A stretch of DNA of 64,000 nucleotides from positions 1 through 64,000 of the forward strand of contig CANQEV010000003.1 in NCBI GenBank assembly GCA_947595925.1, read 5' to 3'. A model generated the notes under the pieces. The model did not search any database and had not been told where the DNA came from. It saw only the letters and a program-made list of their open reading frames with translations. The stretch comes from an uncultured Acetatifactor sp. Its GTDB lineage: Bacteria; Bacillota; Clostridia; Lachnospirales; Lachnospiraceae. The position numbers and the translations under genes were made by a program. Shown in pieces: positions 1-64,000 of the stretch; position 1 is the first letter of the stretch, and every line of letters starts with the position of its first letter.

Positions 1-118
1 CCTTTCACTGTTTTGGGCGGCCGCCTCCACGGATCAGCCCATCCGAGCCGCCGTTTCCACGGGGATCTCGGATGGCCCCTCCGCGCCGGATTTCGGTGAT
101 CCGGCGGCCGAAGTCACA

Positions 119-272
119 AAAAAGTGTACTTTTTTGCCGTTGATTTCAGCGATATTTTTGTTTGATTTTACCAGGTAAAGTATTGTGAGATTTATTGACT
201 TTTGAATCTTTTTTTTGTATAATGTGTCTAATTGATTGTGAATCAGTGTATCGGCAAAAAAGTACACTTTTT
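119..272. repeat. 21-bp perfect inverted repeat flanking a promoter
   Basis: Positions 119-139 and 252-272 are exact inverted copies of a 21-bp sequence with core GTGTACTTTTTTGCCG, separated by 112 bp. A near-consensus sigma-A promoter lies between them. The layout could be a pair of operators around a promoter or the terminal inverted repeats of a MITE-like element inserted in the recombinase remnant. No transposase is present. Confidence 0.6.
195..223 (+). promoter_or_regulatory. Sigma-A promoter inside the inverted repeat
   Basis: TTGACT, 17-bp spacer, TATAAT reading rightward. The right arm of the inverted repeat begins 29 bp after the -10 box. No convincing gene follows before the terminator region at 466-517, so the transcript may be short and non-coding. 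Confidence 0.5.
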
Positions 273-465
273 CACTTGTCAGATATCCGGTGGGAAAATA
301 ATCTCCAGACATATGGTCCCGCATGGCAGCCATCTTCCTTACCTCGTTCTGGTTCCTGGTGCCGGCTTTCAAACATCCATATACCCGATTCATAGCATAC
401 CTTCATATCTTTTTACCAGCGGGCAAGACTGTGCCGGACCACAGCCGCCGCTCTTTTTTGGGACA

Positions 466-517
466 TAAAAAAAGAGCATATAGATGGAAAATCACTTTCA
501 GGTTTTCTATATGCTCT
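466..517 (-). terminator. Rho-independent terminator
   Basis: A 12-bp stem (473-484 with 506-517) is followed on the minus strand by a run of seven T. It would stop leftward transcription leaving the prophage end. Confidence 0.7.
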
Positions 518-547
518 GATTCTATTTTGGGGATGGCCGGGGTAAAT

Positions 548-562
548 TTAAGACTTTTTTAA
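548..562. repeat. Probable attL core
   Basis: TTAAGACTTTTTTAA occurs here and again at 33218-33232 in the same orientation, just beyond the integrase gene at the other end. The two copies bracket the whole set of phage genes, giving a prophage of about 32.7 kb. Arm-type repeats lie immediately inside both ends. Confidence 0.6.
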
Positions 563-598
563 GAAAATACCAATCTTTTTCTTGAAAATTAAGGCATT

Positions 599-619
599 TG
601 TCGTTAACCGTGTCAGTAA
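599..619 (+). promoter_or_regulatory. Arm-type integrase sites, left
   Basis: TGTCGTTAA (599-607) and TGTCAGTAA (611-619) are direct repeats. The same pair in reverse order (TGTCGGTAA, TGTCGTTAA) lies at 33071-33090, just after the integrase stop. Short direct repeats on the phage side of both att cores are what arm-type integrase sites look like; the assignment is inference. Confidence 0.45.
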
Positions 620-670
620 TTAGATTTATTCTTTTATATAAACCTTTGTTTTTTCAGCACTTTTAACATT

Positions 671-706
671 AAAAGAGGGCCGTCCAAGCGTATCCGACCC
701 TCTTAT
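671..706 (-). terminator. Terminator of the late operon
   Basis: A stem of 674-682 with 695-703 is followed on the minus strand by TTTTAATG, directly downstream of the endolysin stop codon. Confidence 0.65.
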
Positions 707-712
707 GTTTGC

Positions 713-1786
713 TTATTTTATTCTGATCTCCTGACCCACATATATCTTATTGGGATCCTGAATGCTGTTCGTTTCTACCAGCCGCGCCACTGTCGTGCCA
801 TATCGCTTCGCGATCCTTGAAAGCGTATCTCCCTTTACTACGATATAAGTCTTTCCAGATTGTTTCCGCAGCTCCGCGATCCTGTTGACCTCATCTTGGA
901 CTTCCTTATAATCATATCCAGCCTCCCGGAGTTTTTTTACCCGTGTAGCGCCGTTCCCCCAGACGCCAGCCAGTACTTCCTGAGCCAGCTCTGCCGTGGT
1001 CTTCTTTACCGGCTTAAGGATCTCATCAACCCTCTTTTGTACTTCTTCATAGCTGTACCCTGCCGCTGTCAACCTCTCTTTCCGGTCCGATCCGTTCCCC
1101 CAGGCTCCGGCTATCACTTCTTTTGCCAAGTCCTCTACGGTCTTCTTGGCCTGCTCCGGCTCCTTTCCTTCCGCCGGCCCCTGGTCCGTAATGTCAATAT
1201 AGCTATAGTTCTGGTCTGTCACAATACTACTAATCCGATTGCTTCGCAGAAGATTGGTTTCTCCTCCAAACTGCCATATCGCTATACGCGCGCCGCTCGT
1301 TAACTTAGGAACTGTCCTGCTCCATCTCGCTACCCAATGTGTAATCCCTATAAGCTGATCATCATTCATTCTTCCATTGAAGCTGCTTTCCGAGGCATAG
1401 ATCCCGCAGTGATATCCAGCTCCTTCCATCACTTCGCAGAATTTTTTTACTATATCTGTCAAATGCTGTCTTCCCTGGTTTAACATTTTTCCCTCTACAT
1501 CATAAAAAGTCCACCTAATATCCGTACCCTGAAGTATCTGGATCAAATGCGCGGCTTCCTTCTCCGCCGCCTCCACGGAGAAAGCTTGACCGAAGTAGTA
1601 TGCGCACCTGGTAAGATCTGCTGCCTTTGCCTGCCGATAAAATTGATTAAACTGACTGTCCCTATATTTCCCATCGTCAGCTCCGCCGGCTTTGATGATC
1701 ACAAATTCCACACCCTCCGCCTTCGCCTGGGAGAGCTGCATTCCTTTTTGGTACCGTGAGATATCGATTCCGAATATTGTCGCCAT
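713..1786 (-). CDS. Phage endolysin: GH25 muramidase with two CW_7 repeats and LysM
   Basis: Cleaves the N-acetylmuramic acid-GlcNAc backbone of peptidoglycan at the end of the lytic cycle. Residues 1 to about 205 form the GH25 domain (FGIDISRYQ start with Asp8, and the FYDVEGK acidic strand near residue 95). Two CW_7 (Cpl-7) wall-binding repeats, each with an (A/V)WGNG motif, follow at about 216-257 and 262-305. A C-terminal LysM domain (TYIVVKGDTLSRIAKRYG) covers about 312-357. It has no signal peptide, consistent with export through the holin pore made by the gene 27 bp upstream. Last gene of the late operon; good Shine-Dalgarno before ATG. Three modules all for the host wall make the function secure. 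Confidence 0.93.
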   Translation of the reverse strand: MATIFGIDISRYQKGMQLSQAKAEGVEFVIIKAGGADDGKYRDSQFNQFYRQAKAADLTRCAYYFGQAFSVEAAEKEAAHLIQILQGTDIRWTFYDVEGKMLNQGRQHLTDIVKKFCEVMEGAGYHCGIYASESSFNGRMNDDQLIGITHWVARWSRTVPKLTSGARIAIWQFGGETNLLRSNRISSIVTDQNYSYIDITDQGPAEGKEPEQAKKTVEDLAKEVIAGAWGNGSDRKERLTAAGYSYEEVQKRVDEILKPVKKTTAELAQEVLAGVWGNGATRVKKLREAGYDYKEVQDEVNRIAELRKQSGKTYIVVKGDTLSRIAKRYGTTVARLVETNSIQDPNKIYVGQEIRIK

Positions 1787-1813
1787 AGTCTATCTGTTCC
1801 TTTCTTAAATATA

Positions 1814-2293
1814 CTATTCTTTGTTCTTTTTTTGGTTATCGCTATTCTCACCTTGGAGCACAGCACTGTCTTCTACCTGCTTTTTTATGTACTTTACTAT
1901 CGGCATTAAAAACGGCGGCATTTGCACTCCTATATCGATCAAATTCTCTAAAATACTTATAAATTCATTCACAACCAGCCACACTGCCACCAGCGTGGCC
2001 ACTATAAATGGGATCTGGATATCTGCTATTCCGGCCGTATTCGCGGCATATTGGATCAGGGTATCAACCCATGCTCCTACTACCACCAGGAGCCACATGC
2101 TCACTTTTTTAGTAATTCCCCTGATGCTTTTATAGCTCTTGACCTCTTCTTTCCGGTATGGCGCCGCCATGAGTCCCGTGATATAATCTAAGATATTGCA
2201 ACCAACAAGCAGTGCTACCGGCACCGCCAGGATTCCCAGCCAATCCATCAATGCAGATATGATTATAGTCATCCATGTTTTTATTTTATTCAT
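1814..2293 (-). CDS. Phage holin (toxin-secretion/phage lysis family)
   Basis: A 159-residue protein with several hydrophobic segments (about 12-35, 60-85 and 95-115) and a charged C-terminal tail (ENSDNQKKNKE). The motif around LLVGCNILDYITGLMAA is typical of the Bacillus phi29/Clostridium TcdE-type holin family. It should form membrane lesions that release the adjacent endolysin. AGGAAAG precedes the ATG. Its position between tail and lysin genes supports the role. Confidence 0.88.
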   Translation of the reverse strand: MNKIKTWMTIIISALMDWLGILAVPVALLVGCNILDYITGLMAAPYRKEEVKSYKSIRGITKKVSMWLLVVVGAWVDTLIQYAANTAGIADIQIPFIVATLVAVWLVVNEFISILENLIDIGVQMPPFLMPIVKYIKKQVEDSAVLQGENSDNQKKNKE

Positions 2294-2311
2294 GCTTTTT
2301 TTCTTCCTTTC

Positions 2312-2412
2312 CTATTTTTGTCCTTTTAGTTCTTCCACTACTTTTTTAAGGCTTCGTTTTCTTCAATCAGCTGATTTATTAGTTCTGTTATTTTGATTTT
2401 CCATTTATCCAT
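2312..2412 (-). CDS. Tiny coiled-coil ORF with a candidate -1 frameshift
   Basis: ATG at 2412 overlaps the stop codon of the upstream receptor-binding gene. The zero frame encodes 24 residues and stops at 2338. Just before the stop is A_AAA_AAG (2341-2347, minus strand), a classical -1 slippery heptamer. A -1 shift there continues the amphipathic helix (VVEELKGQK) to a stop at 2312, giving about 33 residues with regular Leu/Ile spacing. The gene sits where siphophages often carry a small coiled-coil protein ahead of the holin (XhlA-like position). The alternative is a simple one-base deletion in a decaying gene. There is no strong ribosome site, so translation would be coupled. Confidence 0.45.
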
Positions 2413-3844
2413 CCTCGTCCGTAATGGTATATGTGATCTTCATCGTCTTATCCGCTGTCTTGGTGACCGGAGAGCCGAGGTTGTTGATAGTGGCAAGGTA
2501 AGTAGTTGGAGCCCATGTATTCACTTTTTTGTCTCCATTATCATTAAAAGGGATGCCTAGAAATCTATATCCCTCATTGGATCCAAATATCAGCTGATCA
2601 GAATCAATAGGGGGTATTATTGTTATATGATAGTTATTATTATAATAATATATACTAGGACCTGAATAGCTTATAGCATCATCTCTCTTTGTGTCTACTA
2701 AAATAGCTCCTCTGCTTTTATCCATATATCCTAATTCAAATGTAATTATTCCGTTTATAATGTACGAAAAATTATGATACACTTCTTCAATATTATCCCC
2801 TATCACTTTTTCAACATTCATGTTTTCAACTTTAATTTTATGAATTTTTCTATTTCCTCTGACATATATATATTCACCAGTTACCACAATATTTCTACTG
2901 ATTGATGTTCCAGTTTTATTCGTAAAATCGCAGTGTTTTGATAATTTTTTTTCGTCGATAGAAAATTTGTATATTGTGATACTTTTATTATTTTGATATT
3001 GTCTTTCGTCCGAATTATTAGTCCAGAAATATAAATTTTTTTCGTCCGTATTGTAAAAACAATAAAAATATGTTCCGCTAAATCCAGCTTCATAATTATA
3101 TTCATCTATTTTTTCGTTTTGTGTGTTATACGCAGATCTAAATAGATCGAATTTATCTACCGACATATTATTAGTACCAATTCTTAATTTGTCTGTGCTT
3201 ACGCTGAATGAATACATAATATCATTCTTCGAATCAACGCAAAAATTTAAGAAGCTCGAATTGACTCTACCGTATGTAGTTTCATTCAGGGCTTCGATTT
3301 TGATATTTTTTGTGTGGTCAACAACTTTTGACATCGCTATTGCTTTTTTATTGTTGTCGTAATTATACGGATCTAGAATATTTATTTTTTTCGCCGCTCC
3401 CGCTCCATAATATCCTCCGTACTGGCTTGTCAAGCAAACTGATGCTATCGTTCCATTGGCCTGGTTTGTTGTAAAATCGTAAACAAATTTTTTGACAAGT
3501 GCACCGGTAGTATCACTCTCCGCATTGTTATAACTACCCATCTCTGGAAGATTGGCATTTGAATTGTTATAATCTATCGATCCACACCCTACCATTTTAT
3601 TACCGCCTACGGGCAGAATAGATCTCTCATCTATCGATTTTTCAAACAAATAGATTCCGCCCAACAGCGACTTCCAGCACTCTGCCGAATTAATATCTTC
3701 CCAGCCTGTAGCATATATTCCATGCGTTGATATAAAATTCATCATCTGTGGGATCGCCTGCGTGAACATATTATCGTCCTCTACCCGCTCAACCTCGCCG
3801 GTCTTTACGTTGGTTAATTCTATCGTTGTGTGGCCCTTAATCAT
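2405..3844 (-). CDS. Putative receptor-binding / tail fibre protein
   Basis: A 479-residue protein between the tail-tip protein and the lysis genes, where siphophages encode host-recognition proteins. The N-terminal 60 residues (IELTNVKTGEVERVEDDNMF) look like the conserved tail-attachment part seen in many Firmicutes phage fibres. The rest is rich in Asn, Tyr, Lys and Ile with repeated beta-strand-like segments (YVRGNRKIHKIK, ILVDTKRDDAISYSG), reminiscent of a propeller or beta-sandwich, but no named domain is clear. The central part is far more AT-rich than its neighbours, as expected of a swapped specificity module. Start overlaps the preceding stop by ATGA. Confidence 0.65.
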   Translation of the reverse strand: MIKGHTTIELTNVKTGEVERVEDDNMFTQAIPQMMNFISTHGIYATGWEDINSAECWKSLLGGIYLFEKSIDERSILPVGGNKMVGCGSIDYNNSNANLPEMGSYNNAESDTTGALVKKFVYDFTTNQANGTIASVCLTSQYGGYYGAGAAKKINILDPYNYDNNKKAIAMSKVVDHTKNIKIEALNETTYGRVNSSFLNFCVDSKNDIMYSFSVSTDKLRIGTNNMSVDKFDLFRSAYNTQNEKIDEYNYEAGFSGTYFYCFYNTDEKNLYFWTNNSDERQYQNNKSITIYKFSIDEKKLSKHCDFTNKTGTSISRNIVVTGEYIYVRGNRKIHKIKVENMNVEKVIGDNIEEVYHNFSYIINGIITFELGYMDKSRGAILVDTKRDDAISYSGPSIYYYNNNYHITIIPPIDSDQLIFGSNEGYRFLGIPFNDNGDKKVNTWAPTTYLATINNLGSPVTKTADKTMKITYTITDEDG

Positions 3845-5580
3845 GTTTCGATTCCTCCTATTTCTATATTTTCTGTGATTCCGTTTACTATGATTCCAGC
3901 CGGCTTCGACAGGATTATTGAGGGAATTGCTTCCTTAATTATGTCGCCGATAGGAACCTGGGTTGCCGCCGTAATGGATTCTCGTATTCCTCTCGTCAGT
4001 ATACCCGCGGGCTTGCTCAGGGAGATCGTCGGGATATCCTCTCTGATATCCAGTGTCCCATCCCATCTATCAGTCGCCGCGAGTCCCTGACCGTAAATTG
4101 AGCAGTGAACATGGTCCTGATCGATCTTCACCGATCCACCGGTCATCTCCAGAGCCACAGTCAGACGCTGCATCACAGTTTGATTGATTTCGAGATAATA
4201 TAAAAGATGCAGGATATGCCTTCCATCGATCCAGGTTTCTTCAGGGTGATATTCTGGTATTTCCGTATCATTCAGAATATAGCTCACCTTGGCTACAGCA
4301 TCATGATATTGCCCTGCATCTTCCAGTGTCTCCACCTCCAAAAGTGCTTCCAATTGGAATATTGCAATCCTCTGGTTCAAAGAAGTATACCGAATATCCG
4401 CGATATTCTTTTTTTCTCCTGAGCCTATTTGGATCGCCTGGGCGTTAGTAAATTGGTAGAATACAATCTCCTCGGACCCTATCCCGCGACGCACTCCTTG
4501 AAGCTGCTTATCAACTTTAGATCTTGCGTCTGCCGTGGCCGGATCATCTCCTACGCCTTGGATTTCATATTCACCGTCATAATGGAATATGTATTTTGTA
4601 ATGCAATACTTTTTATTCCCGTCCGCGATTCCGTCCGTAAAACATAAAATATCTCCCAGATCATAAACTGGATCACCGATCATGCTAACCTTGAATGGTA
4701 CATAGCAGATAGCCTGCAGTGCATTTAAAACCGCCCTCCTGGTCTGCTCCCTTGTATCATTAGTCCCCGACTGTAAGAATGGATTGGATCCCAAATTATA
4801 TGTCAAGCCATAATCTGGTTCGTTCGCATAGTATTCGGTGGAATCATCCGATATATTGACTACTGATATACCCGTATATCTCGTTTCAAAGTCAGAAAAA
4901 GAAGCTCCTGTAAACCTATTCTTCGGATCAATAGTATCAACTACCTCTGCCCCATAGGTCCGGAATACGATCTTTCCGGTCCGATCCGCTGTTACAAAAC
5001 ACCCACATGTCTGAGCTACCCAGGCAATAAAATCCCGCCATGTCTCAATATCGTTCTCTGCAGATAGATACAGCTCTTCCTGACCATTTGCGAATTTGTT
5101 AAATTCCTCTTCGCTGGTTCCCAAATCAACCTTACACGCCTTGCAAGCCATCACAGCAAGCTGATATGGTGTTCCCGTCGTCTCAGTAGACGGATGTTCT
5201 TTGTCCAGCTTAGCCATATTATCGTAAGCTGTGACCACAATCCCCGCGGACGTCCATGATGCTTTCGATATGGAAAAAATACCAAGCGGAATATATTCAT
5301 ATTCACCGTTGTCCAACTCCCTGCCAAACTGAGGTTTAACTTCTGCACCTTTCAGCGTATATCTGTCTATGGCCATGTCCATAAATGTGGCATTCAGCTC
5401 CCCAATATATACTTGTCCTATCTTGATCCCGGCATTATCGCTACACTGATTTGCCACGCTGAAGGACCCAGCCAAAATATTTTTTTCAGTGAAATCTAAG
5501 CCGGCTATTGTCCCTTTCAGGCTGAATTCTTGCGACTCCTGCTTCATGCTTTTCAAATAATTTTCTGAAACTTTGTACAT
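3841..5580 (-). CDS. Phage tail-tip / minor structural protein
   Basis: A 579-residue protein following the distal-tail gene, overlapping it at TGATG. The N-terminal half (IAGLDFTEKNILAGSFSVAN, IPLGIFSISKASWTSAGIVVTAYDNMAKLD) matches the fold expected of tail-associated hub or baseplate proteins of clostridial siphophages. The C-terminal 90 residues contain two related segments, each ending in (L/I)SKPAGI followed by ITEN or IRES, which may trimerise or dock the fibre. It has no recognisable catalytic motif. Function is assigned mainly by gene order between tape measure and receptor-binding protein. Confidence 0.65.
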   Translation of the reverse strand: MYKVSENYLKSMKQESQEFSLKGTIAGLDFTEKNILAGSFSVANQCSDNAGIKIGQVYIGELNATFMDMAIDRYTLKGAEVKPQFGRELDNGEYEYIPLGIFSISKASWTSAGIVVTAYDNMAKLDKEHPSTETTGTPYQLAVMACKACKVDLGTSEEEFNKFANGQEELYLSAENDIETWRDFIAWVAQTCGCFVTADRTGKIVFRTYGAEVVDTIDPKNRFTGASFSDFETRYTGISVVNISDDSTEYYANEPDYGLTYNLGSNPFLQSGTNDTREQTRRAVLNALQAICYVPFKVSMIGDPVYDLGDILCFTDGIADGNKKYCITKYIFHYDGEYEIQGVGDDPATADARSKVDKQLQGVRRGIGSEEIVFYQFTNAQAIQIGSGEKKNIADIRYTSLNQRIAIFQLEALLEVETLEDAGQYHDAVAKVSYILNDTEIPEYHPEETWIDGRHILHLLYYLEINQTVMQRLTVALEMTGGSVKIDQDHVHCSIYGQGLAATDRWDGTLDIREDIPTISLSKPAGILTRGIRESITAATQVPIGDIIKEAIPSIILSKPAGIIVNGITENIEIGGIET

Positions 5581-5948
5581 CAGAATTCCTCCAGCGTGAA
5601 TGATACATCCCAGATTCCCTCTGTCCGTTCCAGTCGCTCCGACTGCTTCGCCAGATCCGAGCGGAAATTCCGCATCCGCATGATCCTTGTCTTATAACCC
5701 TCTGCCTCCGCATCGTACATATCTACACTAAGAGGATCTGTTTTACTCAGTTCCAAAAAAATTTTAAGCCAACGGGAGCTGCAACGATAGCTTGCGGATA
5801 CAGTCATCTTGTCACGGCGCGTAACACTGACCTGATCTGTTCCCGCCTCCGTCTGATATATATTCTCCACCACAGCCCTCTCCTCTCTCCAGGACTCTGC
5901 GGTGATGATTTTTATACCATTAATTTTCAGCGGATAATCTTTCAGCAT
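5580..5948 (-). CDS. Probable distal tail protein
   Basis: A 122-residue protein directly downstream of the tape measure gene, in the usual place for a Dit-like protein that caps the tail tube and anchors the tip complex. It is short for a full Dit and resembles the small N-terminal ring domain only (PLKINGIKIITAESWREERAV...FLELSKTDPLSVDMYD). GGAGG lies 5 bp before the ATG and includes the tape measure stop. No membrane segment. Assignment is by position and size. Confidence 0.55.
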   Translation of the reverse strand: MLKDYPLKINGIKIITAESWREERAVVENIYQTEAGTDQVSVTRRDKMTVSASYRCSSRWLKIFLELSKTDPLSVDMYDAEAEGYKTRIMRMRNFRSDLAKQSERLERTEGIWDVSFTLEEF

Positions 5949-5950
5949 TG

Positions 5951-8923
5951 TTACCTCCCGCCGGATCGATAGTTATTCCGATTCAGCACATTTACTACTT
6001 TCTCATCAATCACTTCATTTCCGATATACACTGGAATGATTATGTTGCCATCCATCCTTTGCCCGCCTGCCTCCCGGATCATTGACATCAGCTTTTCCGT
6101 CCCAACGATCATCTCACTCCCGGAGCCCTCTCCACCCCCAAGATACTTTCCATTCATCTGGCCAAAGATGGTTGGATTGCTAAGAATATAAGCATTGTCG
6201 TACGCCTTCCGGTACCAGGATACGGATACAGACGGCGCTGCTCCTATCTCTACATTGAATCCTCCGTTTATTTTGAAATGCGGCAGCGCAATGTTTCTGC
6301 TAAATGTGAAGTTTACATTTCGGAATTCTTCCTCCATCTGTCTGAGCGTCCTTCTTAGATCTGATAATGTGTTCTGCATACCTAAATTCATTTCCGATCT
6401 CATCAGAGTCATTCCATTTTGGATGGTTCCTGCTATAACGCCCATTCCTCGCGCCATGCTCTCATTCATTGATTGCGCCACGCCATCCGCGGCAGATCCG
6501 ATGCTCGGCGGAGCTCCTTCGAATACACTTACAATGCTGCCAATAACCCCCTTCGCTATACTTTCCATAGATGACAGGCCGGATTCCACCACATCAACTG
6601 CGGACACCATGCTCTGAAGATCCTCCGCCGCGGAAGACGATGCAGACTCAATCACCAGCATTTCCGCAGACACCGCCGCCAAAGCGACCGAAAGAGGAAC
6701 CATTCCGGCTGTCGCTACTACTGCCCCCGCTCCTGCTGCCGTCAATCCTGCTGCCGCAGAAAGTAATCCTGCAGCCAAGGCCACTGATCCAGCCCCTCCT
6801 GCTACCGCGCCTGCTCCGAAAGCGACCATCCCGACAGCAAGTTTTCCGATCGCTTCTGCGGCACCCGCTCCATGCTCCGAGATTGTCGGAAGCTGTGCCG
6901 CCAAAAGCGCAATACCGCCGGTTGCCGCCAAAATTCCCGCGCCTACCAGCGTGATTCCTGCTCCGAAAGCAACAAACCCCACCGCTCCCGCAGTCAACGC
7001 CGGTGCCAGCGCCGCCGCGCCTGCGGCCATCAAAGCGACAGCACCTACCATTACCCCCATTGCTACTGCTGCCGGCGCCCCAGCCTCAGATACTGCGATA
7101 GCTGACTGTGCCAATAGCGCAATCCCCGCTGATACCATAAGGATCCCGGCTCCCGCAGCGATAAGGCCTTTGGCATTGGCTGATAATGCGCCCATCGAAC
7201 CACCGGCCGAGCCCATGGGCCCCGCCGCGCTCGCTGCAGCTCCTCCCAGGTTTGACATGGAATCTACCGCTGATCCCGCACCCTGCGCCAATCCCCCCAG
7301 TTTTCCGGATATATTGGCAAAGCTCGAAATCAAACCGGATCCTGCACTCACAAGGGAGCCTGCCACTTCGATTCCCTTTCCTGCTATTGCAATTACCGGT
7401 CCTGCTGCCGCGGCAATCCCTGCGCACTTAATGATCGTCTTCTGCTGCGATTCGTCCAAACTGTCCCACCAGGTTTTTAAACTAGTAACGCCTTCAGAAA
7501 GCATTTCTAACGCCGGCTGTAACATTTCGACCAAAATCGTTCCAACTTCTATGCCTGTATTTTTGAGTTGGTTCAACGCCTTTTGTGCTTTATAGCTCGT
7601 TGTGTCAAGTTTTTCGAAGGCTGTCTCAGTGGATCCAGCCGCTGCTCCCATCTGATCAATGGCATCATTGAGTTTCGCACTGTTATCCCAAAGTACATTC
7701 GCTGCCTTTCCTGCTTCAGCAGATCCGAACATATTTTGAATACTTGTCCCGCTCAAAGCAGCCTGTTCATTCAGAATGGATAAGACATCTGTTAAACCCC
7801 ATCCCATTTCCATGGCTTCCGCCATTGTCAGGCCGCCTTCTTTTATATGATCCGTTCCCTCCGCGAACGCATTCGCCGCGGCTGTTCCTTTCTTTCCGAG
7901 TTCGTTCAACATGGAATTTAGGTACGTCGTAGTTTCTGCAGTAGCTATACCATTTGATGTCATTACGGCATATGCCCCGGCAAGGCTTTCGAGCTGTACG
8001 CCGTTCGATTTTGCCGTTGGGATAACCTTACCCATTGCAGAGGCGAGCTCACCGACTGTCGTCTTACCTAAGTTCTGTGTCTGGATAAGGACATCGGATA
8101 CCCGCGTGACTTCGCTTGCCTCCATGTTGTAAGCATTCATCGTTGTCGTAAGAATATCAAGGGCAGATGCCGAATCAGTAAAGCCAGCCTTTGCAAGCAT
8201 TGCCGCTTTTCCAACAAAGTTCACAGCGTCCCGGGTCTTCTGTCCTGCAGAAATCGCGTTATATACGTTGTCCGCTATCTCCGACGCACTAATTCCGGTC
8301 TGGTCTGACAGCTCCATGATGGCGGCCTGCATATCTTCAAGAGACATCTCTGTTTCATCCGCGATGGTGGATACCTTTGCCATCGCGTCCTCAAAATTGA
8401 CTGCCGATGTTATCGCTACTCCTCCTACCGCCGTAATTGGAGCTGTTACACCCTTCGTCAGAGCCGATCCTATCGAGGACATCTTTTCTCCAGTTTTTCT
8501 GATTTCCTCGCCGGCGGCTTTCATTTTTTCTGCCGCAAGGGCAGTCTGCTGCTCTGCCTGAGCCCCGAACTCTTCATATTGCTTTGCCAGGCTGTCCAAC
8601 TGATTCTCCGTGTCAATGATCTCACGGGTCAGAGCCTCCTGCTGCCGTATCGTTTCCTCGGTTTGCGGACCATTCTTCAACTGATCAAGTGCGTCCTTCT
8701 CAGTCTTCAGCTTTTCGCTGGTCTGCTGGACAGCGTCAGCCAATAGCTTCTGCTTCTGTTGCAGCAACTCCACATTTTCCGGGTTTAATTTTAATAGCTT
8801 ATCAACTTCTTTCAGATCCGACTGCGTATCCTGAAGTTTTTTATTGACGCCTTTCAGAGCGTCCTGCAGTTTCGTTGAGTTACCTTCTATTTCGATTGTG
8901 ATCCCTTTAATCCTATTTGCCAT
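5951..8923 (-). CDS. Tail tape measure protein
   Basis: At 990 residues this is the longest phage gene, as expected for the protein that sets tail length and is ejected ahead of the DNA. Residues 10-130 form a heptad-rich coiled coil (KLQDALKGVNKKLQDTQSDL). About 150-450 match the conserved tape-measure core (ITSAVNFEDAMAKVSTIADET, TTVGELASAMGKVIPTAKSNG). About 500-780 are an Ala/Gly-rich hydrophobic stretch with several possible membrane-spanning helices. The C-terminal tail is polar. It follows the two-frame tail chaperone gene, the standard order. Confidence 0.92.
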   Translation of the reverse strand: MANRIKGITIEIEGNSTKLQDALKGVNKKLQDTQSDLKEVDKLLKLNPENVELLQQKQKLLADAVQQTSEKLKTEKDALDQLKNGPQTEETIRQQEALTREIIDTENQLDSLAKQYEEFGAQAEQQTALAAEKMKAAGEEIRKTGEKMSSIGSALTKGVTAPITAVGGVAITSAVNFEDAMAKVSTIADETEMSLEDMQAAIMELSDQTGISASEIADNVYNAISAGQKTRDAVNFVGKAAMLAKAGFTDSASALDILTTTMNAYNMEASEVTRVSDVLIQTQNLGKTTVGELASAMGKVIPTAKSNGVQLESLAGAYAVMTSNGIATAETTTYLNSMLNELGKKGTAAANAFAEGTDHIKEGGLTMAEAMEMGWGLTDVLSILNEQAALSGTSIQNMFGSAEAGKAANVLWDNSAKLNDAIDQMGAAAGSTETAFEKLDTTSYKAQKALNQLKNTGIEVGTILVEMLQPALEMLSEGVTSLKTWWDSLDESQQKTIIKCAGIAAAAGPVIAIAGKGIEVAGSLVSAGSGLISSFANISGKLGGLAQGAGSAVDSMSNLGGAAASAAGPMGSAGGSMGALSANAKGLIAAGAGILMVSAGIALLAQSAIAVSEAGAPAAVAMGVMVGAVALMAAGAAALAPALTAGAVGFVAFGAGITLVGAGILAATGGIALLAAQLPTISEHGAGAAEAIGKLAVGMVAFGAGAVAGGAGSVALAAGLLSAAAGLTAAGAGAVVATAGMVPLSVALAAVSAEMLVIESASSSAAEDLQSMVSAVDVVESGLSSMESIAKGVIGSIVSVFEGAPPSIGSAADGVAQSMNESMARGMGVIAGTIQNGMTLMRSEMNLGMQNTLSDLRRTLRQMEEEFRNVNFTFSRNIALPHFKINGGFNVEIGAAPSVSVSWYRKAYDNAYILSNPTIFGQMNGKYLGGGEGSGSEMIVGTEKLMSMIREAGGQRMDGNIIIPVYIGNEVIDEKVVNVLNRNNYRSGGR

Positions 8924-8925
8924 AA

Positions 8926-9116
8926 TTAAAACCCATCCATATCCTCTTGAGAGGCTAAAGTCTGATAGTCCGCCGTATCGTTGACTGATTCCGTCAGCAG
9001 GTCAATGATCATGCCCTCGTCCAGATTTTCCATGTCACATATCGACAGCCCCAGTTGGACCGCCCGCAGGAGATAAACTGCAGTGTTTATCTCCCGGTCG
9101 GTGGGGCGTATCATTT
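8926..9116 (-). CDS. Tail assembly chaperone, frameshift extension (T part)
   Basis: This frame (IRPTDREINTAVYLLRAVQLGLSICDMENLDEG) is -1 relative to the gene before it and overlaps its end. It is probably made as a G-T type fusion by ribosomal slippage at 9117-9123. The ATG at 9116 has no separate Shine-Dalgarno beyond the purine run itself. The fusion would bind the tape measure protein and load it for tail-tube assembly. Low-level independent initiation is the alternative. Confidence 0.7.
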
Positions 9117-9464
9117 TTTTCCCTTGCTCGCAGTGGTCTGATTTACAAGGTATATGTCCGTGATCGGCCCGTTTGCATTCCAGAGGGTGTCTCCCTCGAA
9201 CTGTTCCAGCCATTCCACATACCCATCCTCGGATAACTTGTTCATATCCTTGCCACTGGCTGCAGAATTCATGATGAACCCTAATTTACTCGGAAGCTCA
9301 AAATCGACCTTCTCCGGCGCGCTGTCCATTTTTGAAAATGCAGCGATACCGTACATAAGATCGGAGTGAAAGACCTGTCTGTATCTTATTGCAGTAGCCC
9401 CATTTGCAAGCATAGGGAACGCTTTGGGTCCTTCCGTCGTAAGCAGTTCGATTTCCTTATACAT
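9111..9464 (-). CDS. Tail assembly chaperone (G part)
   Basis: About 117 residues starting MYKEIELLTTEGPKAFPMLANG. The start is chosen because GGAGG lies 8 bp upstream; longer in-frame starts lie inside the tail-tube gene. The protein matches the family of small chaperones encoded between the major tail protein and tape measure (a GATAIRYRQVFHSDL motif is common in Firmicutes phages). It should coat the tape measure during tail assembly and not remain in the virion. It ends at a slippery sequence. Confidence 0.75.
   Translation of the reverse strand: MYKEIELLTTEGPKAFPMLANGATAIRYRQVFHSDLMYGIAAFSKMDSAPEKVDFELPSKLGFIMNSAASGKDMNKLSEDGYVEWLEQFEGDTLWNANGPITDIYLVNQTTASKGKK
9117..9123 (-). other. 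Programmed -1 frameshift site G_GGA_AAA
   Basis: Minus-strand codons AAG GGA AAA AAA TGA contain the canonical X_XXY_YYZ heptamer GGGAAAA two codons before the stop of the tail chaperone. A -1 slip enters the 8926-9116 frame. Slippage between these two cistrons is conserved among long-tailed phages. Confidence 0.75.
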
Positions 9465-9474
9465 TTTTTCCTCC

Positions 9475-10062
9475 TTATTCCTCGTTCTTTTCCGGAGTAT
9501 ATACCTCGGAAAACCATGTCTCATATGCGCTGCTGTCTTTGTCACAGTCAGCCTTGGTCATGTCCTTATCCAGTGCCGTGCAGTGGATAGGCGCCGCTGT
9601 GATCGTTGACGACTCTGTCTGAACCTCAACAGATTCCGCCTTAGTTGTGGAGCTGACGGCCGGACGGGTGGACGTGCAATTGAACAGACAATGGCGTCTT
9701 GCATTGATATCTCCTGAAAACTCAAACAGGAGTGCAAAGGGCGCGGGGATGGCTCCGGTATCCTCGATCAGAACGCCGTTCTTGTCTGCCACATATCCTA
9801 AAATGTCCTTTTTGAAATCATCGGGATACAGGGCCACCTCAAGATCACCCTGATAACCGTTATTCGCTGTGACTGTGAAATACACGCCGTCATCGGCGTA
9901 AAAGTTGGTTGTGTCACCCTGCGCGTCCATTGACAAAGACACCGCACCCGGGATCCTTTTCGGCGTATCATAGGTGGCGGTATTAGTCTCGGCATCGATG
10001 GTGGCCTTTGCGTAATAGACATTTTTCAAGCCAAATTTCACCTTATTCTTGTTCATCTTCAT
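9475..10062 (-). CDS. Major tail (tube) protein
   Basis: A 195-residue protein of the phi13-type major tail family (KVKFGLKNVYYAKATID...RIPGAVSLSMDAQGD...FYADDGVYFT...GDLEVALYPDDF). It polymerises into the tail tube. The gene lies between the tail-completion gene and the tail chaperone, the standard order. Two in-frame ATGs (10062 and 10056) are possible; the second has the better spacing from GAGG. No Ig-like C-terminal domain is visible. Confidence 0.85.
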   Translation of the reverse strand: MKMNKNKVKFGLKNVYYAKATIDAETNTATYDTPKRIPGAVSLSMDAQGDTTNFYADDGVYFTVTANNGYQGDLEVALYPDDFKKDILGYVADKNGVLIEDTGAIPAPFALLFEFSGDINARRHCLFNCTSTRPAVSSTTKAESVEVQTESSTITAAPIHCTALDKDMTKADCDKDSSAYETWFSEVYTPEKNEE

Positions 10063-10408
10063 CTTCCTCTCTTTCTAAAACAGTAATGTCATAAGTAATC
10101 TGATACATTTTTTCTTTTTCGATCCACTCAGATTCTTTGTCCCAGGGAATCTCTTCATCATCCAGTATTTTCTCGACTGCTGCCTCGGTATTCGGATCAT
10201 ACCTGCTGGTATAGAGTTCAATTCCAATATCATATACGACAGCATAGACCTTTCCGTCTGCAAAGAAATTATCCGTTCCCTCCACTATGTAAGTTATAAA
10301 CGGAGGATCAGGTGGTTTATAATTTGCCGTCTGCGTCGGAAAGCTGTTAAATGCGTAGGGTAATCCTGTCCTACTCAGCAGATCATTCATCTTTTCGCCT
10401 ACCCTCAT
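10043..10408 (-). CDS. Tail terminator / minor tail protein
   Basis: A 121-residue protein (LPYAFNSFPTQTANYKPPDPPFITYIVEGTDNF...YDIGIELYTSRYDPNTEAAVEKILDD). This pattern, aromatic residues followed by a short helical segment and an acidic C terminus, is typical of the small tail-completion proteins encoded just before the major tail gene. It is expected to cap the tail tube where it meets the head. Overlaps the upstream gene by ATGA. Confidence 0.6.
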   Translation of the reverse strand: MRVGEKMNDLLSRTGLPYAFNSFPTQTANYKPPDPPFITYIVEGTDNFFADGKVYAVVYDIGIELYTSRYDPNTEAAVEKILDDEEIPWDKESEWIEKEKMYQITYDITVLEREEDEDEQE

Positions 10409-10803
10409 CCTCCCAGCGCCTCCTCAATTTTCTTTGCAAACGATTCTGCTGCTTTCTGCTCTGCTGCCGCGATATGCGGGTAAGCCGCGGCCGATCCTAT
10501 TGTCCGCCCTCCCCTTCGCAGCGCATGCCCGAATTCCAGTAGGTGAGTCAATGATGCCTGCTTATTATATAAGGTCCTGCTATATGTCCCAACTCTATCC
10601 CTGGTGATCTTGGATGTCCAACCTTTGGCATAAGTGCCTTTTTTCCTGGTGTGGCCCTTCGGTGAATTGGCTCTTAGATTTTTCACTGCATCTTTGGCTA
10701 TGTCGTCCACGATCTTCCGCGTCTGATCCTCTGCCAACTTCCCATAAGCATCCAGCTCCTCCATGATTGCATCCGCAAAACCGCTCATATTAACCTTGGT
10801 CAT
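10405..10803 (-). CDS. HK97 gp10-family tail-component protein
   Basis: The start at 10803 has AAGGTGG 6 bp upstream; a longer in-frame start lies within the previous gene. The 132-residue product (IMEELDAYGKLAEDQTRKIVDDIAKDAVKNLRANSP...YNKQASLTHLLEFGHALRRGGR) carries the LTHLLEFGH motif of the HK97 gp10 family, which acts at the head-tail junction. The run of overlapping genes here indicates translational coupling. Confidence 0.82.
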   Translation of the reverse strand: MTKVNMSGFADAIMEELDAYGKLAEDQTRKIVDDIAKDAVKNLRANSPKGHTRKKGTYAKGWTSKITRDRVGTYSRTLYNKQASLTHLLEFGHALRRGGRTIGSAAAYPHIAAAEQKAAESFAKKIEEALGG

Positions 10804-11104
10804 AATCGCCCACCTTTTTCTGCAGATAAAGCTCTGTCGTCTCACCCGCCTGATAGCTTCGGTAGATTCCATACCTCTCACCGTGGATTTCTGCGACCAG
10901 CTCGCCCCTATATTCCCGGGTTCTGATTTTCACTTGAAAGCTGGGATTTACTCCCTGCCTCCCGGCCTCTCCCCATTCAGCGCGGGTGATAGGGGACTTG
11001 CGTCCCCATATCGTCCTGGTGATTTCTTTCGGCACTAACTGTCCGAATGGATCCTTCTCATACGACTGACCGATAAGGGTTATCTTGATCGTGTTATCCA
11101 TCAT
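10790..11104 (-). CDS. Head closure / head-tail adaptor protein
   Basis: A 104-residue beta-rich protein (ITLIGQSYEKDPFGQLVPKEITRTIWGRKSPITRAEWGEAG) with the pattern of SPP1 gp16-like head closure proteins, encoded between the gp6-like connector and the gp10-like protein. It should form the ring that closes the portal channel and docks the tail. Two adjacent ATGs (11104, 11101) overlap the preceding stop. Confidence 0.72.
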   Translation of the reverse strand: MMDNTIKITLIGQSYEKDPFGQLVPKEITRTIWGRKSPITRAEWGEAGRQGVNPSFQVKIRTREYRGELVAEIHGERYGIYRSYQAGETTELYLQKKVGDYDQG

Positions 11105-11378
11105 CCTGTCCCTTCTCGTGCATCACACGGTTGTTTAGGGCATAGCGGAGCATTCGCGGCATCTGCATACCGGGATCCTGCCTCTGCTGATAGAGATACC
11201 CGGTATACATACGGCGGAGCCCTTCGTCGTCGTCACTGTCCGACAGCGTAATGCCCTCGCGCCTGATATTCGCCTCTGCCTCTTTCAACAACTGTTTTAA
11301 AAGGCCGTCCATGTCATCCTCGGTGATAAGCTGGTCGAGCTTAATCAGGTCTATCCTCTCCTGCTCCGTCATACTCAC
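11094..11378 (-). CDS. Head-tail connector, gp6-like
   Basis: A 94-residue helical, acidic protein (MTEQERIDLIKLDQLITEDDMDGLLKQLLKEAEANIRREG). Size, helical composition and position after the capsid genes match HK97 gp6-type connectors that stack under the portal ring. The motif LRRMYTGYLYQQRQDPGMQMPRMLRYALNNR is common in the clostridial versions. Overlaps its neighbours on both sides. Confidence 0.68.
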   Translation of the reverse strand: MSMTEQERIDLIKLDQLITEDDMDGLLKQLLKEAEANIRREGITLSDSDDDEGLRRMYTGYLYQQRQDPGMQMPRMLRYALNNRVMHEKGQDDG

Positions 11379-11743
11379 GCCTCCCGCTTGAACGTCGCTT
11401 TTTTGAAGTTCAGGGTGGCGACCGCTACATTGTCAACGCTGACCTTCACGATCGTGTCCTTGTCCTTTATCTTTGCGACGAGCATACTGTCATCCGGGAA
11501 CGGATTCTTTCTTACCGTCCCGTTTACCTCGGTTTCGACCTCTTCCCCGATCTTGCCGATCTTCACGGGCATATAGTATCCTTTACTTCCTTTCGCGTAC
11601 CCGTCATAGCTGGAATTGTATTTCAGCGTCCCGAGTACGGTGCCGGATTCAAGAATCTTTGTGTCGTCGGAGACCAGATCAGATGTATGTTTGCCCAGCA
11701 GCTCCTGACCTTTGGGCGGTACTTCTAAGCGGTCAGGAGCCAT
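11375..11743 (-). CDS. Probable head decoration / fibre protein
   Basis: A 122-residue beta-rich protein directly after the capsid gene, sharing TAATG with its stop. It has repeated short strands (GTVLGTLKYNSSYDGYAKGSKGYYMPVKI, TIVKVSVDNVAVATLNF) and no cysteines. Position and composition suggest a capsid decoration or head-fibre protein, but I do not recognise a named family. The last 35 residues resemble an Ig-like strand pair. Confidence 0.45.
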   Translation of the reverse strand: MAPDRLEVPPKGQELLGKHTSDLVSDDTKILESGTVLGTLKYNSSYDGYAKGSKGYYMPVKIGKIGEEVETEVNGTVRKNPFPDDSMLVAKIKDKDTIVKVSVDNVAVATLNFKKATFKREA

Positions 11744-13095
11744 TACCCCATATTTGCAGTATCCTCCGCAAAGTCGGTCTGTGGTTTCAACTCGTCCGCC
11801 TCGAAGGTGGCACCGTTGATACCGATAGCGACAAACGCTTCTTTTTTCAGCACCTTGCCGTCATATCTGGCCGTTCCCTTGATCACCGTCTCGTCCTCGA
11901 TGAACTTCACCTCTTTGGACTGTGCGATTGCCGCTCCCTTCCGCTCGCCGAGCAGGTACATGCTCGCATAGCCGCCGATGATGATGTTGTCCTTGATGAA
12001 ATCAAGGGTGATAATTTCGCCGCCGATCACGGGCATAACGCTGTTCACGTCGGCCACGATAGCACCGCTGGCGTTGAAGGTCAGCGCTTCCGCTTTTACG
12101 GCGGTCAGCGTGGTCTCATTCATCAGCCAGATCTTCCGCTTGTTCGGCGTGTAGTTCGCCTTCGCCTTGCCTGACGCGATCAGGAAATCCTTGAAGAACT
12201 TCGCCCCGGTGGACGCGACAGGAATAGTTACCTTGTTCGCTTCATCCAGATTTTTTACAATGCCCTCCGGCTTTTTCTCGCCGTCACCGAATACAATGGC
12301 CTTATCCAACGCATAGCCGATAGCCTGGCCAATAGCGTCGATGATGTTGCCAAGCAGGTCAACGTCATTATCCTCGAGAATCCAGTTGGACACCGGTATG
12401 AATCCGGCCACCTTGTAGCCGTCGATGTCTACCTGAGAGAAGGACAACGCAAGCTCATTGATCTTTCCGCCCTGCTCCGTCCACACAGCTTCCGGGATCG
12501 TCCCAAGCACAGGAACGCGAGCCTTGCCGCCGATCTGTTTCAGGTTCACGACGGAGCGCAACTTGGAATAGCGGTTGACGGTATCTTTGAGCAACGGAAG
12601 CACTTCCTCCGGGATGATGATGTCGGTTCCATTAACGGCACGGATGTTCCGCACGTCGGCGATGAACTTCCGCACGTTCTCGATCTCGCAGAAGACTTTT
12701 CTCTCCGTATAGCTCATGTCTGCATATCTTTTCATGATGTTTACTCCTCTCTTTCTGCCCGTAGGCATATTGTCATGGTCGTTCTGTTCAGTTCTGACAG
12801 GATCATCTGTCGGCTGGTCGCCCTCTTCGGCGTCAAGGATTTCCTGCAGCTTGTCGATAGCCTCCTGAATCTTCGACTTCTCCTCCTCATTGGCCCTCTT
12901 TTCTTCGTTGAGCGCGTCTACCTCGCCCTCCACGGCGGCGCGTTCCTCATCGGTCGCATCGTCGCCCAGCTCATTGATCGCATTTTCCAGCTCCATCTCG
13001 CGCTTACTGAAATCAGCGTCCTTTGCCCTGCAGGCTTCCAGGCGCATCTTTTCGGCGTCGATTTTCTTTCTTGTCAAAAGTGCTTTCAGTGCCAT
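11743..13095 (-). CDS. Major capsid protein, HK97 fold
   Basis: A 450-residue protein with an N-terminal charged coiled coil (about 1-105, rich in EEER repeats) that acts as the scaffolding delta domain and is expected to be removed by the protease encoded next door. The mature part starts near MKRYADMSYTERKVFCEIENV and contains HK97-fold signatures (VLPLLKDTVNRYSKLRSVVNLKQIGGKARVPV..., DVDLLGNIIDAIGQAIGYALDKAIVFGDGEKKPEGI). Shares TAATG with the protease gene. Confidence 0.93.
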   Translation of the reverse strand: MALKALLTRKKIDAEKMRLEACRAKDADFSKREMELENAINELGDDATDEERAAVEGEVDALNEEKRANEEEKSKIQEAIDKLQEILDAEEGDQPTDDPVRTEQNDHDNMPTGRKRGVNIMKRYADMSYTERKVFCEIENVRKFIADVRNIRAVNGTDIIIPEEVLPLLKDTVNRYSKLRSVVNLKQIGGKARVPVLGTIPEAVWTEQGGKINELALSFSQVDIDGYKVAGFIPVSNWILEDNDVDLLGNIIDAIGQAIGYALDKAIVFGDGEKKPEGIVKNLDEANKVTIPVASTGAKFFKDFLIASGKAKANYTPNKRKIWLMNETTLTAVKAEALTFNASGAIVADVNSVMPVIGGEIITLDFIKDNIIIGGYASMYLLGERKGAAIAQSKEVKFIEDETVIKGTARYDGKVLKKEAFVAIGINGATFEADELKPQTDFAEDTANMG

Positions 13096-13682
13096 TACTC
13101 CTTACCTCCGTTTAATTTTTTGAGTGTCCTCTGCCTCCATGCCTCGCCGCTCCGCCTTCTGAAATCCTCCGCATCCTTTTTCCTTGCGGAAATCGCTGTC
13201 TCCTCGTAAGCGGGGAACGTGCACGGGCTCACTTCATACAGCTTTACGGCCTTGATCGTCCAGTGAAGGTCCTTGCCGTTATCCTTGTCATCTACGGTCT
13301 GTTCAAGGATATCGAAGCCGAAAGAACACTGGCTGACATCGCCCCGCTGGACCCGGGCGTAAAGGTTCATCGCATCGCTATCGTTCGGATTGATTTTGAT
13401 GCGCCCCCAAAGCCCGTGGTCGTCTGTGCGAAGTTCAAGCGTCTTTGCCGTCGTCCGCCCAAGCACAAGGGTATCATTGTGATTGATCAATGCCCGTATA
13501 TCATCGTCGAGGGCGTTCTTGAATGCGCCCTTGTCGATGCTCTCCGACAAGTGGGTACCGAACCAATCAGTCCCCATGTCGTAAACGCTGTCGAATACTG
13601 CAAAATAGCCTTCAATGAAAGGCTCACTTTCGCCGCCGTCCGCCCGGAGCGTCGCGGCGATGTTCCTTACCTGATATTTCAT
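13095..13682 (-). CDS. Prohead maturation protease, HK97 (U35) family
   Basis: A 195-residue serine protease that cleaves the capsid scaffold domain during maturation. Visible family motifs are IEGYFAVFDSVYDMGTDWFGT, ALINHNDTLVLGRT (with the active-site His), and the Ser region RGDVSQCSFGFDI. The C terminus is basic and helical, as is usual for incorporation into the prohead. Overlaps the portal gene by ATGA and the capsid gene by TAATG. Confidence 0.92.
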   Translation of the reverse strand: MKYQVRNIAATLRADGGESEPFIEGYFAVFDSVYDMGTDWFGTHLSESIDKGAFKNALDDDIRALINHNDTLVLGRTTAKTLELRTDDHGLWGRIKINPNDSDAMNLYARVQRGDVSQCSFGFDILEQTVDDKDNGKDLHWTIKAVKLYEVSPCTFPAYEETAISARKKDAEDFRRRSGEAWRQRTLKKLNGGKE

Positions 13683-14872
13683 TCTGTACCTCCATTCTGC
13701 ACGAGTTTCTTCTGGTCTCCGATAGTCCCAAGCGGAATATAGTTTTCGAGGATCACCAGCTCGTCAAGCCCTTCCTTCGGCGTCATGCCGATAACGTCCC
13801 GAACCTCATTCCCGGTCACGATACCCCTCACATAGAGGTCGGTGTATACCTGTTCAAGCACCTGCAGGTCGTAGTTGTAAAGCGACCGGATGTTGAACTT
13901 GAAATACCAGTTCGGTGAGATCAGCAGTTTCTTCGTGAGTTCCTGCTGAATCATGTTCGCCAGGCACATCACGGTCGTGTTAATGAAGTTGTTCCACTCG
14001 TCCTTGTTGTAGGCTCCGACGCCCAGCACGAAGGCCGGCACTCCGAGGATACTCGCCACCGTCTCCTTGTCCATCTTCACACTGTCGGAGATCGCGAGGT
14101 CACTCAAAGAGAGCGGCTTTACCTGCTCAACAGAGAACTGCTCCGCGGGAATAAGCCACGGTTCCCCTGCGTTGCTGTTTTCAACATAGGATTCCAAGAG
14201 CTTTTTCCTCCCAGTCGGAGAGGAAAACTCTTCCGTCAGGGCATCCACCTTCACGATCAGCGATGGCTTCCACTTCGACGACATGAAAGATTTCTTTGTG
14301 GCCGCTGCCTGATTCAGTGTCTTCGCCACCTCTCCGAGCGCCACCGTCTGGCCTCTTCCCTTCCATGGCCTGTTGTGGTCTGGGTTTATGAGGAAATGCA
14401 GCACATCCTCGCTATCGTACAGTTTGTCGTCAATCTGCACGGAGTACCCAAACCCCTGCTCATGATCGCTAAGAATCACCCGCGAGGGCGGTATCTTTAC
14501 GAGATCTCCGAGGTAGCCGTCTCGCGTGAACGGGAACACAATGCAGTTACCTTTGAGCAGGACCGTCTGCACTATGTCCGTCATCCATACCTGCCGGGTC
14601 TGGTAGTGATTTGGGGACACGTCCACGTGCTTCGACAGCTCATTCTTTATCCGAAAATCACCGCCCTTATCGCTGTTGCTCATAAGGTGTATCGTCATAG
14701 AGCCGATCAGCGACGCTATTCTGTTTACCCCGGCTATAATCTCCGGGCAATGGTCAAGCGTGGTGTACCCCGGTATGGTGATTTCATCATCCGATTTCAG
14801 CCAGAAGGCCAGGGCGCCTTCTCCTGTGAGCTGCGGGTTCAGCTCACTTCTTTTTTTCTGGAATAATCTCAT
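13679..14872 (-). CDS. Phage portal protein, HK97 type
   Basis: About 397 residues from the ATG at 14872, which overlaps the terminase stop; ATG 14884 is an alternative. The portal forms the dodecameric DNA channel at one capsid vertex. Family motifs include EITIPGYTTLDHCPEIIAGVNRIASLIGSMTIHL, GYSVQIDDKLYDSEDVLHFLINPD and SILGVPAFVLGVG. Gene order terminase-portal-protease-capsid is the HK97 standard. Confidence 0.92.
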   Translation of the reverse strand: MRLFQKKRSELNPQLTGEGALAFWLKSDDEITIPGYTTLDHCPEIIAGVNRIASLIGSMTIHLMSNSDKGGDFRIKNELSKHVDVSPNHYQTRQVWMTDIVQTVLLKGNCIVFPFTRDGYLGDLVKIPPSRVILSDHEQGFGYSVQIDDKLYDSEDVLHFLINPDHNRPWKGRGQTVALGEVAKTLNQAAATKKSFMSSKWKPSLIVKVDALTEEFSSPTGRKKLLESYVENSNAGEPWLIPAEQFSVEQVKPLSLSDLAISDSVKMDKETVASILGVPAFVLGVGAYNKDEWNNFINTTVMCLANMIQQELTKKLLISPNWYFKFNIRSLYNYDLQVLEQVYTDLYVRGIVTGNEVRDVIGMTPKEGLDELVILENYIPLGTIGDQKKLVQNGGTE

Positions 14873-16641
14873 TCTCCCCACCATTTCCTTGCCTTCTGAG
14901 TTTTTTCCATGTCCTGCTCCTTTCTTGTGCATGCAAATACTGCTGCGTCGAATACATCTATTCTGTACTTCCCACTTTCTCCGTCTATTTTTTCATACTG
15001 AATCATGTCATCCGTCTTCTCAATTGCGCTTACGTTCTGGATGCAGTATTCAAACGGCTCCGCGTGGCAGTAGTACAGTTCACCGTTCTTTGCCTTTGTC
15101 TCTATGTGCCGGAAACCGTCAGATTTCAGGTAGTAATACTGCGGCTGATCCACTATATCAAATCCCGCGTTTTTCATACCAAGCCAATACTCCTTGGCAA
15201 ATTTACGGTCGTGTCCTACCTGTTTAATTCGGAACCCTCTCTTCCGCATGGCGACATACCAGTTTACGATCTCCGCAATGTTTGTTGTCGGAGCATTGCT
15301 CATGTCCAGCCATCCGTCGTCCTTCCATCCGAACAGTGGTATATTGTCTTCGTCCGCTTTTTTTGCGGCAGCCACTACCGGGAACCAGCAATGCGGTATG
15401 ATGATGTCAACATCGACAGTCTTTCCGTCCTGCCTCTTATATCCGTAGTATGTTCCGTATAATACGCCGGCTGTCAAGTCATGCAGCTTGGCCAGATCAG
15501 AGCCTCCATACCAGACGATAGGCAGCTTGGCCAGTTCATCGACCGTCCAGCTATACTGCCTGTCAGAGCTCCGAAATTCCTCAATATTGAAATAGGCCTT
15601 TACTGCTGTTGTATAAATGTTTAACGACCTGGAAAGAAAGTCTTTCCTCTGGATCGGATCATTCTGGGCCTGCCTGGCATCGTTCATGATATCCTCTGGA
15701 CGGATCGTGATCCCGTAGGACGGATTCGCCTTTTTGTGCTGCACCGGATCCAGATAATCCACATTTCCCTTTTCGTCCTGATCTGCTTTTGAAATAAAAA
15801 CAAATAATGTATCATCTTTGATCGTTCCGTTTACGACTTTTAATGCATACTGTAACCTGTGATAACAGAATGAGTTTTCATTGTCTCCCGCCGTTGTAAT
15901 TCCGATCATCAGCTTGTTTGTGTATGCCTTCATGGCCTCCTTGAATCTGTTATATTGCGACGCTTTCTTCATCGCCTGGATTTCATCTGCAATACAGCAG
16001 TTACAGTTAAATGAATCCTGAGCTTCCGGGTTTGCCGCCATAGCCTCGATCCTGATCTTTCCAGTTTCTTCTCCTTCCGAGTCATGAAATGATGTCTGAA
16101 TCGAATGTTCCACGTAAGAATCCTTGATGTCGAAGTTGTCCTTTTCCCCCATTTGGATGATATTGCTTTTGATAAAATCAAATGATTGCAACGCCTGCTT
16201 CATAGCCGCGGCCACAATATAGACATTGGATCCGGATTCCCGCTGAAGCAATGCTATGCCAAAAGCAAGCGCTCCGGCAAAGCTCGTTTTTCCATTTTTC
16301 CTAGGTATAAAAATAAAGGCTTCTTTGTATTTCCTCTCTTTCGTATTTTGATAGTAGAACCCCAGGAGAGCATAGACAATAAATTTCTGCCAGGGGACCA
16401 GGATGAACGGTTTTCCTTTTAAGGACGTTCCATCCAATGATTCGCCCTTCTGGTGCACGAAGGTCATCTCTATGATCCCAATCACAAAATCTGCCGATTT
16501 CGGATCAAAATATAAATCCGGTCTCTTCAGATCGTCCAGGAATCTCTGACATGCCATTCCAATCTCTTCTGCCGCCACTTCTGTTCCGGACACAACGTCA
16601 TCTATGTATTTTTTTACGATCTTCCAATATTTCCCCTTCAT
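14869..16641 (-). CDS. Terminase large subunit
   Basis: A 590-residue DNA-packaging motor. The ATPase domain has a Walker A variant PRKNGKTS at 113-120 and a Walker B CCIADEIQAM near 212-221, followed by a coupling segment (GITTAGDNENSFCYHRL). The C-terminal RNase H-like nuclease (VWYGGSDLAKLHDLTAG with an acidic residue) starts near 380. The P27/HK97-like terminase type matches the small subunit encoded just before it and the cos-type layout with an HNH gene. Starts at ATGA overlapping the small-subunit stop. Confidence 0.94.
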   Translation of the reverse strand: MKGKYWKIVKKYIDDVVSGTEVAAEEIGMACQRFLDDLKRPDLYFDPKSADFVIGIIEMTFVHQKGESLDGTSLKGKPFILVPWQKFIVYALLGFYYQNTKERKYKEAFIFIPRKNGKTSFAGALAFGIALLQRESGSNVYIVAAAMKQALQSFDFIKSNIIQMGEKDNFDIKDSYVEHSIQTSFHDSEGEETGKIRIEAMAANPEAQDSFNCNCCIADEIQAMKKASQYNRFKEAMKAYTNKLMIGITTAGDNENSFCYHRLQYALKVVNGTIKDDTLFVFISKADQDEKGNVDYLDPVQHKKANPSYGITIRPEDIMNDARQAQNDPIQRKDFLSRSLNIYTTAVKAYFNIEEFRSSDRQYSWTVDELAKLPIVWYGGSDLAKLHDLTAGVLYGTYYGYKRQDGKTVDVDIIIPHCWFPVVAAAKKADEDNIPLFGWKDDGWLDMSNAPTTNIAEIVNWYVAMRKRGFRIKQVGHDRKFAKEYWLGMKNAGFDIVDQPQYYYLKSDGFRHIETKAKNGELYYCHAEPFEYCIQNVSAIEKTDDMIQYEKIDGESGKYRIDVFDAAVFACTRKEQDMEKTQKARKWWGE

Positions 16642-16997
16642 GAGAGCTTTTCTATGGCATTCTCCAGCTTTGACCGTTTCTTTTTTCCAATTGACGCGTT
16701 CGTGATGTGCCTCAGACCTGCCGGCGTCAGTCCCAGGTCCCTCCAGTAAGACAGCGCCGATTTGTTCAGATCATCCCATATCGCAAGGACCGGATTTTTA
16801 ACCATGTTTTCCTGATTAGCCTTATTTGTGTGAATGATAACCGGCTGCTCCCCAGTCTCTTTGTACTGCTCCGCCGCGGCATCTCTTTTTTCTAAGATTT
16901 CCGCCAGCGTTTCAATGACACTGTCGAAGTATGGCTCATACGTTCCCGCCTCTTTGCATGCCTTAATCACCTTAATTTTCCAACCTTTCTTTGTCAT
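16638..16997 (-). CDS. Terminase small subunit, P27 family
   Basis: A 119-residue helical protein with the P27-type arrangement: an N-terminal DNA-recognition helical pair (WKIKVIKACKEAGTYEPYFDSVIETLAEILEKRDAAAEQY), then NPVLAIWDDLNKSALSYWRDLGLTPAGLRHI, the most conserved segment of the family. It recognises the packaging site and loads the large subunit. The intergenic DNA upstream (16998-17116) is where a cos site would lie. Confidence 0.88.
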   Translation of the reverse strand: MTKKGWKIKVIKACKEAGTYEPYFDSVIETLAEILEKRDAAAEQYKETGEQPVIIHTNKANQENMVKNPVLAIWDDLNKSALSYWRDLGLTPAGLRHITNASIGKKKRSKLENAIEKLS

Positions 16998-17116
16998 TGC
17001 TCCTGGCCATTTCCCCTTTTTCTATTTTTTTGCCGTATATATATCATTCTCCACACGCCGTTTTCCAGCTTTTTTTCTTTGCTAGCACAATCGGGGGGGG
17101 GATTATCAAAAAAAGT
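16998..17116. other. Candidate cos region with a G9 homopolymer
   Basis: The gap between the HNH gene and the small terminase gene contains a run of nine G at 17093-17101 and AT-rich flanks. In HK97-like phages with a portal-linked HNH endonuclease, the cohesive-end site lies in this gap. No coding frame is apparent. The cut site cannot be read from sequence alone. Confidence 0.35.
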
Positions 17117-17386
17117 TTATTCGTAGTACCTTCCGCCTGCATGATGGCTTTTCGCAGCTTTACTCCCTTTCTCCGGATGCAGAATATTGTGGCATCTCTC
17201 GCATAGGGATATTAAGTTTGCATTATCGTAAACTAACTCCGGATAATCCTCTGCATGCTTGATATGGTGCACGATCCGCGCCTCCCGGATTCGGCCGTAC
17301 CTTCTGCAACGCTGACACTGGTATTGATCCCGGCGCAGGATAGCCGCTCTTTTCTTTTTCCATTTTTCCGAGTTGTAATCGAACAT
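17117..17386 (-). CDS. HNH endonuclease (packaging-associated)
   Basis: An 89-residue protein with a compact HNH fold: zinc cysteines in QCQRCRRYG and SLCERCHNILHP, and the catalytic HH pair in EARIVHHIKHAEDYPEL followed by the conserved Asn of NLISLC. In HK97-like cos phages such proteins next to terminase stimulate specific cos cleavage by TerL. It is the first gene of the late operon. Confidence 0.9.
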   Translation of the reverse strand: MFDYNSEKWKKKRAAILRRDQYQCQRCRRYGRIREARIVHHIKHAEDYPELVYDNANLISLCERCHNILHPEKGSKAAKSHHAGGRYYE

Positions 17387-17508
17387 GTTATCTTGTAGCC
17401 AAGACTGCTGCCTTATGCCTCCTATATCCTTCCCTGTATCTGCCCCGTGCTGAAGTTCCTTTAGTTATTATTATAATGGTGCGTTTGGTGCTTTGTGTGC
17501 GTTTTTTG

Positions 17509-17561
17509 TGCGTATTTTATACGCATTTCTTCTTGACAAATGCGCATAAAGTGCGTATAAT
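17509..17561 (+). promoter_or_regulatory. hicAB promoter and operator
   Basis: TTGACA (17533-17538), 17-bp spacer, TATAAT (17556-17561) is a consensus promoter. Upstream is the inverted repeat TGCGTAT TTT ATACGCA (17509-17525), and parts of the same motif (TGCGCATAAAGTGCGTA) recur in the spacer. The repeats probably bind the ribbon-helix-helix domain of HicB for autorepression. Confidence 0.8.
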
Positions 17562-17591
17562 AAAAATATCAAAAGGAAAGGAGGTGCCAAT

Positions 17592-17762
17592 TTGAAGCGT
17601 GCTGATCTGATTAATACACTAGAGATAAACGGATGGTACCTACTACGTCATGGATCCAATCACGACATATATACGGATGGACAACGTATGGAAACCATTC
17701 CGAGACATAAAGAAATAAAAGAATACTTAGCAATACAGATTCTAAAGAGAGCCGGGATTTAA
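17592..17762 (+). CDS. hicA: HicA toxin (mRNA interferase), TTG start
   Basis: A 56-residue protein starting at TTG with an excellent ribosome site (AAAGGAGGTG, 5-bp spacing). The sequence KRADLINTLEINGWYLLRHG SNHDIY then PRHKEIKEYLA shows the HicA double-stranded RNA-binding fold, with the catalytic His in RHGSNHDIY. HicA cleaves mRNA unless bound by HicB, encoded 100 bp downstream. The gene is easily missed because it is short and begins with TTG. It runs against the surrounding phage operons. Confidence 0.88.
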   Translation: MKRADLINTLEINGWYLLRHGSNHDIYTDGQRMETIPRHKEIKEYLAIQILKRAGI

Positions 17763-17861
17763 TCCCGGATCTCCTTGGAATTTTAATAGATCAGCACTTT
17801 TTACATATAATATTTTATGAATACGCCAAGGAAGAAGAGAAAGAGAAGGAGAAAAAAATCA

Positions 17862-18245
17862 ATGACAAATGTATATCCGATTATCCTAACCAGGTATTCT
17901 GATGGCTATCTTGTGTCTATACCTGATTTTGACATCAATACAGAAGGATCGGATCTCGCCGAGGCTATCTTCATGGCAAGAGATGCCATCGGACTAATGA
18001 GTATTCAATATCAAGACATGGGAAAACCGTTACCGGAGGCCTTTTCACGCAGCTTTTCTCTAGGTGAAAATGATACCCAAACTTTAGTCGACGTGGATCT
18101 TGACGAATACCGAAGAAAGCACGATAACAAAATGGTTAAGAAAAATTGTACCATTCCCTATTATCTTAACGTAGAAGCAGAGAGACGAGGACTCAACTTT
18201 TCAAGGGTCCTTCAGGAAGCGCTTTTAGAGAAAATCGGAAATTAA
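17862..18245 (+). CDS. hicB: HicB antitoxin
   Basis: A 127-residue protein from ATG 17862, chosen for its AAGGAG ribosome site; the upstream in-frame ATG lacks one. The N-terminal half is the degenerate RNase H-like HicB fold (YPIILTRYSDGYLVSIPDFDINTEGSDLAEAIFMARDAIGL). The C-terminal half is a ribbon-helix-helix DNA-binding domain (CTIPYYLNVEAERRGLNFSRVLQEALLEKI). It neutralises HicA and probably represses the shared promoter. As an accessory module in a prophage it may stabilise the lysogen or affect infection by other phages. Confidence 0.9.
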   Translation: MTNVYPIILTRYSDGYLVSIPDFDINTEGSDLAEAIFMARDAIGLMSIQYQDMGKPLPEAFSRSFSLGENDTQTLVDVDLDEYRRKHDNKMVKKNCTIPYYLNVEAERRGLNFSRVLQEALLEKIGN

Positions 18246-18250
18246 TCATC

Positions 18251-18285
18251 AAAACCCTGGGAAGTAAATTTCTCAGGGTTTTTTC
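18251..18285. terminator. Bidirectional terminator after hicB
   Basis: AAAACCCTG pairs with CAGGGTTTT and is followed by a T run on the plus strand, with A residues before it that serve the opposite strand. It separates hicAB from the converging early operon ending at 18289. Confidence 0.8.
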
Positions 18286-18288
18286 ATC

Positions 18289-18633
18289 TCATTCCTTAAT
18301 CTCCAAAATTTTCAGCACATAATACACCTTGTGCGGTTCTGCTCCCCATTCCTCTTTGCCTTTTCCGATTGACAAGGATATTCTCGCTTCTGCCGTTGGA
18401 CTATTAGCTGAATAGCCGTTACGGTATCTGACGGAAAATTCCTCTGTATTCCCACGTCTGCTTATGTATTTGTTCAAAGCGGTTACGGCATCTTTTTCTG
18501 TGAATCCTAATGCGGTAGCAAATCTCTTACCCCAATACTCGTTAAGTTCCCTGTATTCGTCCAGTTTTCTTTTGCTTTCGTCCGGCTCAAGCATCATATC
18601 GAACCACTTCTTTTTTATCGGTAATACAAGCAT
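18289..18633 (-). CDS. ASCH-like domain phage protein
   Basis: A 114-residue protein beginning MLVLPIKKKWFDMML followed by DEYRELNEYWGKRF, the signature found in phage ASCH-related proteins (K..W/F..I..G.K..E.R...YW). ASCH domains belong to the PUA-like fold and bind RNA or modified nucleosides. Clear GGAGG site before ATG. It overlaps the end of the sigma-like gene. The specific ligand is unknown. Confidence 0.6.
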   Translation of the reverse strand: MLVLPIKKKWFDMMLEPDESKRKLDEYRELNEYWGKRFATALGFTEKDAVTALNKYISRRGNTEEFSVRYRNGYSANSPTAEARISLSIGKGKEEWGAEPHKVYYVLKILEIKE

Positions 18634-18946
18634 TTTGTCCTCCTTCCTCCATTTGCAGATATTCCGTGATCTTCCTACTAATTCTGCTATGATCCAAATT
18701 GACGGCCCGTCCTACTTCTCTTTGTGTTAGTCCATCTATGTAGGTCATTCGGAATATCCTCCGCGTCAGACTATCCCTGATGCCCTCCACAAAGTTATCG
18801 ACAGCTTTACAGCAGGCTTCCAGTTCTTCCAACCTTTCAGCGTAATGTCCCCAAAGATTCGCATCCACTTCTATTCGGATCTTCTCTTTTAGTTCCCGGA
18901 TCTCCGCTCGTTTACTCCTGTATGATTCCAGTTCCTTCCGATCCAC
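18587..18946 (-). CDS. Sigma-like late transcription regulator (ArpU/RinA type)
   Basis: A 119-residue protein with an N-terminal charged coiled coil and a C-terminal helix-turn-helix (DSLTRRIFRMTYIDGLTQREVGRAVNLDHSRISRKI) that resembles sigma-70 region 4 and the ArpU/RinA family of late-gene activators. It is the second-to-last gene of the early operon, about 1.2 kb upstream of the late operon start, which fits control of late transcription. Confidence 0.65.
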   Translation of the reverse strand: MDRKELESYRSKRAEIRELKEKIRIEVDANLWGHYAERLEELEACCKAVDNFVEGIRDSLTRRIFRMTYIDGLTQREVGRAVNLDHSRISRKITEYLQMEEGGQNACITDKKEVVRYDA

Positions 18947-18979
18947 GCCTCTCCCTCCTGTACTGCTGCCGATTGCCCT

Positions 18980-19243
18980 CTACCTTGATCGTCCAGGCGG
19001 ATACTTATTCATTCTCTCTGCCAGCTCCCGCTCTGCTTCCATCCAAGGCGGCTGTCTTACGATCCCCATCGTGATCATTTCTCCAAAGTTTAAGCACCTT
19101 CTCAATCCCGTCTCAACCTGTGCCAAAAGAATCACATGCGGATAAATCCCTTTTATTTCGTATTCAGTTTCTTTCGTTGTAAACTGCCCATAGGAACTCT
19201 CCTTGATTTTCTCCTTTATCGTTAATCTTTCCCCGACCTTCAT
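18980..19243 (-). CDS. Hypothetical phage protein
   Basis: An 87-residue protein with a good ribosome site. Mostly beta-strand pattern in the first 55 residues (ERLTIKEKIKESSYGQFTTKETEYEIKGIYPHVILLAQ) and a charged helix after. It resembles small conserved proteins of unknown function found upstream of the late regulator in Lachnospiraceae prophages. No catalytic or binding motif is visible. Confidence 0.5.
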   Translation of the reverse strand: MKVGERLTIKEKIKESSYGQFTTKETEYEIKGIYPHVILLAQVETGLRRCLNFGEMITMGIVRQPPWMEAERELAERMNKYPPGRSR

Positions 19244-19261
19244 CGTTATTCCTTCCCTTAC

Positions 19262-19624
19262 TTATCTGATTGTCCGCTCCATAGTACTGTTTTCTTTTCT
19301 TTGAAATTTCAATGCCCCTTTTGTGTTCTTCCATATCTTATAAGCTGAAGCTCCCACCTCAATCTTAACCGAGTCATATAAGTCCTGCCTGACAAGGTCG
19401 ATCATGCTCATAAGCCCGTTGATCTGGTCCTGCTCCGTCATATCCTTGTTAATGCATATCCTTATCTCGTCCTCTGTTCTATGCTTTTCCGCTTCAGGAC
19501 ATCCGCAGATCAATGCTGCCTTTCTATGTAGCTCGTCTAGTCCTTCTCCCGGCTCCTGTTCCACCATTACCAGACTTCCGCAGTACGGGCAATCCATCTC
19601 TCTTATCGTTTTTTTCTTTTCCAT
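19262..19624 (-). CDS. Hypothetical zinc-ribbon-like phage protein
   Basis: About 120 residues from the ATG at 19624, 11 bp after GGAGG. A CPYC motif near the N terminus and a CGC pair about 30 residues later could form a zinc site; the remainder is helical with a basic C terminus (YKIWKNTKGALKFQRKEN). Function unknown. It lies between an HNH protein and small early proteins. Confidence 0.45.
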   Translation of the reverse strand: MEKKKTIREMDCPYCGSLVMVEQEPGEGLDELHRKAALICGCPEAEKHRTEDEIRICINKDMTEQDQINGLMSMIDLVRQDLYDSVKIEVGASAYKIWKNTKGALKFQRKENSTMERTIR

Positions 19625-19632
19625 ATGATTTT

Positions 19633-19986
19633 TTACCTCCATCTTGAATATATCAGTCTTTCTTCATTCCAATTTTTATAGTGATTTATTAAGTAATCTC
19701 TGAAAATTTCCAGCATTTCCTCCCGGTGCCCTTGATTTCCGTTGTCCAGCATATCGTGATGATACTGGCACCCGATTGCTCCATTTTCCGGGATCCCCAG
19801 GCCGTTCCGTGATCTTGGTATATAGTGCATTATGGACCGGAGCTCCCTGCTATACCAGGTCGCTCCTTCCATGTGATAGTTCATCTGGCAGAATATGCAC
19901 TCACCCTTATCCCGCATAAAGATCTCATCTCTGGCCTTTTTATTAAATTCCCGCGCTTTCGCTGCTTTTGAGGATCTACTCTTCAT
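19633..19986 (-). CDS. HNH-type nuclease-like protein
   Basis: 117 residues from the ATG at 19986, which overlaps the stop of the ParB-like gene and has GGAGGA upstream. A CIFC pair, the segment IMHYIPRSRNGLGIPENGAIGCQYHHDMLDNG and a basic N terminus (KSRSSKAAKAREFNKKARDEIF) give an HNH-like pattern of His, Asn and His. It is distinct from the packaging HNH protein. It may be a recombination or DNA-processing nuclease of the early region. Confidence 0.7.
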   Translation of the reverse strand: MKSRSSKAAKAREFNKKARDEIFMRDKGECIFCQMNYHMEGATWYSRELRSIMHYIPRSRNGLGIPENGAIGCQYHHDMLDNGNQGHREEMLEIFRDYLINHYKNWNEERLIYSRWR

Positions 19987-21550
19987 CGTCGTCTCCTCCG
20001 CCTGTTCTCTCCTGCTTCTGATCCTCCCAAGCCATTTCTTCTCCAGCACCCTCCTCATCTTGATCTTCCATGCCTGCTGCCTCCTCGCCGGCTCTGACTT
20101 CCTCTTCCTCGGCTTTCTCCTCATCAGCGCCGTTCCTTTCTGCAGCTTTTCTAAGCATCAGTATCCTTTCCACCTCTGCTGCCATCTCCACCAGCGCGTC
20201 CCTCATGGCAAGCAGGCTTTCATCCGGCATTTTCTCCGGCATATCATATACTGCTATGATCTGCGCTACCTTCCTCTTTCCGATTTTGATTTTACGCCAC
20301 GATTCCTCTAGTTGGTCCTTTTTTACTTCCGTCAACTCAGGATCCGCTTCACGTCCTCCGCTCTCTGCAGCTCCAGTGAACGCATTATCGCTCTGTATCT
20401 CACTTCCTTCCATTCCCGGATCTGCTGCGGATTCTCCAGCATCAGGAGATTCTCCTGCTCTATCTGGCAACCCAGCGTCATCTGATTCCTTGTCCATTCC
20501 GTCAGTCTCTCCATCGTTCTCCTCCTTGATTTCTCCGATGTTCTCCTTAACCACTCCCTCATAGTCTTCTATATTCATTTGACCAGGAAGTTGCTCCTGT
20601 ATTTCTTCAACAGCTGGCACGGGTTCCATACTTGTCATTTTGGGCTTTTTCGGCTTTTTTGCCTTGACGACTTTACTCTTTTTCTTGGTTTCCTCTTTTT
20701 GTGCTGCCTTTTCCGACTGTTGCACCGGTGCAACTTTATTTTTTTCCTCTTTTTCTGGGAACTGTTTCCCATAGACCTTTTCCCAAGATTCCTCCGCGCT
20801 GTCCGTGTACTGCTCCATGATGCTATACCATGCCTGTGCCACATCCTCCCAGGTATAGGTCTCCTTTTCCAGTGTGCGGACGCTCGTTACCGTAACTCTT
20901 TCCTCCTTGTCCTTCAGTGTCAGCATGACACGGCCCTGTCCCATGATCCGGACAGAGTAAGATCTTTCGCCGGACGGTGCCAAGATGGAGCGGATGCTGT
21001 TCTCGGATATTCCGGCTTCAGAATAGTATCCGTATACCTCCTTGTAAAGATCCGGCTGATCCTCCCCAAGCTGGTGTATGGTCCTTTCCAGAGTATTCAT
21101 GTCAGCCTGGTCCTTACGCTGGCCCTCAAGAGCAACCTCTATGTCCGACGTCTGCTTTTCCTCGTCGATCTCCTCCTTTACCGCCTGAATCTCTGTCTTG
21201 GAATACTCCGGCGAGAGTTCTTCCGCGATCTCAGCCGGGATCTGCAGCATAATGGTGAGCTTCGCATATCCGTATCCCCTAAACTCCGGTAGCAGGTGGT
21301 CGGAATACCCTCCCTCGCTGAATCTGTCATTTATGCTGATGAACCGGCTGACCTGTGTTTTATTCAGGTTATACTCTGCTTCCGCAAATTCTGTTACCGT
21401 TTTATATCCCGACTCTGCCAGGATATTCGTGTCCCTTGCTACCTTTAGGAGGTATCCGATCCGGACGAAACCCTCCGCCGTCTTCTGGAGTTCACCGTCC
21501 AGTTCTGCCTTAAACTCCTTGTAAGTTTCATAGCTTATCATTTCTTCCAT
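19976..21550 (-). CDS. ParB/KorB-like DNA-binding phage protein
   Basis: A 524-residue protein from ATG 21550 (AAAGGA site); the longer frame overlaps the previous gene. Residues 10-130 have a helix-turn-helix (YKTVTEFAEAEYNLNKTQVSRFISIND) followed by a helical bundle with GYAKLTIMLQIPAEIAEEL...YSKTEIQAVKEEI, in the manner of ParB-type HTH domains. Residues 200-300 include a second conserved block (SYSVRIMGQGRVMLTLKDKEERVTV). The C-terminal half is low complexity, rich in Lys, Glu and Asp, probably disordered. A 14-16-bp palindrome resembling a parS site lies inside this gene and at two other prophage sites. Partition, transcription or replication control are all possible. Confidence 0.5.
   Translation of the reverse strand: MEEMISYETYKEFKAELDGELQKTAEGFVRIGYLLKVARDTNILAESGYKTVTEFAEAEYNLNKTQVSRFISINDRFSEGGYSDHLLPEFRGYGYAKLTIMLQIPAEIAEELSPEYSKTEIQAVKEEIDEEKQTSDIEVALEGQRKDQADMNTLERTIHQLGEDQPDLYKEVYGYYSEAGISENSIRSILAPSGERSYSVRIMGQGRVMLTLKDKEERVTVTSVRTLEKETYTWEDVAQAWYSIMEQYTDSAEESWEKVYGKQFPEKEEKNKVAPVQQSEKAAQKEETKKKSKVVKAKKPKKPKMTSMEPVPAVEEIQEQLPGQMNIEDYEGVVKENIGEIKEENDGETDGMDKESDDAGLPDRAGESPDAGESAADPGMEGSEIQSDNAFTGAAESGGREADPELTEVKKDQLEESWRKIKIGKRKVAQIIAVYDMPEKMPDESLLAMRDALVEMAAEVERILMLRKAAERNGADEEKAEEEEVRAGEEAAGMEDQDEEGAGEEMAWEDQKQERTGGGDDDEE
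20719..20734. promoter_or_regulatory. 16-bp palindrome, copy 1
   Basis: GTTGCACCGGTGCAAC, a perfect 16-bp palindrome within the ParB-like gene, where it also encodes VAPVQ. The same palindrome is at 31737-31752, and 14 of its 16 central bases are repeated at 23727-23740. Confidence 0.55.
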
Positions 21551-21572
21551 ACCTATTCCTTTCTGGCATCTC

Positions 21573-23765
21573 TCAAAGAGAGCCTTCACTCGCCTCCATA
21601 AAGTCCTCCATAAGTCCCTGCAGCACCTTCGTGTTATTCTTGGCTCTCAACTCCTCGATATTTTCTTGACGTTTCACCGCGCTCGCCGCAGCGTACTCAT
21701 GGTCTTTCTTACTCATACGCTTCCTTATTTCCTTTTGCCAATCACGAAGGAATGGCTTGATTTTCTCGATTCCCGGTTCTTCATCATACATTCCCCTATG
21801 TTGCCGTATCGTCCCTCCTGGCTCGACCTCTATGGTGTAGAATGGAAGCTTCGGCGCGCCGGACTTTCGCAGGAAACAAATATATGTCTCGCGCTGCATG
21901 ATACGGTCAAAGTATCGATCCGTCGCTCCGATACAATGGTGGAGAGCCTGTCCTTCCGCGACAATCTCTATGAGCTTCTGAGGTACGATAATGATATATT
22001 CCTCTCCGGCAAATTCATACTTCTCTTTGATTTCTTTAAGGATATCTTCGGCGCCTGGGAATTTTTCTCGCATTCTCTTCGCTTCTGCTGCTCTCTGCTT
22101 TGCATTCCTTCGCATCTCTGCGATCATCTGCTGCCGGCGGATCTCTTCTACACACTCATCATGGCGGCGTTTCAGTTCTTTTGGACGGTACATCATAACA
22201 TCATCGGTCTTTTTTCCCAGTTTTCTCAACATGTCAAGATAATCTCTCCACTGATCCAAAATCTGCTTTGCCGTCTTTGATCTGTAACATTCCTTCTGCT
22301 GCCTGTTCACATAGTTCATAATCTGCTGGAGACTCATCCTATCCTTGATGAACTTCACATCTCCTTGTTCGATGTCATTCTTACTGAGCCACTCCAAAAC
22401 CTCCTGTGAGATCTTCTGCCCCTCTCTTACGCTCCAACGCATCCAGAGAACCATTTCTTCTCCACCGTCTACATCCCTGATGCGGTTGATGACCTGCTTG
22501 TCCGTGATCCCGAAGATCTCCTCAATGCCTCTTTCTCCAATATGGAGTACTCCGTAGTATTCCGCATTCCAGTAAGATATCTTTTCGGACGTTTCTCTCA
22601 GCAGCTTGTAATATCTTCCCTTGAAAAGGTATTCCACGACTCCGATCATCTCCCTACTGTTCTGTGTAGCTAGTAATTTGTTATAATTTAATTTTTCCCC
22701 AACTGCTGCCATCTGTGCGAATAACCTTCCCCAACCTATGTAAGCCGTATCGTTCAGCGCCTCCTCAATTCCTTCCGGATAGAGGTATCCTGCAAACTCT
22801 CTCCGATTCGCCGGATTTCCCTTGTTATCAAAATATGCGTACTCATAATTCCATCCTTCTGCTCCGCCGTATATTCCCCCCGTACCGAATTGGTTGTAAA
22901 AAATTTCTGCGCAATATTGGGGAAATGTTGATGTATGATTCAGAATGGTTCTCACCGCCTCATTGATTCGTATTTTCCTTCCCTTCATGTCCCAGATTAT
23001 CAATACATCAAAGTGCCGGAGTACGCTCATCCTGTTGTCTATTTTCTGTAGGAGAGAGAAATGTGTCTTCTGCCTCATCTCCTGCACTCTCTTTTTGGCC
23101 ATGATGACTTTTTTGCACCTCGGACATATCACCATGTCATTGTGCCGGATCCTTTTCCCGCCATCAGTTCGTTTCAAGAACTTTTCATCATATGACTTCT
23201 GGCAGAAAGTGCATGTCCATTTCCCTGATCCTTTATCTAGGAAAACAAAGTCCGCTGCCCCTTCCTGCCTCCAGATCCATTCATGAGCATCTGCAGGAAG
23301 CTCCGGCATAAGATTCATCTTGTCCTGTACTCTTTTCACCCTGTTGTCTTCTGTCTTTTCCTTCTGTTTTCTCTTGTATTGCTTCTCTGCTTCATCTATC
23401 AGATCGTATGTGTTATAGTTCCAGTGTACTTTTTTTGACATCTTCAGGAACGCCTCCCTTACCATCTGCTCCTGCTCCTTGGTGTCGAATACCGCTTTCT
23501 TTTTTTCGTCCGACGAGTACCAGCCTCCTAATGATGTGTCTATATCCAGGAGTGCTGCGTATTTCCACGGTTTCCAATCTTTCTCCTCTGCCCTGTACTG
23601 GCTGTACTCGCCGGTTTCCGTATTCAGTGCATGCCGGCCGCGGAGCTTCCCACCTTTGTAAACGTTCAAGATCAGAATGTCGTCCATCTTCTGAACGGTC
23701 GTGATATATTCTCCCTTCCTGGATGGTTGCACCGGTGCAATTTTCTCAATCTGTTTTCTCTTCAT
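21573..23765 (-). CDS. PcfJ-like protein
   Basis: A 730-residue protein of the PcfJ type named from an Enterococcus conjugative plasmid. It has an N-terminal region, a CxxC...CPRC zinc site (TCTFCQKSYDEKFLK to ICPRCKKVI, about residues 180-225), a long helical middle part and the C-terminal family motif IVAEGQALHHCIGATDRYFDRI followed by YICFLRKSGAPKLPFYTIEV. The biochemical role is unknown; relatives occur in plasmids and prophages of Firmicutes. It lies 1 bp downstream of the DUF7666-type gene in the early operon. Confidence 0.75.
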   Translation of the reverse strand: MKRKQIEKIAPVQPSRKGEYITTVQKMDDILILNVYKGGKLRGRHALNTETGEYSQYRAEEKDWKPWKYAALLDIDTSLGGWYSSDEKKKAVFDTKEQEQMVREAFLKMSKKVHWNYNTYDLIDEAEKQYKRKQKEKTEDNRVKRVQDKMNLMPELPADAHEWIWRQEGAADFVFLDKGSGKWTCTFCQKSYDEKFLKRTDGGKRIRHNDMVICPRCKKVIMAKKRVQEMRQKTHFSLLQKIDNRMSVLRHFDVLIIWDMKGRKIRINEAVRTILNHTSTFPQYCAEIFYNQFGTGGIYGGAEGWNYEYAYFDNKGNPANRREFAGYLYPEGIEEALNDTAYIGWGRLFAQMAAVGEKLNYNKLLATQNSREMIGVVEYLFKGRYYKLLRETSEKISYWNAEYYGVLHIGERGIEEIFGITDKQVINRIRDVDGGEEMVLWMRWSVREGQKISQEVLEWLSKNDIEQGDVKFIKDRMSLQQIMNYVNRQQKECYRSKTAKQILDQWRDYLDMLRKLGKKTDDVMMYRPKELKRRHDECVEEIRRQQMIAEMRRNAKQRAAEAKRMREKFPGAEDILKEIKEKYEFAGEEYIIIVPQKLIEIVAEGQALHHCIGATDRYFDRIMQRETYICFLRKSGAPKLPFYTIEVEPGGTIRQHRGMYDEEPGIEKIKPFLRDWQKEIRKRMSKKDHEYAAASAVKRQENIEELRAKNNTKVLQGLMEDFMEASEGSL
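23726..23741. promoter_or_regulatory. 14-bp palindrome, copy 2
   Basis: TTGCACCGGTGCAA is perfect at 23727-23740; the outer pair of the 16-bp form is mismatched here. It lies at the start of the PcfJ-like gene and encodes IAPVQ. Confidence 0.5.
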
Positions 23766-23766
23766 C

Positions 23767-24348
23767 TCACAACACCTCCTTCAGGTTCCGATCTGCATCA
23801 ATTGTGAACCATTTCCCTGCCTGCTGCCGACTTACTACGAATAGTCTGGCATTGGCGATTTTACCCTTTTGCGGCTCCAGGATCAGTCCCAGAATGGCCC
23901 CCTCAACTCCCTTCACTCTCGGCCGCTTTCCTCTTGCAATTGCTATATAATCCTTTTCTGCGGCTTCTGCCGCATTTTTGGTCACCGTTATCCCTCTTCT
24001 GTTCTGCTCCCATCGGTCCCTCATAGGATGCTTCACAATGTATGCCATCCCGTATCCGGCAAATTCTTTTACATTCAGCCTCTTTATCAGTGTCATCTCT
24101 GTGCATGCAATCCGCTCATTTTCATCCTCATCGATGCTTCCTGACGCTTCCACTTGCCAAAATTGATCATCCGACATCAGATTATAATAGCTCAAACACT
24201 CGAATGGATTCTCGCAGCAATGGAATCCTGTCCGTGCCGTCTTACTTCTATCCTCCCTGACAGTCTCTCCCGGTTTGAACTGATAATTTCCTATTCCGAG
24301 TCTGGCAGTTAGATCTTTTGTAAAACCTTTGTACGCTATCAAATTCAC
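23767..24348 (-). CDS. DUF7666-type phage protein
   Basis: A 193-residue protein starting at GTG, overlapping the previous stop as GTGA. The segment LIAYKGFTKDLTARLGIGNYQFKPGETV...ARTGFHCCENPFECLSYYNL matches a conserved family in clostridial phages and plasmids (first half starts KGF.KDL, then GFH.CENP.D.L.YY). The C terminus (KWFTIDADRNL) is shorter. Function is unknown. It travels with PcfJ-like genes. Confidence 0.6.
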   Translation of the reverse strand: MNLIAYKGFTKDLTARLGIGNYQFKPGETVREDRSKTARTGFHCCENPFECLSYYNLMSDDQFWQVEASGSIDEDENERIACTEMTLIKRLNVKEFAGYGMAYIVKHPMRDRWEQNRRGITVTKNAAEAAEKDYIAIARGKRPRVKGVEGAILGLILEPQKGKIANARLFVVSRQQAGKWFTIDADRNLKEVL

Positions 24349-24860
24349 TCCCCCAATCCATAATATTTTCTAACGATCCGCTTCACATCGGTTTTGTTCG
24401 GGATCCCCAGGTAAACCGGCCCTCTCATGGGCTCCTCTTTGCCGTTGTGCATCACTTTTGTGGCTCTGACTACTTCCTCACTGACCTGCACCTTGTTCTC
24501 AAAAGCAAATCTCAGCAGTGCGGCGAGGCAATCTCTCAGGTACCTGCCCTTTCTTCTGACTGCTGTCGACATCTGCAGATCATCCATGCAGAGTTCCACA
24601 ATTGCATCTTTCCAGTCTACAAGCACACCCTGGAGCTTTAACTGCACGGCTTCGACTTTCAGCTTGCCGATTGCCGCCATCGTGACCGTGCATAATTCTT
24701 CCGTACACCCGTCCATATAGTCCTCTGCGTCTTCCTTGTCTATCCCGTTCTCCAGGGCCAGCGCAATCAGCGCCTCCTCGTCCCCTTCCGCTTTCTGGGC
24801 GGCCGCTGCCCGGTTCAACTCAATATAGGAATTAAATTCTCCATATTTTTCAAACATCAT
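24345..24860 (-). CDS. Conserved early phage protein, unknown function
   Basis: 171 residues from an ATG that overlaps the RNase H-like stop as ATGA and has GGAG upstream. It is helical (EEALIALALENGIDKEDAEDYMDG, TMAAIGKLKVEAVQLKLQGVLVDW) with a C-terminal block PVYLGIPNKTDVKRIVRKYYG. I do not recognise a named domain. It forms a coupled set with the DUF7666-type and PcfJ-like genes. Confidence 0.5.
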   Translation of the reverse strand: MMFEKYGEFNSYIELNRAAAAQKAEGDEEALIALALENGIDKEDAEDYMDGCTEELCTVTMAAIGKLKVEAVQLKLQGVLVDWKDAIVELCMDDLQMSTAVRRKGRYLRDCLAALLRFAFENKVQVSEEVVRATKVMHNGKEEPMRGPVYLGIPNKTDVKRIVRKYYGLGE

Positions 24861-25297
24861 TTCTCTCCTCTCTTCTCTTCCCGCAGTTTTCTTTCCATCC
24901 AATTTTTGTATTCATGGTTTTCTTTATATTTGATCTCCGGCACCACCGGTCCTAACATCTCCTGGATGCTCCGCCAGATCTCACTATCCGCCACTGGTGT
25001 TCCCCGGACCGTCTTCCAATCATTTTTTGACCATTCTTCAAACCATCGGTTCCTGAGCGCAGCCGCCACATAGGAACATTCCGTCCAGATCGTGAGGTCC
25101 GTCTGTCTCGTCAAACGGTTTAAGGCGGCCTCCAGCGCCAGGAGATTCGCTTGATTTTCCGTAGTGCTTTCCAATCTTTCCATTTTCCCGAGATCCGCCG
25201 ATCCTTTTGAAGTCTCTACCTGCAAGATATACATATACTTCCCTGCCCTACGGCGAGGACCGCGGATGCTGGTGTTTATGTAGATGTTTACGACCAC
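24857..25297 (-). CDS. RNase H-like protein with altered active site
   Basis: About 146 residues starting at GTG 25297, with AGGAGG 9 bp upstream; longer frames run back into the rep gene. The fold pattern is that of RNase HI: first strand (VNIYINTSIRGP), helix with TENQANLLALEAAL, strand TIWTECSYVAAAL, then W..W..NDWKTVRGTPVADSEIW. The usual carboxylates of strand 1 (D) and strand 4 (D) read N and E, so catalysis is doubtful; it may bind RNA-DNA hybrids without cutting. Confidence 0.65.
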   Translation of the reverse strand: MVVNIYINTSIRGPRRRAGKYMYILQVETSKGSADLGKMERLESTTENQANLLALEAALNRLTRQTDLTIWTECSYVAAALRNRWFEEWSKNDWKTVRGTPVADSEIWRSIQEMLGPVVPEIKYKENHEYKNWMERKLREEKRGEK

Positions 25298-26051
25298 TTC
25301 CTTCCACCTCCTTCCTCCGCAGTATATATCTCTGATACGGCATCCCTGTGTATCTATTGATGCCATTGATCAAGGATCCCGGCTCCAGTTCCCAGCCTTT
25401 CGGGATCCTGGGCGCCCTGCTCCATGCCGCGGCCTTGATCCTCTCTCTTTTCTCCACTGGCCGGCGAAGGTTCCGGGAGCAGGAATAACTCAGCTTCTCC
25501 AGTGTCTCCCCGTTCTCTATCCTCCTAGCGGCCTCCTTCGCCAGATATTCCGCCAACTTTCCATAGCTCTCCACGGCCTCCAGGGCTGAGAAGTAGACCC
25601 TTCCCCTCTCCCACAGCTCCCGGATCAGCCCCGCCGTATCCTTTTTTTCACTATGTTCATTATTCAGCACCACATGCCAGTGCACTGCTCCACGCTGCCC
25701 GATCTCGCAAGTGATCACATATCTCAGCTCCCACCCCTGCTGCCTGTATGCCCCCCGGAGCCTCGCCAAGAACTTCCGGATCACTGCTTTCGCCTCTTCC
25801 TTCTCCGGACGCTCTTCCTTCCTGCAGGTCAGAATCACATGCCAGTCACCTGGAGAAAAGTTCAGCTCCAGGAGCCTCCTCAAATCCCGGCACCTCCTCC
25901 AGTGGTTCTGACGGGCCATCTCCTCCGGCGTCCTGTTCTTTTTCTCCGCCCTTGGCATTCCCGGGGCTCCATACCTCCCGGAATAGTGTTTTGCCACCTC
26001 TACCTTGTCCAGATCCCCGTTCCGGATCCTGCATGTTATTTTGTCGTACAT
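25248..26051 (-). CDS. HUH-type rolling-circle Rep-like protein
   Basis: A 267-residue protein with the HUH endonuclease pattern: a first strand (GDWHVILTCRKEERPEKEEAK), the two-histidine metal motif in GQRGAVHWHVVLN and a Tyr-x-x-Lys motif in YGKLAEYLAKEAA with the likely nicking Tyr. The C-terminal part is basic (YSCSRNLRRPVEKRERIKAAAW). Such proteins nick DNA to start rolling-circle replication. The prophage has no recognisable helicase, primase or polymerase, so this is a candidate replication initiator. An extended hairpin lies 80 bp upstream. Confidence 0.72.
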   Translation of the reverse strand: MYDKITCRIRNGDLDKVEVAKHYSGRYGAPGMPRAEKKNRTPEEMARQNHWRRCRDLRRLLELNFSPGDWHVILTCRKEERPEKEEAKAVIRKFLARLRGAYRQQGWELRYVITCEIGQRGAVHWHVVLNNEHSEKKDTAGLIRELWERGRVYFSALEAVESYGKLAEYLAKEAARRIENGETLEKLSYSCSRNLRRPVEKRERIKAAAWSRAPRIPKGWELEPGSLINGINRYTGMPYQRYILRRKEVEGSGRKHLHKHQHPRSSP

Positions 26052-26132
26052 TTCCTTTTCTCCCAGCCTATGTTTAATATCCTAATCAAGTCTCAAAAAA
26101 GCCGTTCCCATTTTGTTAAAATCTTGCTTTTT

Positions 26133-26183
26133 GGCTGGCGATGTGCTATACTTTTATTTGCGTGGTACAGCACATCATCAGCC
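26133..26183. repeat. 19-bp imperfect hairpin upstream of rep
   Basis: Arms 26133-26151 and 26165-26183 pair at about 16 of 19 positions around a 13-nt loop. It lies in the rep leader; such hairpins can present nick sites for HUH proteins or regulate translation. Confidence 0.5.
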
Positions 26184-26191
26184 TGCTGTCC

Positions 26192-26216
26192 GGCCGATCA
26201 CTTCCACTGATCGGCC
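26192..26216 (+). terminator. Terminator-like hairpin
   Basis: GGCCGATC and GATCGGCC form an 8-bp stem followed on the plus strand by TTCTTTTTTT. It overlaps the stop codon of the minus-strand gene at 26198, so it would stop antisense transcripts or fold within the end of that mRNA. Confidence 0.5.
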
Positions 26217-26587
26217 TTCTTTTTTTCCATACACTTAGCACAGAAATCTATGTCGGAGTAATATTGGACCGGCCTCCCCATTTTCCGACACGTCATATCC
26301 TCATATGCTTTATGCCGGAGGATACAGCTTTCCAGGTCTACTTTTGCAATCTCGGATCTTGTAAAAAGCCCATTGTCTAACGCTGTATCCGAATCAGATC
26401 CATCGTCGCTTTCCCAGTCTCCGAATAGTCTCTTGAGAACCACATCTCCCATTTTCATAAATGTCGCGACCAATAGCGCTTCATTGTAAATCGCATGGGC
26501 TTTCCCATAATCTCTGACCTTCACATATCCATTGAATTCTGCAGCATAGTGCTCCAACTTGCTTATTGTTTCTCTTTCTGTCAGCAT
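26198..26587 (-). CDS. Conserved early phage protein
   Basis: A 129-residue protein with an N-terminal helical region (LTERETISKLEHYAAEFNGYVKVRDYGKAHAIYNEA) and a C-terminal CxKCxEK-like pair (DIDFCAKCMEKKKADQW). Position between rep and the early regulators suggests a role in early infection. No family is assigned. GGAG lies before the ATG. Confidence 0.45.
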   Translation of the reverse strand: MLTERETISKLEHYAAEFNGYVKVRDYGKAHAIYNEALLVATFMKMGDVVLKRLFGDWESDDGSDSDTALDNGLFTRSEIAKVDLESCILRHKAYEDMTCRKMGRPVQYYSDIDFCAKCMEKKKADQWK

Positions 26588-26662
26588 TTTTTCTCCTTTT
26601 CCCCTAAAAAAGGCGCAAAATAATAGGCCTGCTGCCTTTTACCTGCCTGATCCTTTTCTACA

Positions 26663-26815
26663 TCACAAATCTTCCCAGGCCCCGGCCGAACAACACAGAA
26701 GCCCTAATAAAATCATTACAGCCGGGATCCAGAGCTGTTCACTGTCCGCCGCGGCTGCCCCGAGCATCAGACTGACAAATCCGGCTCCTGCTATTATTTT
26801 TTTAATTGTCTGCAT
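26663..26815 (-). CDS. Small membrane protein
   Basis: 50 residues from an ATG inside the end of the excisionase-like gene. It has two hydrophobic segments (KIIAGAGFVSLMLGAAAA and WIPAVMILLGLLCCSAGAW) and so is probably a two-helix membrane protein. Its role is unknown. Confidence 0.4.
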   Translation of the reverse strand: MQTIKKIIAGAGFVSLMLGAAAADSEQLWIPAVMILLGLLCCSAGAWEDL

Positions 26816-27029
26816 CTCCCACTCTCTCCTTTCCCAGGAACTTGTCCAATTTATCACGATAAATCAAATACCTTTTGCTTTTGCCCCGGCCACTCGCAGC
26901 CGGGACCACCGCGCCTATGTCGATCAATCCTTTTTTCATGTATTCCCTGACGCCCTGCGGCGCCAGGCCCAGCTCTCTGGCCGCCTGCGCCAATGACACC
27001 CTTTCTGAGGCTCTTTCTTTCTGAATCAT
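26802..27029 (-). CDS. Excisionase-like HTH protein
   Basis: A 75-residue winged-helix protein (RVSLAQAARELGLAPQGVREYMKKGLIDIGAVVP) followed by a basic segment and a YRDKLDKFL helix, as in MerR-type excisionases and transcription regulators. It overlaps the upstream XRE gene by ATGA, so the two are co-translated. Excision or promoter control is inferred from size and position. Confidence 0.6.
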   Translation of the reverse strand: MIQKERASERVSLAQAARELGLAPQGVREYMKKGLIDIGAVVPAASGRGKSKRYLIYRDKLDKFLGKERVGDADN

Positions 27030-27244
27030 TTCATCACCTCCCCCTCACTTGTACTTTGATCCCCAAGTTTAATTGAAATATGAAGTGCTTTTAAGACTTT
27101 ATCAGCGTTCTCGATTGACATCTGCCTAGTGCCTTTTTCCCAATATGCTATTGCTCTTTTTGTCACTCCAACTTCATCTGCTAACTGTTTTTGCGATAAT
27201 CCACGTTTGATTCTTTCATCTCGAATTATTTTTGTGAAATCCAT
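27026..27244 (-). CDS. XRE-family small HTH regulator
   Basis: A 72-residue one-domain protein (KIIRDERIKRGLSQKQLADEVGVTKRAIAYWEKGTRQMSIENADKVLKAL), almost entirely a lambda-Cro-like helix-turn-helix. It is the first gene of the leftward early operon, upstream of the excisionase-like gene; a Cro-like regulator of early transcription is likely. AAAGGAG precedes the ATG. Confidence 0.85.
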   Translation of the reverse strand: MDFTKIIRDERIKRGLSQKQLADEVGVTKRAIAYWEKGTRQMSIENADKVLKALHISIKLGDQSTSEGEVMK

Positions 27245-27245
27245 C

Positions 27246-27274
27246 TTGACATCTCCTTTACAATCATGTAATAC
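27246..27274 (+). promoter_or_regulatory. Divergent promoter for the 27310 gene
   Basis: TTGACA, 17-bp spacer, TAATAC, overlapping the start region of the XRE gene on the other strand. Binding of the XRE protein here could control both directions. Confidence 0.5.
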
Positions 27275-27309
27275 TTTCTACAATTACAGCTATTTGCACG
27301 GAGTTATTT

Positions 27310-27630
27310 ATGACTAATGACGCAAAAAAAATGTTATATACCCTATATCAAGAGTACCTTTCCCGCCGCAAAGCCGGAGAAGATAAGGTCCACGCAAAAT
27401 CATTCCAGAATGATCAGTCGATTCATGATGATTTCTTTCCAGACTGGTCTGTATCCGATGTCAGGGACACTCTGCTTGAGTTAGAAGATCTCGGATATTT
27501 GTATGTTTTTTATGCAGATGCTTCCGTCTACTGGTGTCGCCTCGAAAATTCTGCCATCTCTTTATTCGAGAATCTTCCTGGCGATGCCATTAGAAACCTT
27601 GCTTCTTTTATTGCCCAGTTTATACCCTAA
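27310..27630 (+). CDS. Conserved phage protein, unknown function
   Basis: A 106-residue protein (AKKMLYTLYQEYLSRRKAGEDKVHAKSF...LLELEDLGYLYVFYADASVYWCRLENSAIS). Short proteins of this pattern are common in Lachnospiraceae prophages. It may have a winged-helix fold from its alternating helices and short strands, but no DNA-binding motif is clear. GGAG lies 6 bp before the ATG. It runs opposite to the early operon. Confidence 0.5.
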   Translation: MTNDAKKMLYTLYQEYLSRRKAGEDKVHAKSFQNDQSIHDDFFPDWSVSDVRDTLLELEDLGYLYVFYADASVYWCRLENSAISLFENLPGDAIRNLASFIAQFIP

Positions 27631-27844
27631 GTACTTCCCAATCGTTCGCCATAAGGTCATCCGCCGTCGGCGCCCACATAGTTTCTTTTCTTATGTTCTT
27701 TCCATTTTCACAGACCAGCAGCTCATTTCTCTTTCCATCTGTTTTTATAAAGATCTTTCTGTCTTTTTCTCCGTGAAGACAGCTCGACCGGTACATTGCT
27801 TTTCCTTCTCTGACTGCCTGCCTTACAGCCTCTCTAATCTCCAT
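27620..27844 (-). CDS. Tad2-like (DUF2829) protein, copy A
   Basis: 74 residues from an ATG overlapping the previous gene's end. It begins MEIREAVRQAVREGKAMYR and ends MWAPTADDLMANDWEV, the DUF2829/Tad2-like signature (W.P...D..A.DW.V). Tad2 proteins of phages sequester the cyclic signal made by Thoeris defence. Sequence similarity is limited to this small family, and many members are uncharacterised, so the anti-defence role is an inference. Confidence 0.55.
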   Translation of the reverse strand: MEIREAVRQAVREGKAMYRSSCLHGEKDRKIFIKTDGKRNELLVCENGKNIRKETMWAPTADDLMANDWEVLRV

Positions 27845-28073
27845 CCTCCCACCTTTCTGTGACTTCCCAATCTTCCGCCATAAGGTCATCCGCCGTCGGA
27901 TTCCATCGAATGGAACCCCTGTGCCCGTTCAGATCGCTGCATAATGCCTGACAGCAGTCGTAAGAATTTGTCGGCTTTATCGCATTTATGATCTTGCCAC
28001 CATCTGTATTCTGCGGCCTATATATGACGCCTCCCATCCTCATCGCCTGGGTTACTGCCTCCTTGATTCCCAT
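27834..28073 (-). CDS. Tad2-like (DUF2829) protein, copy B
   Basis: 79 residues with an AAGGAGG site. It begins MGIKEAVTQAMRMGGVIYR and ends RWNPTADDLMAEDWEV, the same family as the next gene downstream (27620). The middle of copy B (KIINAIKPTNSYDCCQAL) differs from copy A, as though each binds a different ligand. The two are coupled by an overlapping start and stop. Confidence 0.58.
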   Translation of the reverse strand: MGIKEAVTQAMRMGGVIYRPQNTDGGKIINAIKPTNSYDCCQALCSDLNGHRGSIRWNPTADDLMAEDWEVTERWEDGD

Positions 28074-28177
28074 CGTCGCCCTCCTTCATATTTATTTTTC
28101 TTATATCAGGCTTGTCTTTCTTTTCTTTCTTCGTTATACTGATTATGTTATTTTCTTTTAGAAAGGAATTTTTTAGT

Positions 28178-28540
28178 ATGAAGCTGAATCCTAATTGTAT
28201 CCGTGATATCCTTATCGCTGTTGAAGACACTGTTGATTTTGATCACTTCTATGTATATTGCCATGACCAGCCTTCCGAATTAAACAAAAAATACACTCAT
28301 TCTGAAATCATTTACCATATTAAGCAGGCAGCAGATTCCAACCTAATTACCATAAGCCCTTTTTTTGATGGTGGCGACCTCGTTTACATTACTGATTTGA
28401 CGCCATACGGCCATGAATTTCTTGCAAACATCAGAACTGAAACTGTATGGAATCGACTTCTCAAAAAAGGAGTAGCTTCCTTGCCCATTCTGTTCCAACT
28501 CGCTAAAGAGTTTGCTCTTGCTTACTATCAGAAATCCTAA
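28178..28540 (+). CDS. DUF2513-family phage protein
   Basis: 120 residues from ATG 28178 (GAAAGGA upstream; longer frames lack a ribosome site). The protein (KLNPNCIRDILIAVEDTVDF, YTHSEIIYHIKQAADSNLI, DLTPYGHEFLANIRTETVWNRLL) matches the DUF2513 family, which has a winged-helix-like core (the segment LTPYGHEFLANI is highly conserved). Such proteins are common next to lysogeny genes and may regulate transcription. Confidence 0.72.
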   Translation: MKLNPNCIRDILIAVEDTVDFDHFYVYCHDQPSELNKKYTHSEIIYHIKQAADSNLITISPFFDGGDLVYITDLTPYGHEFLANIRTETVWNRLLKKGVASLPILFQLAKEFALAYYQKS

Positions 28541-28688
28541 CCGCCATGCTCAGCATCAATCGTGCTATTCCTTCAGGATAGTCTTCCGGATTATCTAATG
28601 ACCATTTTTCTACCCCTTTTAATAATTTTCCATCTAACATAATGCGATTGTTTTTAAATTCTACTTTCATTTCCATATCTTGTTCCAT
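28503..28688 (-). CDS. Small hypothetical phage protein
   Basis: 61 residues (MEQDMEMKVEFKNNRIMLDGK), overlapping the end of the plus-strand DUF2513 gene. GGAGG lies about 10 bp upstream. Predicted beta-hairpin then amphipathic helix. No known family. Between it and the next gene (28689-28806) there is only a short possible continuation and no convincing separate gene. Confidence 0.4.
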   Translation of the reverse strand: MEQDMEMKVEFKNNRIMLDGKLLKGVEKWSLDNPEDYPEGIARLMLSMAVRISDSKQEQTL

Positions 28689-28806
28689 GTCATGTTTTCC
28701 TCCTTCATATTAAATTTTTAATTTTCTTGTTTGCTAATTCTGGTCTGATTGACATAACTGATGAATGCTCTCTTCGAAAACTTTTTTTAACTCCTCTACG
28801 CTAGTA

Positions 28807-29004
28807 CTATTTTTTTCTGTCGTATAAATAATCAAGATGGGCCGTCTCTTTCACTAATTGCGCGAGGTCCTTTATCGCTTGCGTCAATTCTATTAACTCT
28901 TCAATTGAACAACAATTCTCTGATGCCTCCACCAGCAGCTCCATTTGCCGGCGGAGGATCTCTGCTATCGTCATGTTTTTAATGCTTTTTTCAATCTCAT
29001 TCAT
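28807..29004 (-). CDS. Small helical phage protein
   Basis: 65 residues, almost wholly helical (NEIEKSIKNMTIAEILRRQMELLVEASENCCSIEELIELTQAIKDLAQLV) with heptad-like hydrophobic spacing. AAAGGA lies before the ATG. It belongs to the leftward transcript from the Cro-like promoter. Function is unknown. Confidence 0.45.
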   Translation of the reverse strand: MNEIEKSIKNMTIAEILRRQMELLVEASENCCSIEELIELTQAIKDLAQLVKETAHLDYLYDRKK

Positions 29005-29051
29005 TTAATTTGTTTCCTTTCTGTTTAATTTACTCACATTTCGTGTTTATA

Positions 29052-29249
29052 TTATGCAAAAAAAATTTCATAAATTGGCTTTTCGTAAAAGTTTGCAATT
29101 CTTATTTTTATACTATCTCTGGGAATTCTCTCACCATTTTCATACATTGATAAAGCTGATGTACTTATACCTAGGCAATCTGCCACTTCTTTTTGTGTTC
29201 TTTCTCCCCTTAATTTTACAAGTCTTTCTCCTATCAGTTTAGCATCCAA
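29052..29249 (-). CDS. Cro-like XRE regulator, TTG start
   Basis: 65 residues from a TTG codon with GGAGG 8 bp upstream; the longer in-frame ATG is far from any ribosome site and would run through the promoter region. The protein is a complete lambda-type helix-turn-helix (DAKLIGERLVKLRGERTQKEVADCLGISTSALSMYENGERIPRDS). It faces the repressor gene across a shared operator region, as Cro faces CI. Confidence 0.78.
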   Translation of the reverse strand: MDAKLIGERLVKLRGERTQKEVADCLGISTSALSMYENGERIPRDSIKIRIANFYEKPIYEIFFA

Positions 29250-29288
29250 TTTTCTCACCTCCAATCGCTCACGATTCGTGTTGTTTTC

Positions 29289-29317
29289 AATATACACGCT
29301 CCGTGAGTTTTTGTCAA
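29289..29317 (-). promoter_or_regulatory. Promoter of the Cro-like gene
   Basis: TTGACA (minus strand, 29312-29317), 17-bp spacer, TATATT (29289-29294). The operator at 29295-29305 fills the spacer and the one at 29318-29328 abuts the -35 box. Confidence 0.75.
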
Positions 29318-29337
29318 CACATTTTGTGAAGAATTTA

Positions 29338-29365
29338 TTGATTTTTTTCACAAAATGTGTATAAT
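29338..29365 (+). promoter_or_regulatory. Promoter of the repressor gene
   Basis: TTGATT (29338-29343), 16-bp spacer, TATAAT (29360-29365). The fifth operator overlaps its -10 region, which allows the repressor to control its own transcription. Confidence 0.7.
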
Positions 29366-29386
29366 AGTTCTAAAGGGGGTGTTTTA

Positions 29387-29998
29387 ATGGCAGATTTTAA
29401 AGATATGCTTAAATTTTTCAGGATAAAATACCATCTTTCCCAAAGCGAACTTGCAGACAAACTTGGTTTGTCCGCTTCAACTATCAGTATGTACGAAGTT
29501 GGTCGTCGAGAACCTGATTTTGAGACTGAAGAAAAAATTGCTGATTTTTTTAATACAGATTTGAATACACTTCGTGGCAGAGACATTGAGTCCATAACTA
29601 GGAAAGGCGTTTCCATTAAAGTCCTTGGCCGAGTTGCTGCAGGGATTCCAATCGAAGCCGTAACAGATATTATTGATACAGAAGAGATTACGGAAGATCT
29701 CGCCAAGACTGGATCTTTCTTTGGACTGCAACTTCATGGCGACTCCATGGAACCTCGAATGTGTGACGGAGATGTAGTTATTGTACGCCAACAAGATGAT
29801 GCTGAGAGCGGTGATATCGTCATTGCTATGGTAAATGGAGATGACGCCACATGCAAGCGTCTTCGTAAATATCGCGATGGGATCGAGCTGATATCCAACA
29901 ACCCCGCCTATCAGCCGATGTTCTTCTCCAACGATGAGATTCAGAGCAAACCTGTGAAAATCATCGGGAAAGTTGTGGAGTTACGAGGAAAATTTTAA
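29387..29998 (+). CDS. CI-like repressor with S24 (LexA-type) protease domain
   Basis: A 203-residue protein from ATG 29387 (GGGGGTG upstream). Residues 1-65 form an XRE helix-turn-helix; residues 75-200 form the S24 latch domain. The Ala85-Gly86 bond (GRVAAGIP) is the probable self-cleavage site and the Ser120 of GDSMEP and Lys157 form the catalytic pair. RecA-activated self-cleavage would induce the prophage, as for lambda CI. It transcribes rightward away from the Cro-like gene. Confidence 0.9.
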   Translation: MADFKDMLKFFRIKYHLSQSELADKLGLSASTISMYEVGRREPDFETEEKIADFFNTDLNTLRGRDIESITRKGVSIKVLGRVAAGIPIEAVTDIIDTEEITEDLAKTGSFFGLQLHGDSMEPRMCDGDVVIVRQQDDAESGDIVIAMVNGDDATCKRLRKYRDGIELISNNPAYQPMFFSNDEIQSKPVKIIGKVVELRGKF

Positions 29999-30027
29999 CA
30001 AGCTATTACTATTCGGAGGATCATTTT

Positions 30028-30594
30028 ATGAAAAAAATGAAGTTACCTATCGCCGCTGTTGTCGTCATTGCTGCTGTTTATTTTTTGTTCGTTCCAAAAG
30101 ATCCCTCTGTTTCGGATCGTTCCAATGTTGATCAAGACGTTTCTTCCACGCAGGTAGTTGCTTCGTCTGAATTTTCTTCCATTGATGATTATTCAGACAG
30201 CTTATCATCAAGCGAAGATCTTGATAAGTCCCTGCCTTCCGTTTATGAACCATCTGAGTCTCCTTCGGATCCAACATCGGAATATGCCTTTGCTTCTGAC
30301 CCGACTATCGAAGCAACGCCTAAACCGACTTCGGAACCGACACCTGAACCGACTCCTGAACAGACTCCGGAACCAACTTCGGAACCGACACCTGAACCGA
30401 CTTCAGAACCAACTCCAGAATCGACACCAACACTTACAGTTTATATTCTAAACACAAGTTCAATGAAAATTCATAATACTTGGTGTAGTTCTGTCAAAGA
30501 TATTAAACCTGAAAATTATCAAGAAACCACAGAAAGTATTAGCACCTTGGAAAGCCAGGGATATGTAAAATGTAAGAAAAAAGGGGATTGGTAA
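30028..30594 (+). CDS. Membrane-anchored PT-repeat protein with Ada-like C-terminal motif
   Basis: 188 residues with an N-terminal transmembrane segment (LPIAAVVVIAAVYFLFV), an Asp/Ser-rich then Pro-Thr-Glu repeat stalk (PTSEPTPEPTPEQTPEPTSEPT), and a C-terminal domain (YILNTSSMKIHNTWCSSVKDI...GYVKCKKKGDW). The last part resembles the small metal-binding fold of Ada-like repeats in surface proteins (N..S.K.FH...C..V..I). It is lysogenically expressed with the repressor, so a surface role such as superinfection exclusion is possible; this is inference. GGAGG precedes the ATG. Confidence 0.6.
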   Translation: MKKMKLPIAAVVVIAAVYFLFVPKDPSVSDRSNVDQDVSSTQVVASSEFSSIDDYSDSLSSSEDLDKSLPSVYEPSESPSDPTSEYAFASDPTIEATPKPTSEPTPEPTPEQTPEPTSEPTPEPTSEPTPESTPTLTVYILNTSSMKIHNTWCSSVKDIKPENYQETTESISTLESQGYVKCKKKGDW

Positions 30595-30618
30595 TATTTT
30601 AAGAATAAAATCTGTTTA

Positions 30619-30687
30619 TGTGGATAACCTATATTTTCACATGTTTATCCACCACTTATTATATATTTATGCACAAACTTATGCACA
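30619..30687. promoter_or_regulatory. Cluster of DnaA boxes
   Basis: TGTGGATAA (30619-30627, reverse complement TTATCCACA), TTATCCACC (30645-30653), TTATGCACA (30667-30675) and TTATGCACA (30679-30687). Three fit TTATNCACA exactly and one is a single-base variant. The first two also form an inverted repeat. The DNA around them is AT-rich. It may be an origin or a DnaA-titrating or DnaA-regulated site. Confidence 0.6.
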
Positions 30688-30701
30688 TTTTTTAAAAATG
30701 A

Positions 30702-30730
30702 TTGACAAAATGACCTTTTGCATATATTAT
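30702..30730 (+). promoter_or_regulatory. Promoter of the short RNA / NYN gene
   Basis: TTGACA (30702-30707), 17-bp spacer, TATTAT (30725-30730). It starts transcription about position 30737, immediately before a structured RNA. Confidence 0.75.
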
Positions 30731-30736
30731 AAGAGT

Positions 30737-30823
30737 GTAACAAAGGTTACATGTTAATAGTGCTCTAGGTTGTACGTCTCTCAATATATGAGAATGACCG
30801 AACCCTAGGGCTTTTTTATTTTT
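30737..30823 (+). ncRNA. Short structured RNA with its own terminator upstream of NYN gene
   Basis: From the predicted transcription start: GTAAC-AAAG-GTTAC (30737-30750), then an outer stem GCTCTAGG/CCTAGGGC (30762-30769 with 30804-30811) enclosing TCTCA/TGAGA, followed by a strong T run (30812-30823). The T run makes the outer stem a Rho-independent terminator, so most transcription should end before the NYN gene at 30842. This can be a leader that controls the gene or a distinct RNA partner of the encoded protein. Confidence 0.5.
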
Positions 30824-30841
30824 CACAAAGGAGGTTTTCAG

Positions 30842-31528
30842 ATGAAAACTGCTATACTTGTCGATGGAGGTTTTTATCGCCGTCGCGCTCAAATTGTGCT
30901 TGGTGACAAAACTGCCGAAGATCGGGCCATCGAATTAGCAAATTATTGTAAACGCCATCTAAATTATCATGGAGAGCGCAATGAATTATATCGGGTATTT
31001 TACTACGATTGTCCTCCATCTGGCAAAAGAGTTTATCACCCACTTTTGCAAAAGCAAATAGACCTTTCAAAAACCGCTCTCTATTCCTGGACCATCCAGT
31101 TTTTCGATGAATTAAAGAAAAAAAGGAAATTCGCTCTTAGAATGGGAAAACTTGCTGAAGAACAGGCTTTATATACGATTCGCCCTCAAATTGTAAAAAA
31201 ACTGTGCAACGGCAGCATTGCATTTTCTGATTTACAAGAAGACGATTTTTCCTTGAAAATTGACCAAAAAGGTGTTGATATGAAGATTGGTCTAGATATT
31301 GCCTCAATGGCATATAAACACCAGGTAGATCAAATTATCCTGATTTCTGGTGATAGCGATTTTGTATCAGCTGCTAAATTGGCAAGACGAGAAGGTATCG
31401 ACTTCATTCTTGATCCACTGGGAGCTCCTATCAAGCCTGATTTATTTGAACATATTGATGGCCTTAGAACATGTGATAAGGCATTTTTGCAAAATAATCA
31501 TTTCAGAAATACAACAGCCAGCATGTGA
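30842..31528 (+). CDS. NYN-domain (LabA/DUF88-like) putative nuclease
   Basis: A 228-residue protein with the NYN/PIN-like fold. Acidic residues that would bind Mg2+ are Asp8 (ILVDGG), Asp146 (GVDMKIG), Asp152, and Asp171/Asp173 (SGDSDF). The segment DIASMAYKHQVDQIILISGDSDFVSAAKLAR is characteristic of the family, whose members are RNases or nucleotide-binding proteins. AGGAGG lies before the ATG. It follows a short terminated RNA and a promoter, and lies between the lysogeny genes and the integrase. The RNA and its neighbour could form a regulatory or defence pair. Confidence 0.85.
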   Translation: MKTAILVDGGFYRRRAQIVLGDKTAEDRAIELANYCKRHLNYHGERNELYRVFYYDCPPSGKRVYHPLLQKQIDLSKTALYSWTIQFFDELKKKRKFALRMGKLAEEQALYTIRPQIVKKLCNGSIAFSDLQEDDFSLKIDQKGVDMKIGLDIASMAYKHQVDQIILISGDSDFVSAAKLARREGIDFILDPLGAPIKPDLFEHIDGLRTCDKAFLQNNHFRNTTASM

Positions 31529-31642
31529 AAAAGTTTACTCGCGCAAACCTTCACAGGGGCTGGCCTATTACTCGAATACATGTTAGCACTCACATATATC
31601 ATTGTCAAGAATCAAAAATATGAATGAGAAACATTTAAAAAA

Positions 31643-31671
31643 CCGCCCTGGTGTTGGCGCACCAGGACGGG
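31643..31671 (+). other. Hairpin in the integrase leader
   Basis: CCTGGTG/CACCAGG (31647-31653 with 31660-31666) with flanking pairs around TTGGCG. No T run follows, so it is not a clear terminator. Between 31529 and 31784 there is no convincing gene, only this hairpin, two copies of CTCCCGGAG and the palindrome at 31737. Confidence 0.4.
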
Positions 31672-31736
31672 AAGCAATGCTCCCGGAGGAACATCACGCA
31701 CAATATGATTATACCCTCCCGGAGCGCAGAAATCAA

Positions 31737-31752
31737 GTTGCACCGGTGCAAC
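31737..31752. promoter_or_regulatory. 16-bp palindrome, copy 3
   Basis: GTTGCACCGGTGCAAC, identical to the copy in the ParB-like gene. Here it is in the non-coding leader 33 bp upstream of the integrase ATG, so it is under DNA-level rather than protein-level constraint. Confidence 0.6.
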
Positions 31753-31784
31753 TTTGCTTTTTTTCTTCAAAGGGAGGTCTTTTT

Positions 31785-33068
31785 ATGCTCATATCCTGCC
31801 CCGAATGTTCCAGAAAGGTCTCAGATAAAGCCCTTGCCTGTCCCGGATGCGGATATCCTATCGCATCTTATGTGACTGCTGCCTCGTCCTCTCCGTCTGC
31901 CTCCTGCAGTCTTGCCAGATCTTCCCAGCCTGCTGCCTCATCCATTCCTGTCATCCCCGCGGCCATTCCATCCGCCAGCGGCCGCCGGCGAAAGAAGCAT
32001 AAGAAGCTCCCAAATGGTTTTGGCAGCATTCAAAAATTGACCGGGAACCGCCAGCGCCCCTATGCGGCCTATCCGCCTACCAAGGAATTCCATCTGAACG
32101 GATCCCCGGTCCGCCAGGAGGCTTTAGGTTACTTCGAGACCTGGTACGCTGCCTACGACTCACTCAGCGAGTATAACCGCCTATCCGATCAAGAGCGTGA
32201 AGAACTGAAAAGAAAGAATGATGTGCGCTCATTTACTTTTTCTCAGATCTATGAGATGTATTACCAGGATAAGTTTAAGACGGTCCTTAGGGCGGAGCAG
32301 GAATGTATAAAGGTTAAGCGTCCCTCCTTAATGAATTCTGTCCGAGCCGCTTACAAGAACGCCTCCTCGCTGCATGACATCCCCTTCTCAACTCTTCGTC
32401 GTAAAGACTTTCAGGAAGTAGTTGATTCCTGCCCGTTAAAGTACTCCAGCAAGGAGCTTATCGTCATGCTTTTTAACCAGATGAGCAAATTTGCACTCCA
32501 AAATGACTATATCGATAAAGACTATGCCCAATTTGTCAAAATAGATGAAAAAAATGACGACGAGCAGGGACAGCCTTTCTCCGTGGAGGCAATTCGTCTC
32601 TTGTGGCAGGACAGCGAGGATCCTGTGTCCCAAATGATTCTGATCCTGATCTATTCTGGATTCCGCATCAGCGCCTTTGAGACTATGACTATTGAGGACG
32701 GGTGCTTCCGCGGCGGTGTCAAGACTTCCGCCGGCCGGAACCGCCTGGTACCGATCCACAGCGCCATTCTACCATTTATACCGGTGAATCCCTTCCTGCA
32801 AAATTTTTCCGCCTCAGCTTTTCGCAAAATTTTTTACAGAAAGCTGGATGAATTGGGTATATCTTACGCTGGGAACGCAAAGCACACGCCCCACGACTGC
32901 CGTCATACTTTCTCCTGGCTTTGCGACCGCTTCGGCGTAGATGAGACCTCTAAGCACCTGCTCATGGGCCATTCCCTTGGCGGTGATGTGGAAAGCCGGG
33001 TGTACTCCCACCGCACCCCGGAGCAGCTCAAATATGAAATTGAAAAGATCCGTCCGGACAGGAATTGA
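31785..33068 (+). CDS. int: Tyrosine integrase with N-terminal zinc ribbon
   Basis: 427 residues from ATG 31785, 7 bp after GGGAGG; a longer frame upstream covers the palindrome and lacks a ribosome site. Residues 4-23 (CPECSRKVSDKALACPGCGYPI) are a zinc ribbon, and a Ser/Pro-rich linker follows. Then come the core-binding helices and the catalytic domain, with Arg in GFRISAFE, HDCRHTF, His in GHSLGGDVE and Tyr in RVYSHRT. It should integrate and excise this prophage. Next to attR as usual. Confidence 0.92.
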   Translation: MLISCPECSRKVSDKALACPGCGYPIASYVTAASSSPSASCSLARSSQPAASSIPVIPAAIPSASGRRRKKHKKLPNGFGSIQKLTGNRQRPYAAYPPTKEFHLNGSPVRQEALGYFETWYAAYDSLSEYNRLSDQEREELKRKNDVRSFTFSQIYEMYYQDKFKTVLRAEQECIKVKRPSLMNSVRAAYKNASSLHDIPFSTLRRKDFQEVVDSCPLKYSSKELIVMLFNQMSKFALQNDYIDKDYAQFVKIDEKNDDEQGQPFSVEAIRLLWQDSEDPVSQMILILIYSGFRISAFETMTIEDGCFRGGVKTSAGRNRLVPIHSAILPFIPVNPFLQNFSASAFRKIFYRKLDELGISYAGNAKHTPHDCRHTFSWLCDRFGVDETSKHLLMGHSLGGDVESRVYSHRTPEQLKYEIEKIRPDRN

Positions 33069-33070
33069 TT

Positions 33071-33090
33071 TGTCGGTAATTTGTCGTTAA
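33071..33090 (+). promoter_or_regulatory. Arm-type integrase sites, right
   Basis: TGTCGGTAA and TGTCGTTAA direct repeats right after the integrase stop, matching the pair at 599-619. Confidence 0.45.
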
Positions 33091-33217
33091 CCGCATTTTT
33101 TTAAGCCTGATTTTCCGTGCCTGATTGAGAGTTTTTCAAGCTTCAAAAGTCCTTATTTTTCAATGGTTTTCGGCGATTTTTATTATACAATCAGGATTTC
33201 CTTGAAAAGCTTAAAAA

Positions 33218-33232
33218 TTAAGACTTTTTTAA
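33218..33232. repeat. Probable attR core
   Basis: TTAAGACTTTTTTAA, identical to 548-562. The last four bases are the start of the -35 box of the promoter that follows, so integration lands at the upstream edge of a host promoter. Confidence 0.6.
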
Positions 33233-33257
33233 CTATTCATGTCGGGGAAAGTATGAT
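33229..33257 (+). promoter_or_regulatory. Promoter of the CYTH-gene transcript
   Basis: TTAACT (33229-33234), 17-bp spacer, TATGAT (33252-33257). Four bases of its -35 box come from the att core, so the promoter is kept on integration while the DNA above it changes. Confidence 0.6.
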
Positions 33258-33267
33258 ATACTTGTGT

Positions 33268-33380
33268 TTGCGGGGGTTCAGAAGATTCTCCGCAAGACAG
33301 CGGTTTTGACCCGCCCCGTCGGGAAACGCCCCAGAGGAACGATTTTCCCTCCGGATCGCGGACGTTGAAACCGTTGCCGG
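33268..33380 (+). ncRNA. Candidate structured leader RNA
   Basis: Two stems can be seen: TTGCGGGG/CTCCGCAA (near 33268-33296) and a 10-bp outer stem CAGCGGTTTT/GAAACCGTTG closing about 60 nt with smaller CCG/CGG and GAGG/CCTC helices inside. This fills the 5-prime leader of the CYTH gene. It does not match the riboswitch classes I can recall, nor the usual 6S or SRP patterns. Confidence 0.4.
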
Positions 33381-33410
33381 GAAAACCTTTAGAAACGGAA
33401 TCAGAAGAAA

Positions 33411-33908
33411 ATGGAAATTGAGCGAAAATTTTTATTAAAGGCCCTGCCTGACGAACTGTCAAATTACCCCTGCCATCACATCCAGCAGGCTTACTTAAAC
33501 GTGGATCCCGTGATCCGCATCCGCAAGGAGAACGAAAATTATTATCTCACCTATAAGGGCCGCGGCATGCTGGCCCGGGAGGAACATAACCTGCCGATCA
33601 CCGAGGAGGCCTATCAGCACCTTCTGACAAAGGTGGACGGCAATATCATCTCTAAAAAACGGTACCTGATACCGCTGGACAATCCAGGATTTAAGGAGGG
33701 GTATCCCGCACCGCCCGCCGACTATTCCCTGACCATCGAGCTGGACGTGTTCGACCCGCCCTTCGCCCCGCTCATCCTGGCGGAGGTCGAATTTGGCAGC
33801 AAGGAGGCCGCGGAGGCTTTCGTCCCCCCGGACTGGTTCTGGGAGGACGTCACCTACTGCAAGGAGTATCACAACTCCTACATGGCGATGAAAGATACCT
33901 CTCTGTGA
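33411..33908 (+). CDS. CYTH-domain protein
   Basis: A 165-residue protein with the CYTH signature at the N terminus (EIERKFLLKALP) and the alternating basic and acidic strands of the triphosphate tunnel fold (IRIRKENENYYLTYKG, RYLIPL, LTIELDVF, LAEVEFGSKEAAEAF). Family members hydrolyse triphosphates or, in class IV enzymes, make cAMP; small bacterial CYTH proteins are mostly thought to be triphosphatases. Host gene next to attR, transcribed away from the prophage. Confidence 0.85.
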   Translation: MEIERKFLLKALPDELSNYPCHHIQQAYLNVDPVIRIRKENENYYLTYKGRGMLAREEHNLPITEEAYQHLLTKVDGNIISKKRYLIPLDNPGFKEGYPAPPADYSLTIELDVFDPPFAPLILAEVEFGSKEAAEAFVPPDWFWEDVTYCKEYHNSYMAMKDTSL

Positions 33909-33946
33909 GGATACCTATTTTTACATTTCTTGTGCGGAAGGCTTGC

Positions 33947-35488
33947 TCAGCCCTGCTGCAGCCTTCCGTAAGTCCGAGTCATTCTGCGGATCTTCTCCGC
34001 CAGCTCATCCGTAGTGGAACCCTTGCTCATGCGCCACTTCCAGTTCTCCCCCAGGGTGGACGGCATGTTGATCCTCGCCTCGTTCCCCAATTCCAGATAG
34101 TCCTGCATGGGAATGATCGCAGTGTCCGCAACGCTGGATACCGCCGCGCGGATCATGGCCCAGAGCAGATCCTTGTCATCCTCCGCTCCCAGGTAATCCT
34201 TCAGAAAGGCGTTCTGGGCTTCGCTCCTGCCCCGGATCCAGCCCAGCGTCGTCTCATTGTCATGGGTTCCGGTGTATACCACGCAGTTCTTCGTGTAATT
34301 GTGGGGCAGGTACATTCCCTCCCCGTCCGGGCCCTCGTCAAAGGCAAATTGCAGCACTTTCATCCCGGGGTAGCCGGTGGTCTCCAGGAGCCGGAAAACG
34401 CTGTCCGTCAGCAGTCCCAGATCCTCCGCGATCACCTTTTTATCCGCAAGTTTCCCCCTTCTTCCCGTTCCCCGGTTGCTCCGGTCCGCCATCTTCCGGG
34501 TCAGGACCTCAAAGAGTTCCGCTCCGGGACCTTTTTCCCAATGGCCCCCCGCCGCGGTCTTATCCCCATAGGGCACGAACCAGTATTCGTCAAATCCCCG
34601 GAAGTGATCCAGCCGCACGATATCATAGAGGTCGTAGCAGTAATTCAGCCGCTGGTACCACCAGGCGTAGTTTGTCGTCTTATGAAACTCCCAGCGGTAC
34701 AGGGGATTGCCCCACAGCTGGCCGCTGGCGGAAAAGGCGTCAGGAGGACAACCCGCCACGCCGATGGGCCTGCCGTCCTCATCCACCTGGAAGAGCTCCG
34801 GGTGCGCCCAGGTATCCGCGCTGTCGGGCGACACATAGATGGGAATATCCCCGATGATCTCGATCCCCGCCCGGTTGGCGTATAGTTTCAACGCCTTCCA
34901 CTGTTTCAGGAACATGAACTGCTGGAACTTATAGCAGCGGATCTCGTCCGCCAGCTTGCGCTGGTATTTCGCCATGGTGATGGGCTCCCGGAGCCGCAGT
35001 CCGTCCTCCCAGTCCATGCTGCTCTTTCCGGGGAACGCGTCCTTCAGGGACATGAACATGGCGTAGTCGTCCAGCCAGAAAGCGTTCTTTTTGATAAACT
35101 CAATGTACTCCGCCTTGGTCTCCAGGCCTGCAGTGATCGCGCGTTTCCACGCCTTTTTTAAGAGGGCAAATCTCCCCTCATAGATCTTGCCGTAGTCGAT
35201 ATAGTTCTCATTGTCCCCAAAATCCACGGCGTCACATTCCCTCTTTGTCAGGTATCCCTCCTGCACCAGCATTTCCAGATCGATAAAATAAGGGTTCCCC
35301 GCAAAAGTGGAAAAGGACTGGTAGGGCGACGCCCCGTACCCGGTGGGCCCCAGGGGAAGGATCTGCCAGAGGCTCTGGCCCGCCTTCTTCAAGAAATCCA
35401 CAAACGCGTAACTCTCCTTGCCGAACGATCCGATCCCATACTCCGAAGGAAGGCTGGAGATCGGCATCAAAATTCCCTGTTTTCTCAT
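33947..35488 (-). CDS. malQ: 4-alpha-glucanotransferase
   Basis: A 513-residue GH77 enzyme (amylomaltase) that transfers alpha-1,4-glucan segments during maltodextrin and glycogen metabolism. The nucleophile Asp lies in IVRLDHFRGF, the acid/base Glu in IAEDLG and a substrate-binding Asp in THDNETTLG. Full-length and cytosolic. A 9-bp hairpin overlaps the stop codon (near 33951-33986), between it and the converging CYTH gene. The neighbouring diguanylate cyclase gene ends 22 bp upstream, so the three may be one transcript. Confidence 0.94.
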   Translation of the reverse strand: MRKQGILMPISSLPSEYGIGSFGKESYAFVDFLKKAGQSLWQILPLGPTGYGASPYQSFSTFAGNPYFIDLEMLVQEGYLTKRECDAVDFGDNENYIDYGKIYEGRFALLKKAWKRAITAGLETKAEYIEFIKKNAFWLDDYAMFMSLKDAFPGKSSMDWEDGLRLREPITMAKYQRKLADEIRCYKFQQFMFLKQWKALKLYANRAGIEIIGDIPIYVSPDSADTWAHPELFQVDEDGRPIGVAGCPPDAFSASGQLWGNPLYRWEFHKTTNYAWWYQRLNYCYDLYDIVRLDHFRGFDEYWFVPYGDKTAAGGHWEKGPGAELFEVLTRKMADRSNRGTGRRGKLADKKVIAEDLGLLTDSVFRLLETTGYPGMKVLQFAFDEGPDGEGMYLPHNYTKNCVVYTGTHDNETTLGWIRGRSEAQNAFLKDYLGAEDDKDLLWAMIRAAVSSVADTAIIPMQDYLELGNEARINMPSTLGENWKWRMSKGSTTDELAEKIRRMTRTYGRLQQG

Positions 35489-35509
35489 GTCTCATTTCCT
35501 CGCTCTCTA

Positions 35510-37138
35510 TCACTGACTCTGACTGCTCTTCATTGCCTGTTTATTTTTATACATCAATGCGTCGGCCCGCTTTGCCGTGGCGTTCAGATCATAATCCATC
35601 CTTTTGTCGTATCTGGCGTAACCGCAGGCGATCCCCATCCGGATATCGGTGCTCTTCGCGTTATATTCCTCCACCATCTTATCCATGACCGCCTTCTGCT
35701 CCTTGCACGCCGAAAGACCGCCTTTGGGGATCAGGCAGTAAAATTCATCCCCGCCCATCCGGTAGCAGCTTCCCAGCTTGCCGAAAGTCCCCAGGATGAT
35801 CTTTGCGCTGTCCTTGATATAGCGGTCGCCCCGCTCGTGTCCCAGGGTATCGTTGCACTTTTTCAGATTGTTCAGATCCAGCACCGCAACCACATAATCG
35901 TCCGGTTCCACCGCGTAGGGGTCCGTGTCTACGATAAAGGCCGAGCGGTTAAAGCACCCCGTCATCTTGTCATGGTAGGCCATGTCTTCATAGCTCCTGG
36001 TTCCCTCTCCCGCATCCATCAGGTCGCCGGATTCCCGCAGGGTAAAGTATCCCCGGGCGATCGTATAGACGAGGAAGCCCAAAATGGCAAAATCCGTGGT
36101 CCGCCTTCCGCCGCTCAGGAAATATTCGCCGAGATCCAGCAATACGCCAAGGGCGATCAGGACAAAGCCAAAAAGGTTCTTTTTCAGTTCCTTGCTCCAG
36201 CCAACCCTCTTAAATTCCAACACCGTCATATAGGAGACTACCGCCAGGGCAAACAGGATCGAAAAGACGATCAGGAAAAACATCTGGCGAAAATCCAGGA
36301 ATCTAAAAAACTGAAGAAAAACGGTGAGGTAGCAGACGCCAAGACTCACCCAGCAGGGAATCAGCCAGGTCTTTTGATCCTTTATGCTGTGCAGTTCCAT
36401 CAGAAAGAACACACAGGGGATCACCACCGACATCAGGGCCATAAACGGCAGCATGGAGATCACCGGCAGCCCCCGGAAGAAATATTTTGTGATGGAGAGA
36501 TCGAAAAATTTCCAGATCCCCACCTGTGCGGCAAACCATCCCAGCATGCCCAGATTCTTATCCACTTCGGAGTTCTTAAAGTTATAGAGCACATAGCCCA
36601 CGAAGAAAAAGCCGATCAGGATCAGGAGCATGCTGGAAATCAGAGGGAAAGCCTGGTCCGAAAGAATGCTTTTAAAGATGGGGCCCTGCTCTCCGAAATA
36701 AATCTCCGGCGCCTTATAAGAGACAAAGGGATACACGGAAGTCAGTTCGATCCGAATCTCCTCGCCGGCCATGCCCTCTTCCAGCTGGAAAATATTCCAC
36801 ATGCCCCCCGGCGTCTTTGTAAAGGTATTCTTTCTCGCCGCCTTCAAGCCATAGACCAGTTTGTGGTCGCAGTACACCTCAACATTCTGATGGATGCTGT
36901 AAAACATGACCGTGCAATAACTGCCCTCTATGCGGTCCGCCTTCACCCGGATCACCTGTGTCGTGCCGTCCTCATCGGAATCGTCCCTTTCCGAGACCAG
37001 ATAGGGCTCCAGGATCTCAAAGCTGTGCTCCGATTCATTTGTCTCCAATCTGTCGCGGTACGCTGCCAGATAGTAGACCAGCAAAACCGCTAAAAACGCT
37101 ATGATCGCTATATATGCTCTTTTTACCATCCTCGTCAT
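35510..37138 (-). CDS. Membrane diguanylate cyclase (GGDEF), copy 1
   Basis: A 542-residue protein with an N-terminal membrane anchor, an extracytoplasmic region of about 150 residues, about seven further membrane helices (about 180-360) and a C-terminal GGDEF domain. The active-site motif is intact (CYRMGGDEFYCL) with NDTLGHERGDRYI upstream, so it should make c-di-GMP. No RxxD inhibitory site is visible five residues before the motif. A paralogue lies immediately upstream. The extracellular part suggests a response to an outside signal. Confidence 0.88.
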   Translation of the reverse strand: MTRMVKRAYIAIIAFLAVLLVYYLAAYRDRLETNESEHSFEILEPYLVSERDDSDEDGTTQVIRVKADRIEGSYCTVMFYSIHQNVEVYCDHKLVYGLKAARKNTFTKTPGGMWNIFQLEEGMAGEEIRIELTSVYPFVSYKAPEIYFGEQGPIFKSILSDQAFPLISSMLLILIGFFFVGYVLYNFKNSEVDKNLGMLGWFAAQVGIWKFFDLSITKYFFRGLPVISMLPFMALMSVVIPCVFFLMELHSIKDQKTWLIPCWVSLGVCYLTVFLQFFRFLDFRQMFFLIVFSILFALAVVSYMTVLEFKRVGWSKELKKNLFGFVLIALGVLLDLGEYFLSGGRRTTDFAILGFLVYTIARGYFTLRESGDLMDAGEGTRSYEDMAYHDKMTGCFNRSAFIVDTDPYAVEPDDYVVAVLDLNNLKKCNDTLGHERGDRYIKDSAKIILGTFGKLGSCYRMGGDEFYCLIPKGGLSACKEQKAVMDKMVEEYNAKSTDIRMGIACGYARYDKRMDYDLNATAKRADALMYKNKQAMKSSQSQ

Positions 37139-37156
37139 TGCCGTCTCTCCCGGTAG

Positions 37157-38791
37157 CTATTCTTCCGCCTGCTTCATCCTGAACTTCTCTTCGTACATCA
37201 TCTTATCCGCCCTGCGGATCGTGGCGTTGATATCTTCATCTTCTTTTGGATCAAAAATGGCATATCCGCAGGCGATACCCATGTGGATATCCCTGCTGTT
37301 TTCGTTAAACTTCTTCACCTTCTCCTTCATGTGCTCCACGCACTGTCCACAGTCCTCCATGGTCACGCCGCTGAGGATCGCGCCAAACTCGTCGCCGCCC
37401 AGGCGGTAACACCGTCCCTTCTCCCCGAAGCAGTCCATGATGATCTTTGCGCTCTCTTTAATGTAGATATCCCCTTTTTCATGGCCCAGCTCGTCGTTGC
37501 ACTTCTTCAGATTATTGAGGTCAAAGGCGACCATAACGCTCTTCTGAGGGGAAAATTCCTCGCTGGCGATATGGTCCGTATAGGCCGCTCTGTTGAAAAA
37601 ACCCGTCAGCGCGTCGTGATAGGCAAGCTTCTTATACTGGCGCGCATGCATGCCCTCTTCCATCCGCTCTTTGGACTGCCGTAAGCGGTCCACCACCATG
37701 AACGCCAGAAAGATCATATAGACAAGAAGTCCCAGGGGGAATTTCTCGACCCCCTGGTCCCCGTAATAGGTCAGCATATCCACCACCAGCCAGACAAGAC
37801 AACAGCAGGTACAAGCAAATCCCATCTTTACGTTTCTCTTCCAGCCGTATTTTTTCACAATCTGAACCACGCCGATCACCATGCACACGCTGCTGATGAC
37901 CAGGCAGATCTGTATCAGCCACAGGGTCTCCCAGATATCCGCGATCCCGGATACCTGCAGGGCAAAAGTCACCACAATCGCAAAGAGACAGACCCAGCCG
38001 GGGATATCCCAAACCAGGGACTTTTTCTCCGTGATCACAGATCTTACAAACTCTACCACAATGACGGGAAGCAGGGTCAGAGCAAAAAAAGGAACCACGG
38101 AAATCCCCGGGAACCTGGCTCCGGCCAGCCCGATCAGACTGCAGTCAAAGAGCTTCCAGATTCCAATTCCAACAGAAAAGAATTCCAGAAAGAGAAGCAT
38201 TTTCTTATCTCTGTCGGCGCTCTCCTTAGGCCTGCGGATGGTTAACAAGAGCATGAACAGCCCTGTCAGTATAGAGATCACGCACAACACCAGAGAAAAG
38301 AAATTCGCCTGAAGAAGGTACTGGACAACGGCGTAACGACTGCCGAACAGGAGCTCCGGTATATCGCTGCTTCCGGTCTTGTAAACAGGCGTGAGTTCTA
38401 TGCGGAGCCCCCGTCCGTTCATCTCCTCGTCAAGCTCTACGCAGTTGTAGACGCAGCCCGGGCTCTTAGGCTGAAACAGTCCCGGTACAGCCTCCAGGCT
38501 GTATATACACTGATCTCCCTGGTAGACCTTCACATTCTGATGCATCGTATAGAAAGCCAGGACATTGCAATCCCTCTCCACCCCTTTTACCCGCAGGGAC
38601 AGGATGATCCTTTCTCCAATAGGCGCAGAGGCGTCCTCTATCGTGGAACTCACCACATCCGTCAAAAAAGTATAGCCCGCCTGCGGCACGCTCCGTGTCT
38701 CCGTCACGCGAAGGTTCCATATTCCATGAATGGCTAAAAACAGAAACAACAGGACTGCCGCCCCATACATCTTTAGAATATGTTTCTTCAT
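37157..38791 (-). CDS. Membrane diguanylate cyclase (GGDEF), copy 2
   Basis: A 544-residue paralogue of the next gene with the same layout: anchor, extracytoplasmic domain (AGYTFLTDVVSSTIEDASA...VYQGDQCIYSLEA), membrane helices and C-terminal GGDEF with intact CYRLGGDEFGAIL. The two share the fragment DLNNLKKCNDELGHEKGDIYIKESAKI, so they arose by tandem duplication. The extracytoplasmic domains are more different than the cyclase domains. An 18-bp gap separates them. Confidence 0.88.
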   Translation of the reverse strand: MKKHILKMYGAAVLLFLFLAIHGIWNLRVTETRSVPQAGYTFLTDVVSSTIEDASAPIGERIILSLRVKGVERDCNVLAFYTMHQNVKVYQGDQCIYSLEAVPGLFQPKSPGCVYNCVELDEEMNGRGLRIELTPVYKTGSSDIPELLFGSRYAVVQYLLQANFFSLVLCVISILTGLFMLLLTIRRPKESADRDKKMLLFLEFFSVGIGIWKLFDCSLIGLAGARFPGISVVPFFALTLLPVIVVEFVRSVITEKKSLVWDIPGWVCLFAIVVTFALQVSGIADIWETLWLIQICLVISSVCMVIGVVQIVKKYGWKRNVKMGFACTCCCLVWLVVDMLTYYGDQGVEKFPLGLLVYMIFLAFMVVDRLRQSKERMEEGMHARQYKKLAYHDALTGFFNRAAYTDHIASEEFSPQKSVMVAFDLNNLKKCNDELGHEKGDIYIKESAKIIMDCFGEKGRCYRLGGDEFGAILSGVTMEDCGQCVEHMKEKVKKFNENSRDIHMGIACGYAIFDPKEDEDINATIRRADKMMYEEKFRMKQAEE

Positions 38792-38861
38792 ATACGACCT
38801 TTTCCGCCCCTTCTCTGTCCCACTGCGGTCCCCCCGCGTTTTCCAGCCGTTTTACACAAAC

Positions 38862-38905
38862 AAAATAGGCATAAAACTCTGACAGTAGAATTCTATGCCT
38901 ATTTT
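38862..38905. terminator. Bidirectional terminator
   Basis: AAAATAGGCATA pairs with TATGCCTATTTT around a 19-nt loop. A and T runs on both sides serve both strands. It separates the cation exchanger from the downstream GGDEF genes. Confidence 0.75.
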
Positions 38906-38933
38906 ATCACAAACGTGTTATCTCTTGCAAGTG

Positions 38934-39869
38934 TTAGCGGATCAAATACACAAAATATCCGGCGTAACCGATCAGCATCAGGATGCCTCCCAGTCGTTTC
39001 AGTTTCTGGTCCTTCACCACGCATAACCACAAAAACGCCACGGCGGCCACAGCTATGATGCTGTCCACCAGGAATCCCGCCGAATAGACAACCGGCGTGA
39101 TCAGCGCGGTAGTGCCCACCACAAACAGGATATTGAAGATATTGCTGCCAACGATATTGCCCACGGCGATGTCCGTCTTGCCCTTGACGGCGGCCGTCAC
39201 ACTGGTGACAAGCTCCGGCAGGGAGGTTCCGAAAGCCACGATGGTCAGGCCGATAAAGCGCTCGCTCATGCCAAAGATCATCGCCAGCCTCGTGGCCGCG
39301 TCCACGGTGATATCACTGCCCCAGACGATCATCACCGCGCCGACGATCACCAATAGGATCAGCTTCCACATGGGGGACTGCTTATCCTCTTTCCGTTCCT
39401 GCTCGTCCTTGCCGCTCTTTGCCATTTTCAACAGATAAATCAGATAGACGATCATGAACGCCCAGAGGATCCCGCCCTCCAGCCGGCTGACCTGATTGTC
39501 CACCAGTCCCAGCACCGCCAGCAGCACGGTGACAAGGATCGTAAACGGGATCTCATACCGGACTGTGGATTTCTGGACCGGGACGACACAGATCGCCGCT
39601 GTCAGCCCCAGGATCACCAGAACGTTCATGATATTGCTTCCCACTACATTCCCGATGGTGATCTCCGCGCTGCCCTTCACCGCCGCCGCGATGCTCACGG
39701 CCGCCTCCGGAAGGGAAGTCCCCATGGCTACGATGGTCAGGCCGATCACCAGCTGAGGGATCCCCAGCCTGTCCGCGATGCTCGCGGCGCCGTCCACGAA
39801 CCAGTCAGCCCCCTTCATCAGCATGACAAAGCCCACCACCAACAATAAAAGCTGTAACAAGATCTCCAT
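38934..39869 (-). CDS. Na+/Ca2+ (cation) exchanger, CaxA/YrbG family
   Basis: A 311-residue integral membrane protein with the two inverted repeats of the family, each with a hallmark GTSLPE motif (MGTSLPEAAVSIAAAVKGSAEI and FGTSLPELVTSVTAAVKGKTDI) and GNIVGSN. Ten membrane helices fit the length. It sits under a yybP-ykoY-type riboswitch, so export of Mn2+ or another divalent cation is more likely than a housekeeping calcium role. GGAGG precedes the ATG. Confidence 0.88.
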   Translation of the reverse strand: MEILLQLLLLVVGFVMLMKGADWFVDGAASIADRLGIPQLVIGLTIVAMGTSLPEAAVSIAAAVKGSAEITIGNVVGSNIMNVLVILGLTAAICVVPVQKSTVRYEIPFTILVTVLLAVLGLVDNQVSRLEGGILWAFMIVYLIYLLKMAKSGKDEQERKEDKQSPMWKLILLVIVGAVMIVWGSDITVDAATRLAMIFGMSERFIGLTIVAFGTSLPELVTSVTAAVKGKTDIAVGNIVGSNIFNILFVVGTTALITPVVYSAGFLVDSIIAVAAVAFLWLCVVKDQKLKRLGGILMLIGYAGYFVYLIR

Positions 39870-39912
39870 TTTCCCGTGCCTCCTTCTTTTCTTCAGCGCC
39901 GGATCCCGTCTT

Positions 39913-39963
39913 GATAAAAAAAATAAGACTTCCGCGCCAGTTTTGATCAGCGCTAAAAGTCTT
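39913..39963 (-). terminator. Riboswitch expression-platform terminator
   Basis: AAGACTTTTAGCGC and GCGCGGAAGTCTT arms (39925-39963) are followed on the minus strand by a run of T (39913-39924). It ends transcription between riboswitch and exporter gene unless antitermination occurs. Confidence 0.75.
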
Positions 39964-39964
39964 G

Positions 39965-40075
39965 TTCTTCCCCGAAATATCGACGAAGCGTGCGACCACG
40001 ACGGGTACGGCCCTTCGGCCCAGAGCGCCGGGGTATGTTGATCACACGTTGCAACTACTCCCTCTTAACTCACCG
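39965..40075 (-). promoter_or_regulatory. yybP-ykoY-type Mn2+ riboswitch
   Basis: Minus-strand RNA has the family's GGGAGTAG near the 5 prime end (about 40063-40056), then TCAACATACCCCGGCGC and the hairpin GGGCCGAAGGGCC, and a second conserved stem towards the terminator. This class binds Mn2+ and turns on exporters and transporters. Position between a promoter, a terminator and a cation exchanger supports the call. Confidence 0.75.
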
Positions 40076-40077
40076 TA

Positions 40078-40106
40078 AGGATATCATCTTTTCCTGGCAA
40101 AGTCAA
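40078..40106 (-). promoter_or_regulatory. Promoter of the riboswitch transcript
   Basis: TTGACT (40101-40106), 17-bp spacer, TATCCT (40078-40083) on the minus strand. Transcription would begin near 40071, just before the riboswitch. Confidence 0.6.
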
Positions 40107-40247
40107 GCCCTCAATAATCGAACCGCCTTTTACGTCAATAATCGCTTTTACATCTTCGCAGCAATTCAGCCAGTGCCATTCAAAAGCCGTACTTGCGCGC
40201 TTATGCACCGCTTTACGACATCTGGCTGAACTGTTACACATCTCTAA

Positions 40248-40329
40248 TGCGGAATGAGGGACTTGAACCCTCACGCCTCGCGGCACAAGAACCTAAATCT
40301 TGCATGTCTGCCAATTCCATCAATTCCGC
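40248..40329 (-). tRNA. tRNA-Leu(UAG)
   Basis: 82 nt with a 7-bp acceptor stem (GCGGAAT/ATTCCGC), a long variable arm typical of tRNA-Leu and an anticodon loop TTTAGGT giving UAG. A TTGACA-18-TATAAT promoter lies upstream. Confidence 0.9.
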
Positions 40330-40450
40330 CCGCTGACCCGTTCCTATTGATTACAAAGCGATCTTACCGCGATCCCGACCGGGTCCCGTTCTTTATTTTG
40401 TTGGGTGGACAGACCGCCCGTCCCCGGGCAGCCCGTTCCCCGCTTTCCAC

Positions 40451-40480
40451 ATTATATCCCGCGCTCTTCTCTCCTGTCAA
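40451..40480 (-). promoter_or_regulatory. Promoter of tRNA-Leu
   Basis: TTGACA (40475-40480), 18-bp spacer, TATAAT (40451-40456) on the minus strand. The -35 box overlaps the end of the MATE gene. The leader to the tRNA is about 115 nt. Confidence 0.7.
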
Positions 40481-41853
40481 GCCTGTTCCCCGATATGGCT
40501 GATGATCCGGCGGTTGATGCGGATCAAGAAGAAAGTGGTCATGGCAAGGCTCATGAACTCCGCTATGGGGAAGGCCCACCAGATCATGTTGACGTTCCCC
40601 GAGAGGGACAAGAGATAGGCCACCGGCAGAAGCACGCAGAGCTGGCGCGCCACGGAGACGATCATGCTGTAGATGCCGTTCCCCAGCGCCTGGAACACGG
40701 AACCCACCACGATACAATACCCGGCAAAGAGAAAGCTCAGGCAGATCGTCCGCAGGGCGGGAACGCCCATCTCCAGGAGCTCCTGGTCCGCCTGGAAGAA
40801 GCCGATGAGCTGCGCCGGGAAGATCTCCATCACCAGGAGGCCGATGCACATGATTCCCACCGCAAAGGCGACCGCGGTCTTCATGGTGGAGATCACGCGC
40901 TCCCGCTTGCCCGCCCCGTAATTATAGGCCACAATGGGCACCATGCCGTTGTTCAGTCCGAAGACCGGCATGAAGATAAAACTCTGCAGCTTGAAATAAA
41001 CGCCGAACACCGTCTGGGCGCAGCCGAAAGCCTCCAGAATCAGGTTCATGCCGTAGGTCATCACGGATCCGATGGCCTGCATGACGATGGAAGGCGCTCC
41101 CACCGCGTAAATCCTGCCGATCAGGTTCAGGTTCGGCCGAAATCCCCGGAAGCTGACCTTCAGCTCCTTGTTGTACCGGAAATGCAGAAAGATCGCCGTC
41201 CCCGCAGCCACCCACTGACCGCAGACCGTCGCCAGGGCCGCTCCCGCCACGCCCATTTTCGGAAAAAATCCGATCCCGAAGATCAGAAGGGGATCCAGGA
41301 TCAGATTGATGATGGCGCCCACGCCCTGGGTGATCATGGTATAGAAAGTCTTTCCGGTGGACTGCAGCAGTCTCTCAAAGATCACCTGCATAAAGACCCC
41401 CGCGCTGGCCATACAGCAGATGGAGAGGTAAGACGTCCCGTAGGCCTGCACATCCGGCACGGTGGTCTGGCTCCGAAAAAACGCATTGCTTCCAAAGAGC
41501 CCCACCAGGAAAAACAGCACGAAGCTCAGCATTTCCACAAAGACGCCGTTCGTGGACGCCTCGTTGGCCTTTTTAAATTCTTTCGCCCCCAGGGATTTCG
41601 ACACGAAAGCGTTCACGCCGACGGAGGTTCCCGCCGCCACGGCGATCATCAGGTTTTGAATGGGAAAGGCCAGGGACACAGCGCGCAGCGCATATTCGTT
41701 GATCCGGGACACAAAGACGCTGTCCACGATATTATACAATGCCTGTACCAGCATGGAAGCCATCATCGGCAGCGACATGCTCAGCAATAGCCTTCCGGTG
41801 GGCTGTACTCCCATCTTGTTTTCTTTCAGTGTTGTCTCTTCCGTCTCTGCCAT
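40477..41853 (-). CDS. MATE-family efflux protein
   Basis: 458 residues from ATG 41853, chosen because GGAGAAAG lies just upstream; a longer frame adds 22 residues without a ribosome site. About twelve membrane helices in two halves, with the family segments RLLLSMSLPMMASMLVQALYNIVDSVFVSR and GTSVGVNAFVSKSLGAKEFKKANEA. MATE proteins export cationic drugs and metabolites by Na+ or H+ antiport. The substrate is unknown. It runs in the direction of tRNA-Leu and is separated from the four-tRNA operon by a terminator. Confidence 0.9.
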   Translation of the reverse strand: MAETEETTLKENKMGVQPTGRLLLSMSLPMMASMLVQALYNIVDSVFVSRINEYALRAVSLAFPIQNLMIAVAAGTSVGVNAFVSKSLGAKEFKKANEASTNGVFVEMLSFVLFFLVGLFGSNAFFRSQTTVPDVQAYGTSYLSICCMASAGVFMQVIFERLLQSTGKTFYTMITQGVGAIINLILDPLLIFGIGFFPKMGVAGAALATVCGQWVAAGTAIFLHFRYNKELKVSFRGFRPNLNLIGRIYAVGAPSIVMQAIGSVMTYGMNLILEAFGCAQTVFGVYFKLQSFIFMPVFGLNNGMVPIVAYNYGAGKRERVISTMKTAVAFAVGIMCIGLLVMEIFPAQLIGFFQADQELLEMGVPALRTICLSFLFAGYCIVVGSVFQALGNGIYSMIVSVARQLCVLLPVAYLLSLSGNVNMIWWAFPIAEFMSLAMTTFFLIRINRRIISHIGEQA

Positions 41854-41964
41854 TTTGCTTTCTCCTTTCCCGGCCCCAGGCCGGCCTCCGTATTCAAATG
41901 TTCCGTTATCAGTGGTCACAGGCCATTGTGATCCGCAGTCACAGGCGTTTCAAAATCTGCAAAT

Positions 41965-42013
41965 AAAAAAATCGCTCAAGGCCACCGTTCCCAAGCCCTC
42001 CAAGCGATTTTTC
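41965..42013 (-). terminator. Terminator of the tRNA operon
   Basis: AAAAATCGCTT and GAGCGATTTTTTT form a stem directly downstream of tRNA-Lys, with a T run. Confidence 0.75.
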
Positions 42014-42017
42014 TTCG

Positions 42018-42090
42018 TGAGGCATGGGGGATTCGAACCCCCGACAACTTGATTAAAAGTCAAGTGCTCTACCGACTGAGCTAATACCCC
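42018..42090 (-). tRNA. tRNA-Lys(UUU)
   Basis: 73 nt with acceptor GGGGTAT/ATGCCTC, standard D and T arms and anticodon loop CTTTTAA giving UUU. Last gene of the four-tRNA operon. Confidence 0.92.
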
Positions 42091-42129
42091 ATACAACTAC
42101 ATCGGTTCTGCAGACTCCCCGATTCTGAG

Positions 42130-42201
42130 CAGGGCTAGCTGGATTCGAACCAGCGACTGCAGCAGTCAAAGTGCTGTGCCTTACCGCTTGGCGATAGCCC
42201 T
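42130..42201 (-). tRNA. tRNA-Gln(UUG)
   Basis: 72 nt with acceptor AGGGCTA/TAGCCCT and anticodon loop CTTTGAC giving UUG. Discriminator base G. Third gene of the operon. Confidence 0.9.
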
Positions 42202-42246
42202 CTATATGACACCAAGCGTGTCATTTAAGACACCTATCCTTGTAAA

Positions 42247-42322
42247 GGGTGGATAAAGGGATTCGAACCCTTGGCCTCCAGAGCCACAATCTGGCGCGCT
42301 AACCAGCTGCGCTATACCCACC
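42247..42322 (-). tRNA. tRNA-His(GUG)
   Basis: 76 nt. Anticodon loop TTGTGGC gives GUG. The extra 5-prime G paired with C at position 73, diagnostic of tRNA-His, is present (GGTGGGT/ATCCACCC). Confidence 0.92.
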
Positions 42323-42359
42323 ATATGACATCCCGCATACCGTTCTTCTGCGGGATTCC

Positions 42360-42433
<74 letters not shown>

Positions 42434-42436
42434 GCA

Positions 42437-42470
42437 AAAGCTTCGTCAGTCATCAAACCGACGAAGCTTA
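42437..42470 (-). terminator. Hairpin between the symporter gene and the tRNA operon
   Basis: AAGCTTCGTC pairs with GACGAAGCTT. It lies at the tRNA promoter start site and ends in a short T run, so it may terminate the symporter transcript. Confidence 0.5.
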
Positions 42471-42498
42471 TTGTAACTTACTTAGAGAAATTTGTCAA
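42470..42498 (-). promoter_or_regulatory. Promoter of the tRNA operon
   Basis: TTGACA (42493-42498), 17-bp spacer, TACAAT (42470-42475) on the minus strand; start near 42463, about 30 nt ahead of tRNA-Arg. Confidence 0.75.
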
Positions 42499-42540
42499 CC
42501 TATTTCCCGGTTTTTTTTGCTGTATCGTTTTACTCGTCCA

Positions 42541-44067
42541 TTATAAATTCCGATTCTCCGGTTTTGCCTCCGGTCTGGCGAAACAGGTGAACACGCTCTG
42601 TATCTTTTCTGCCGGCAATTTCGGCGTGACCAGACTGACCACCGGAACGATCACAAGCCCCGCCAGCATCGCGAACGCGCCGCAGTTAATGGGGGACTGC
42701 AGTACCGCGGGCAGGGAAGCCTTCGCCAGCATATTCCAGGTCATGATCCCCACGCCGAAGATAAAGTTGACGATCACGGAAAGTTTCGTCACGCCCTTCC
42801 AGTACAGGCTGTAAATGAACGGCGCCAGGAACGCCCCTGCCAGCGCGCCCCAGGAAATTCCCATCAGCTGTGCGATGAAGGTCACGCTGCTCTTGTACTG
42901 AATCACGGCGATCACGGCGGAGATCACAATAAATACCACGATGAATGCCCGCATGATCAACACCTGTTTTTTCTCGTCCATCTTCTTTACGATAGTGCCC
43001 TTGATCAGATCCAGGGTCAGGGTGGAGCTGGAGGCCAGCACCAGGGAGGACAGGGTGGACATGGAGGCGGAAAGCACCAGGATCACCACCACCGCGATCA
43101 GGAAGGGCGAAAGTTTCTCGATCATGGCCGGAATGATGGCGTCGTAACCCGTCGCCGCCACGTCGATATCATAGAGTCTTCCGAAACCGCCCAGGAAGTA
43201 ACAGCCGCCGGCCACCACGATGGCAAACACGGTGGAGATGATCGTCCCCTTGCGGATCGCTTCCTCGTTCTTGATGGCATAAAACTTCTGCACCATCTGG
43301 GGAAGGCCCCAGGTTCCAAGGGAGGTCAGGATCACGACGCAGAGCAGGTCAAAGGGAGCCGGCCCAAAGAAGGACGCGAACGCGCCGGGCATTGCGGAGG
43401 CGGACGCATCCTCTACCAGGGCAAGCTTCTGATACGCCTCCATAAACCCTCCCTGGCTCGCCAGGACAGCCCAGATCACCGCCACGATACCGATCAGCAT
43501 GACGATTCCCTGAATGAAATCATTGATGGCAGTGGCCATATATCCGCCTGCAATCACATAGATGCCGGTGAGAACCGCCATCGCCACGATGCACACGGTG
43601 TAATCCAGGTCAAAGGCCATGCCGAACAGCCGGGACAGGCCGTTATACAGGGACGCCGTGTAAGGGATCAAAAAGATGAACACGATAATGGAGGCCACAA
43701 TCTTTAACATACTGGAGTCAAACCTTGCGCCGAAGAACTCCGGCATGGTCTTGCTCTCCAGATGCCGGGTCATGATCCGGGTCCGTCTTCCCAGCAGCAC
43801 CCAGGCCAGAAGGGATCCGATAAAGGCGTTCCCCAGCCCGATCCAGGTGGACGCGACGCCGAACTTCCAGCCGAACTGACCGGCATAACCGATGAAGATC
43901 ACCGCCGAGAAATAGGAGGTTCCATAGGCAAACGCCGTCAGCCAGGGACCGACGTTCCTCCCGCCCAGCACAAATCCGTTGACGTCCGTGGCGTTTTTCC
44001 GGCAGTAAATGCCTACCGCGATCATCACGCCAAAGAACAAAAGCAGCATTGCGATCTTGATAATCAT
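42541..44067 (-). CDS. Sodium:solute symporter (SSS family)
   Basis: 508 residues from ATG 44067, with AGAGGAGAAG upstream. About thirteen membrane helices. Family features: ATDVNGFVLGGRNVGPWLTAFAYGTSYFSAVIFIGYAG near the start, and GGYMATAINDFIQGIVMLIGIVAV. The family imports proline, pantothenate, sugars and other small solutes using Na+; the substrate cannot be told from sequence, though the motifs lean to the proline-type group. A symmetric operator lies in the promoter. Confidence 0.88.
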   Translation of the reverse strand: MIIKIAMLLLFFGVMIAVGIYCRKNATDVNGFVLGGRNVGPWLTAFAYGTSYFSAVIFIGYAGQFGWKFGVASTWIGLGNAFIGSLLAWVLLGRRTRIMTRHLESKTMPEFFGARFDSSMLKIVASIIVFIFLIPYTASLYNGLSRLFGMAFDLDYTVCIVAMAVLTGIYVIAGGYMATAINDFIQGIVMLIGIVAVIWAVLASQGGFMEAYQKLALVEDASASAMPGAFASFFGPAPFDLLCVVILTSLGTWGLPQMVQKFYAIKNEEAIRKGTIISTVFAIVVAGGCYFLGGFGRLYDIDVAATGYDAIIPAMIEKLSPFLIAVVVILVLSASMSTLSSLVLASSSTLTLDLIKGTIVKKMDEKKQVLIMRAFIVVFIVISAVIAVIQYKSSVTFIAQLMGISWGALAGAFLAPFIYSLYWKGVTKLSVIVNFIFGVGIMTWNMLAKASLPAVLQSPINCGAFAMLAGLVIVPVVSLVTPKLPAEKIQSVFTCFARPEAKPENRNL

Positions 44068-44130
44068 AACTCTTCTCCTCTGATTATAGAATATCCGGGT
44101 ATGTTTCACACCCGAAACGCTCAAATGCTT

Positions 44131-44177
44131 TAACGCGTTACGCTTTAAACCATAACACTTTATAGTGTTAAAGTCAA
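44131..44177 (-). promoter_or_regulatory. Promoter and palindromic operators of the symporter
   Basis: TTGACT (44172-44177), 17-bp spacer, TATGGT (44149-44154) on the minus strand. The inverted repeat TAACACT-TTAT-AGTGTTA (44153-44170) fills the spacer and TAACGCGTTA (44131-44140) lies at the start point. These would let a repressor control the gene. Confidence 0.6.
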
Positions 44178-44455
44178 CACCGACTTGCGTGCCAGCGGAC
44201 TACGGTGCTTTCCATGCTATTTTTGTAAAACTTAAATCTTGTCGGGCGGGAACAGCTTGGGGAGTAAGGTGTCCCCCGGACGGCAAGTCTGCTAAGGGGC
44301 AGCTTCCGGCTCCCGCAAAAATATTTCCAGCATACCGGCACGGGTACAAAGCCGCTTTCTAAAATGGGTAAAGCAACAGCGTCCAGGTTTTTACACTCGA
44401 ACGCTGTGATTTAATGTCCTATGCAGTTTGCAATTCCTCTACAGGCATAACAGCT
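44178..44455. other. Non-coding block, probable mobile-element remnant
   Basis: No clear gene. The plus-strand frame 44165-44362 (ending FPAYRHGYKAAF) resembles short predicted proteins that I recall from integrative and conjugative elements of Firmicutes, and the base composition changes at this point. It may mark the border of the acquired block with the ABC exporter and its regulator. Only the change in composition is directly visible. Confidence 0.3.
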
Positions 44456-46048
44456 TCATACTTTAGAAAGCTGCCCTGCCTCCATTGTAAAGACAGCCGC
44501 ATATTTTTGCATGGTTTCGGGTGCGAGACGGTGAGTGACGCTGATACAGGTGATATTTTCTAAGGACAAAATACTGCGTTCCACTGCATTTGCAGTTTCT
44601 TCATCCAACGCCGAGGTTGCTTCATCCATTAGCAATATGTCTTTGCCGCTTAACAATGCTCTGGCAATGGCTATGCGCTGACATTCACCACCCGAAAAAT
44701 TGCTGCCGTTTTCTGTGACAAAGGTATCAAGCCCTTGCGGTAAGGCAGCGACAAACTCGGTCAGCCCCGCTTTCTTGACAGCCTCCATGATCTCTTGCTC
44801 TGTGTAGGATTTCCACATGGTGAGGTTGTTGCGAATACTGTCATTGAATAGGAAGGTATTTTGATGAATCATAGCAATTTCATCAGGAAAGGCTTCTCTT
44901 TCATCAACGCAAATATGCCCGTCAAATTCAGCATAATATCCTGCAATGAGTTTTAAGAGCGTGCTTTTCCCACTTCCACTTTTTCCGATAATGGCATATT
45001 TTTTCCCCTTTTCAAAAACAACTGATACATTCTCTAAAACACTTCTGTCCGCATATCGGAAGCTTATGTCCTGCAGAGATATACGATTTTCCAGTGAATG
45101 AACTGTACTTTTTTCAGCTCTTTCCGGACAGGAAAGGTTCCGCAAGGATTCCAGCACAGGCTTTGCGGACTTTAGCTCACTAATCTTCGCAGACAGTTCA
45201 AAAGCAGGTGAAATGACTTGCCCTGTAAGCTGGGTTACCGCCACAATGCTGCCGATGGTGATATACCCCTTGACCGCAAAGAAACCAGCCAGACCCATAA
45301 CTAAAAATTGCACAGCAACAGACGATAGTGTAGTCAGCCCATACAATTTTCCCATCAAAGATGAAAAAATCTCCTTGCTGCTCTCTAAATGTTTGGCGCT
45401 TGAGGAAAACTGAGGGAGCACTTCTCCTGCAGCATGATATGTCTTTATTACTTCATAACCATTTAGCAAATCACTGACTTTTTCATTATAAACAGTTGTC
45501 GTATCCATAACTGTTTTCTGTGCCTTGCCCAGCGCCTTTGTAAAAAGTCGCGGCAGTAAGCTTGGGATTGCCATAGCCGCAATGGAAATAACCGCTATCA
45601 GCGGGTTCATACATAAAAGAACAACAACGGCAAGCACAATACATATGACAGAATCCAAAATTGAAATGCGGTTTTTCAATACCTTTTCCTCAATAATGGA
45701 AAAGTTTTGATTAAATGCCGTCACATAGGATGCAATGCCCGCTTTCTCGTAGTCGGCAATGCCTGTCTGCAACATACCATTTGCCAGCGTTTCACGCATC
45801 TGTAGCAGATATTTCCGAATGTAATAGGCTTTGTAACGGTTAGATAAATAAACAAGTATGCCCATACAGACAGCATAAAGAATACTGACCATCAAAATAT
45901 CCTGCAAATAACGAGGGTCTTTGCTGATAATGGAATTTTCCGCTGCATCAATCAAAGCATTTAGCAGGACTGCAACCCCAACAGTTGCCATATTTACCAG
46001 TAGTTGTAAAAAAAATAGCGGGATTTGTTCCCATTTTATTTTTCTCAT
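44456..46048 (-). CDS. ABC transporter, fused permease and ATPase
   Basis: About 530 residues from the second ATG (46048), which has GGGAG 8 bp upstream; ATG 46054 is an alternative. The N-terminal membrane domain has six helices and lacks a C39 peptidase. The ATPase has Walker A GKSGSGKST, signature FSGGECQ and Walker B ILLMDEATSALDEE, all intact. It is a homodimeric exporter half-transporter, possibly for a peptide or drug. The base composition is lower in GC than the surrounding host genes. An XRE-TPR regulator lies directly upstream. Confidence 0.85.
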   Translation of the reverse strand: MRKIKWEQIPLFFLQLLVNMATVGVAVLLNALIDAAENSIISKDPRYLQDILMVSILYAVCMGILVYLSNRYKAYYIRKYLLQMRETLANGMLQTGIADYEKAGIASYVTAFNQNFSIIEEKVLKNRISILDSVICIVLAVVVLLCMNPLIAVISIAAMAIPSLLPRLFTKALGKAQKTVMDTTTVYNEKVSDLLNGYEVIKTYHAAGEVLPQFSSSAKHLESSKEIFSSLMGKLYGLTTLSSVAVQFLVMGLAGFFAVKGYITIGSIVAVTQLTGQVISPAFELSAKISELKSAKPVLESLRNLSCPERAEKSTVHSLENRISLQDISFRYADRSVLENVSVVFEKGKKYAIIGKSGSGKSTLLKLIAGYYAEFDGHICVDEREAFPDEIAMIHQNTFLFNDSIRNNLTMWKSYTEQEIMEAVKKAGLTEFVAALPQGLDTFVTENGSNFSGGECQRIAIARALLSGKDILLMDEATSALDEETANAVERSILSLENITCISVTHRLAPETMQKYAAVFTMEAGQLSKV

Positions 46049-46077
46049 AATCATTTCTCCCAGACTTATTTTGAATG

Positions 46078-46101
46078 GGAGCTGCCGGGATTGGCAGCTC
46101 C
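46078..46101 (-). other. Hairpin in the ABC gene leader
   Basis: GGAGCTGCC and GGCAGCTCC form a perfect 9-bp stem with a 6-nt loop, 30 bp before the ABC start codon. Confidence 0.55.
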
Positions 46102-46154
46102 ATTTTGGTGAATACGCAGGAATCCATTACATCCTGACAATGATGATAATAATT

Positions 46155-46207
46155 ATGCCGCATTTTTTCTGCTTGACAACTGAAGTATAGCGGAAAAAAT
46201 GCGGCAT
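46155..46207. repeat. 15-bp perfect inverted repeat between regulator and ABC gene
   Basis: ATGCCGCATTTTTTC (46155-46169) and its exact complement (46193-46207) around 23 nt. It may be a terminator for the regulator gene or a bidirectional operator. No convincing small gene is found between 46055 and 46231. Confidence 0.6.
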
Positions 46208-46231
46208 TCCCATATCGCTCCATGTATAATT

Positions 46232-47152
46232 TTAACTTACATCATTTGATAAATTTTTATCCAAATATTCCTGCGCCAAATCTGCCATGTTGTTTTTTCC
46301 AATAAGCCGCATATAGGGAATCAGCGCCTCCATGCGTGTGCGGCTCTCCTGATTTTTTCCCATATTGCTCAAAATCTGTGCAATTCCAAATTCAATCTCT
46401 GGGAGCATAAACTGTTCTGTACCGCCTATGCTGAGTTCCTCTGCTTTTTTTGCGTAGAGTAGAGCTTCTTGGTAACGCCCCTCATCCCGCATTATCTGAC
46501 CTAAATTATGCGCTAGATTGATCTGAAAAACTTTATATTCAGAAAGACGGCTTTGGTTTCGATCCAGTGCAAACATAATCTCTTCGCCTGTTCTAATCGC
46601 TTCTAATTTTTTTCCTGCCATGTATTTTGCTGTTGTCAGCATGACAAGAAGATTTACCTCTGTGGGAGAAAGCAGTTCCCTGCGGCAGTCGTTCAGATCA
46701 ATATTTGGCTTTGTTAGACGCAAGGCATTTACTAATTCTGTTTCTATATTTTCGTTTGCTGTACCATCCTGCATGCTAATCGCTGCATGAAGCATTTTTG
46801 TATGTTGAAGATTGACAGAATCCATTTTTTTCGTGGAAAGCTGCTGCAAGGCTGTCCTCGCCTGTACAAAATCACCAGCCGAAACTTGTGCAGCGATTTC
46901 TTCCAATGTTCTATGTAATGACGCTTGACATTCATTTTCGTAATAAACATTGCAGAGCTGATAAGTGCCTGTGCCAAGACGTTCCAAAAGCTGCTCTAAG
47001 ACTTTGCCTGATGGCATCTGGTTCCCGTTTTCAATGCGAGAAACCGAAACGGGCGAACAGATACCGTCTGCCAGTGCCTCCTGTGTCATTCCTGCCTTCC
47101 TGCGTAAATGATAAATGATTTCACCTAAGGTATTTTTTTCTCTTTTCTCCAC
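46232..47152 (-). CDS. XRE-TPR regulator (Rgg/PlcR-like)
   Basis: 306 residues. Residues 1-65 are an XRE helix-turn-helix (GEIIYHLRRKAGMTQEALADGICSPVSVSRIENGNQMPSGKVLEQLLERL) and the rest is a run of TPR-like helical repeats (EYKVFQINLAHNLGQIMRDEGRYQEALLYAKKAEELS). Regulators of this RRNPP/Rgg type often respond to peptides. The nearby ABC gene is a plausible target. No secreted signal peptide gene is visible in the 46055-46231 gap. Confidence 0.75.
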   Translation of the reverse strand: MEKREKNTLGEIIYHLRRKAGMTQEALADGICSPVSVSRIENGNQMPSGKVLEQLLERLGTGTYQLCNVYYENECQASLHRTLEEIAAQVSAGDFVQARTALQQLSTKKMDSVNLQHTKMLHAAISMQDGTANENIETELVNALRLTKPNIDLNDCRRELLSPTEVNLLVMLTTAKYMAGKKLEAIRTGEEIMFALDRNQSRLSEYKVFQINLAHNLGQIMRDEGRYQEALLYAKKAEELSIGGTEQFMLPEIEFGIAQILSNMGKNQESRTRMEALIPYMRLIGKNNMADLAQEYLDKNLSNDVS

Positions 47153-47505
47153 AGATTTTATAACATCCTTTCCTTTCTGTGCGGCGTTTGGAACATATAT
47201 ATTCGCACTTTCATTCTATCATTTTAATTATACCATACCTCATTCTGTGGAAAAAGTGATTTTCTGCATTAGAATAAATATGTTCTAAAGACCGCTATTC
47301 ATTTTCTTGTTTTTTGATGCCTTTTTAGCTTTCTATTATCAGCAGTTTTTGTTTTTATAGTTCTTTCGTTTTGGAGGGCAAAATCTTTTGATTCTAACCG
47401 CCTGTTTCAACCGCTCGACAAAATTTTGCAATTTCCAATCAAAACAGGGGCGTTTCCCGTCATTCCGACATATAGTATGGTAAAGAGAAAAAAAGAGGGA
47501 TTGTT
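47153..47505. other. Intergenic region before the collagen-like gene
   Basis: No gene found. On the minus strand a TATAAT-like element lies upstream of the regulator gene. On the plus strand CATATAGT at 47469-47476 fits the CATANANT -10 pattern of sporulation sigma-E/K promoters, about 30 bp before the ATG; its -35 is not clear. Confidence 0.3.
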
Positions 47506-48864
47506 ATGAACACTCCAAACTTCTTCAACAATGGCAATAACTGCTACGGCAACCGCCCTAATTGCTCCTGCTGCCCGCCCGGGCCTCCCGGCCCTCCCGG
47601 TCCTATGGGACCCCGCGGACCCATGGGGCCCGAAGGCCCCCAGGGACTTGTAGGACCCGCCGGGCCTCAGGGTGCCGCCGGACCTGTAGGGCCCCAGGGA
47701 GAACCTGGTCTCAGAGGACCTGTGGGACCGCAGGGCGAAACCGGACTCAGAGGACCCATCGGACCTCAGGGGCCCCAGGGCGAAACCGGACCTGTTGGAC
47801 CTGCCGGACCTCAGGGTGAAACTGGACCTCAGGGTGAAACCGGACCGATCGGCGCCACCGGGCCTCGCGGTCTGCAGGGCGAAACCGGGCCTGTTGGACC
47901 TGCCGGACCTCAGGGACCGCAAGGCGAGACTGGACCCGTTGGGCCTGCTGGGCCTCAGGGGCCTCAGGGCGAAACCGGACTCAGGGGACCCATCGGACCT
48001 CAGGGGCCTCAGGGCGAAACCGGGCCTGCTGGACCCGCTGGACCCCAGGGCGAAACCGGGCCTGTTGGACCTGCTGGACCCCAGGGACCGCAAGGCGAGA
48101 CTGGACCCGTTGGGCCGGCTGGACCCACCGGGCCACAGGGCGAAACCGGACCTGTTGGACCCACCGGACCACAGGGCGAAACCGGGCCTGTTGGACCTGC
48201 CGGACCCACTGGACCCCAGGGCGAAACCGGACCTGCCGGGCCTGCTGGACCCACTGGACCCCAGGGCGATACTGGACCCGCCGGACCTGCTGGACCTACC
48301 GGACCTCAGGGCGAAACCGGGCCTGTTGGACCTGCTGGACCCACCGGGCCGCAAGGCGAAACTGGGCCGGCTGGACCCACTGGACCCCAGGGGCCGCAAG
48401 GCGAGACTGGTCCTGCCGGACCGGCCGGACCGGCAGGCGGCGTCCTGAGCTACGCGGACTTCTATGCTCTGATGCCTCCGGACAATGCTGCGACTGTCGC
48501 TCCCGGCGCAGATGTGAGCTTTCCGAATGATGGCCCCGTCAGCGCCGACGGCATCACCCGCGCCGGTGCAAGTTCCTTTACACTGGAGGAGCCCGGCGTC
48601 TACCTGGTACAGTTCCAGGTAAATACCAACCAGGCCGGCCAGCTTGAACTGACCTTAAACGGTGCGCCCCTGGCATACACCGTAGTAGGCCGAGCCACCG
48701 GGACATCCCAGATCATTGAGACCGCCCTGGTAACCACTACAACCGCCGATTCGGTGCTGACCGTGAGAAATCCCGCCGATAACCCTGCCGCGCTGATCAT
48801 CACACCCACCGCGGGCGGCACGGAACCGTCCTCCGCGCACCTTGTGATCGTCCGGCTGCAGTAA
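47506..48864 (+). CDS. Collagen-like surface protein with BclA-type C-terminal domain
   Basis: 452 residues: a Cys-rich N terminus ([16 protein letters not shown]), then about 95 uninterrupted Gly-X-Y triplets (residues 26-310, mainly [14 protein letters not shown]), then a 142-residue domain (about 311-452) of the BclA/TNF-like jelly-roll type ([42 protein letters not shown]). Such filaments decorate the exosporium or surface of spore formers. The collagen part is highly repetitive DNA, so copy number may vary. GAGGG lies before the ATG. Confidence 0.9.
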
Positions 48865-48887
48865 GACCTGTCAGATAAAAGAACGAG

Positions 48888-48937
48888 GGGGCATCGCAAA
48901 CCAGCTAAAACGCCGGGGAGCGATGCTCCTTGTCCTT
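48888..48937 (+). terminator. Terminator of the collagen-like gene
   Basis: GGGGCATCGC pairs with GCGATGCTCC around a 22-nt loop, followed by TTGTCCTTTT. Confidence 0.6.
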
Positions 48938-49040
48938 TTCTCTCACTCCGCCGCAGAGACTTTGTCCCAGCCTATCGGATCAGCTTCAAAAAGATCAGTG
49001 CCTATGGTCAAAAATAGTTTCTTCATCATGTCAATTACCG

Positions 49041-50066
49041 TCAAAAAAGTGCTGCCTCCGATAATTGCTGACTCATAAAGCACATCAGTTTATCTTCTAT
49101 ATACAGTCTCATATATAACGCAGAAGCTCCTTTTTCTTCTTTAAGTCCTGTGAAGGTTGTCATTTTTGCATTTTCATAATTGACGGAAAACACAGAGTAT
49201 TGCCGGTTTAACAATTTCCCGGATCTCACCCAGTCGAATTCCGCTTTTGCCTCTAATTTACGAAGCTCCGGTACATTTCTATACCTATTCAAGTAACATC
49301 TCTTTTCGTATGTATCCGAATAAGCAATGCTCGCCCTGCCATCATAATATCTACAGTCCGTGACAAACAAACCATTGTTTTCAAACATGTCTCGTCTGCA
49401 GATCCTTACTTTATCCTTATAATATAAGAATTTTTTTGTATCCTTAGCTCTCAGCAGATTTAATAGGGTCATTCTCTCTATTGCATTTCTGCAGTAAATC
49501 GTTTGCAGACCATAATCAATCGGGAAAGAATCCATATATAAGATCTCTGCCTGCCGAAACTTCTTTTCAATATCAGGGTTATCCATATAGCCGTTTTTAT
49601 AGATCTCATCAAAATTGAACCGGGAAAAATCTTCCGGCGTATTACACAGCCTTGATCCTGCCCCGGCCTGAGACATTTCCGAAAAATAAGTCTTATCTGA
49701 ATTTAATACCTTGGCCAGATCAAACACAAAAAAGACCGGAACAGGAACATTCGCATTTGTATCTCCCTGAAACCGCGCCTCAGGATGTTTATATCCCTCA
49801 TTGTGATACTGGGTGGGCGTCAGCGGCCTAAAGTAAAATCTAACGCTGGCTGTCACTCCTGGGCTTGTCATATTGATCACCTGGCGGCTTGCATTGTCAT
49901 TTTTCATAAGGCTCAGCCTGTCAGCTTTAACCCGGCTGTATAAATAACCGGTCGTCAGTATGCTGACCGCATTTTCAACATCTGTATAGTGAAAAGCATG
50001 AAGCGGCCACCATTTTACGGAAGAATGATTTCTGCAGTTTTCCTGAATGATTTCTTCATATGTCAT
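49041..50066 (-). CDS. darT: DarT-like DNA ADP-ribosyltransferase toxin
   Basis: 341 residues. The DarT/DUF4433 pattern is clear: FHYTDVENAVSILTTG near the start (His26), FYFRPLTPTQYHNEGY (77-92) and the catalytic Glu174 in RQAEILYMDSFPI. DarT modifies thymidine bases of single-stranded DNA with ADP-ribose from NAD+ and stops replication of phage and host unless reversed by DarG. The gene starts 1 bp after the darG stop, so the antitoxin is translated first. Confidence 0.82.
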   Translation of the reverse strand: MTYEEIIQENCRNHSSVKWWPLHAFHYTDVENAVSILTTGYLYSRVKADRLSLMKNDNASRQVINMTSPGVTASVRFYFRPLTPTQYHNEGYKHPEARFQGDTNANVPVPVFFVFDLAKVLNSDKTYFSEMSQAGAGSRLCNTPEDFSRFNFDEIYKNGYMDNPDIEKKFRQAEILYMDSFPIDYGLQTIYCRNAIERMTLLNLLRAKDTKKFLYYKDKVRICRRDMFENNGLFVTDCRYYDGRASIAYSDTYEKRCYLNRYRNVPELRKLEAKAEFDWVRSGKLLNRQYSVFSVNYENAKMTTFTGLKEEKGASALYMRLYIEDKLMCFMSQQLSEAALF

Positions 50067-50067
50067 C

Positions 50068-50940
50068 TTAATTACCCTTTACGGAATAATATCTTCCCTT
50101 TCCCTCATCTAATTGGTATCCTTTTACCATTTTTAGAGTATCATCTTCTTTGATCCGTACCTCAGTCAAATATTCCAATGCCGTCAGCAGATCATATACA
50201 AGATTAACGTCCTTTTCCGGGCTCAAAGGAAATATCCCTTCATTCCTTATGCCATCCCATATTGACATAAATTTATCTTCTTCTATCTTATATGTGACAT
50301 CTTCCGAATTTGTAAAGATCAACTGACCATTACTTCTCCAGGACGCCCTCCACTCCATATCCTCCTGATGAAATACAATCGGTGTGATAGAGCTATTATA
50401 AATGATATCATCCTTAATGCTGTTGAATGACAGGTCCTTTGCATTCTCCTTTAACCACTGATCCATCTCTTTTATCTTTTTATGCTCCGGAATGACAGAA
50501 TCCTTAAAACCAAGATAGATATAGATATCAATGGGCAGCGGACTCAGATACTTTTCCATCAGCGGACGCACGGTATTCCAGTCCAGTTCTCCATTCCCGC
50601 AGCCCAATTTAGGGAACGCTATGGACGAGATATTATAGTCCGCATATTTTCTGACAAAGGTCATCAACCCCTTCTCAATATATTCTATTTTGGAAGGATT
50701 TCGCCAATGCTCTTTCGTAGGAAACATCAATATCCAGTGGTCCGGGGCATACCACAACATCAATTTCCCTATTAACAGTTTTTTCTTTTCGCATGCTGTG
50801 CGATAGGACGCAAACATATCGGGATATCTTTTTTTGAACTCAAGCGCGATCCCTTTTCCCATCACGCCAACTGTATTGACTGTATTTACGATCACCTGCG
50901 CCGGACTATTGAATATATCTCCCTCAATATATTTCAGCAT
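50068..50940 (-). CDS. darG: DarG-like macro-domain antitoxin
   Basis: 290 residues from ATG 50940 (AAAGGAG); a longer frame lacks a ribosome site. Residues 1 to about 150 are a macro domain (YIEGDIFNSPAQVIVNTVNTVGVMGKGIALEFKKRYP, later AFPKLGCGNGELDW), which removes ADP-ribose from DNA. The C-terminal 140 residues, with less known features, probably bind and neutralise DarT as in characterised pairs. Its ATG overlaps the HTH stop as TAATG, and DarT follows directly. Confidence 0.85.
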   Translation of the reverse strand: MLKYIEGDIFNSPAQVIVNTVNTVGVMGKGIALEFKKRYPDMFASYRTACEKKKLLIGKLMLWYAPDHWILMFPTKEHWRNPSKIEYIEKGLMTFVRKYADYNISSIAFPKLGCGNGELDWNTVRPLMEKYLSPLPIDIYIYLGFKDSVIPEHKKIKEMDQWLKENAKDLSFNSIKDDIIYNSSITPIVFHQEDMEWRASWRSNGQLIFTNSEDVTYKIEEDKFMSIWDGIRNEGIFPLSPEKDVNLVYDLLTALEYLTEVRIKEDDTLKMVKGYQLDEGKGRYYSVKGN

Positions 50941-51167
50941 TATCGCTCTCCTTTCAACACGATGCGTTCTCCATTTGGCAGTACAAACGCACATTCCAAA
51001 ACACATCCCGTCGCCAATGCAATATCTTCCAGATCATCTAATGTATAGCTGCCGCGCTTCATTTTCTGCAAAAAAGATTGAGGCGATTTATCCAGACGTC
51101 TTCCTATTTCAGAAAGTGTCATACCTGTTTTGATTCCAAGAATCTTAAGCTGCTCATCTATTCTCAT
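50940..51167 (-). CDS. HTH regulator of the DarTG locus
   Basis: 75 residues with an N-terminal XRE-like helix-turn-helix (EQLKILGIKTGMTLSEIGRRLDKSPQSFLQKMKRGSYTLDDLEDIALATG) followed by a short beta-rich C-terminal part (ECAFVLPNGERIVLKGE). First gene of a three-gene unit with darG and darT. It likely controls the locus. Such a partner is not part of the classical two-gene darTG. Confidence 0.7.
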   Translation of the reverse strand: MRIDEQLKILGIKTGMTLSEIGRRLDKSPQSFLQKMKRGSYTLDDLEDIALATGCVLECAFVLPNGERIVLKGER

Positions 51168-51311
51168 CTTCTATGACTCCTCTGTATATTCATTAATCAT
51201 AACACATTATAAATGTATATGTTTATTATGTCAATATATTTGTTTAGCAATTTGAAAGCAGGGTAACCAATAAGTTTTTTACGATTCGAGCATACACTGG
51301 CTCCTGCCGAT

Positions 51312-51343
51312 AAAAAAAGAGCAGCATCCATACGATACTGCCC
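51312..51343 (-). terminator. Terminator of the ABC exporter operon
   Basis: GAGCAGCATC/GATACTGCCC stem (51319-51343) with a T run on the minus strand, 40 bp downstream of the second ABC gene. Confidence 0.75.
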
Positions 51344-51382
51344 TTCTTTTCCATCTTATATTTCCATGCTTTCAGACCGTTC

Positions 51383-53317
51383 CTACGCCCCGATGCTGTT
51401 TCCCGTGTAGAGCTGGTAATATCTGCCCTTCTGGCTGATCAGTTCGTCGTGGGTTCCCCGCTCGATGATGCGGCCCTGTTCCAGGACCATGATGCAGTCG
51501 CTGTTCTGCACCGTAGAAAGCCTGTGGGCGATCACGAAGGTGGTCCGGCCGTGCATCAGCTTATCCATGCCGTCCTGCACGATCTTCTCCGTCCTGGTAT
51601 CGATGGAGCTGGTGGCCTCATCCAGGATCAGCGCCGGGGGATCCGCCACGGCCGCCCTGGCGATGGAAAGGAGCTGGCGCTGGCCCTGGCTCAGGTTCGC
51701 CCCGTCCCCTGTCAGCACCGTGTTGTAGCCGTTCGGAAGCTGACGGATAAAGGTGTCCGCGTTTGCCAGCTTCGCTGCGGCGATCACTTCCTCGTCCGTG
51801 GCGTCCAGCTTGCCATAGCGGATATTCTCCATCACGGTGTCCGTAAACAGGTGCGTATCCTGCAGCACCATGCCCAGGGATCTCCGCAGGTCCGCCTTCT
51901 TGATCTTGTTGACATTGATCCCGTCGTAGCGGATCTTGCCGTCCTGGATGTCGTAGAACCGGTTGATCAGGTTCGTGATCGTGGTCTTTCCGGCACCGGT
52001 GGAACCCACAAAAGCGATCTTCTGGCCGGGCTTTGCAAAGAGCTTGATATTGTGGAGCACAATCTTCTCATCCGTGTAGCCGAAGTCCACGTCGTCGAAC
52101 ACCACTTCTCCTTTCAGCTCCACATAATCCACGCTGCCGTCCGCCTGATGCTCATGCCTCCAGGCCCAGAGGCCGGTCCTCTCCTTACATTCCACGATCT
52201 TTCCGTCCTCCTTCCGGGCGCTGACCAGGGTGACGTACCCCTCGTCCATCTCCGGCTTTTCATCCAGGAGGTCGAAGACCCTCTTGGCGCCCGCCATGGC
52301 CATGACGATGCTGTTGAGCTGCATGCTGACCTGGTTAATGGGCATATTGAAGCTCCTGTTGAAGGTCAGGAAGCTGGTGAGGCCGCCGATGGTAAATCCG
52401 CCAATGTTGTTGAGGGCCAGCAGACCGCCCACGCAGGCGCACAGCACATAGGAAACCGTTCCCAGCTGGGCGTTGATCGGCATCATGATATTGGCGAATT
52501 TGTTCGCCTTGTAAGCGCTGTCGAAGAGCTGATCGTTCAGCTTCTGGAATTCTTCCAGGCTCTTGTCCTCGTGGCAGAACACCTTCACCACCTTCTGGCC
52601 GCTCATCATCTCCTCGATATAACCGTTCACCCGGCCGATGTTCTTCTGCTGTTCCACAAAATAGTTGCCGGATTTTCCCGCGATCTTCGTGGAGGTGAAC
52701 AGCATCACGCCCACCATGACCAGCGTGAGCAGGGTCAGGGGCACGTTCAGGATCACCATGCTGACGAAGACGCTGACCACCGTGATCACGGAGTTGAACA
52801 TCTGGGGAATACTCTGGCTCACCATCTGGCGCAGGGTATCGATATCGTTGGTGTACAGGGACATGATGTCGCCGTGTACATGAGTGTCAAAATATTTGAT
52901 GGGCAGCTTTTCCATGTGGGCGTACATCTCATCCCGAAGACGCCTCATGGTGCCCTGGGTCACCTCCAGCAAGATCCTGCTCTGCAGATACGTACATACG
53001 ATACCCACGCCGTAGAAGACCGCCACCCTGGTCATAGCCTGCAGGAGCCCGGAAAAGTCGGGATCCGCTGCCTTGGTAAGCGGAATGATATAGTCGTCGA
53101 TCAACGTACGAGTGAACATGGTTCCCTGCACATTGGCAAGCACGCTTGCGATGATGCACAGCGCCACAAAAAACCAGTGCACGCCGTAATATCTTCCCAC
53201 ATATTTCACCAGCCGCCAGAAGATCTTCCCGGCGCCCTCTATCTTCGGTCCCCGCACTCCCCTGGGAGGTCTGCCGCCCATGGGTTTCACCGGTCTGCTC
53301 TCTCTCTCTTCTGCCAT
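51383..53317 (-). CDS. Heterodimeric ABC multidrug exporter, subunit B
   Basis: 644 residues: six membrane helices then an ATPase. Its nucleotide site is canonical (Walker A GSTGAGKTT, Walker B LILDEATSSIDTRTE with catalytic Glu), though the signature reads LSQGQ. The partner encoded upstream has the degenerate site, the pattern of LmrCD/TM287-288-type heterodimers. TAATG joins the two genes. Function is export of drugs or other amphipathic compounds, under the MarR regulator at 55062. Confidence 0.9.
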   Translation of the reverse strand: MAEERESRPVKPMGGRPPRGVRGPKIEGAGKIFWRLVKYVGRYYGVHWFFVALCIIASVLANVQGTMFTRTLIDDYIIPLTKAADPDFSGLLQAMTRVAVFYGVGIVCTYLQSRILLEVTQGTMRRLRDEMYAHMEKLPIKYFDTHVHGDIMSLYTNDIDTLRQMVSQSIPQMFNSVITVVSVFVSMVILNVPLTLLTLVMVGVMLFTSTKIAGKSGNYFVEQQKNIGRVNGYIEEMMSGQKVVKVFCHEDKSLEEFQKLNDQLFDSAYKANKFANIMMPINAQLGTVSYVLCACVGGLLALNNIGGFTIGGLTSFLTFNRSFNMPINQVSMQLNSIVMAMAGAKRVFDLLDEKPEMDEGYVTLVSARKEDGKIVECKERTGLWAWRHEHQADGSVDYVELKGEVVFDDVDFGYTDEKIVLHNIKLFAKPGQKIAFVGSTGAGKTTITNLINRFYDIQDGKIRYDGINVNKIKKADLRRSLGMVLQDTHLFTDTVMENIRYGKLDATDEEVIAAAKLANADTFIRQLPNGYNTVLTGDGANLSQGQRQLLSIARAAVADPPALILDEATSSIDTRTEKIVQDGMDKLMHGRTTFVIAHRLSTVQNSDCIMVLEQGRIIERGTHDELISQKGRYYQLYTGNSIGA

Positions 53318-55068
53318 TACAGCTCGCCTCCATTCTCGTCAAAGTCTCCGTTCCCGCCGGTCTGCGCCTCGTAAACCTCGCGGTAGATATTGTTGCTCTG
53401 AAGCAGTTCTTCATGGGTTCCCACAGCGTCCACCCGGCCGTTGTGCATGACGATGATCCGGTCCGCGTGCTCTATGCTGGAGATTCTCTGGGCGATGATC
53501 AGCTTGGTCGTGTTCGGGATCTCCTCCGCAAAGGCCTTCCGGATCTTCGCGTCGGTGGCAGTGTCCACGGCGCTGGTGCTGTCGTCCAGGATCAGGATCT
53601 TGGGCTTTTTCAGAAGCGCCCTGGCGATACAGAGCCTCTGCTTCTGCCCGCCGGACACATTGGAGCCGCCCTGCTCAATGTAGGTATTGTAACCCTCCGG
53701 CATTTTGTCGATAAACTCATCCGCACAGGCAAGCCTGCAAGCCCTCCTGCAATCTTCCTCCGTGGCGTTCTCGTCCCCCCAGCGGAGATTTTCCAGGATC
53801 GTGCCGGAGAACAGCACGTTCTTCTGCAGAACTACCGACACCTGGTTCCTCAAAACTTCCAGATCGTACTCCCTGACATCCTTTCCGCCCACATACACAT
53901 GCCCCTGGGAGACGTCGTAGAGCCGGCTGATCAGATTCACCAGGCTGGTCTTTGAGCTTCCGGTCCCGCCCAGGATACCGATGGTCTCCCCGGAAGCGAT
54001 CTCCAGATTGATGTCGTCCAGAACCGGCGTCTCGCTGTTTTCATTATACCGGAAAGTCACATGGTCAAAACGGATGCTGCCGTCCTTCACTTCCATCTCC
54101 GGGTTCTCGGGATTCTGGATGCTGGCCTCCTCGTTCAGCACTTCGCAGATACGTCTCGCGCTGGCCATACTCATGGTGATCATGACAAACACCATGGACA
54201 GCATCATCAGGTTCGACAGTATGTTCATACAGTAGGAAAGGAGCGTACTCAGATTACCGGTGGAGAGATCCCCCACCACGATCATATGCGCGCCCACCCA
54301 GCTGATCAGCAAGATACAGGTGTACACCGTAAACTGCATGAAGGGGGAGTTTAAGATGACCATTTTCTCCGCCCGCACGCCCAGATTGTAAACGGCCTCG
54401 CTGGCTTTCTTGAATTTATTGATCTCGTGATCCTCTCTCACGAAGGCTTTCACCACGCGCACCGCCGCGATGTTTTCCTGGGTGCTGGCGTTCAGCGCGT
54501 CATACTTTTCAAACAACTGGCTGAAATACTTCATTGCGAATTTGACGATGACCATCAGCACGATCCCCAGGAGCACCACCGCGATCAGATAAATGGAAGC
54601 GATCCTGGCGCTGATCAGGAAGCTGGCCGCCATGGCGATGATCAGGCTGAAAGGCGCCCGGATGCACATGCGCAGGATCATCTGATATGCGTTCTGCAGG
54701 TTCGTCACGTCGGTGGTCATACGGGTCACCAGACCGGCGGTGGAGAACTTATCGATATTGGCGAAGGAGAAAGTCTGTATGTTGGCGTACATGGCCTCCC
54801 TCAGATTCCTGGCGAAACCGGTTGATGCCCTGGCCCCGTATTTTCCGCCCATGATCCCCGCGAACAGTCCTACCACGGCGAAGACCAGCATCAGCCCGCC
54901 CATCAGAAAGATGTGGCGCATATCACCCTTCTCCACGCCGTCGTCGATGATGGATCCCATCAAAAGCGGGATCAGGGTCTCCATAATGACCTCCAGGATC
55001 ATAAAGATCGGGGTCATGATGGAATCTTTTTTAAATTCCTTGATCTGTTTTCCCAGTGTCTTTAACAT
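53317..55068 (-). CDS. Heterodimeric ABC multidrug exporter, subunit A
   Basis: 583 residues. The membrane domain is complete. The ATPase has Walker A GGTGSSKTS and Walker B ILILDDSTSAVDTATD, where the catalytic Glu after the Asp is Asp, the mark of the degenerate subunit of a heterodimeric exporter. The signature is VSGGQKQ. Start overlaps the MarR stop, so all three genes are one operon. Confidence 0.9.
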   Translation of the reverse strand: MLKTLGKQIKEFKKDSIMTPIFMILEVIMETLIPLLMGSIIDDGVEKGDMRHIFLMGGLMLVFAVVGLFAGIMGGKYGARASTGFARNLREAMYANIQTFSFANIDKFSTAGLVTRMTTDVTNLQNAYQMILRMCIRAPFSLIIAMAASFLISARIASIYLIAVVLLGIVLMVIVKFAMKYFSQLFEKYDALNASTQENIAAVRVVKAFVREDHEINKFKKASEAVYNLGVRAEKMVILNSPFMQFTVYTCILLISWVGAHMIVVGDLSTGNLSTLLSYCMNILSNLMMLSMVFVMITMSMASARRICEVLNEEASIQNPENPEMEVKDGSIRFDHVTFRYNENSETPVLDDINLEIASGETIGILGGTGSSKTSLVNLISRLYDVSQGHVYVGGKDVREYDLEVLRNQVSVVLQKNVLFSGTILENLRWGDENATEEDCRRACRLACADEFIDKMPEGYNTYIEQGGSNVSGGQKQRLCIARALLKKPKILILDDSTSAVDTATDAKIRKAFAEEIPNTTKLIIAQRISSIEHADRIIVMHNGRVDAVGTHEELLQSNNIYREVYEAQTGGNGDFDENGGEL

Positions 55069-55523
55069 CTTGTTTCTGTCCTTTCCAAATTTTGCCTAAG
55101 ATGATCCAGGATCCTTAAAAATTCTTCTTTCTCCTGGGGGCTGATCCCCTCCTCCAGTTCCCGGTGGAACCGCTCGATCTGCAGACGCACCTGCATGTGG
55201 CATTTCTTCGCCTTTTCCGTGAGAAGGATCTTCTTCAGCCTTCCGTCGTGATCCACCGGCTCCCGAACGATCAGTCCCTTCTGCTCCAGGTTCTGCAGCA
55301 TCACCGTAGCCGTAGAGCGGCGGATATTAAACTCCTTTTCGATATCCCTCTGAAAAATATCCCTCCTTTGACTCTGTTCGAAGATAAACCCGATCATAGG
55401 TCCCTGCATGCCGCTCAGATCCTCCAGGCCTTCTTCTGCAAACCGCTGGGCCAGGCTCCGCTTGATCAGATTGTTGATCCCCCGGAGTTCAAACCCTATC
55501 TCCCGCCTGTCCGTCGTGTCCAT
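55062..55523 (-). CDS. MarR-family regulator of the ABC exporter
   Basis: 153 residues with the winged-helix of the MarR family (RDIFQRDIEKEFNIRRSTATVMLQNLEQKGLIVREPVDHDGRLKKILLTEKAKK). The gene leads the operon and two perfect operator repeats overlap its promoter, so it is almost surely an autorepressor of the exporter, released by ligands. Confidence 0.92.
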   Translation of the reverse strand: MDTTDRREIGFELRGINNLIKRSLAQRFAEEGLEDLSGMQGPMIGFIFEQSQRRDIFQRDIEKEFNIRRSTATVMLQNLEQKGLIVREPVDHDGRLKKILLTEKAKKCHMQVRLQIERFHRELEEGISPQEKEEFLRILDHLRQNLERTETRC

Positions 55524-55599
55524 GAAAGTCCCCCCTTCCCTGACCCGGGCTTACGGAAAACCAGTTTCCAGGTTTCTGTAAGATATCAGTCATTTAAAA

Positions 55600-55663
55600 A
55601 TGTTAGCTTTCTAACATCTTTGTTAGTCATCTAACATTATACACAGATTCTTTTAAAATGCAA
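55600..55663 (-). promoter_or_regulatory. MarR promoter and operators
   Basis: TTGCAT (55658-55663), 16-bp spacer, TATAAT (55636-55641) on the minus strand. Two operators of form TGTTAG-N4-CTAACA follow at 55601-55616 and 55621-55636 (20 bp apart, so on the same face of the helix); one abuts the -10 box and one covers the start of the transcript. Confidence 0.82.
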
Positions 55664-55719
55664 CAGAAAAAATGGAAGATATAAAAATTTTAGAAATGGA
55701 CTTTTTTAGAATGAAAATA

Positions 55720-55740
55720 GAGGGCCGCGCCGCGGCCCTC
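55720..55740 (-). terminator. Terminator of the SDR gene
   Basis: A perfect stem GAGGGCCGCG/CGCGGCCCTC with one-base loop, followed on the minus strand by TATTTTCATTCT. Confidence 0.6.
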
Positions 55741-55753
55741 CAAAAAAGATCTG

Positions 55754-56509
55754 TCACTGATTCCCATAGGGACTGTCAAACTCCCTCTCCGCCTTTTCCA
55801 CGGCCTCCTCCAGGGTCATGCCGGTAAAGTGCCCGGCGGCCAGATACCTCCCGGATTTCCCGTCGTCCACAAAGGCGCCCACCGCGATCCCCGGGATCGC
55901 GCTCTCCGGCGCGTTTGGCGCGTTTGGTCCGCCCAGGTCCGTGCGGCACCAGCCGGGATCCGTCAAATTGATCATGACATTCGTTCCCTGGAGCTTGGAG
56001 CCCAAATCTATTGTGATCTTATCCAGCGCCGCCTTGCTGGCAGAATACCCCGCCTGTTCCGGCTCCAGACGGATGCCGCTGGTAGTATTCACGATCCTGC
56101 CAAAGCCCCTTTCGATCATCTTCGGCAGGAAGTGGTAACAGATCATGGCGGGGGCCACCGTGTTGATCTTATAGCTCTCCAGATAATCGCTGGCCGGGGT
56201 CTTGTAATAATCCACCCGGTAGGCGATCTGAAGCCCGGCGTTGTTCAGCACGATATCCACCTTGGGAGTCCTCTCGTCGATCTCCTTCAGCATCTTCTCC
56301 ACCGCCTCCAGATCCGAGAGCTCCGCCGCCACGGCGTAGGCCTGAACGCCCTTCTCCTTCACTTCCCGCAGCACCTTTTCACAGTGTTCCAAAGTACGGC
56401 CGTGCAGGATCAGATTACAGCCCTGCTCCGCCATAAAAAGCGCCGTGAGGTATCCGATCCCCCGGCTTGCGCCGGTGATCAGCGCCCATCTTCCCTTAAC
56501 GTCTACCAT
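55754..56509 (-). CDS. SDR-family oxidoreductase
   Basis: About 251 residues; the ATG at 56509 has GGAG 7 bp upstream (GTG 56512 is an alternative). Classical short-chain dehydrogenase: cofactor motif TGASRGIG, NNAG, and the catalytic Ser (NTTSGIR) with YSASK carrying Tyr and Lys. Substrate unknown; NADP(H) specificity possible from the Arg after TGAS. It is paired with the epimerase upstream, perhaps in one transcript. Confidence 0.9.
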   Translation of the reverse strand: MVDVKGRWALITGASRGIGYLTALFMAEQGCNLILHGRTLEHCEKVLREVKEKGVQAYAVAAELSDLEAVEKMLKEIDERTPKVDIVLNNAGLQIAYRVDYYKTPASDYLESYKINTVAPAMICYHFLPKMIERGFGRIVNTTSGIRLEPEQAGYSASKAALDKITIDLGSKLQGTNVMINLTDPGWCRTDLGGPNAPNAPESAIPGIAVGAFVDDGKSGRYLAAGHFTGMTLEEAVEKAEREFDSPYGNQ

Positions 56510-56561
56510 CACTTTTCTCCTTTTCTTCCTGAAACAGCCGGTGGTCTGCTGTACGCTTCCC

Positions 56562-57587
56562 TTACATCCGCTCCAGAATCCTGGCCTTTGCAGCCTCCAG
56601 CTCTTCTATCACCGCATCGCACCAGCGGTCAAATTCCGGGTCCTCCTCCTGGCACTCCGGGTGACTCAGAACGTACTCCACGGTCCTGCGCACACCCTGT
56701 TCAAAGCGGACGGAAGGCGTAAAGCCGGGCACCGCCCTCTTTAACTTCGTGTTGTCGAAGACCACGGAGTTTGCCTTGTCCCCTGTGAGACTTCCCCGGA
56801 AGTCGTACCTGCCCGCCTGATCCAGAAATTCCGAAGAGACGTAATAGGGCCTGTACTCCACTCCCAGAGCGTCCGCCACCGCCTGATAGATCTGGTTCCA
56901 GGTCAGCGTCTCGTCGCAGGTGATCTGATAATTCTCGCCGATGGCGTGCACATTCCCCATAAGCCCTATAAACGCCTTCGCAAAGTCCGAATTGTGGGTC
57001 ATGGTCCAGAGACTGGTCCCGTCCCCGTGGACGATCACGGGTTTTCCCTCCAGCATCCTCTTGATCACCTGATAACTGCCCTTATCCCCATGAACGCCCA
57101 GGGGCACGCTTCTCTCGTCGTATGTATGGCTGGGCCGGATGATCGTCACGGGAAACCCTTCCTCACGGTACAGCTTCATCAGATACTCCTCGCAGGCGAT
57201 CTTGTTCCGGGAATACTCCCAGTATGGATTCGCCAGGGGCGTCCCCTCCGTGATCCGGTAATCTCCCACCGGTTTCTGGTAAGCGGAGGCGGAACTTATA
57301 TACATAAACTGCTTTGTCTTTCCCCGAAAGAGCCGGTAATCCCTCTCCAGCTGGGACGGCACGAATCCAATAAAATCGCAGACCGTGTCAAAGGTCATTC
57401 CCTCCAGCGCTTTCGCCGCCGCGTCCTCGTCGTTCATATCCGCGGCGATCGTCTTCACATTCTCCGGCAGTTCCCCGCTCCGGCTCCCCCGGTTCAGCAG
57501 ATACAATTCCCACTCTTTTTCCCCGCACAGCTGCCTTGTGATCGCCATGCTGATCGTTCCCGTACCGCCGATAAATAACGCTCTCAT
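56562..57587 (-). CDS. NAD-dependent epimerase/dehydratase family protein
   Basis: 341 residues with an N-terminal Rossmann fold (FIGGTGTISMAITRQL, GxxGxxS) and an extended-SDR body. The YSRNK segment provides the Tyr/Lys pair and SSASAY the Ser region. Sequence character (nucleotide sugar epimerase or isoflavone reductase-like, including CSP41-type proteins) does not fix the substrate. Lies upstream of the SDR gene. Confidence 0.82.
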   Translation of the reverse strand: MRALFIGGTGTISMAITRQLCGEKEWELYLLNRGSRSGELPENVKTIAADMNDEDAAAKALEGMTFDTVCDFIGFVPSQLERDYRLFRGKTKQFMYISSASAYQKPVGDYRITEGTPLANPYWEYSRNKIACEEYLMKLYREEGFPVTIIRPSHTYDERSVPLGVHGDKGSYQVIKRMLEGKPVIVHGDGTSLWTMTHNSDFAKAFIGLMGNVHAIGENYQITCDETLTWNQIYQAVADALGVEYRPYYVSSEFLDQAGRYDFRGSLTGDKANSVVFDNTKLKRAVPGFTPSVRFEQGVRRTVEYVLSHPECQEEDPEFDRWCDAVIEELEAAKARILERM

Positions 57588-57615
57588 TCGTCCCCTCCTT
57601 TTTCCCTCTTATTTC

Positions 57616-57651
57616 TACAAAAACCGGAGCGGGAAACTGCTTCCCACTCCG
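57616..57651 (-). terminator. Terminator downstream of spoVAC
   Basis: CGGAGCGGGAA/TTCCCACTCCG stem (57625-57651) with a T-rich run on the minus strand; ends the sporulation transcript before the epimerase gene. Confidence 0.7.
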
Positions 57652-57786
57652 TGTCCCTTTTACATCATATCATTTTTGATCCTTCCGGACTAGTGTTTTC
57701 TTGACAGCCGCTCCCCATTTTTTGACTCCCACCTTCCAACGGTGCTGCCTCTTTCCAGACCGGAACTATGGCGCGGTCTCTCCCCG

Positions 57787-58251
57787 TCACCCTCCGAAAA
57801 ACTGAAACAAATAATACCCGATCCCCAGGATCCAGCTGGAGAAAATACCGTACAGGATCACAGGGCCCGCGATGGTAAAGATCTTGCAGCCCACGCCGAA
57901 CACCTGGCCCTCGGCCTTGAACTCAATGGCCGCGGAGGCCACGGAATTGGCGAATCCCGTGATGGGAACCAGGGCCCCCGCCCCGCCCCATTTCACCAGG
58001 CTGGGAAAAATATTGAAGCCTGTGAGGAGCACGGAGAGCAGGATCAGGAGCAGGGAACACCAGCTCCCGGCGTCCTGTCTCTCCAGCCCGAACCGGTCCA
58101 TGCCCGTGTTGAGGATGAACTGTCCGATGCAGCAGAGGACGCCGCCGGTCACAAACGCCTTTGCCATCTGCAAAAACAGATTCGGCGTGGGCGTCACCCG
58201 CTTTACATAGTCCTGATATTCTTTCTTTTCCGTCTCGATAACCTGTTCCAT
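57787..58251 (-). CDS. spoVAC: Stage V sporulation protein AC
   Basis: 154 residues with the SpoVAC signature (EYQDYVKRVTPTPNLFLQMAKAFVTGGVLCCIGQFIL) and about four membrane helices. Part of the channel that moves dipicolinic acid into the developing spore and out at germination. GGAGG before the ATG. The usual partner genes spoVAD and spoVAE do not follow in this window. Confidence 0.9.
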   Translation of the reverse strand: MEQVIETEKKEYQDYVKRVTPTPNLFLQMAKAFVTGGVLCCIGQFILNTGMDRFGLERQDAGSWCSLLLILLSVLLTGFNIFPSLVKWGGAGALVPITGFANSVASAAIEFKAEGQVFGVGCKIFTIAGPVILYGIFSSWILGIGYYLFQFFGG

Positions 58252-58324
58252 ATTTCACTATTCCTCCATTTTTCGTATCTGTTTTCCATCCATGCCTTAT
58301 GCTTCGCTCAGGCGGAGAACCTTA

Positions 58325-58395
58325 TGAAAAAATCGAATACTTTCTGATTCCGCCTTCCAGGAGCAGTCTGCCCCTGTCCTATCGTCAGAAAGTAT
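58325..58395 (-). terminator. Terminator between spoVAB and spoVAC
   Basis: Perfect 11-bp stem ATACTTTCTGA/TCAGAAAGTAT around a 37-nt loop followed by TCGATTTTTTC on the minus strand. It would end or reduce transcription before spoVAC. Confidence 0.6.
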
Positions 58396-58458
58396 ATCCC
58401 AACTGCCGCCCTATTATGCGCGGCAGCGCGGCCTGCCTAAGCTGCAAAACCATTTCCC

Positions 58459-58944
58459 CTACCCCGCGGTCCGGTGAAATTCCGACCAGAAGTAAAAGAG
58501 GGAGCCCGCCAGCTTTCCCAGCGCCATGGAGGCCACGGCCAGGGAAAGTCCCCTTCTGAGGAAGACCCGCCTCGTAAAGATCGGGATGCTGTCCAGCATC
58601 TCCGCGATCGCCAGCGCCAGACAGCCGATAAACAGACCGCTGAAAAGTCCCACTACCACCAACGCCGCCTGGCCCAGGGCCTGCAGGGAAAAGAGCTGCT
58701 GGGGAAACCGGTTCTGCAGATAATATCCCAGGGCGCAGTGCTCCGGGAACACGCTCACAAGGCAGCCCGCGATGGAACCCCAGATCACCATCTCTTCATA
58801 GAGATAGATCTTTCCCGCCGTGTGGGTCCTTCCGGCGAACCGGGGCACCAGGCCCACGGCTGCCAGCACCGTAAAGACGCCCGCCGCCGACAGGAAGCCG
58901 TAACTCCCCCCGAAGAGGAGCAAAAAACATTTTGTCAGCATCAT
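58459..58944 (-). CDS. spoVAB: Stage V sporulation protein AB
   Basis: 161 residues with about five membrane segments (LTKCFLLLFGGSYGFLSAAGVFTVLAAVGLVPRFAGRTHT...). The family is encoded between spoVAA and spoVAC in spore formers and contributes to uptake of dipicolinic acid. Start overlaps the spoVAA stop by TGATG. Confidence 0.88.
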   Translation of the reverse strand: MMLTKCFLLLFGGSYGFLSAAGVFTVLAAVGLVPRFAGRTHTAGKIYLYEEMVIWGSIAGCLVSVFPEHCALGYYLQNRFPQQLFSLQALGQAALVVVGLFSGLFIGCLALAIAEMLDSIPIFTRRVFLRRGLSLAVASMALGKLAGSLFYFWSEFHRTAG

Positions 58945-59576
58945 CCCTGATTGTCCTCCTCCATGCTCTTTCGGTCCGCGATCTCAATGAGGGCGTTGTC
59001 CACGTCCTTTTCATAGTTCCGCATGGCGACCTCGATGGGCGTGGGATCCTTCGTGATGACCCTGCCTCCCGCGTGGTTAAAAAAGATCAAAATCCCCAGC
59101 GCCACCCCCACGGAGTAAGCCACCTCCAGGGCGTTTACGCCCCCGGGCTCCGCATTCATGATCATCCGGTACATTTCCGTAAAGATGTCGTTGATGCCAA
59201 TGTCGTTGTGGTAGGCCATGATCGTAAAACCGGTACCAAAAAAACTCACGAGACACACCGCGACGGTCTTCAGATTCTGAACCCATCCCGGTGTATCGCC
59301 GTGAGTCACATATTCGATCAGCACGTCCGTCTCCCCGATCACCTGGACGGTGATCTGCGGACACGCCTCCTCCATCAGTTCCACCAGCCGGAGCGAGCTC
59401 ACCACATGTCTCTTCGGATCTTTTTCTCCAAAGTGATGAACCTTCAGGCTGTTTAATTTCGCGCTGATATTTTTATCCGCGCATCTAAGACTGCAGATAT
59501 CCCGCAGGAACACATCCTCCGACTTGATCTTCGCGCTCCGCAGGCACTTTAAATAGACGTTGCTGTTGCTGCTCAT
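58941..59576 (-). CDS. spoVAA: Stage V sporulation protein AA
   Basis: 211 residues. An N-terminal soluble domain (YLKCLRSAKIKSEDVFLRDICSLRC) and two membrane helices (about 110-175) match SpoVAA. Forms a complex with the other SpoVA proteins in the inner spore membrane. First of the spoVAA-AB-AC block, 60 bp downstream of the GH25 gene. Confidence 0.88.
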   Translation of the reverse strand: MSSNSNVYLKCLRSAKIKSEDVFLRDICSLRCADKNISAKLNSLKVHHFGEKDPKRHVVSSLRLVELMEEACPQITVQVIGETDVLIEYVTHGDTPGWVQNLKTVAVCLVSFFGTGFTIMAYHNDIGINDIFTEMYRMIMNAEPGGVNALEVAYSVGVALGILIFFNHAGGRVITKDPTPIEVAMRNYEKDVDNALIEIADRKSMEEDNQG

Positions 59577-59638
59577 GGAAACTCCTTTCCGAAAGACACT
59601 CCATTTCCTTCGGATAGATTTTCCATAAACAGGCCGGA

Positions 59639-60880
59639 TTATTCCTCCCAGACCGGTTCAAATGCAATATTCAAATCCACGTCGCCCTTGATCCCCTGTA
59701 CGCTTCCCTTATTGGAATACTGCCAGATCTTGTACGCGTAAGGATAATACATCTCGACCTTGTAATAGGCGAACCACTTGTCGTATTCCTCCAGCTGTTC
59801 CAGATCCAGCATGAGAGCGCCCATCTCCAGGTTGTGATAGACCATGGGCCGGTATCCGGCCGCCTTGATGGTGTCGCAGAACAGTTTCACCAGCCTGGTG
59901 CGCTCCTGGGCGTCCAGCTGATTCATCCTTCCGTCCTCCGCGGTCTTCTCCACATCTATGACCACCGGGCAATCAATTCGATAGGGTTTGATCAGGTCCA
60001 GGACCAGCTGGGCTTCCTCCAAAATTTCCGCGTCATTCACCGCCTGAGTGAAGAAATAGACTCCCGTCTTGATCCCCGCGTCATTTGCGCCCTGTAAGTT
60101 GGCCTTTGCGCTCTCGTCCGTCACAAGCGTACCTTTTTGTCCGTATCCCCGGTAACCCGCCCGGATAAAGGTGAACGTCACGCCGTCCTCCGCCACCTTT
60201 TTCCAATCGATGGCTCCCTGATACAGGGACACGTCGATCCCCTTGTAGGAGGTCACCGCTCCGTCCCGCAAATACTGCAGCTCCCCGTTCTCGAGAAGAT
60301 TTAAGTTCGTCTCGACATAATCATTTTTCTTCATGGTATCCTTCACAGGGATAAAATGATACTTTCCGCTGCTTGCGACCACGAGATGATCCTTATAAAG
60401 GGGGCGCAGCGTCTCCACAACGGAAGTACCCTCCCCGAGGCTGAGACGGATCTGTTCGAGAACGTCCTGCTCGCCCTCCATCTTTCCCGTTTCATATTCC
60501 TCTAAAAGGCGGCGGGTCAGCTCCTCCTGGGCCTCCGCTTCCTCATAGGCATCCGGAGAATCCGGCGTCTCTTCCCCTGAATTGTCACTCTCAATCTGGT
60601 TTACGGCCTCCTGCGTCTCCTTCGCATTCCTGTAGTTCAGATAAACGTTCCCCACAAAATACAATGTCAGCAGGATCATCAGAATCGTTCCGGCCGCAAA
60701 GAGCGGCGCGCGCAGTTTCTGATGAAACCCTGTCCTGTCATTCGGTTTTCGGTTCACGGAATCCCTGGCAAGCTGATACTTGGCAGCCCTCTCGTTGTCA
60801 GGCCGGCTGATCCTGCCGGTGTCGTCCAGATCCAGGACTTCAAAATCATCCTTTTTATCGCTTTCCATCCAGTTTTTCAA
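59639..60880 (-). CDS. Membrane-anchored GH25 muramidase
   Basis: 413 residues. A cytoplasmic N terminus, one membrane helix (about 56-76), an acidic linker and a C-terminal GH25 domain (about 215-413; YKGIDVSLYQGAIDWKKV, later CPVVIDVEKTAEDGR and WQYSNKGSVQGIKGDVDLNIAF). The catalytic Asp/Glu region is intact. Lies between sigF and spoVAA, so a role in peptidoglycan remodelling during engulfment or cortex formation is likely. The position of the gene is unusual; its role is inferred. Confidence 0.85.
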   Translation of the reverse strand: MKNWMESDKKDDFEVLDLDDTGRISRPDNERAAKYQLARDSVNRKPNDRTGFHQKLRAPLFAAGTILMILLTLYFVGNVYLNYRNAKETQEAVNQIESDNSGEETPDSPDAYEEAEAQEELTRRLLEEYETGKMEGEQDVLEQIRLSLGEGTSVVETLRPLYKDHLVVASSGKYHFIPVKDTMKKNDYVETNLNLLENGELQYLRDGAVTSYKGIDVSLYQGAIDWKKVAEDGVTFTFIRAGYRGYGQKGTLVTDESAKANLQGANDAGIKTGVYFFTQAVNDAEILEEAQLVLDLIKPYRIDCPVVIDVEKTAEDGRMNQLDAQERTRLVKLFCDTIKAAGYRPMVYHNLEMGALMLDLEQLEEYDKWFAYYKVEMYYPYAYKIWQYSNKGSVQGIKGDVDLNIAFEPVWEE

Positions 60881-60971
60881 TATCAGTCCACCCCTTGCGC
60901 TCTCTGTATCCCAAGATCATTTCCATCTTTTTTATTTTAGCTTATTTCGTGCAAAAAAGAAAGCCCCATAT

Positions 60972-61736
60972 TTAGGAAATAGCGTGTTCCCGGAGCTGCT
61001 GCAAAATCTTTTTTTCTCTTCTGCTGACCTGTACCTGGCTGATCCCAAGGCTCTGGGCTGTCTCCGTCTGGGATTTGTCCCGGAAATATCTGAGCCAGAT
61101 CAGTTTTTTATCATCCTCCGCAAGTTCTTCCAGGAGCTGTTTTAAGAGCATGCGGTCCAAAAGCTTTTCCTTTTCCGGATCCCTCACCCCCGGATACAGG
61201 GAAGCGCGCACGCCTCCTCCCTCCGCGTCTCCGGCGATCCTCTCCAGGAGCGGCAGCATGGTTCCTCCTTCCGTCTCCAAGCCCTCCTCCAGGGAATCCA
61301 CGCAGTTGTCCGCGTCCAGGGCCAGCAGCGTTTCCTCCTTCGTCATTCCCGATGCCTGAATGAGTTCCTCCAGGCAGGGTTCCCGCCCCAGCTCCCCAAA
61401 GAGTCTTTCCCGGACAAGGGCAAGCCGGGCGCTGTTTTCTTTTACGGCCCTGGAAATTTTTACAAGTCCGTCGTCCCGGAGGAACCGCCTGATCTCCCCC
61501 ATGATCAACGGAACCGCGTATGTTGAAAACTGAAGCCCCAGGGAGAGATCAAATTTATCGATGGCCTTGATCAGCCCGATGGCCCCGATCTGAAAGAGAT
61601 CCTCCGAATCCACGCCTCTCCCGGAAAACCGCTTTGCGATGTGACGGACCAGCCCCAGATTTTTCTCGATCAGCACCTCTCTCGCCTCTTTATCTCCCGC
61701 CTGTGATTTTGCGATCAGCGCCGACACATTTTCCAT
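60972..61736 (-). CDS. sigF: RNA polymerase sigma-F factor
   Basis: 254 residues with sigma-70 regions 2 (RHIAKRFSGRGVDSEDLFQIGAIGLIKAIDKFDLSLGLQFSTYAVPLIMGEIRRFLRD), 3 and 4 (DKSQTETAQSLGISQVQVSRREKKIL). Directs the first forespore-specific transcription of sporulation. It is encoded 2 bp after spoIIAB, its inhibitor. Confidence 0.95.
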   Translation of the reverse strand: MENVSALIAKSQAGDKEAREVLIEKNLGLVRHIAKRFSGRGVDSEDLFQIGAIGLIKAIDKFDLSLGLQFSTYAVPLIMGEIRRFLRDDGLVKISRAVKENSARLALVRERLFGELGREPCLEELIQASGMTKEETLLALDADNCVDSLEEGLETEGGTMLPLLERIAGDAEGGGVRASLYPGVRDPEKEKLLDRMLLKQLLEELAEDDKKLIWLRYFRDKSQTETAQSLGISQVQVSRREKKILQQLREHAIS

Positions 61737-61738
61737 GA

Positions 61739-62233
61739 CTACTCCTCTCCTGGTATCCAGGATCCGCTGGTCATTTTTTTCCGCATATGTATTCTGGTTC
61801 CCTTTCCCGGGCTGCTCTCCACCTCCAGATGATCCATAAAGGCCTCCATAAAGGCGAAACCCATGCCGGAGCGGTCCAGTTCCGGCATAGTGGTGTAGAG
61901 AGGTTCCATCGCCTTGGAGATGTCTTCGATCCCCTTTCCCTGATCCTCCACCGTCACGTCCAGCACGCCGTCCGCCAGCTTGCAGGCAAGCCGGACCTTG
62001 CCCGGAAAATAATCCCCTGCGGATGGCCTCACCTCGCCGTGCCGGCTGTACCCCTGCAGGTTCCCGTAGCCGTGGATGATAGCGTTTGTCACCGCCTCCG
62101 AGACCGCCGTCTTGATATCCGACAGTTCCTCCAGAGTGGGATTTAAGTGCGCCACAAAGGCGGCCACGGCAACCCTTGCAAGTCCCTCGTTCGTAGATCT
62201 CGCGTCAAATAACAGTTCCATCTCGTTGTTCAT
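61739..62233 (-). CDS. spoIIAB: Anti-sigma-F factor
   Basis: 164 residues with a GHKL-type ATPase/kinase fold: N-box region SEAVTNAIIHGYG, then DQGKGIEDISKAMEPLYTT and DRSGMGFAFMEAFMDHL. Binds sigma-F and phosphorylates SpoIIAA. The start codon overlaps the stop of a repeat-coded frame. GAGGG lies 7 bp upstream. Confidence 0.93.
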   Translation of the reverse strand: MNNEMELLFDARSTNEGLARVAVAAFVAHLNPTLEELSDIKTAVSEAVTNAIIHGYGNLQGYSRHGEVRPSAGDYFPGKVRLACKLADGVLDVTVEDQGKGIEDISKAMEPLYTTMPELDRSGMGFAFMEAFMDHLEVESSPGKGTRIHMRKKMTSGSWIPGEE

Positions 62234-62478
62234 TTTCTTACCCTCAGCGCTCTCTTTGCGCTCCTTTCCTGTTCTTCGTTCCTGTTTTTTCTCTCTTTTA
62301 CGGCATCTTTCGCGCCCGTCCTTCCGCTTACGGCATCTTTCGCCGCCCCGTCTTTCCGCTTACAGCATCTTTCGCCGTCCCGTCTTTCCGCTTTACGGCA
62401 TCTTTCGCCGCCCCGTCTTTCCGCTTTACGGCATCTTTCGCCGCCCCGTCTTTCCGCTTTTTTATGCCCCGTTTTCAA
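62230..62478 (-). CDS. Possible repeat-coded basic ORF between spoIIAA and spoIIAB
   Basis: A TTG-initiated 82-codon frame begins 13 bp after the spoIIAA stop and ends with TGA overlapping the spoIIAB ATG. It encodes repeats such as KAERRGGERCR and a charged C terminus. There is no clear ribosome site and the repeat units of 32 and 33 bp shift frame, so this may well be non-coding DNA. Included because of the tight coupling to spoIIAB. Confidence 0.25.
   Translation of the reverse strand: MKTGHKKAERRGGERCRKAERRGGERCRKAERRDGERCCKRKDGAAKDAVSGRTGAKDAVKERKNRNEEQERSAKRALRVRK
62297..62457. repeat. Minisatellite, five units of about 33 bp
   Basis: Units start at 62297, 62328, 62360, 62392 and 62425. 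The last two are identical 33-mers around CGGCATCTTTCGCCGCCCCG; the first three differ by a few substitutions and length changes (31-32 bp). It lies within the spoIIA operon between spoIIAA and spoIIAB. Confidence 0.85.
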
Positions 62479-62491
62479 CCGGTTTTCACCA

Positions 62492-62797
62492 CTACGCCAG
62501 CACTTCCACCAGGGCGCTCATGCCGGAGAGATCCAGGATCCTGCGGATCTGTCGCCCTACGTTGATGGCATAGACCTTTCCTCCCAGGCAGGCTATCTTT
62601 TTATAGCGTCCCATGATGATGCCGATCCCGGAGGAGTCCATAAACACGGTGTCCTCAAAGTCAAACACCACATGACACACATTCTCCTCCATCAGGAAAC
62701 GGTCCGCCTCCTGGCAGATATACCCGGCCTGGTAGTGATCCACCTCCTCCGGAAGCTTCACCATAAGGCAGTTGTCGATCACTTGAAAGTTCTCCAT
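62492..62797 (-). CDS. spoIIAA: Anti-anti-sigma-F factor
   Basis: 101 residues from ATG 62797 with GGAGGAAGGG upstream. A STAS domain with the phosphorylated serine in VFMDSSGIGI. Dephosphorylated SpoIIAA binds SpoIIAB and releases sigma-F. The gap to spoIIAB is 258 bp, unusually long for this operon. Confidence 0.9.
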   Translation of the reverse strand: MENFQVIDNCLMVKLPEEVDHYQAGYICQEADRFLMEENVCHVVFDFEDTVFMDSSGIGIIMGRYKKIACLGGKVYAINVGRQIRRILDLSGMSALVEVLA

Positions 62798-62833
62798 TTT
62801 CCCTTCCTCCTCGCATAAACGAAATCCAGACAA

Positions 62834-62868
62834 CAAAAAAGAGCCGACAGCGTTTCTGTCAACTCTTT
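62834..62868 (-). terminator. Terminator of the TPR gene
   Basis: A 12-bp stem AAGAGTTGACAG/CTGTCGGCTCTT followed by TTTTTTGTTG on the minus strand, between the TPR gene and spoIIAA. Confidence 0.75.
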
Positions 62869-62918
62869 TCCTTCGTAGCTCTTCTTTTTTATCTTTCGGT
62901 TCCTGGCACGGCAGGAGA

Positions 62919-64000
62919 CTACTCTGTCATATCCTCCATGTCCGGAAGCCACTGTCCCGCTTTTCTCGCCCAGTCGGTGTCCGGGAACAGTTCGATCACT
63001 CTATTATAGACTGCGGCCGCGTTCACCAGATCCTCATTACCCCGGTAAGCGTTGCCCAGATCCAGAAGCGCCTCCCCGTTGCTCGGGTCATAGTAAACCG
63101 CCTTCTCAAAATTCTCAATAGCCGCTTCAAAATCCTTGTTTCGGAAGAAAGTATATCCGGCGTCATGGTAATTCTTCGAGAGGTCCGGCCCGATCAGCTT
63201 CAGGAGGGAATCATACAGCCCGCGGAACTGCTCGGACATCTCTTCCAGATTCAGATTCGTCCGGATATCCTCCAACTTTTCCGCCGTCTGGTTCACATCC
63301 TGCGTGTCGAGATATACGGAAGCCGCGTCATAGAGCATGTCCATCATCTGCAGCCTGCCGTCCGTTCCCTCATATTCGTCCAGTTCCGCCTGAAGCTTCG
63401 TATTGGAATCCTCCAGCGTCTTGATCTGATTCTCCAGCTGCTGGATCTGATTGGTCCTGGAATCCAGCTGGCCCGCGATGGTATCCACCCGGTTCTGGGC
63501 GTCCTCCTGGGCCATCCTCTGACTCGCCGGGAGAACCAGAAAATACATGGCCGCCGCGCCGATCACCAGGCCGATGATAATGTTCAGCACCGTAGAAAAA
63601 CCGCTCCTCGTCCCGTCCGTAAGGCTAGCCGGCTGGATGATCACCTCGTTGTCATTCTGGTAGCGCACCGTTTCTTCCTTTTTGCGCCGGCGCTCGCTCT
63701 TCTCATTTTCGTCCGGAGCCAGCATCCGGTCCACTTCCTGAAGATAACGGAGCGCCTGGGTATTTCCACGGTCCACGTTCAGGGCCTTGTTCAATTCCTT
63801 CCGGGCCCGCTCCCAATCCTCGTTGTCTATATGCAGGAGCGCCAGCAAGAGACGCGCCTTCACGAATCTGGGACTTAGGGAAACCACTTTTTTCAGCTGG
63901 ATCACCGCCAGGTCCTGACTGCCCTGCCTGCAGTATTCCAGGGCCTGATTAAACTTCTTCATCGTCTGCCGGATATTGTCGTACCGGGAGGGATTGTTCT
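62919..64000 (-). CDS. TPR-repeat membrane protein (5-prime end outside the window)
   Basis: The frame is open to the window edge; the ATG at 63962 follows in-frame residues NPSRYDNIRQT, so the true start is probably beyond the window. N-terminal TPR helices (FNQALEYCRQGSQDLAVIQLKKVVSLSPRFVKARLLLALLHI), one membrane helix (TVLNIIIGLVIGAAAMYFLVLPAS), a coiled coil, then further TPR units (YHDAGYTFFRNKDFEAAIENFEKAVYYDPSNGEALLDLGNAYRG). The protein is likely to hold a protein complex at the membrane; its partners are unknown. Confidence 0.75.
   Translation of the reverse strand, partial: NNPSRYDNIRQTMKKFNQALEYCRQGSQDLAVIQLKKVVSLSPRFVKARLLLALLHIDNEDWERARKELNKALNVDRGNTQALRYLQEVDRMLAPDENEKSERRRKKEETVRYQNDNEVIIQPASLTDGTRSGFSTVLNIIIGLVIGAAAMYFLVLPASQRMAQEDAQNRVDTIAGQLDSRTNQIQQLENQIKTLEDSNTKLQAELDEYEGTDGRLQMMDMLYDAASVYLDTQDVNQTAEKLEDIRTNLNLEEMSEQFRGLYDSLLKLIGPDLSKNYHDAGYTFFRNKDFEAAIENFEKAVYYDPSNGEALLDLGNAYRGNEDLVNAAAVYNRVIELFPDTDWARKAGQWLPDMEDMTE

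What the first reader, a model, noticed from the sequence alone, without database searches (positions are those of the whole stretch)
30702..31528. Short terminated RNA paired with a NYN-domain nuclease in the lysogeny region
Seen: a consensus promoter, then about 87 nt of RNA with two hairpins ending in a strong terminator, then a NYN-domain gene 18 nt later with a good ribosome site. A complete little RNA gene in front of a nuclease recalls RNA-antitoxin and RNA-guided arrangements, for example type III toxin-antitoxin loci, but the RNA is single-copy, not a repeat array. Inference: the RNA may regulate or complex with the protein.
Basis: partly seen in the sequence, partly recalled or inferred. 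Interest (0 to 1): 0.75.

Follow-up and report, generated by a model that had tools for sequence, protein, structure and literature searches.

The report
Conserved RNA paired with NYN nuclease
A short folded RNA sits directly in front of a NYN-type nuclease gene in this prophage, and the same pairing recurs in phages and plasmids of at least two bacterial phyla, which suggests an RNA-held toxin or phage-defence module for which no description was found in the papers searched.

Summary
The window holds a complete small RNA gene (promoter 30702-30730, RNA about 30737-30823) and, 18 nt later, a NYN gene (30842-31528). No Rfam family matches the RNA. Covariance models find it in front of relatives of this gene in Clostridia, Negativicutes, streptococcal, lactococcal and Moraxella phages and a Xanthomonas plasmid; E. 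coli and Proteus lambda-like phages carry an RNA of other sequence but the same layout. All 14 base pairs show compensatory changes. In a family sample and a phylum sample of genomes every NYN site found had the RNA directly upstream (13 of 13; 4 of 4, one site in both). Seven RNA copies lack an intact NYN gene of their own. The NYN protein keeps its fold and invariant aspartates; an integrase often follows. Best explanation (0.6): a type III-like toxin-antitoxin or superinfection-exclusion module in which the RNA restrains an RNase made by terminator read-through. It is not a member of the canonical type III families (no repeats, not ToxN). Rivals: a protein-sensed leader, or an RNA-dependent nuclease. 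RNA accumulation, binding and toxicity are untested.

The parts
30702..30730 (+). sigma70-type promoter: TTGACA 30702-30707, 17 nt, TATTAT 30725-30730
   Evidence: read; in 124 of 151 homologous loci with the hairpin a consensus-like promoter precedes it, against 31 of 151 shuffled
30735..30752 (+). 5' leader hairpin of the RNA (7 bp, loop AAAG)
   Evidence: fold; the 42-nt leader folds better than the mean of its own mononucleotide shuffles in 91 of 99 RNAs
30753..30761 (+). single-stranded linker with GUUAAUA
   Evidence: YUAAUA within 18 nt before P1 in 32 of 99 RNAs, shuffled mean 2.8
30762..30811 (+). structured RNA core: P1 30762-30769/30804-30811 (8 bp, also the terminator stem), P2 30776-30777/30797-30798, P3 30779-30782/30790-30793, apical loop with AUA, internal loop GUA (30772-30774) / GAA (30800-30802)
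   Evidence: RNAalifold consensus equals this structure, 14 of 14 pairs with compensatory change on 35 sequences; 99-row set; no Rfam match
30812..30817 (+). U tract of the intrinsic terminator, 3' end of the RNA
   Evidence: U-rich tail in the alignments
30828..30834 (+). Shine-Dalgarno sequence of the NYN gene
30842..31528 (+). NYN-domain protein, 228 aa, predicted RNase (toxin or effector)
   Evidence: Pfam PF01936 E 2.3e-10; phrog_5783 E 3.7e-85, unknown function; predicted fold matches NYN structures; D8, D146, D152, D171, D173 invariant in 27 of 27 aligned relatives
29357..29998 (+). CI/LexA-like phage repressor (HTH + S24 peptidase), context
   Evidence: Pfam and PHROGs
31602..33068 (+). 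integrase (ORF as listed; true start may lie later), context
   Evidence: phrog_1 integrase E 2.9e-22

Best explanation
A mobile two-part module in which a short structured RNA restrains a NYN-fold endoribonuclease, working like a type III toxin-antitoxin system. One promoter drives the RNA. Most transcripts end at the P1 stem and U tract and yield the free RNA; the minority that read through make the NYN mRNA, so RNA exceeds protein. The RNA, through its conserved internal loop (GUA/GAA), P2 and AUA apical loop, binds the NYN protein and keeps it inactive. When transcription stops or is taken over, for example on infection by another phage or loss of the element, the RNA decays first, the RNase is freed, and growth or phage production is blocked (superinfection exclusion or addiction). 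Shown here by sequence: the RNA gene, its structure, its linkage to the NYN gene, the conserved aspartates, the place in phage lysogeny regions. Inferred: co-transcription by read-through, RNA-protein binding, inhibition, toxicity, trigger and defence role.
Against: No data on toxicity, binding or RNA accumulation. The RNA is not repeated and the protein is not ToxN-like (defining type III features not met). Orphan RNAs may be mere remnants: a 55-nt core is a smaller target for decay than a 690-nt gene, and the E. coli O157 cases are probably one event. RNA and NYN distances correlate only moderately (r 0.38 over 91 loci). Six of 80 viral loci and the Campylobacter plasmids have no model hit and rest on hairpins seen by eye. 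A short C-terminal NYN remnant without RNA was seen in G026 (L015).
Confidence: 0.6

Rival explanations
1. Cis-acting autoregulatory leader: the RNA is an attenuator whose folded terminator is bound or cut by NYN, or by another protein, to set NYN expression. The RNA has no role of its own in trans.
For: The conserved P1 helix is itself the terminator; the gap to the NYN gene is short (median 29 nt); the RNA is mostly found in cis to NYN.
Against: No sign of a classical antiterminator: leader pairing with its own P1 arms is no better than with arms of other loci (8.81 against 8.73 sd 0.17; 8.62 against 8.65 sd 0.18). The terminating fold itself is what is conserved. Orphan RNAs with near-consensus sequence persist without NYN (L185 scores 76.4 bits), some with a consensus-like promoter by reading.
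Confidence: 0.2
2. RNA-dependent nuclease: the RNA is a required cofactor, scaffold or guide of the NYN protein, so that the complex rather than the free protein is the active effector.
For: Loop residues are conserved beyond what termination needs (A at column 14 in 97 of 97 distinct rows, GUA in 80 of 97, loop AUA letters in 89, 92 and 76 of 97); close pairing of the two genes.
Against: No array or repeats and no evident variable guide segment in the core. Orphan RNAs would then be useless.
Confidence: 0.12
3. Ordinary neighbours: a phage small RNA with an unrelated trans target that happens to sit in front of a NYN gene.
For: Prophage lysogeny regions carry small RNAs and accessory genes (general knowledge). 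In L169 the RNA stands 17 nt before a SLFN_AlbA_2 gene instead of NYN.
Against: Linkage in 13 of 13 NYN sites over a sample of 298 genera of one family and in viral loci; chance hairpin rate is 16-19% against 94%.
Confidence: 0.05

Closest known systems
AbiF-RCd22 of Clostridioides difficile prophage (Abi_2/AbiD/F toxin with RNA antitoxin, Rfam RF03085 motif)
   Same: Prophage-borne; SigA promoter, about 100-nt RNA with terminator, toxin gene downstream without own predicted promoter, co-transcribed by read-through; RNA neutralises the toxin in cis and trans (PMC12373285, abstract and section 7 read).
   Different: Toxin is of the Abi_2 family (HEPN, recalled), not NYN; RNA carries two abiF motifs; no abiF match in our RNA at E<=10.
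Type III toxin-antitoxin families ToxIN, CptIN, TenpIN
   Same: RNA gene upstream of an RNase gene, single promoter, Rho-independent terminator between them (PMC5086642, passages).
   Different: Their RNA is a tandem array of repeats, pseudoknotted in the solved complexes and processed by the toxin; here one non-repeated hairpin RNA and a NYN-fold protein.
AvcID (deaminase with RNA antitoxin AvcI)
   Same: RNA antitoxin with a non-ToxN toxin, described as type III, active against phages (PMC10511110, passages).
   Different: Toxin is a deoxycytidylate deaminase; RNA is longer (minimum functional length about 171 bases) and no terminator was predicted between RNA and toxin.
NYN-domain proteins of known structure (VPA0982, MARF1)
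   Different: No cognate small RNA gene is known to me for these (recalled, not searched).
Rex-type exclusion genes of lambdoid prophages
   Same: Same place, downstream of cI in the lysogenic region (Brookers, ev099). The Rex comparison is recalled.
   Different: Different proteins; no RNA partner known to me for RexAB (recalled).

Membership tests
Type III toxin-antitoxin (canonical ToxIN/CptIN/TenpIN) | RNA gene upstream of the toxin gene, one promoter, Rho-independent terminator between them | tested here: met
   by sequence in the window and relatives; transcription itself not tested
Type III toxin-antitoxin (canonical ToxIN/CptIN/TenpIN) | antitoxin RNA made of tandem repeats | tested here: not met
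   one core copy in the window and in the loci read; L151 has a second copy, but behind NYN
Type III toxin-antitoxin (canonical ToxIN/CptIN/TenpIN) | toxin of the ToxN/CptN/TenpN families | tested here: not met
   protein is NYN by Pfam, its only Pfam hit, and by fold
Type III toxin-antitoxin (canonical ToxIN/CptIN/TenpIN) | RNA binds and neutralises the toxin; toxin is harmful alone | not testable with these tools
   needs experiment
Type III toxin-antitoxin (canonical ToxIN/CptIN/TenpIN) | antitoxin RNA folds as a pseudoknot | not tested
   models used here contain no pseudoknots
AbiF-type RNA antitoxin systems | abiF RNA motif RF03085 | tested here: not met
   the only matches among 4227 Rfam families up to E 10 were PyrR and CRISPR-DR43, both sub-threshold
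AbiF-type RNA antitoxin systems | Abi_2 family toxin | tested here: not met
   only NYN found in Pfam
NYN-domain nucleases | NYN profile and fold | tested here: met
   PF01936 41.6 bits, cut-off 24.2; 2qip and MARF1 structures
NYN-domain nucleases | conserved acidic active-site residues | tested here: met
   D8, D146, D152, D171, D173 invariant in 27 of 27; their assignment as catalytic is recalled
NYN-domain nucleases | RNase activity | not testable with these tools
   needs assay
CRISPR-associated or guide-RNA systems | repeat array at the RNA gene | tested here: not met
   single copy, no array in the sequence read
Known anti-phage systems of PADLOC-DB 2.0.0 | full-length match to a catalogued effector | tested here: inconclusive
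   only a stretch of about 44 residues matches HEC-09 (E 8.4e-5) and a NYN model (E 8.9e-5)

The most novel reading that the evidence does not exclude
The RNA is a freestanding, selectable part of a phage-phage conflict: complete modules carry RNA plus NYN as an exclusion weapon, while elements that keep only the RNA use it as a decoy antitoxin against modules of rivals. The RNA restrains NYN by imitating its cellular target; its AGUA/GAA internal loop resembles the bulged-G (loop E) motif of the 23S rRNA sarcin-ricin loop, which some PIN-fold VapC toxins cut (recalled, not tested; the window's own RNA has UGUA). On this reading it is a new class of RNA-controlled RNase systems, with NYN partners and hairpin RNAs in four phyla (Bacillota, Pseudomonadota, and more weakly Deinococcota and Campylobacterota).
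Probability: 0.15. Interest if true: 0.92.

Novelty: new variant of a known kind. Interest (0 to 1): 0.8.

Why it matters
It adds an RNA family that is absent from Rfam 15 and supported by strong covariation, and it ties the functionally unknown PHROG 5783 NYN proteins to a partner RNA. If confirmed, RNA-restrained RNases would extend beyond ToxN and Abi_2 folds to the NYN fold, in phages and plasmids of distant bacteria. It is compact enough (about 0.8 kb) for direct tests, and E. coli phage versions exist for work in laboratory E. coli. The orphan RNAs make an RNA-only counter-defence hypothesis testable.

Tried and rejected
PyrR leader: 19 bits against a cut-off of 54, rejected. Classical attenuation with an antiterminator in the leader: no excess complementarity. 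Short-terminator false positives: in the phylum scan 12 genomes passed E<=0.01 with model R2; on reading, 6 were true RNAs and 6 were ordinary terminators of about 30-39 nt. Exact RNA consensus in viral contigs: 0 matches; degenerate patterns: 3 and 2 contigs, of which 4 are contigs already known to carry NYN and 1 (L185) is an orphan. Relatives of the SLFN_AlbA_2 protein of L169 in viral contigs: none confirmed, so a general RNA-Schlafen pairing could not be tested. Foldseek against PDB gave no match at E<=0.001 and unrelated top rows; the VIA-align second look gave the NYN structures; PDB by sequence gave nothing credible. The first RNA alignments (A1, A2) were misregistered and replaced by A3.

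Measures against my reading: 'pairs with a change on both sides' was reached by 68 of 500 shuffles, and 'further pair types' by 497 of 500. NYN-integrase distance correlation (0.22) is lower than NYN-RNA (0.33) on the same 20 loci, but the difference is small. In the genus sample 3 of 10 matches were no full NYN gene of this family: L015 is a 29-residue remnant without RNA, L016 starts at a contig end so its upstream is not held, L017 is a distant NYN protein; R2 hits none of the three. Ten of 161 upstreams fell below the hairpin threshold, among them L050, L097 and L140, which the model does find.

Rows dropped: A3 left out RNAs that I could not register by script or chose to omit (L006, L007, L024, L038, L039, L046, L049, L050 and the distant L051-L056) and duplicates. 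The 100 sources were picked mostly from loci already known to match; 98 of them gave the 99 rows of A7. In one search, 51 of 80 and, 55 of 76 neighbouring ORFs were passed on, the rest being very short or doubtful. One search merged identical upstreams and dropped loci with under 130 nt upstream. One search left out six genome-derived loci and L151. Of 222 and 199 viral relatives only the best 80 each were returned.

Papers: no NYN-RNA pair was seen in the listings of nine searches; PMC13092281 was only searched for terms, NYN 0 occurrences; PMC8040213 (candidate structured RNAs in human microbiomes) was seen in a listing only, and its supplements could not be opened here, so an unnamed earlier prediction of this RNA is not excluded.

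Full report
OBSERVATION. The RNA folds at -24.6 kcal/mol, z -3.2, 0 of 200 shuffles as good. Rfam gives only tRNAs in the whole window and nothing above threshold near the RNA. One copy was found in its own genome. The host is probably a member of Lachnospiraceae: same-genus genomes G035 and G087 share contig lengths with records titled uncultured Acetatifactor sp. (inference).

NEIGHBOURHOOD. Upstream lie a CI/LexA-like repressor (29357-29998) and a small protein (30028-30594, no Pfam or PHROG hit); downstream an integrase. The NYN protein belongs to PHROG 5783, function unknown.

THE RNA IS CONSERVED. Relatives of the NYN protein were fetched from viral contigs (6), GTDB contigs (29) and same-genus genomes (10 of 101); phage records held 15 and plasmid records 165, of which a selection was opened. 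Reading the DNA upstream showed the same RNA again and again. A registered alignment of 35 cores (A3) gave by RNAalifold exactly the structure I had assigned by hand: P1 8 bp, P2 2 bp, P3 4 bp, with compensatory change in 14 of 14 pairs. With a covariance model R1 a 99-row alignment A7 from 98 loci was made: 96.4% of cells paired, covariation score 0.73 against 0.285 in shuffles; A7 is fitted to the model and its loci were mostly known to match, so A3 is the cleaner test. Unpaired positions are conserved too: A at column 14 in 97 of 97 distinct rows, GUA in 80, AGUA in 60, GAA in 61, and the loop AUA letters in 89, 92 and 76. The 5' leader folds better than the mean of its shuffles in 91 of 99 RNAs.

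LINKAGE. In 299 genomes of the host family (298 genera) the RNA model found 15 sites in 14 genomes and the NYN protein 13 sites in 12 genomes (E<=1e-10). All 13 NYN sites lie directly behind an RNA site; one of them (G127) is a broken gene. In 398 genomes of the phylum the NYN profile found 4 sites (E<=1e-20; one is the window's own), all 4 behind an RNA. In 101 genus genomes the 7 full-length matches all have it, while 3 others are a short remnant, a fragment at a contig end and a distant NYN protein. In the first viral set (best 80 of 222 relatives) R1 found the RNA at the stereotyped place in 67 loci at E<=0.01; R2, built without them, found 7 more (L131, L138, L141, L145, L149, L154, L168; E<=0.0017); the last 6 (L095, L128, L157, L158, L162, L163) carry a hairpin followed by U on reading. 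A second scan with an E. coli phage query gave 79 loci with 45 distinct upstream sequences. In E. coli and Proteus lambda-like phages and their nearest relatives the RNA has a different sequence and three stems in a row, with 12 of 17 assigned pairs compensated on 11 sequences; RNAalifold predicts 16 of these pairs. Over all 161 distinct upstream regions a terminator hairpin of this size is present in 151, against 78 of 483 shuffles and 104 of 552 control upstreams; a sigma70-like promoter precedes it in 124 of 151 against 31 of 151 shuffled.

BREADTH. By model and named record: streptococcal Javan85 55 bits, Lactococcus Bacchus 37.5, Moraxella Mcat4 35 (R1), Xanthomonas plasmid 37 (R2), Holdemanella 20.9 bits, E 0.0016 (R2). 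Aeromonas, Spartinivicinus and Thermus plasmids score 19-21 bits, E 0.002-0.007. Campylobacter plasmids have hairpins there but no model hit, so they are the weakest part of the claim.

CONTEXT. Of 55 downstream ORFs scanned, 28 have the tyrosine-integrase domain and 9 the resolvase domain; of 51 upstream ORFs, 16 match HTH_3 and 6 the S24 peptidase (doubtful ORFs are included in the denominators). In Brookers and ev099 the module follows the CI-type repressor. On Thermus and some Campylobacter plasmids it follows large helicase or SNF2 genes, and on Thermus an N-6 methylase comes next. Such places carry exclusion and defence cargo (general knowledge). Moraxella Mcat4 differs: there the gene lies beside the terminase.

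MECHANISM. The terminator stem ends a median of 29 nt before the NYN match, so NYN should be made by read-through and the RNA in excess. Leader pairing with the P1 arms is no better than between mismatched loci, which speaks against a classical antiterminator but not against protein-sensed termination. The best reading is an RNA that binds and restrains an RNase, as in type III toxin-antitoxin systems and in AbiF-RCd22. Membership in the canonical type III families fails on repeats and on toxin family; membership in AbiF fails on RNA motif and toxin family. Works-like and is-a are thus different answers here.

LIMITS. No expression, binding or toxicity data. E-values of home-made models are rough. 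R1 was trained on some loci that recur in the test sets. Literature searching covers an open-licence library only.

Noticed in passing
L169 1501-3036 (minus orientation of the stored locus): The RNA stands 17 nt before a SLFN_AlbA_2 (Schlafen-type) gene, split into two ORFs, behind a CI-like repressor: a possible partner swap.
   Followed up: partly
L151 2433-2487 and 3445-3499: Two RNA copies flank one NYN gene; the second ends 22 nt before the integrase start.
   Followed up: partly
window 30028-30594: Small protein with a hydrophobic start and a Pro/Thr/Glu-rich stretch between CI and the RNA, no Pfam or PHROG hit; might be a second lysogenic exclusion gene.
   Followed up: no
[not shown]
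   Followed up: partly
L066 and L173: RNA sites lying near CRISPR-like repeats; L173 also has RelB- and YafQ-like small ORFs (by eye from translations).
   Followed up: no
L053, L055, L272: On Thermus and Campylobacter plasmids the NYN gene follows large helicase or SNF2 genes, on Thermus also before an N-6 DNA methylase, a defence-like arrangement.
   Followed up: no
L086 3116-3973: The E. coli region identical in DNA to the intact ev099 NYN gene is annotated in RefSeq as an incomplete ORF plus a shorter NYN ORF.
   Followed up: no
L017: A distant NYN protein of the same genus (30% identity, 322-aa frame) without the RNA: the pairing is a property of one NYN family, not of all.
   Followed up: partly
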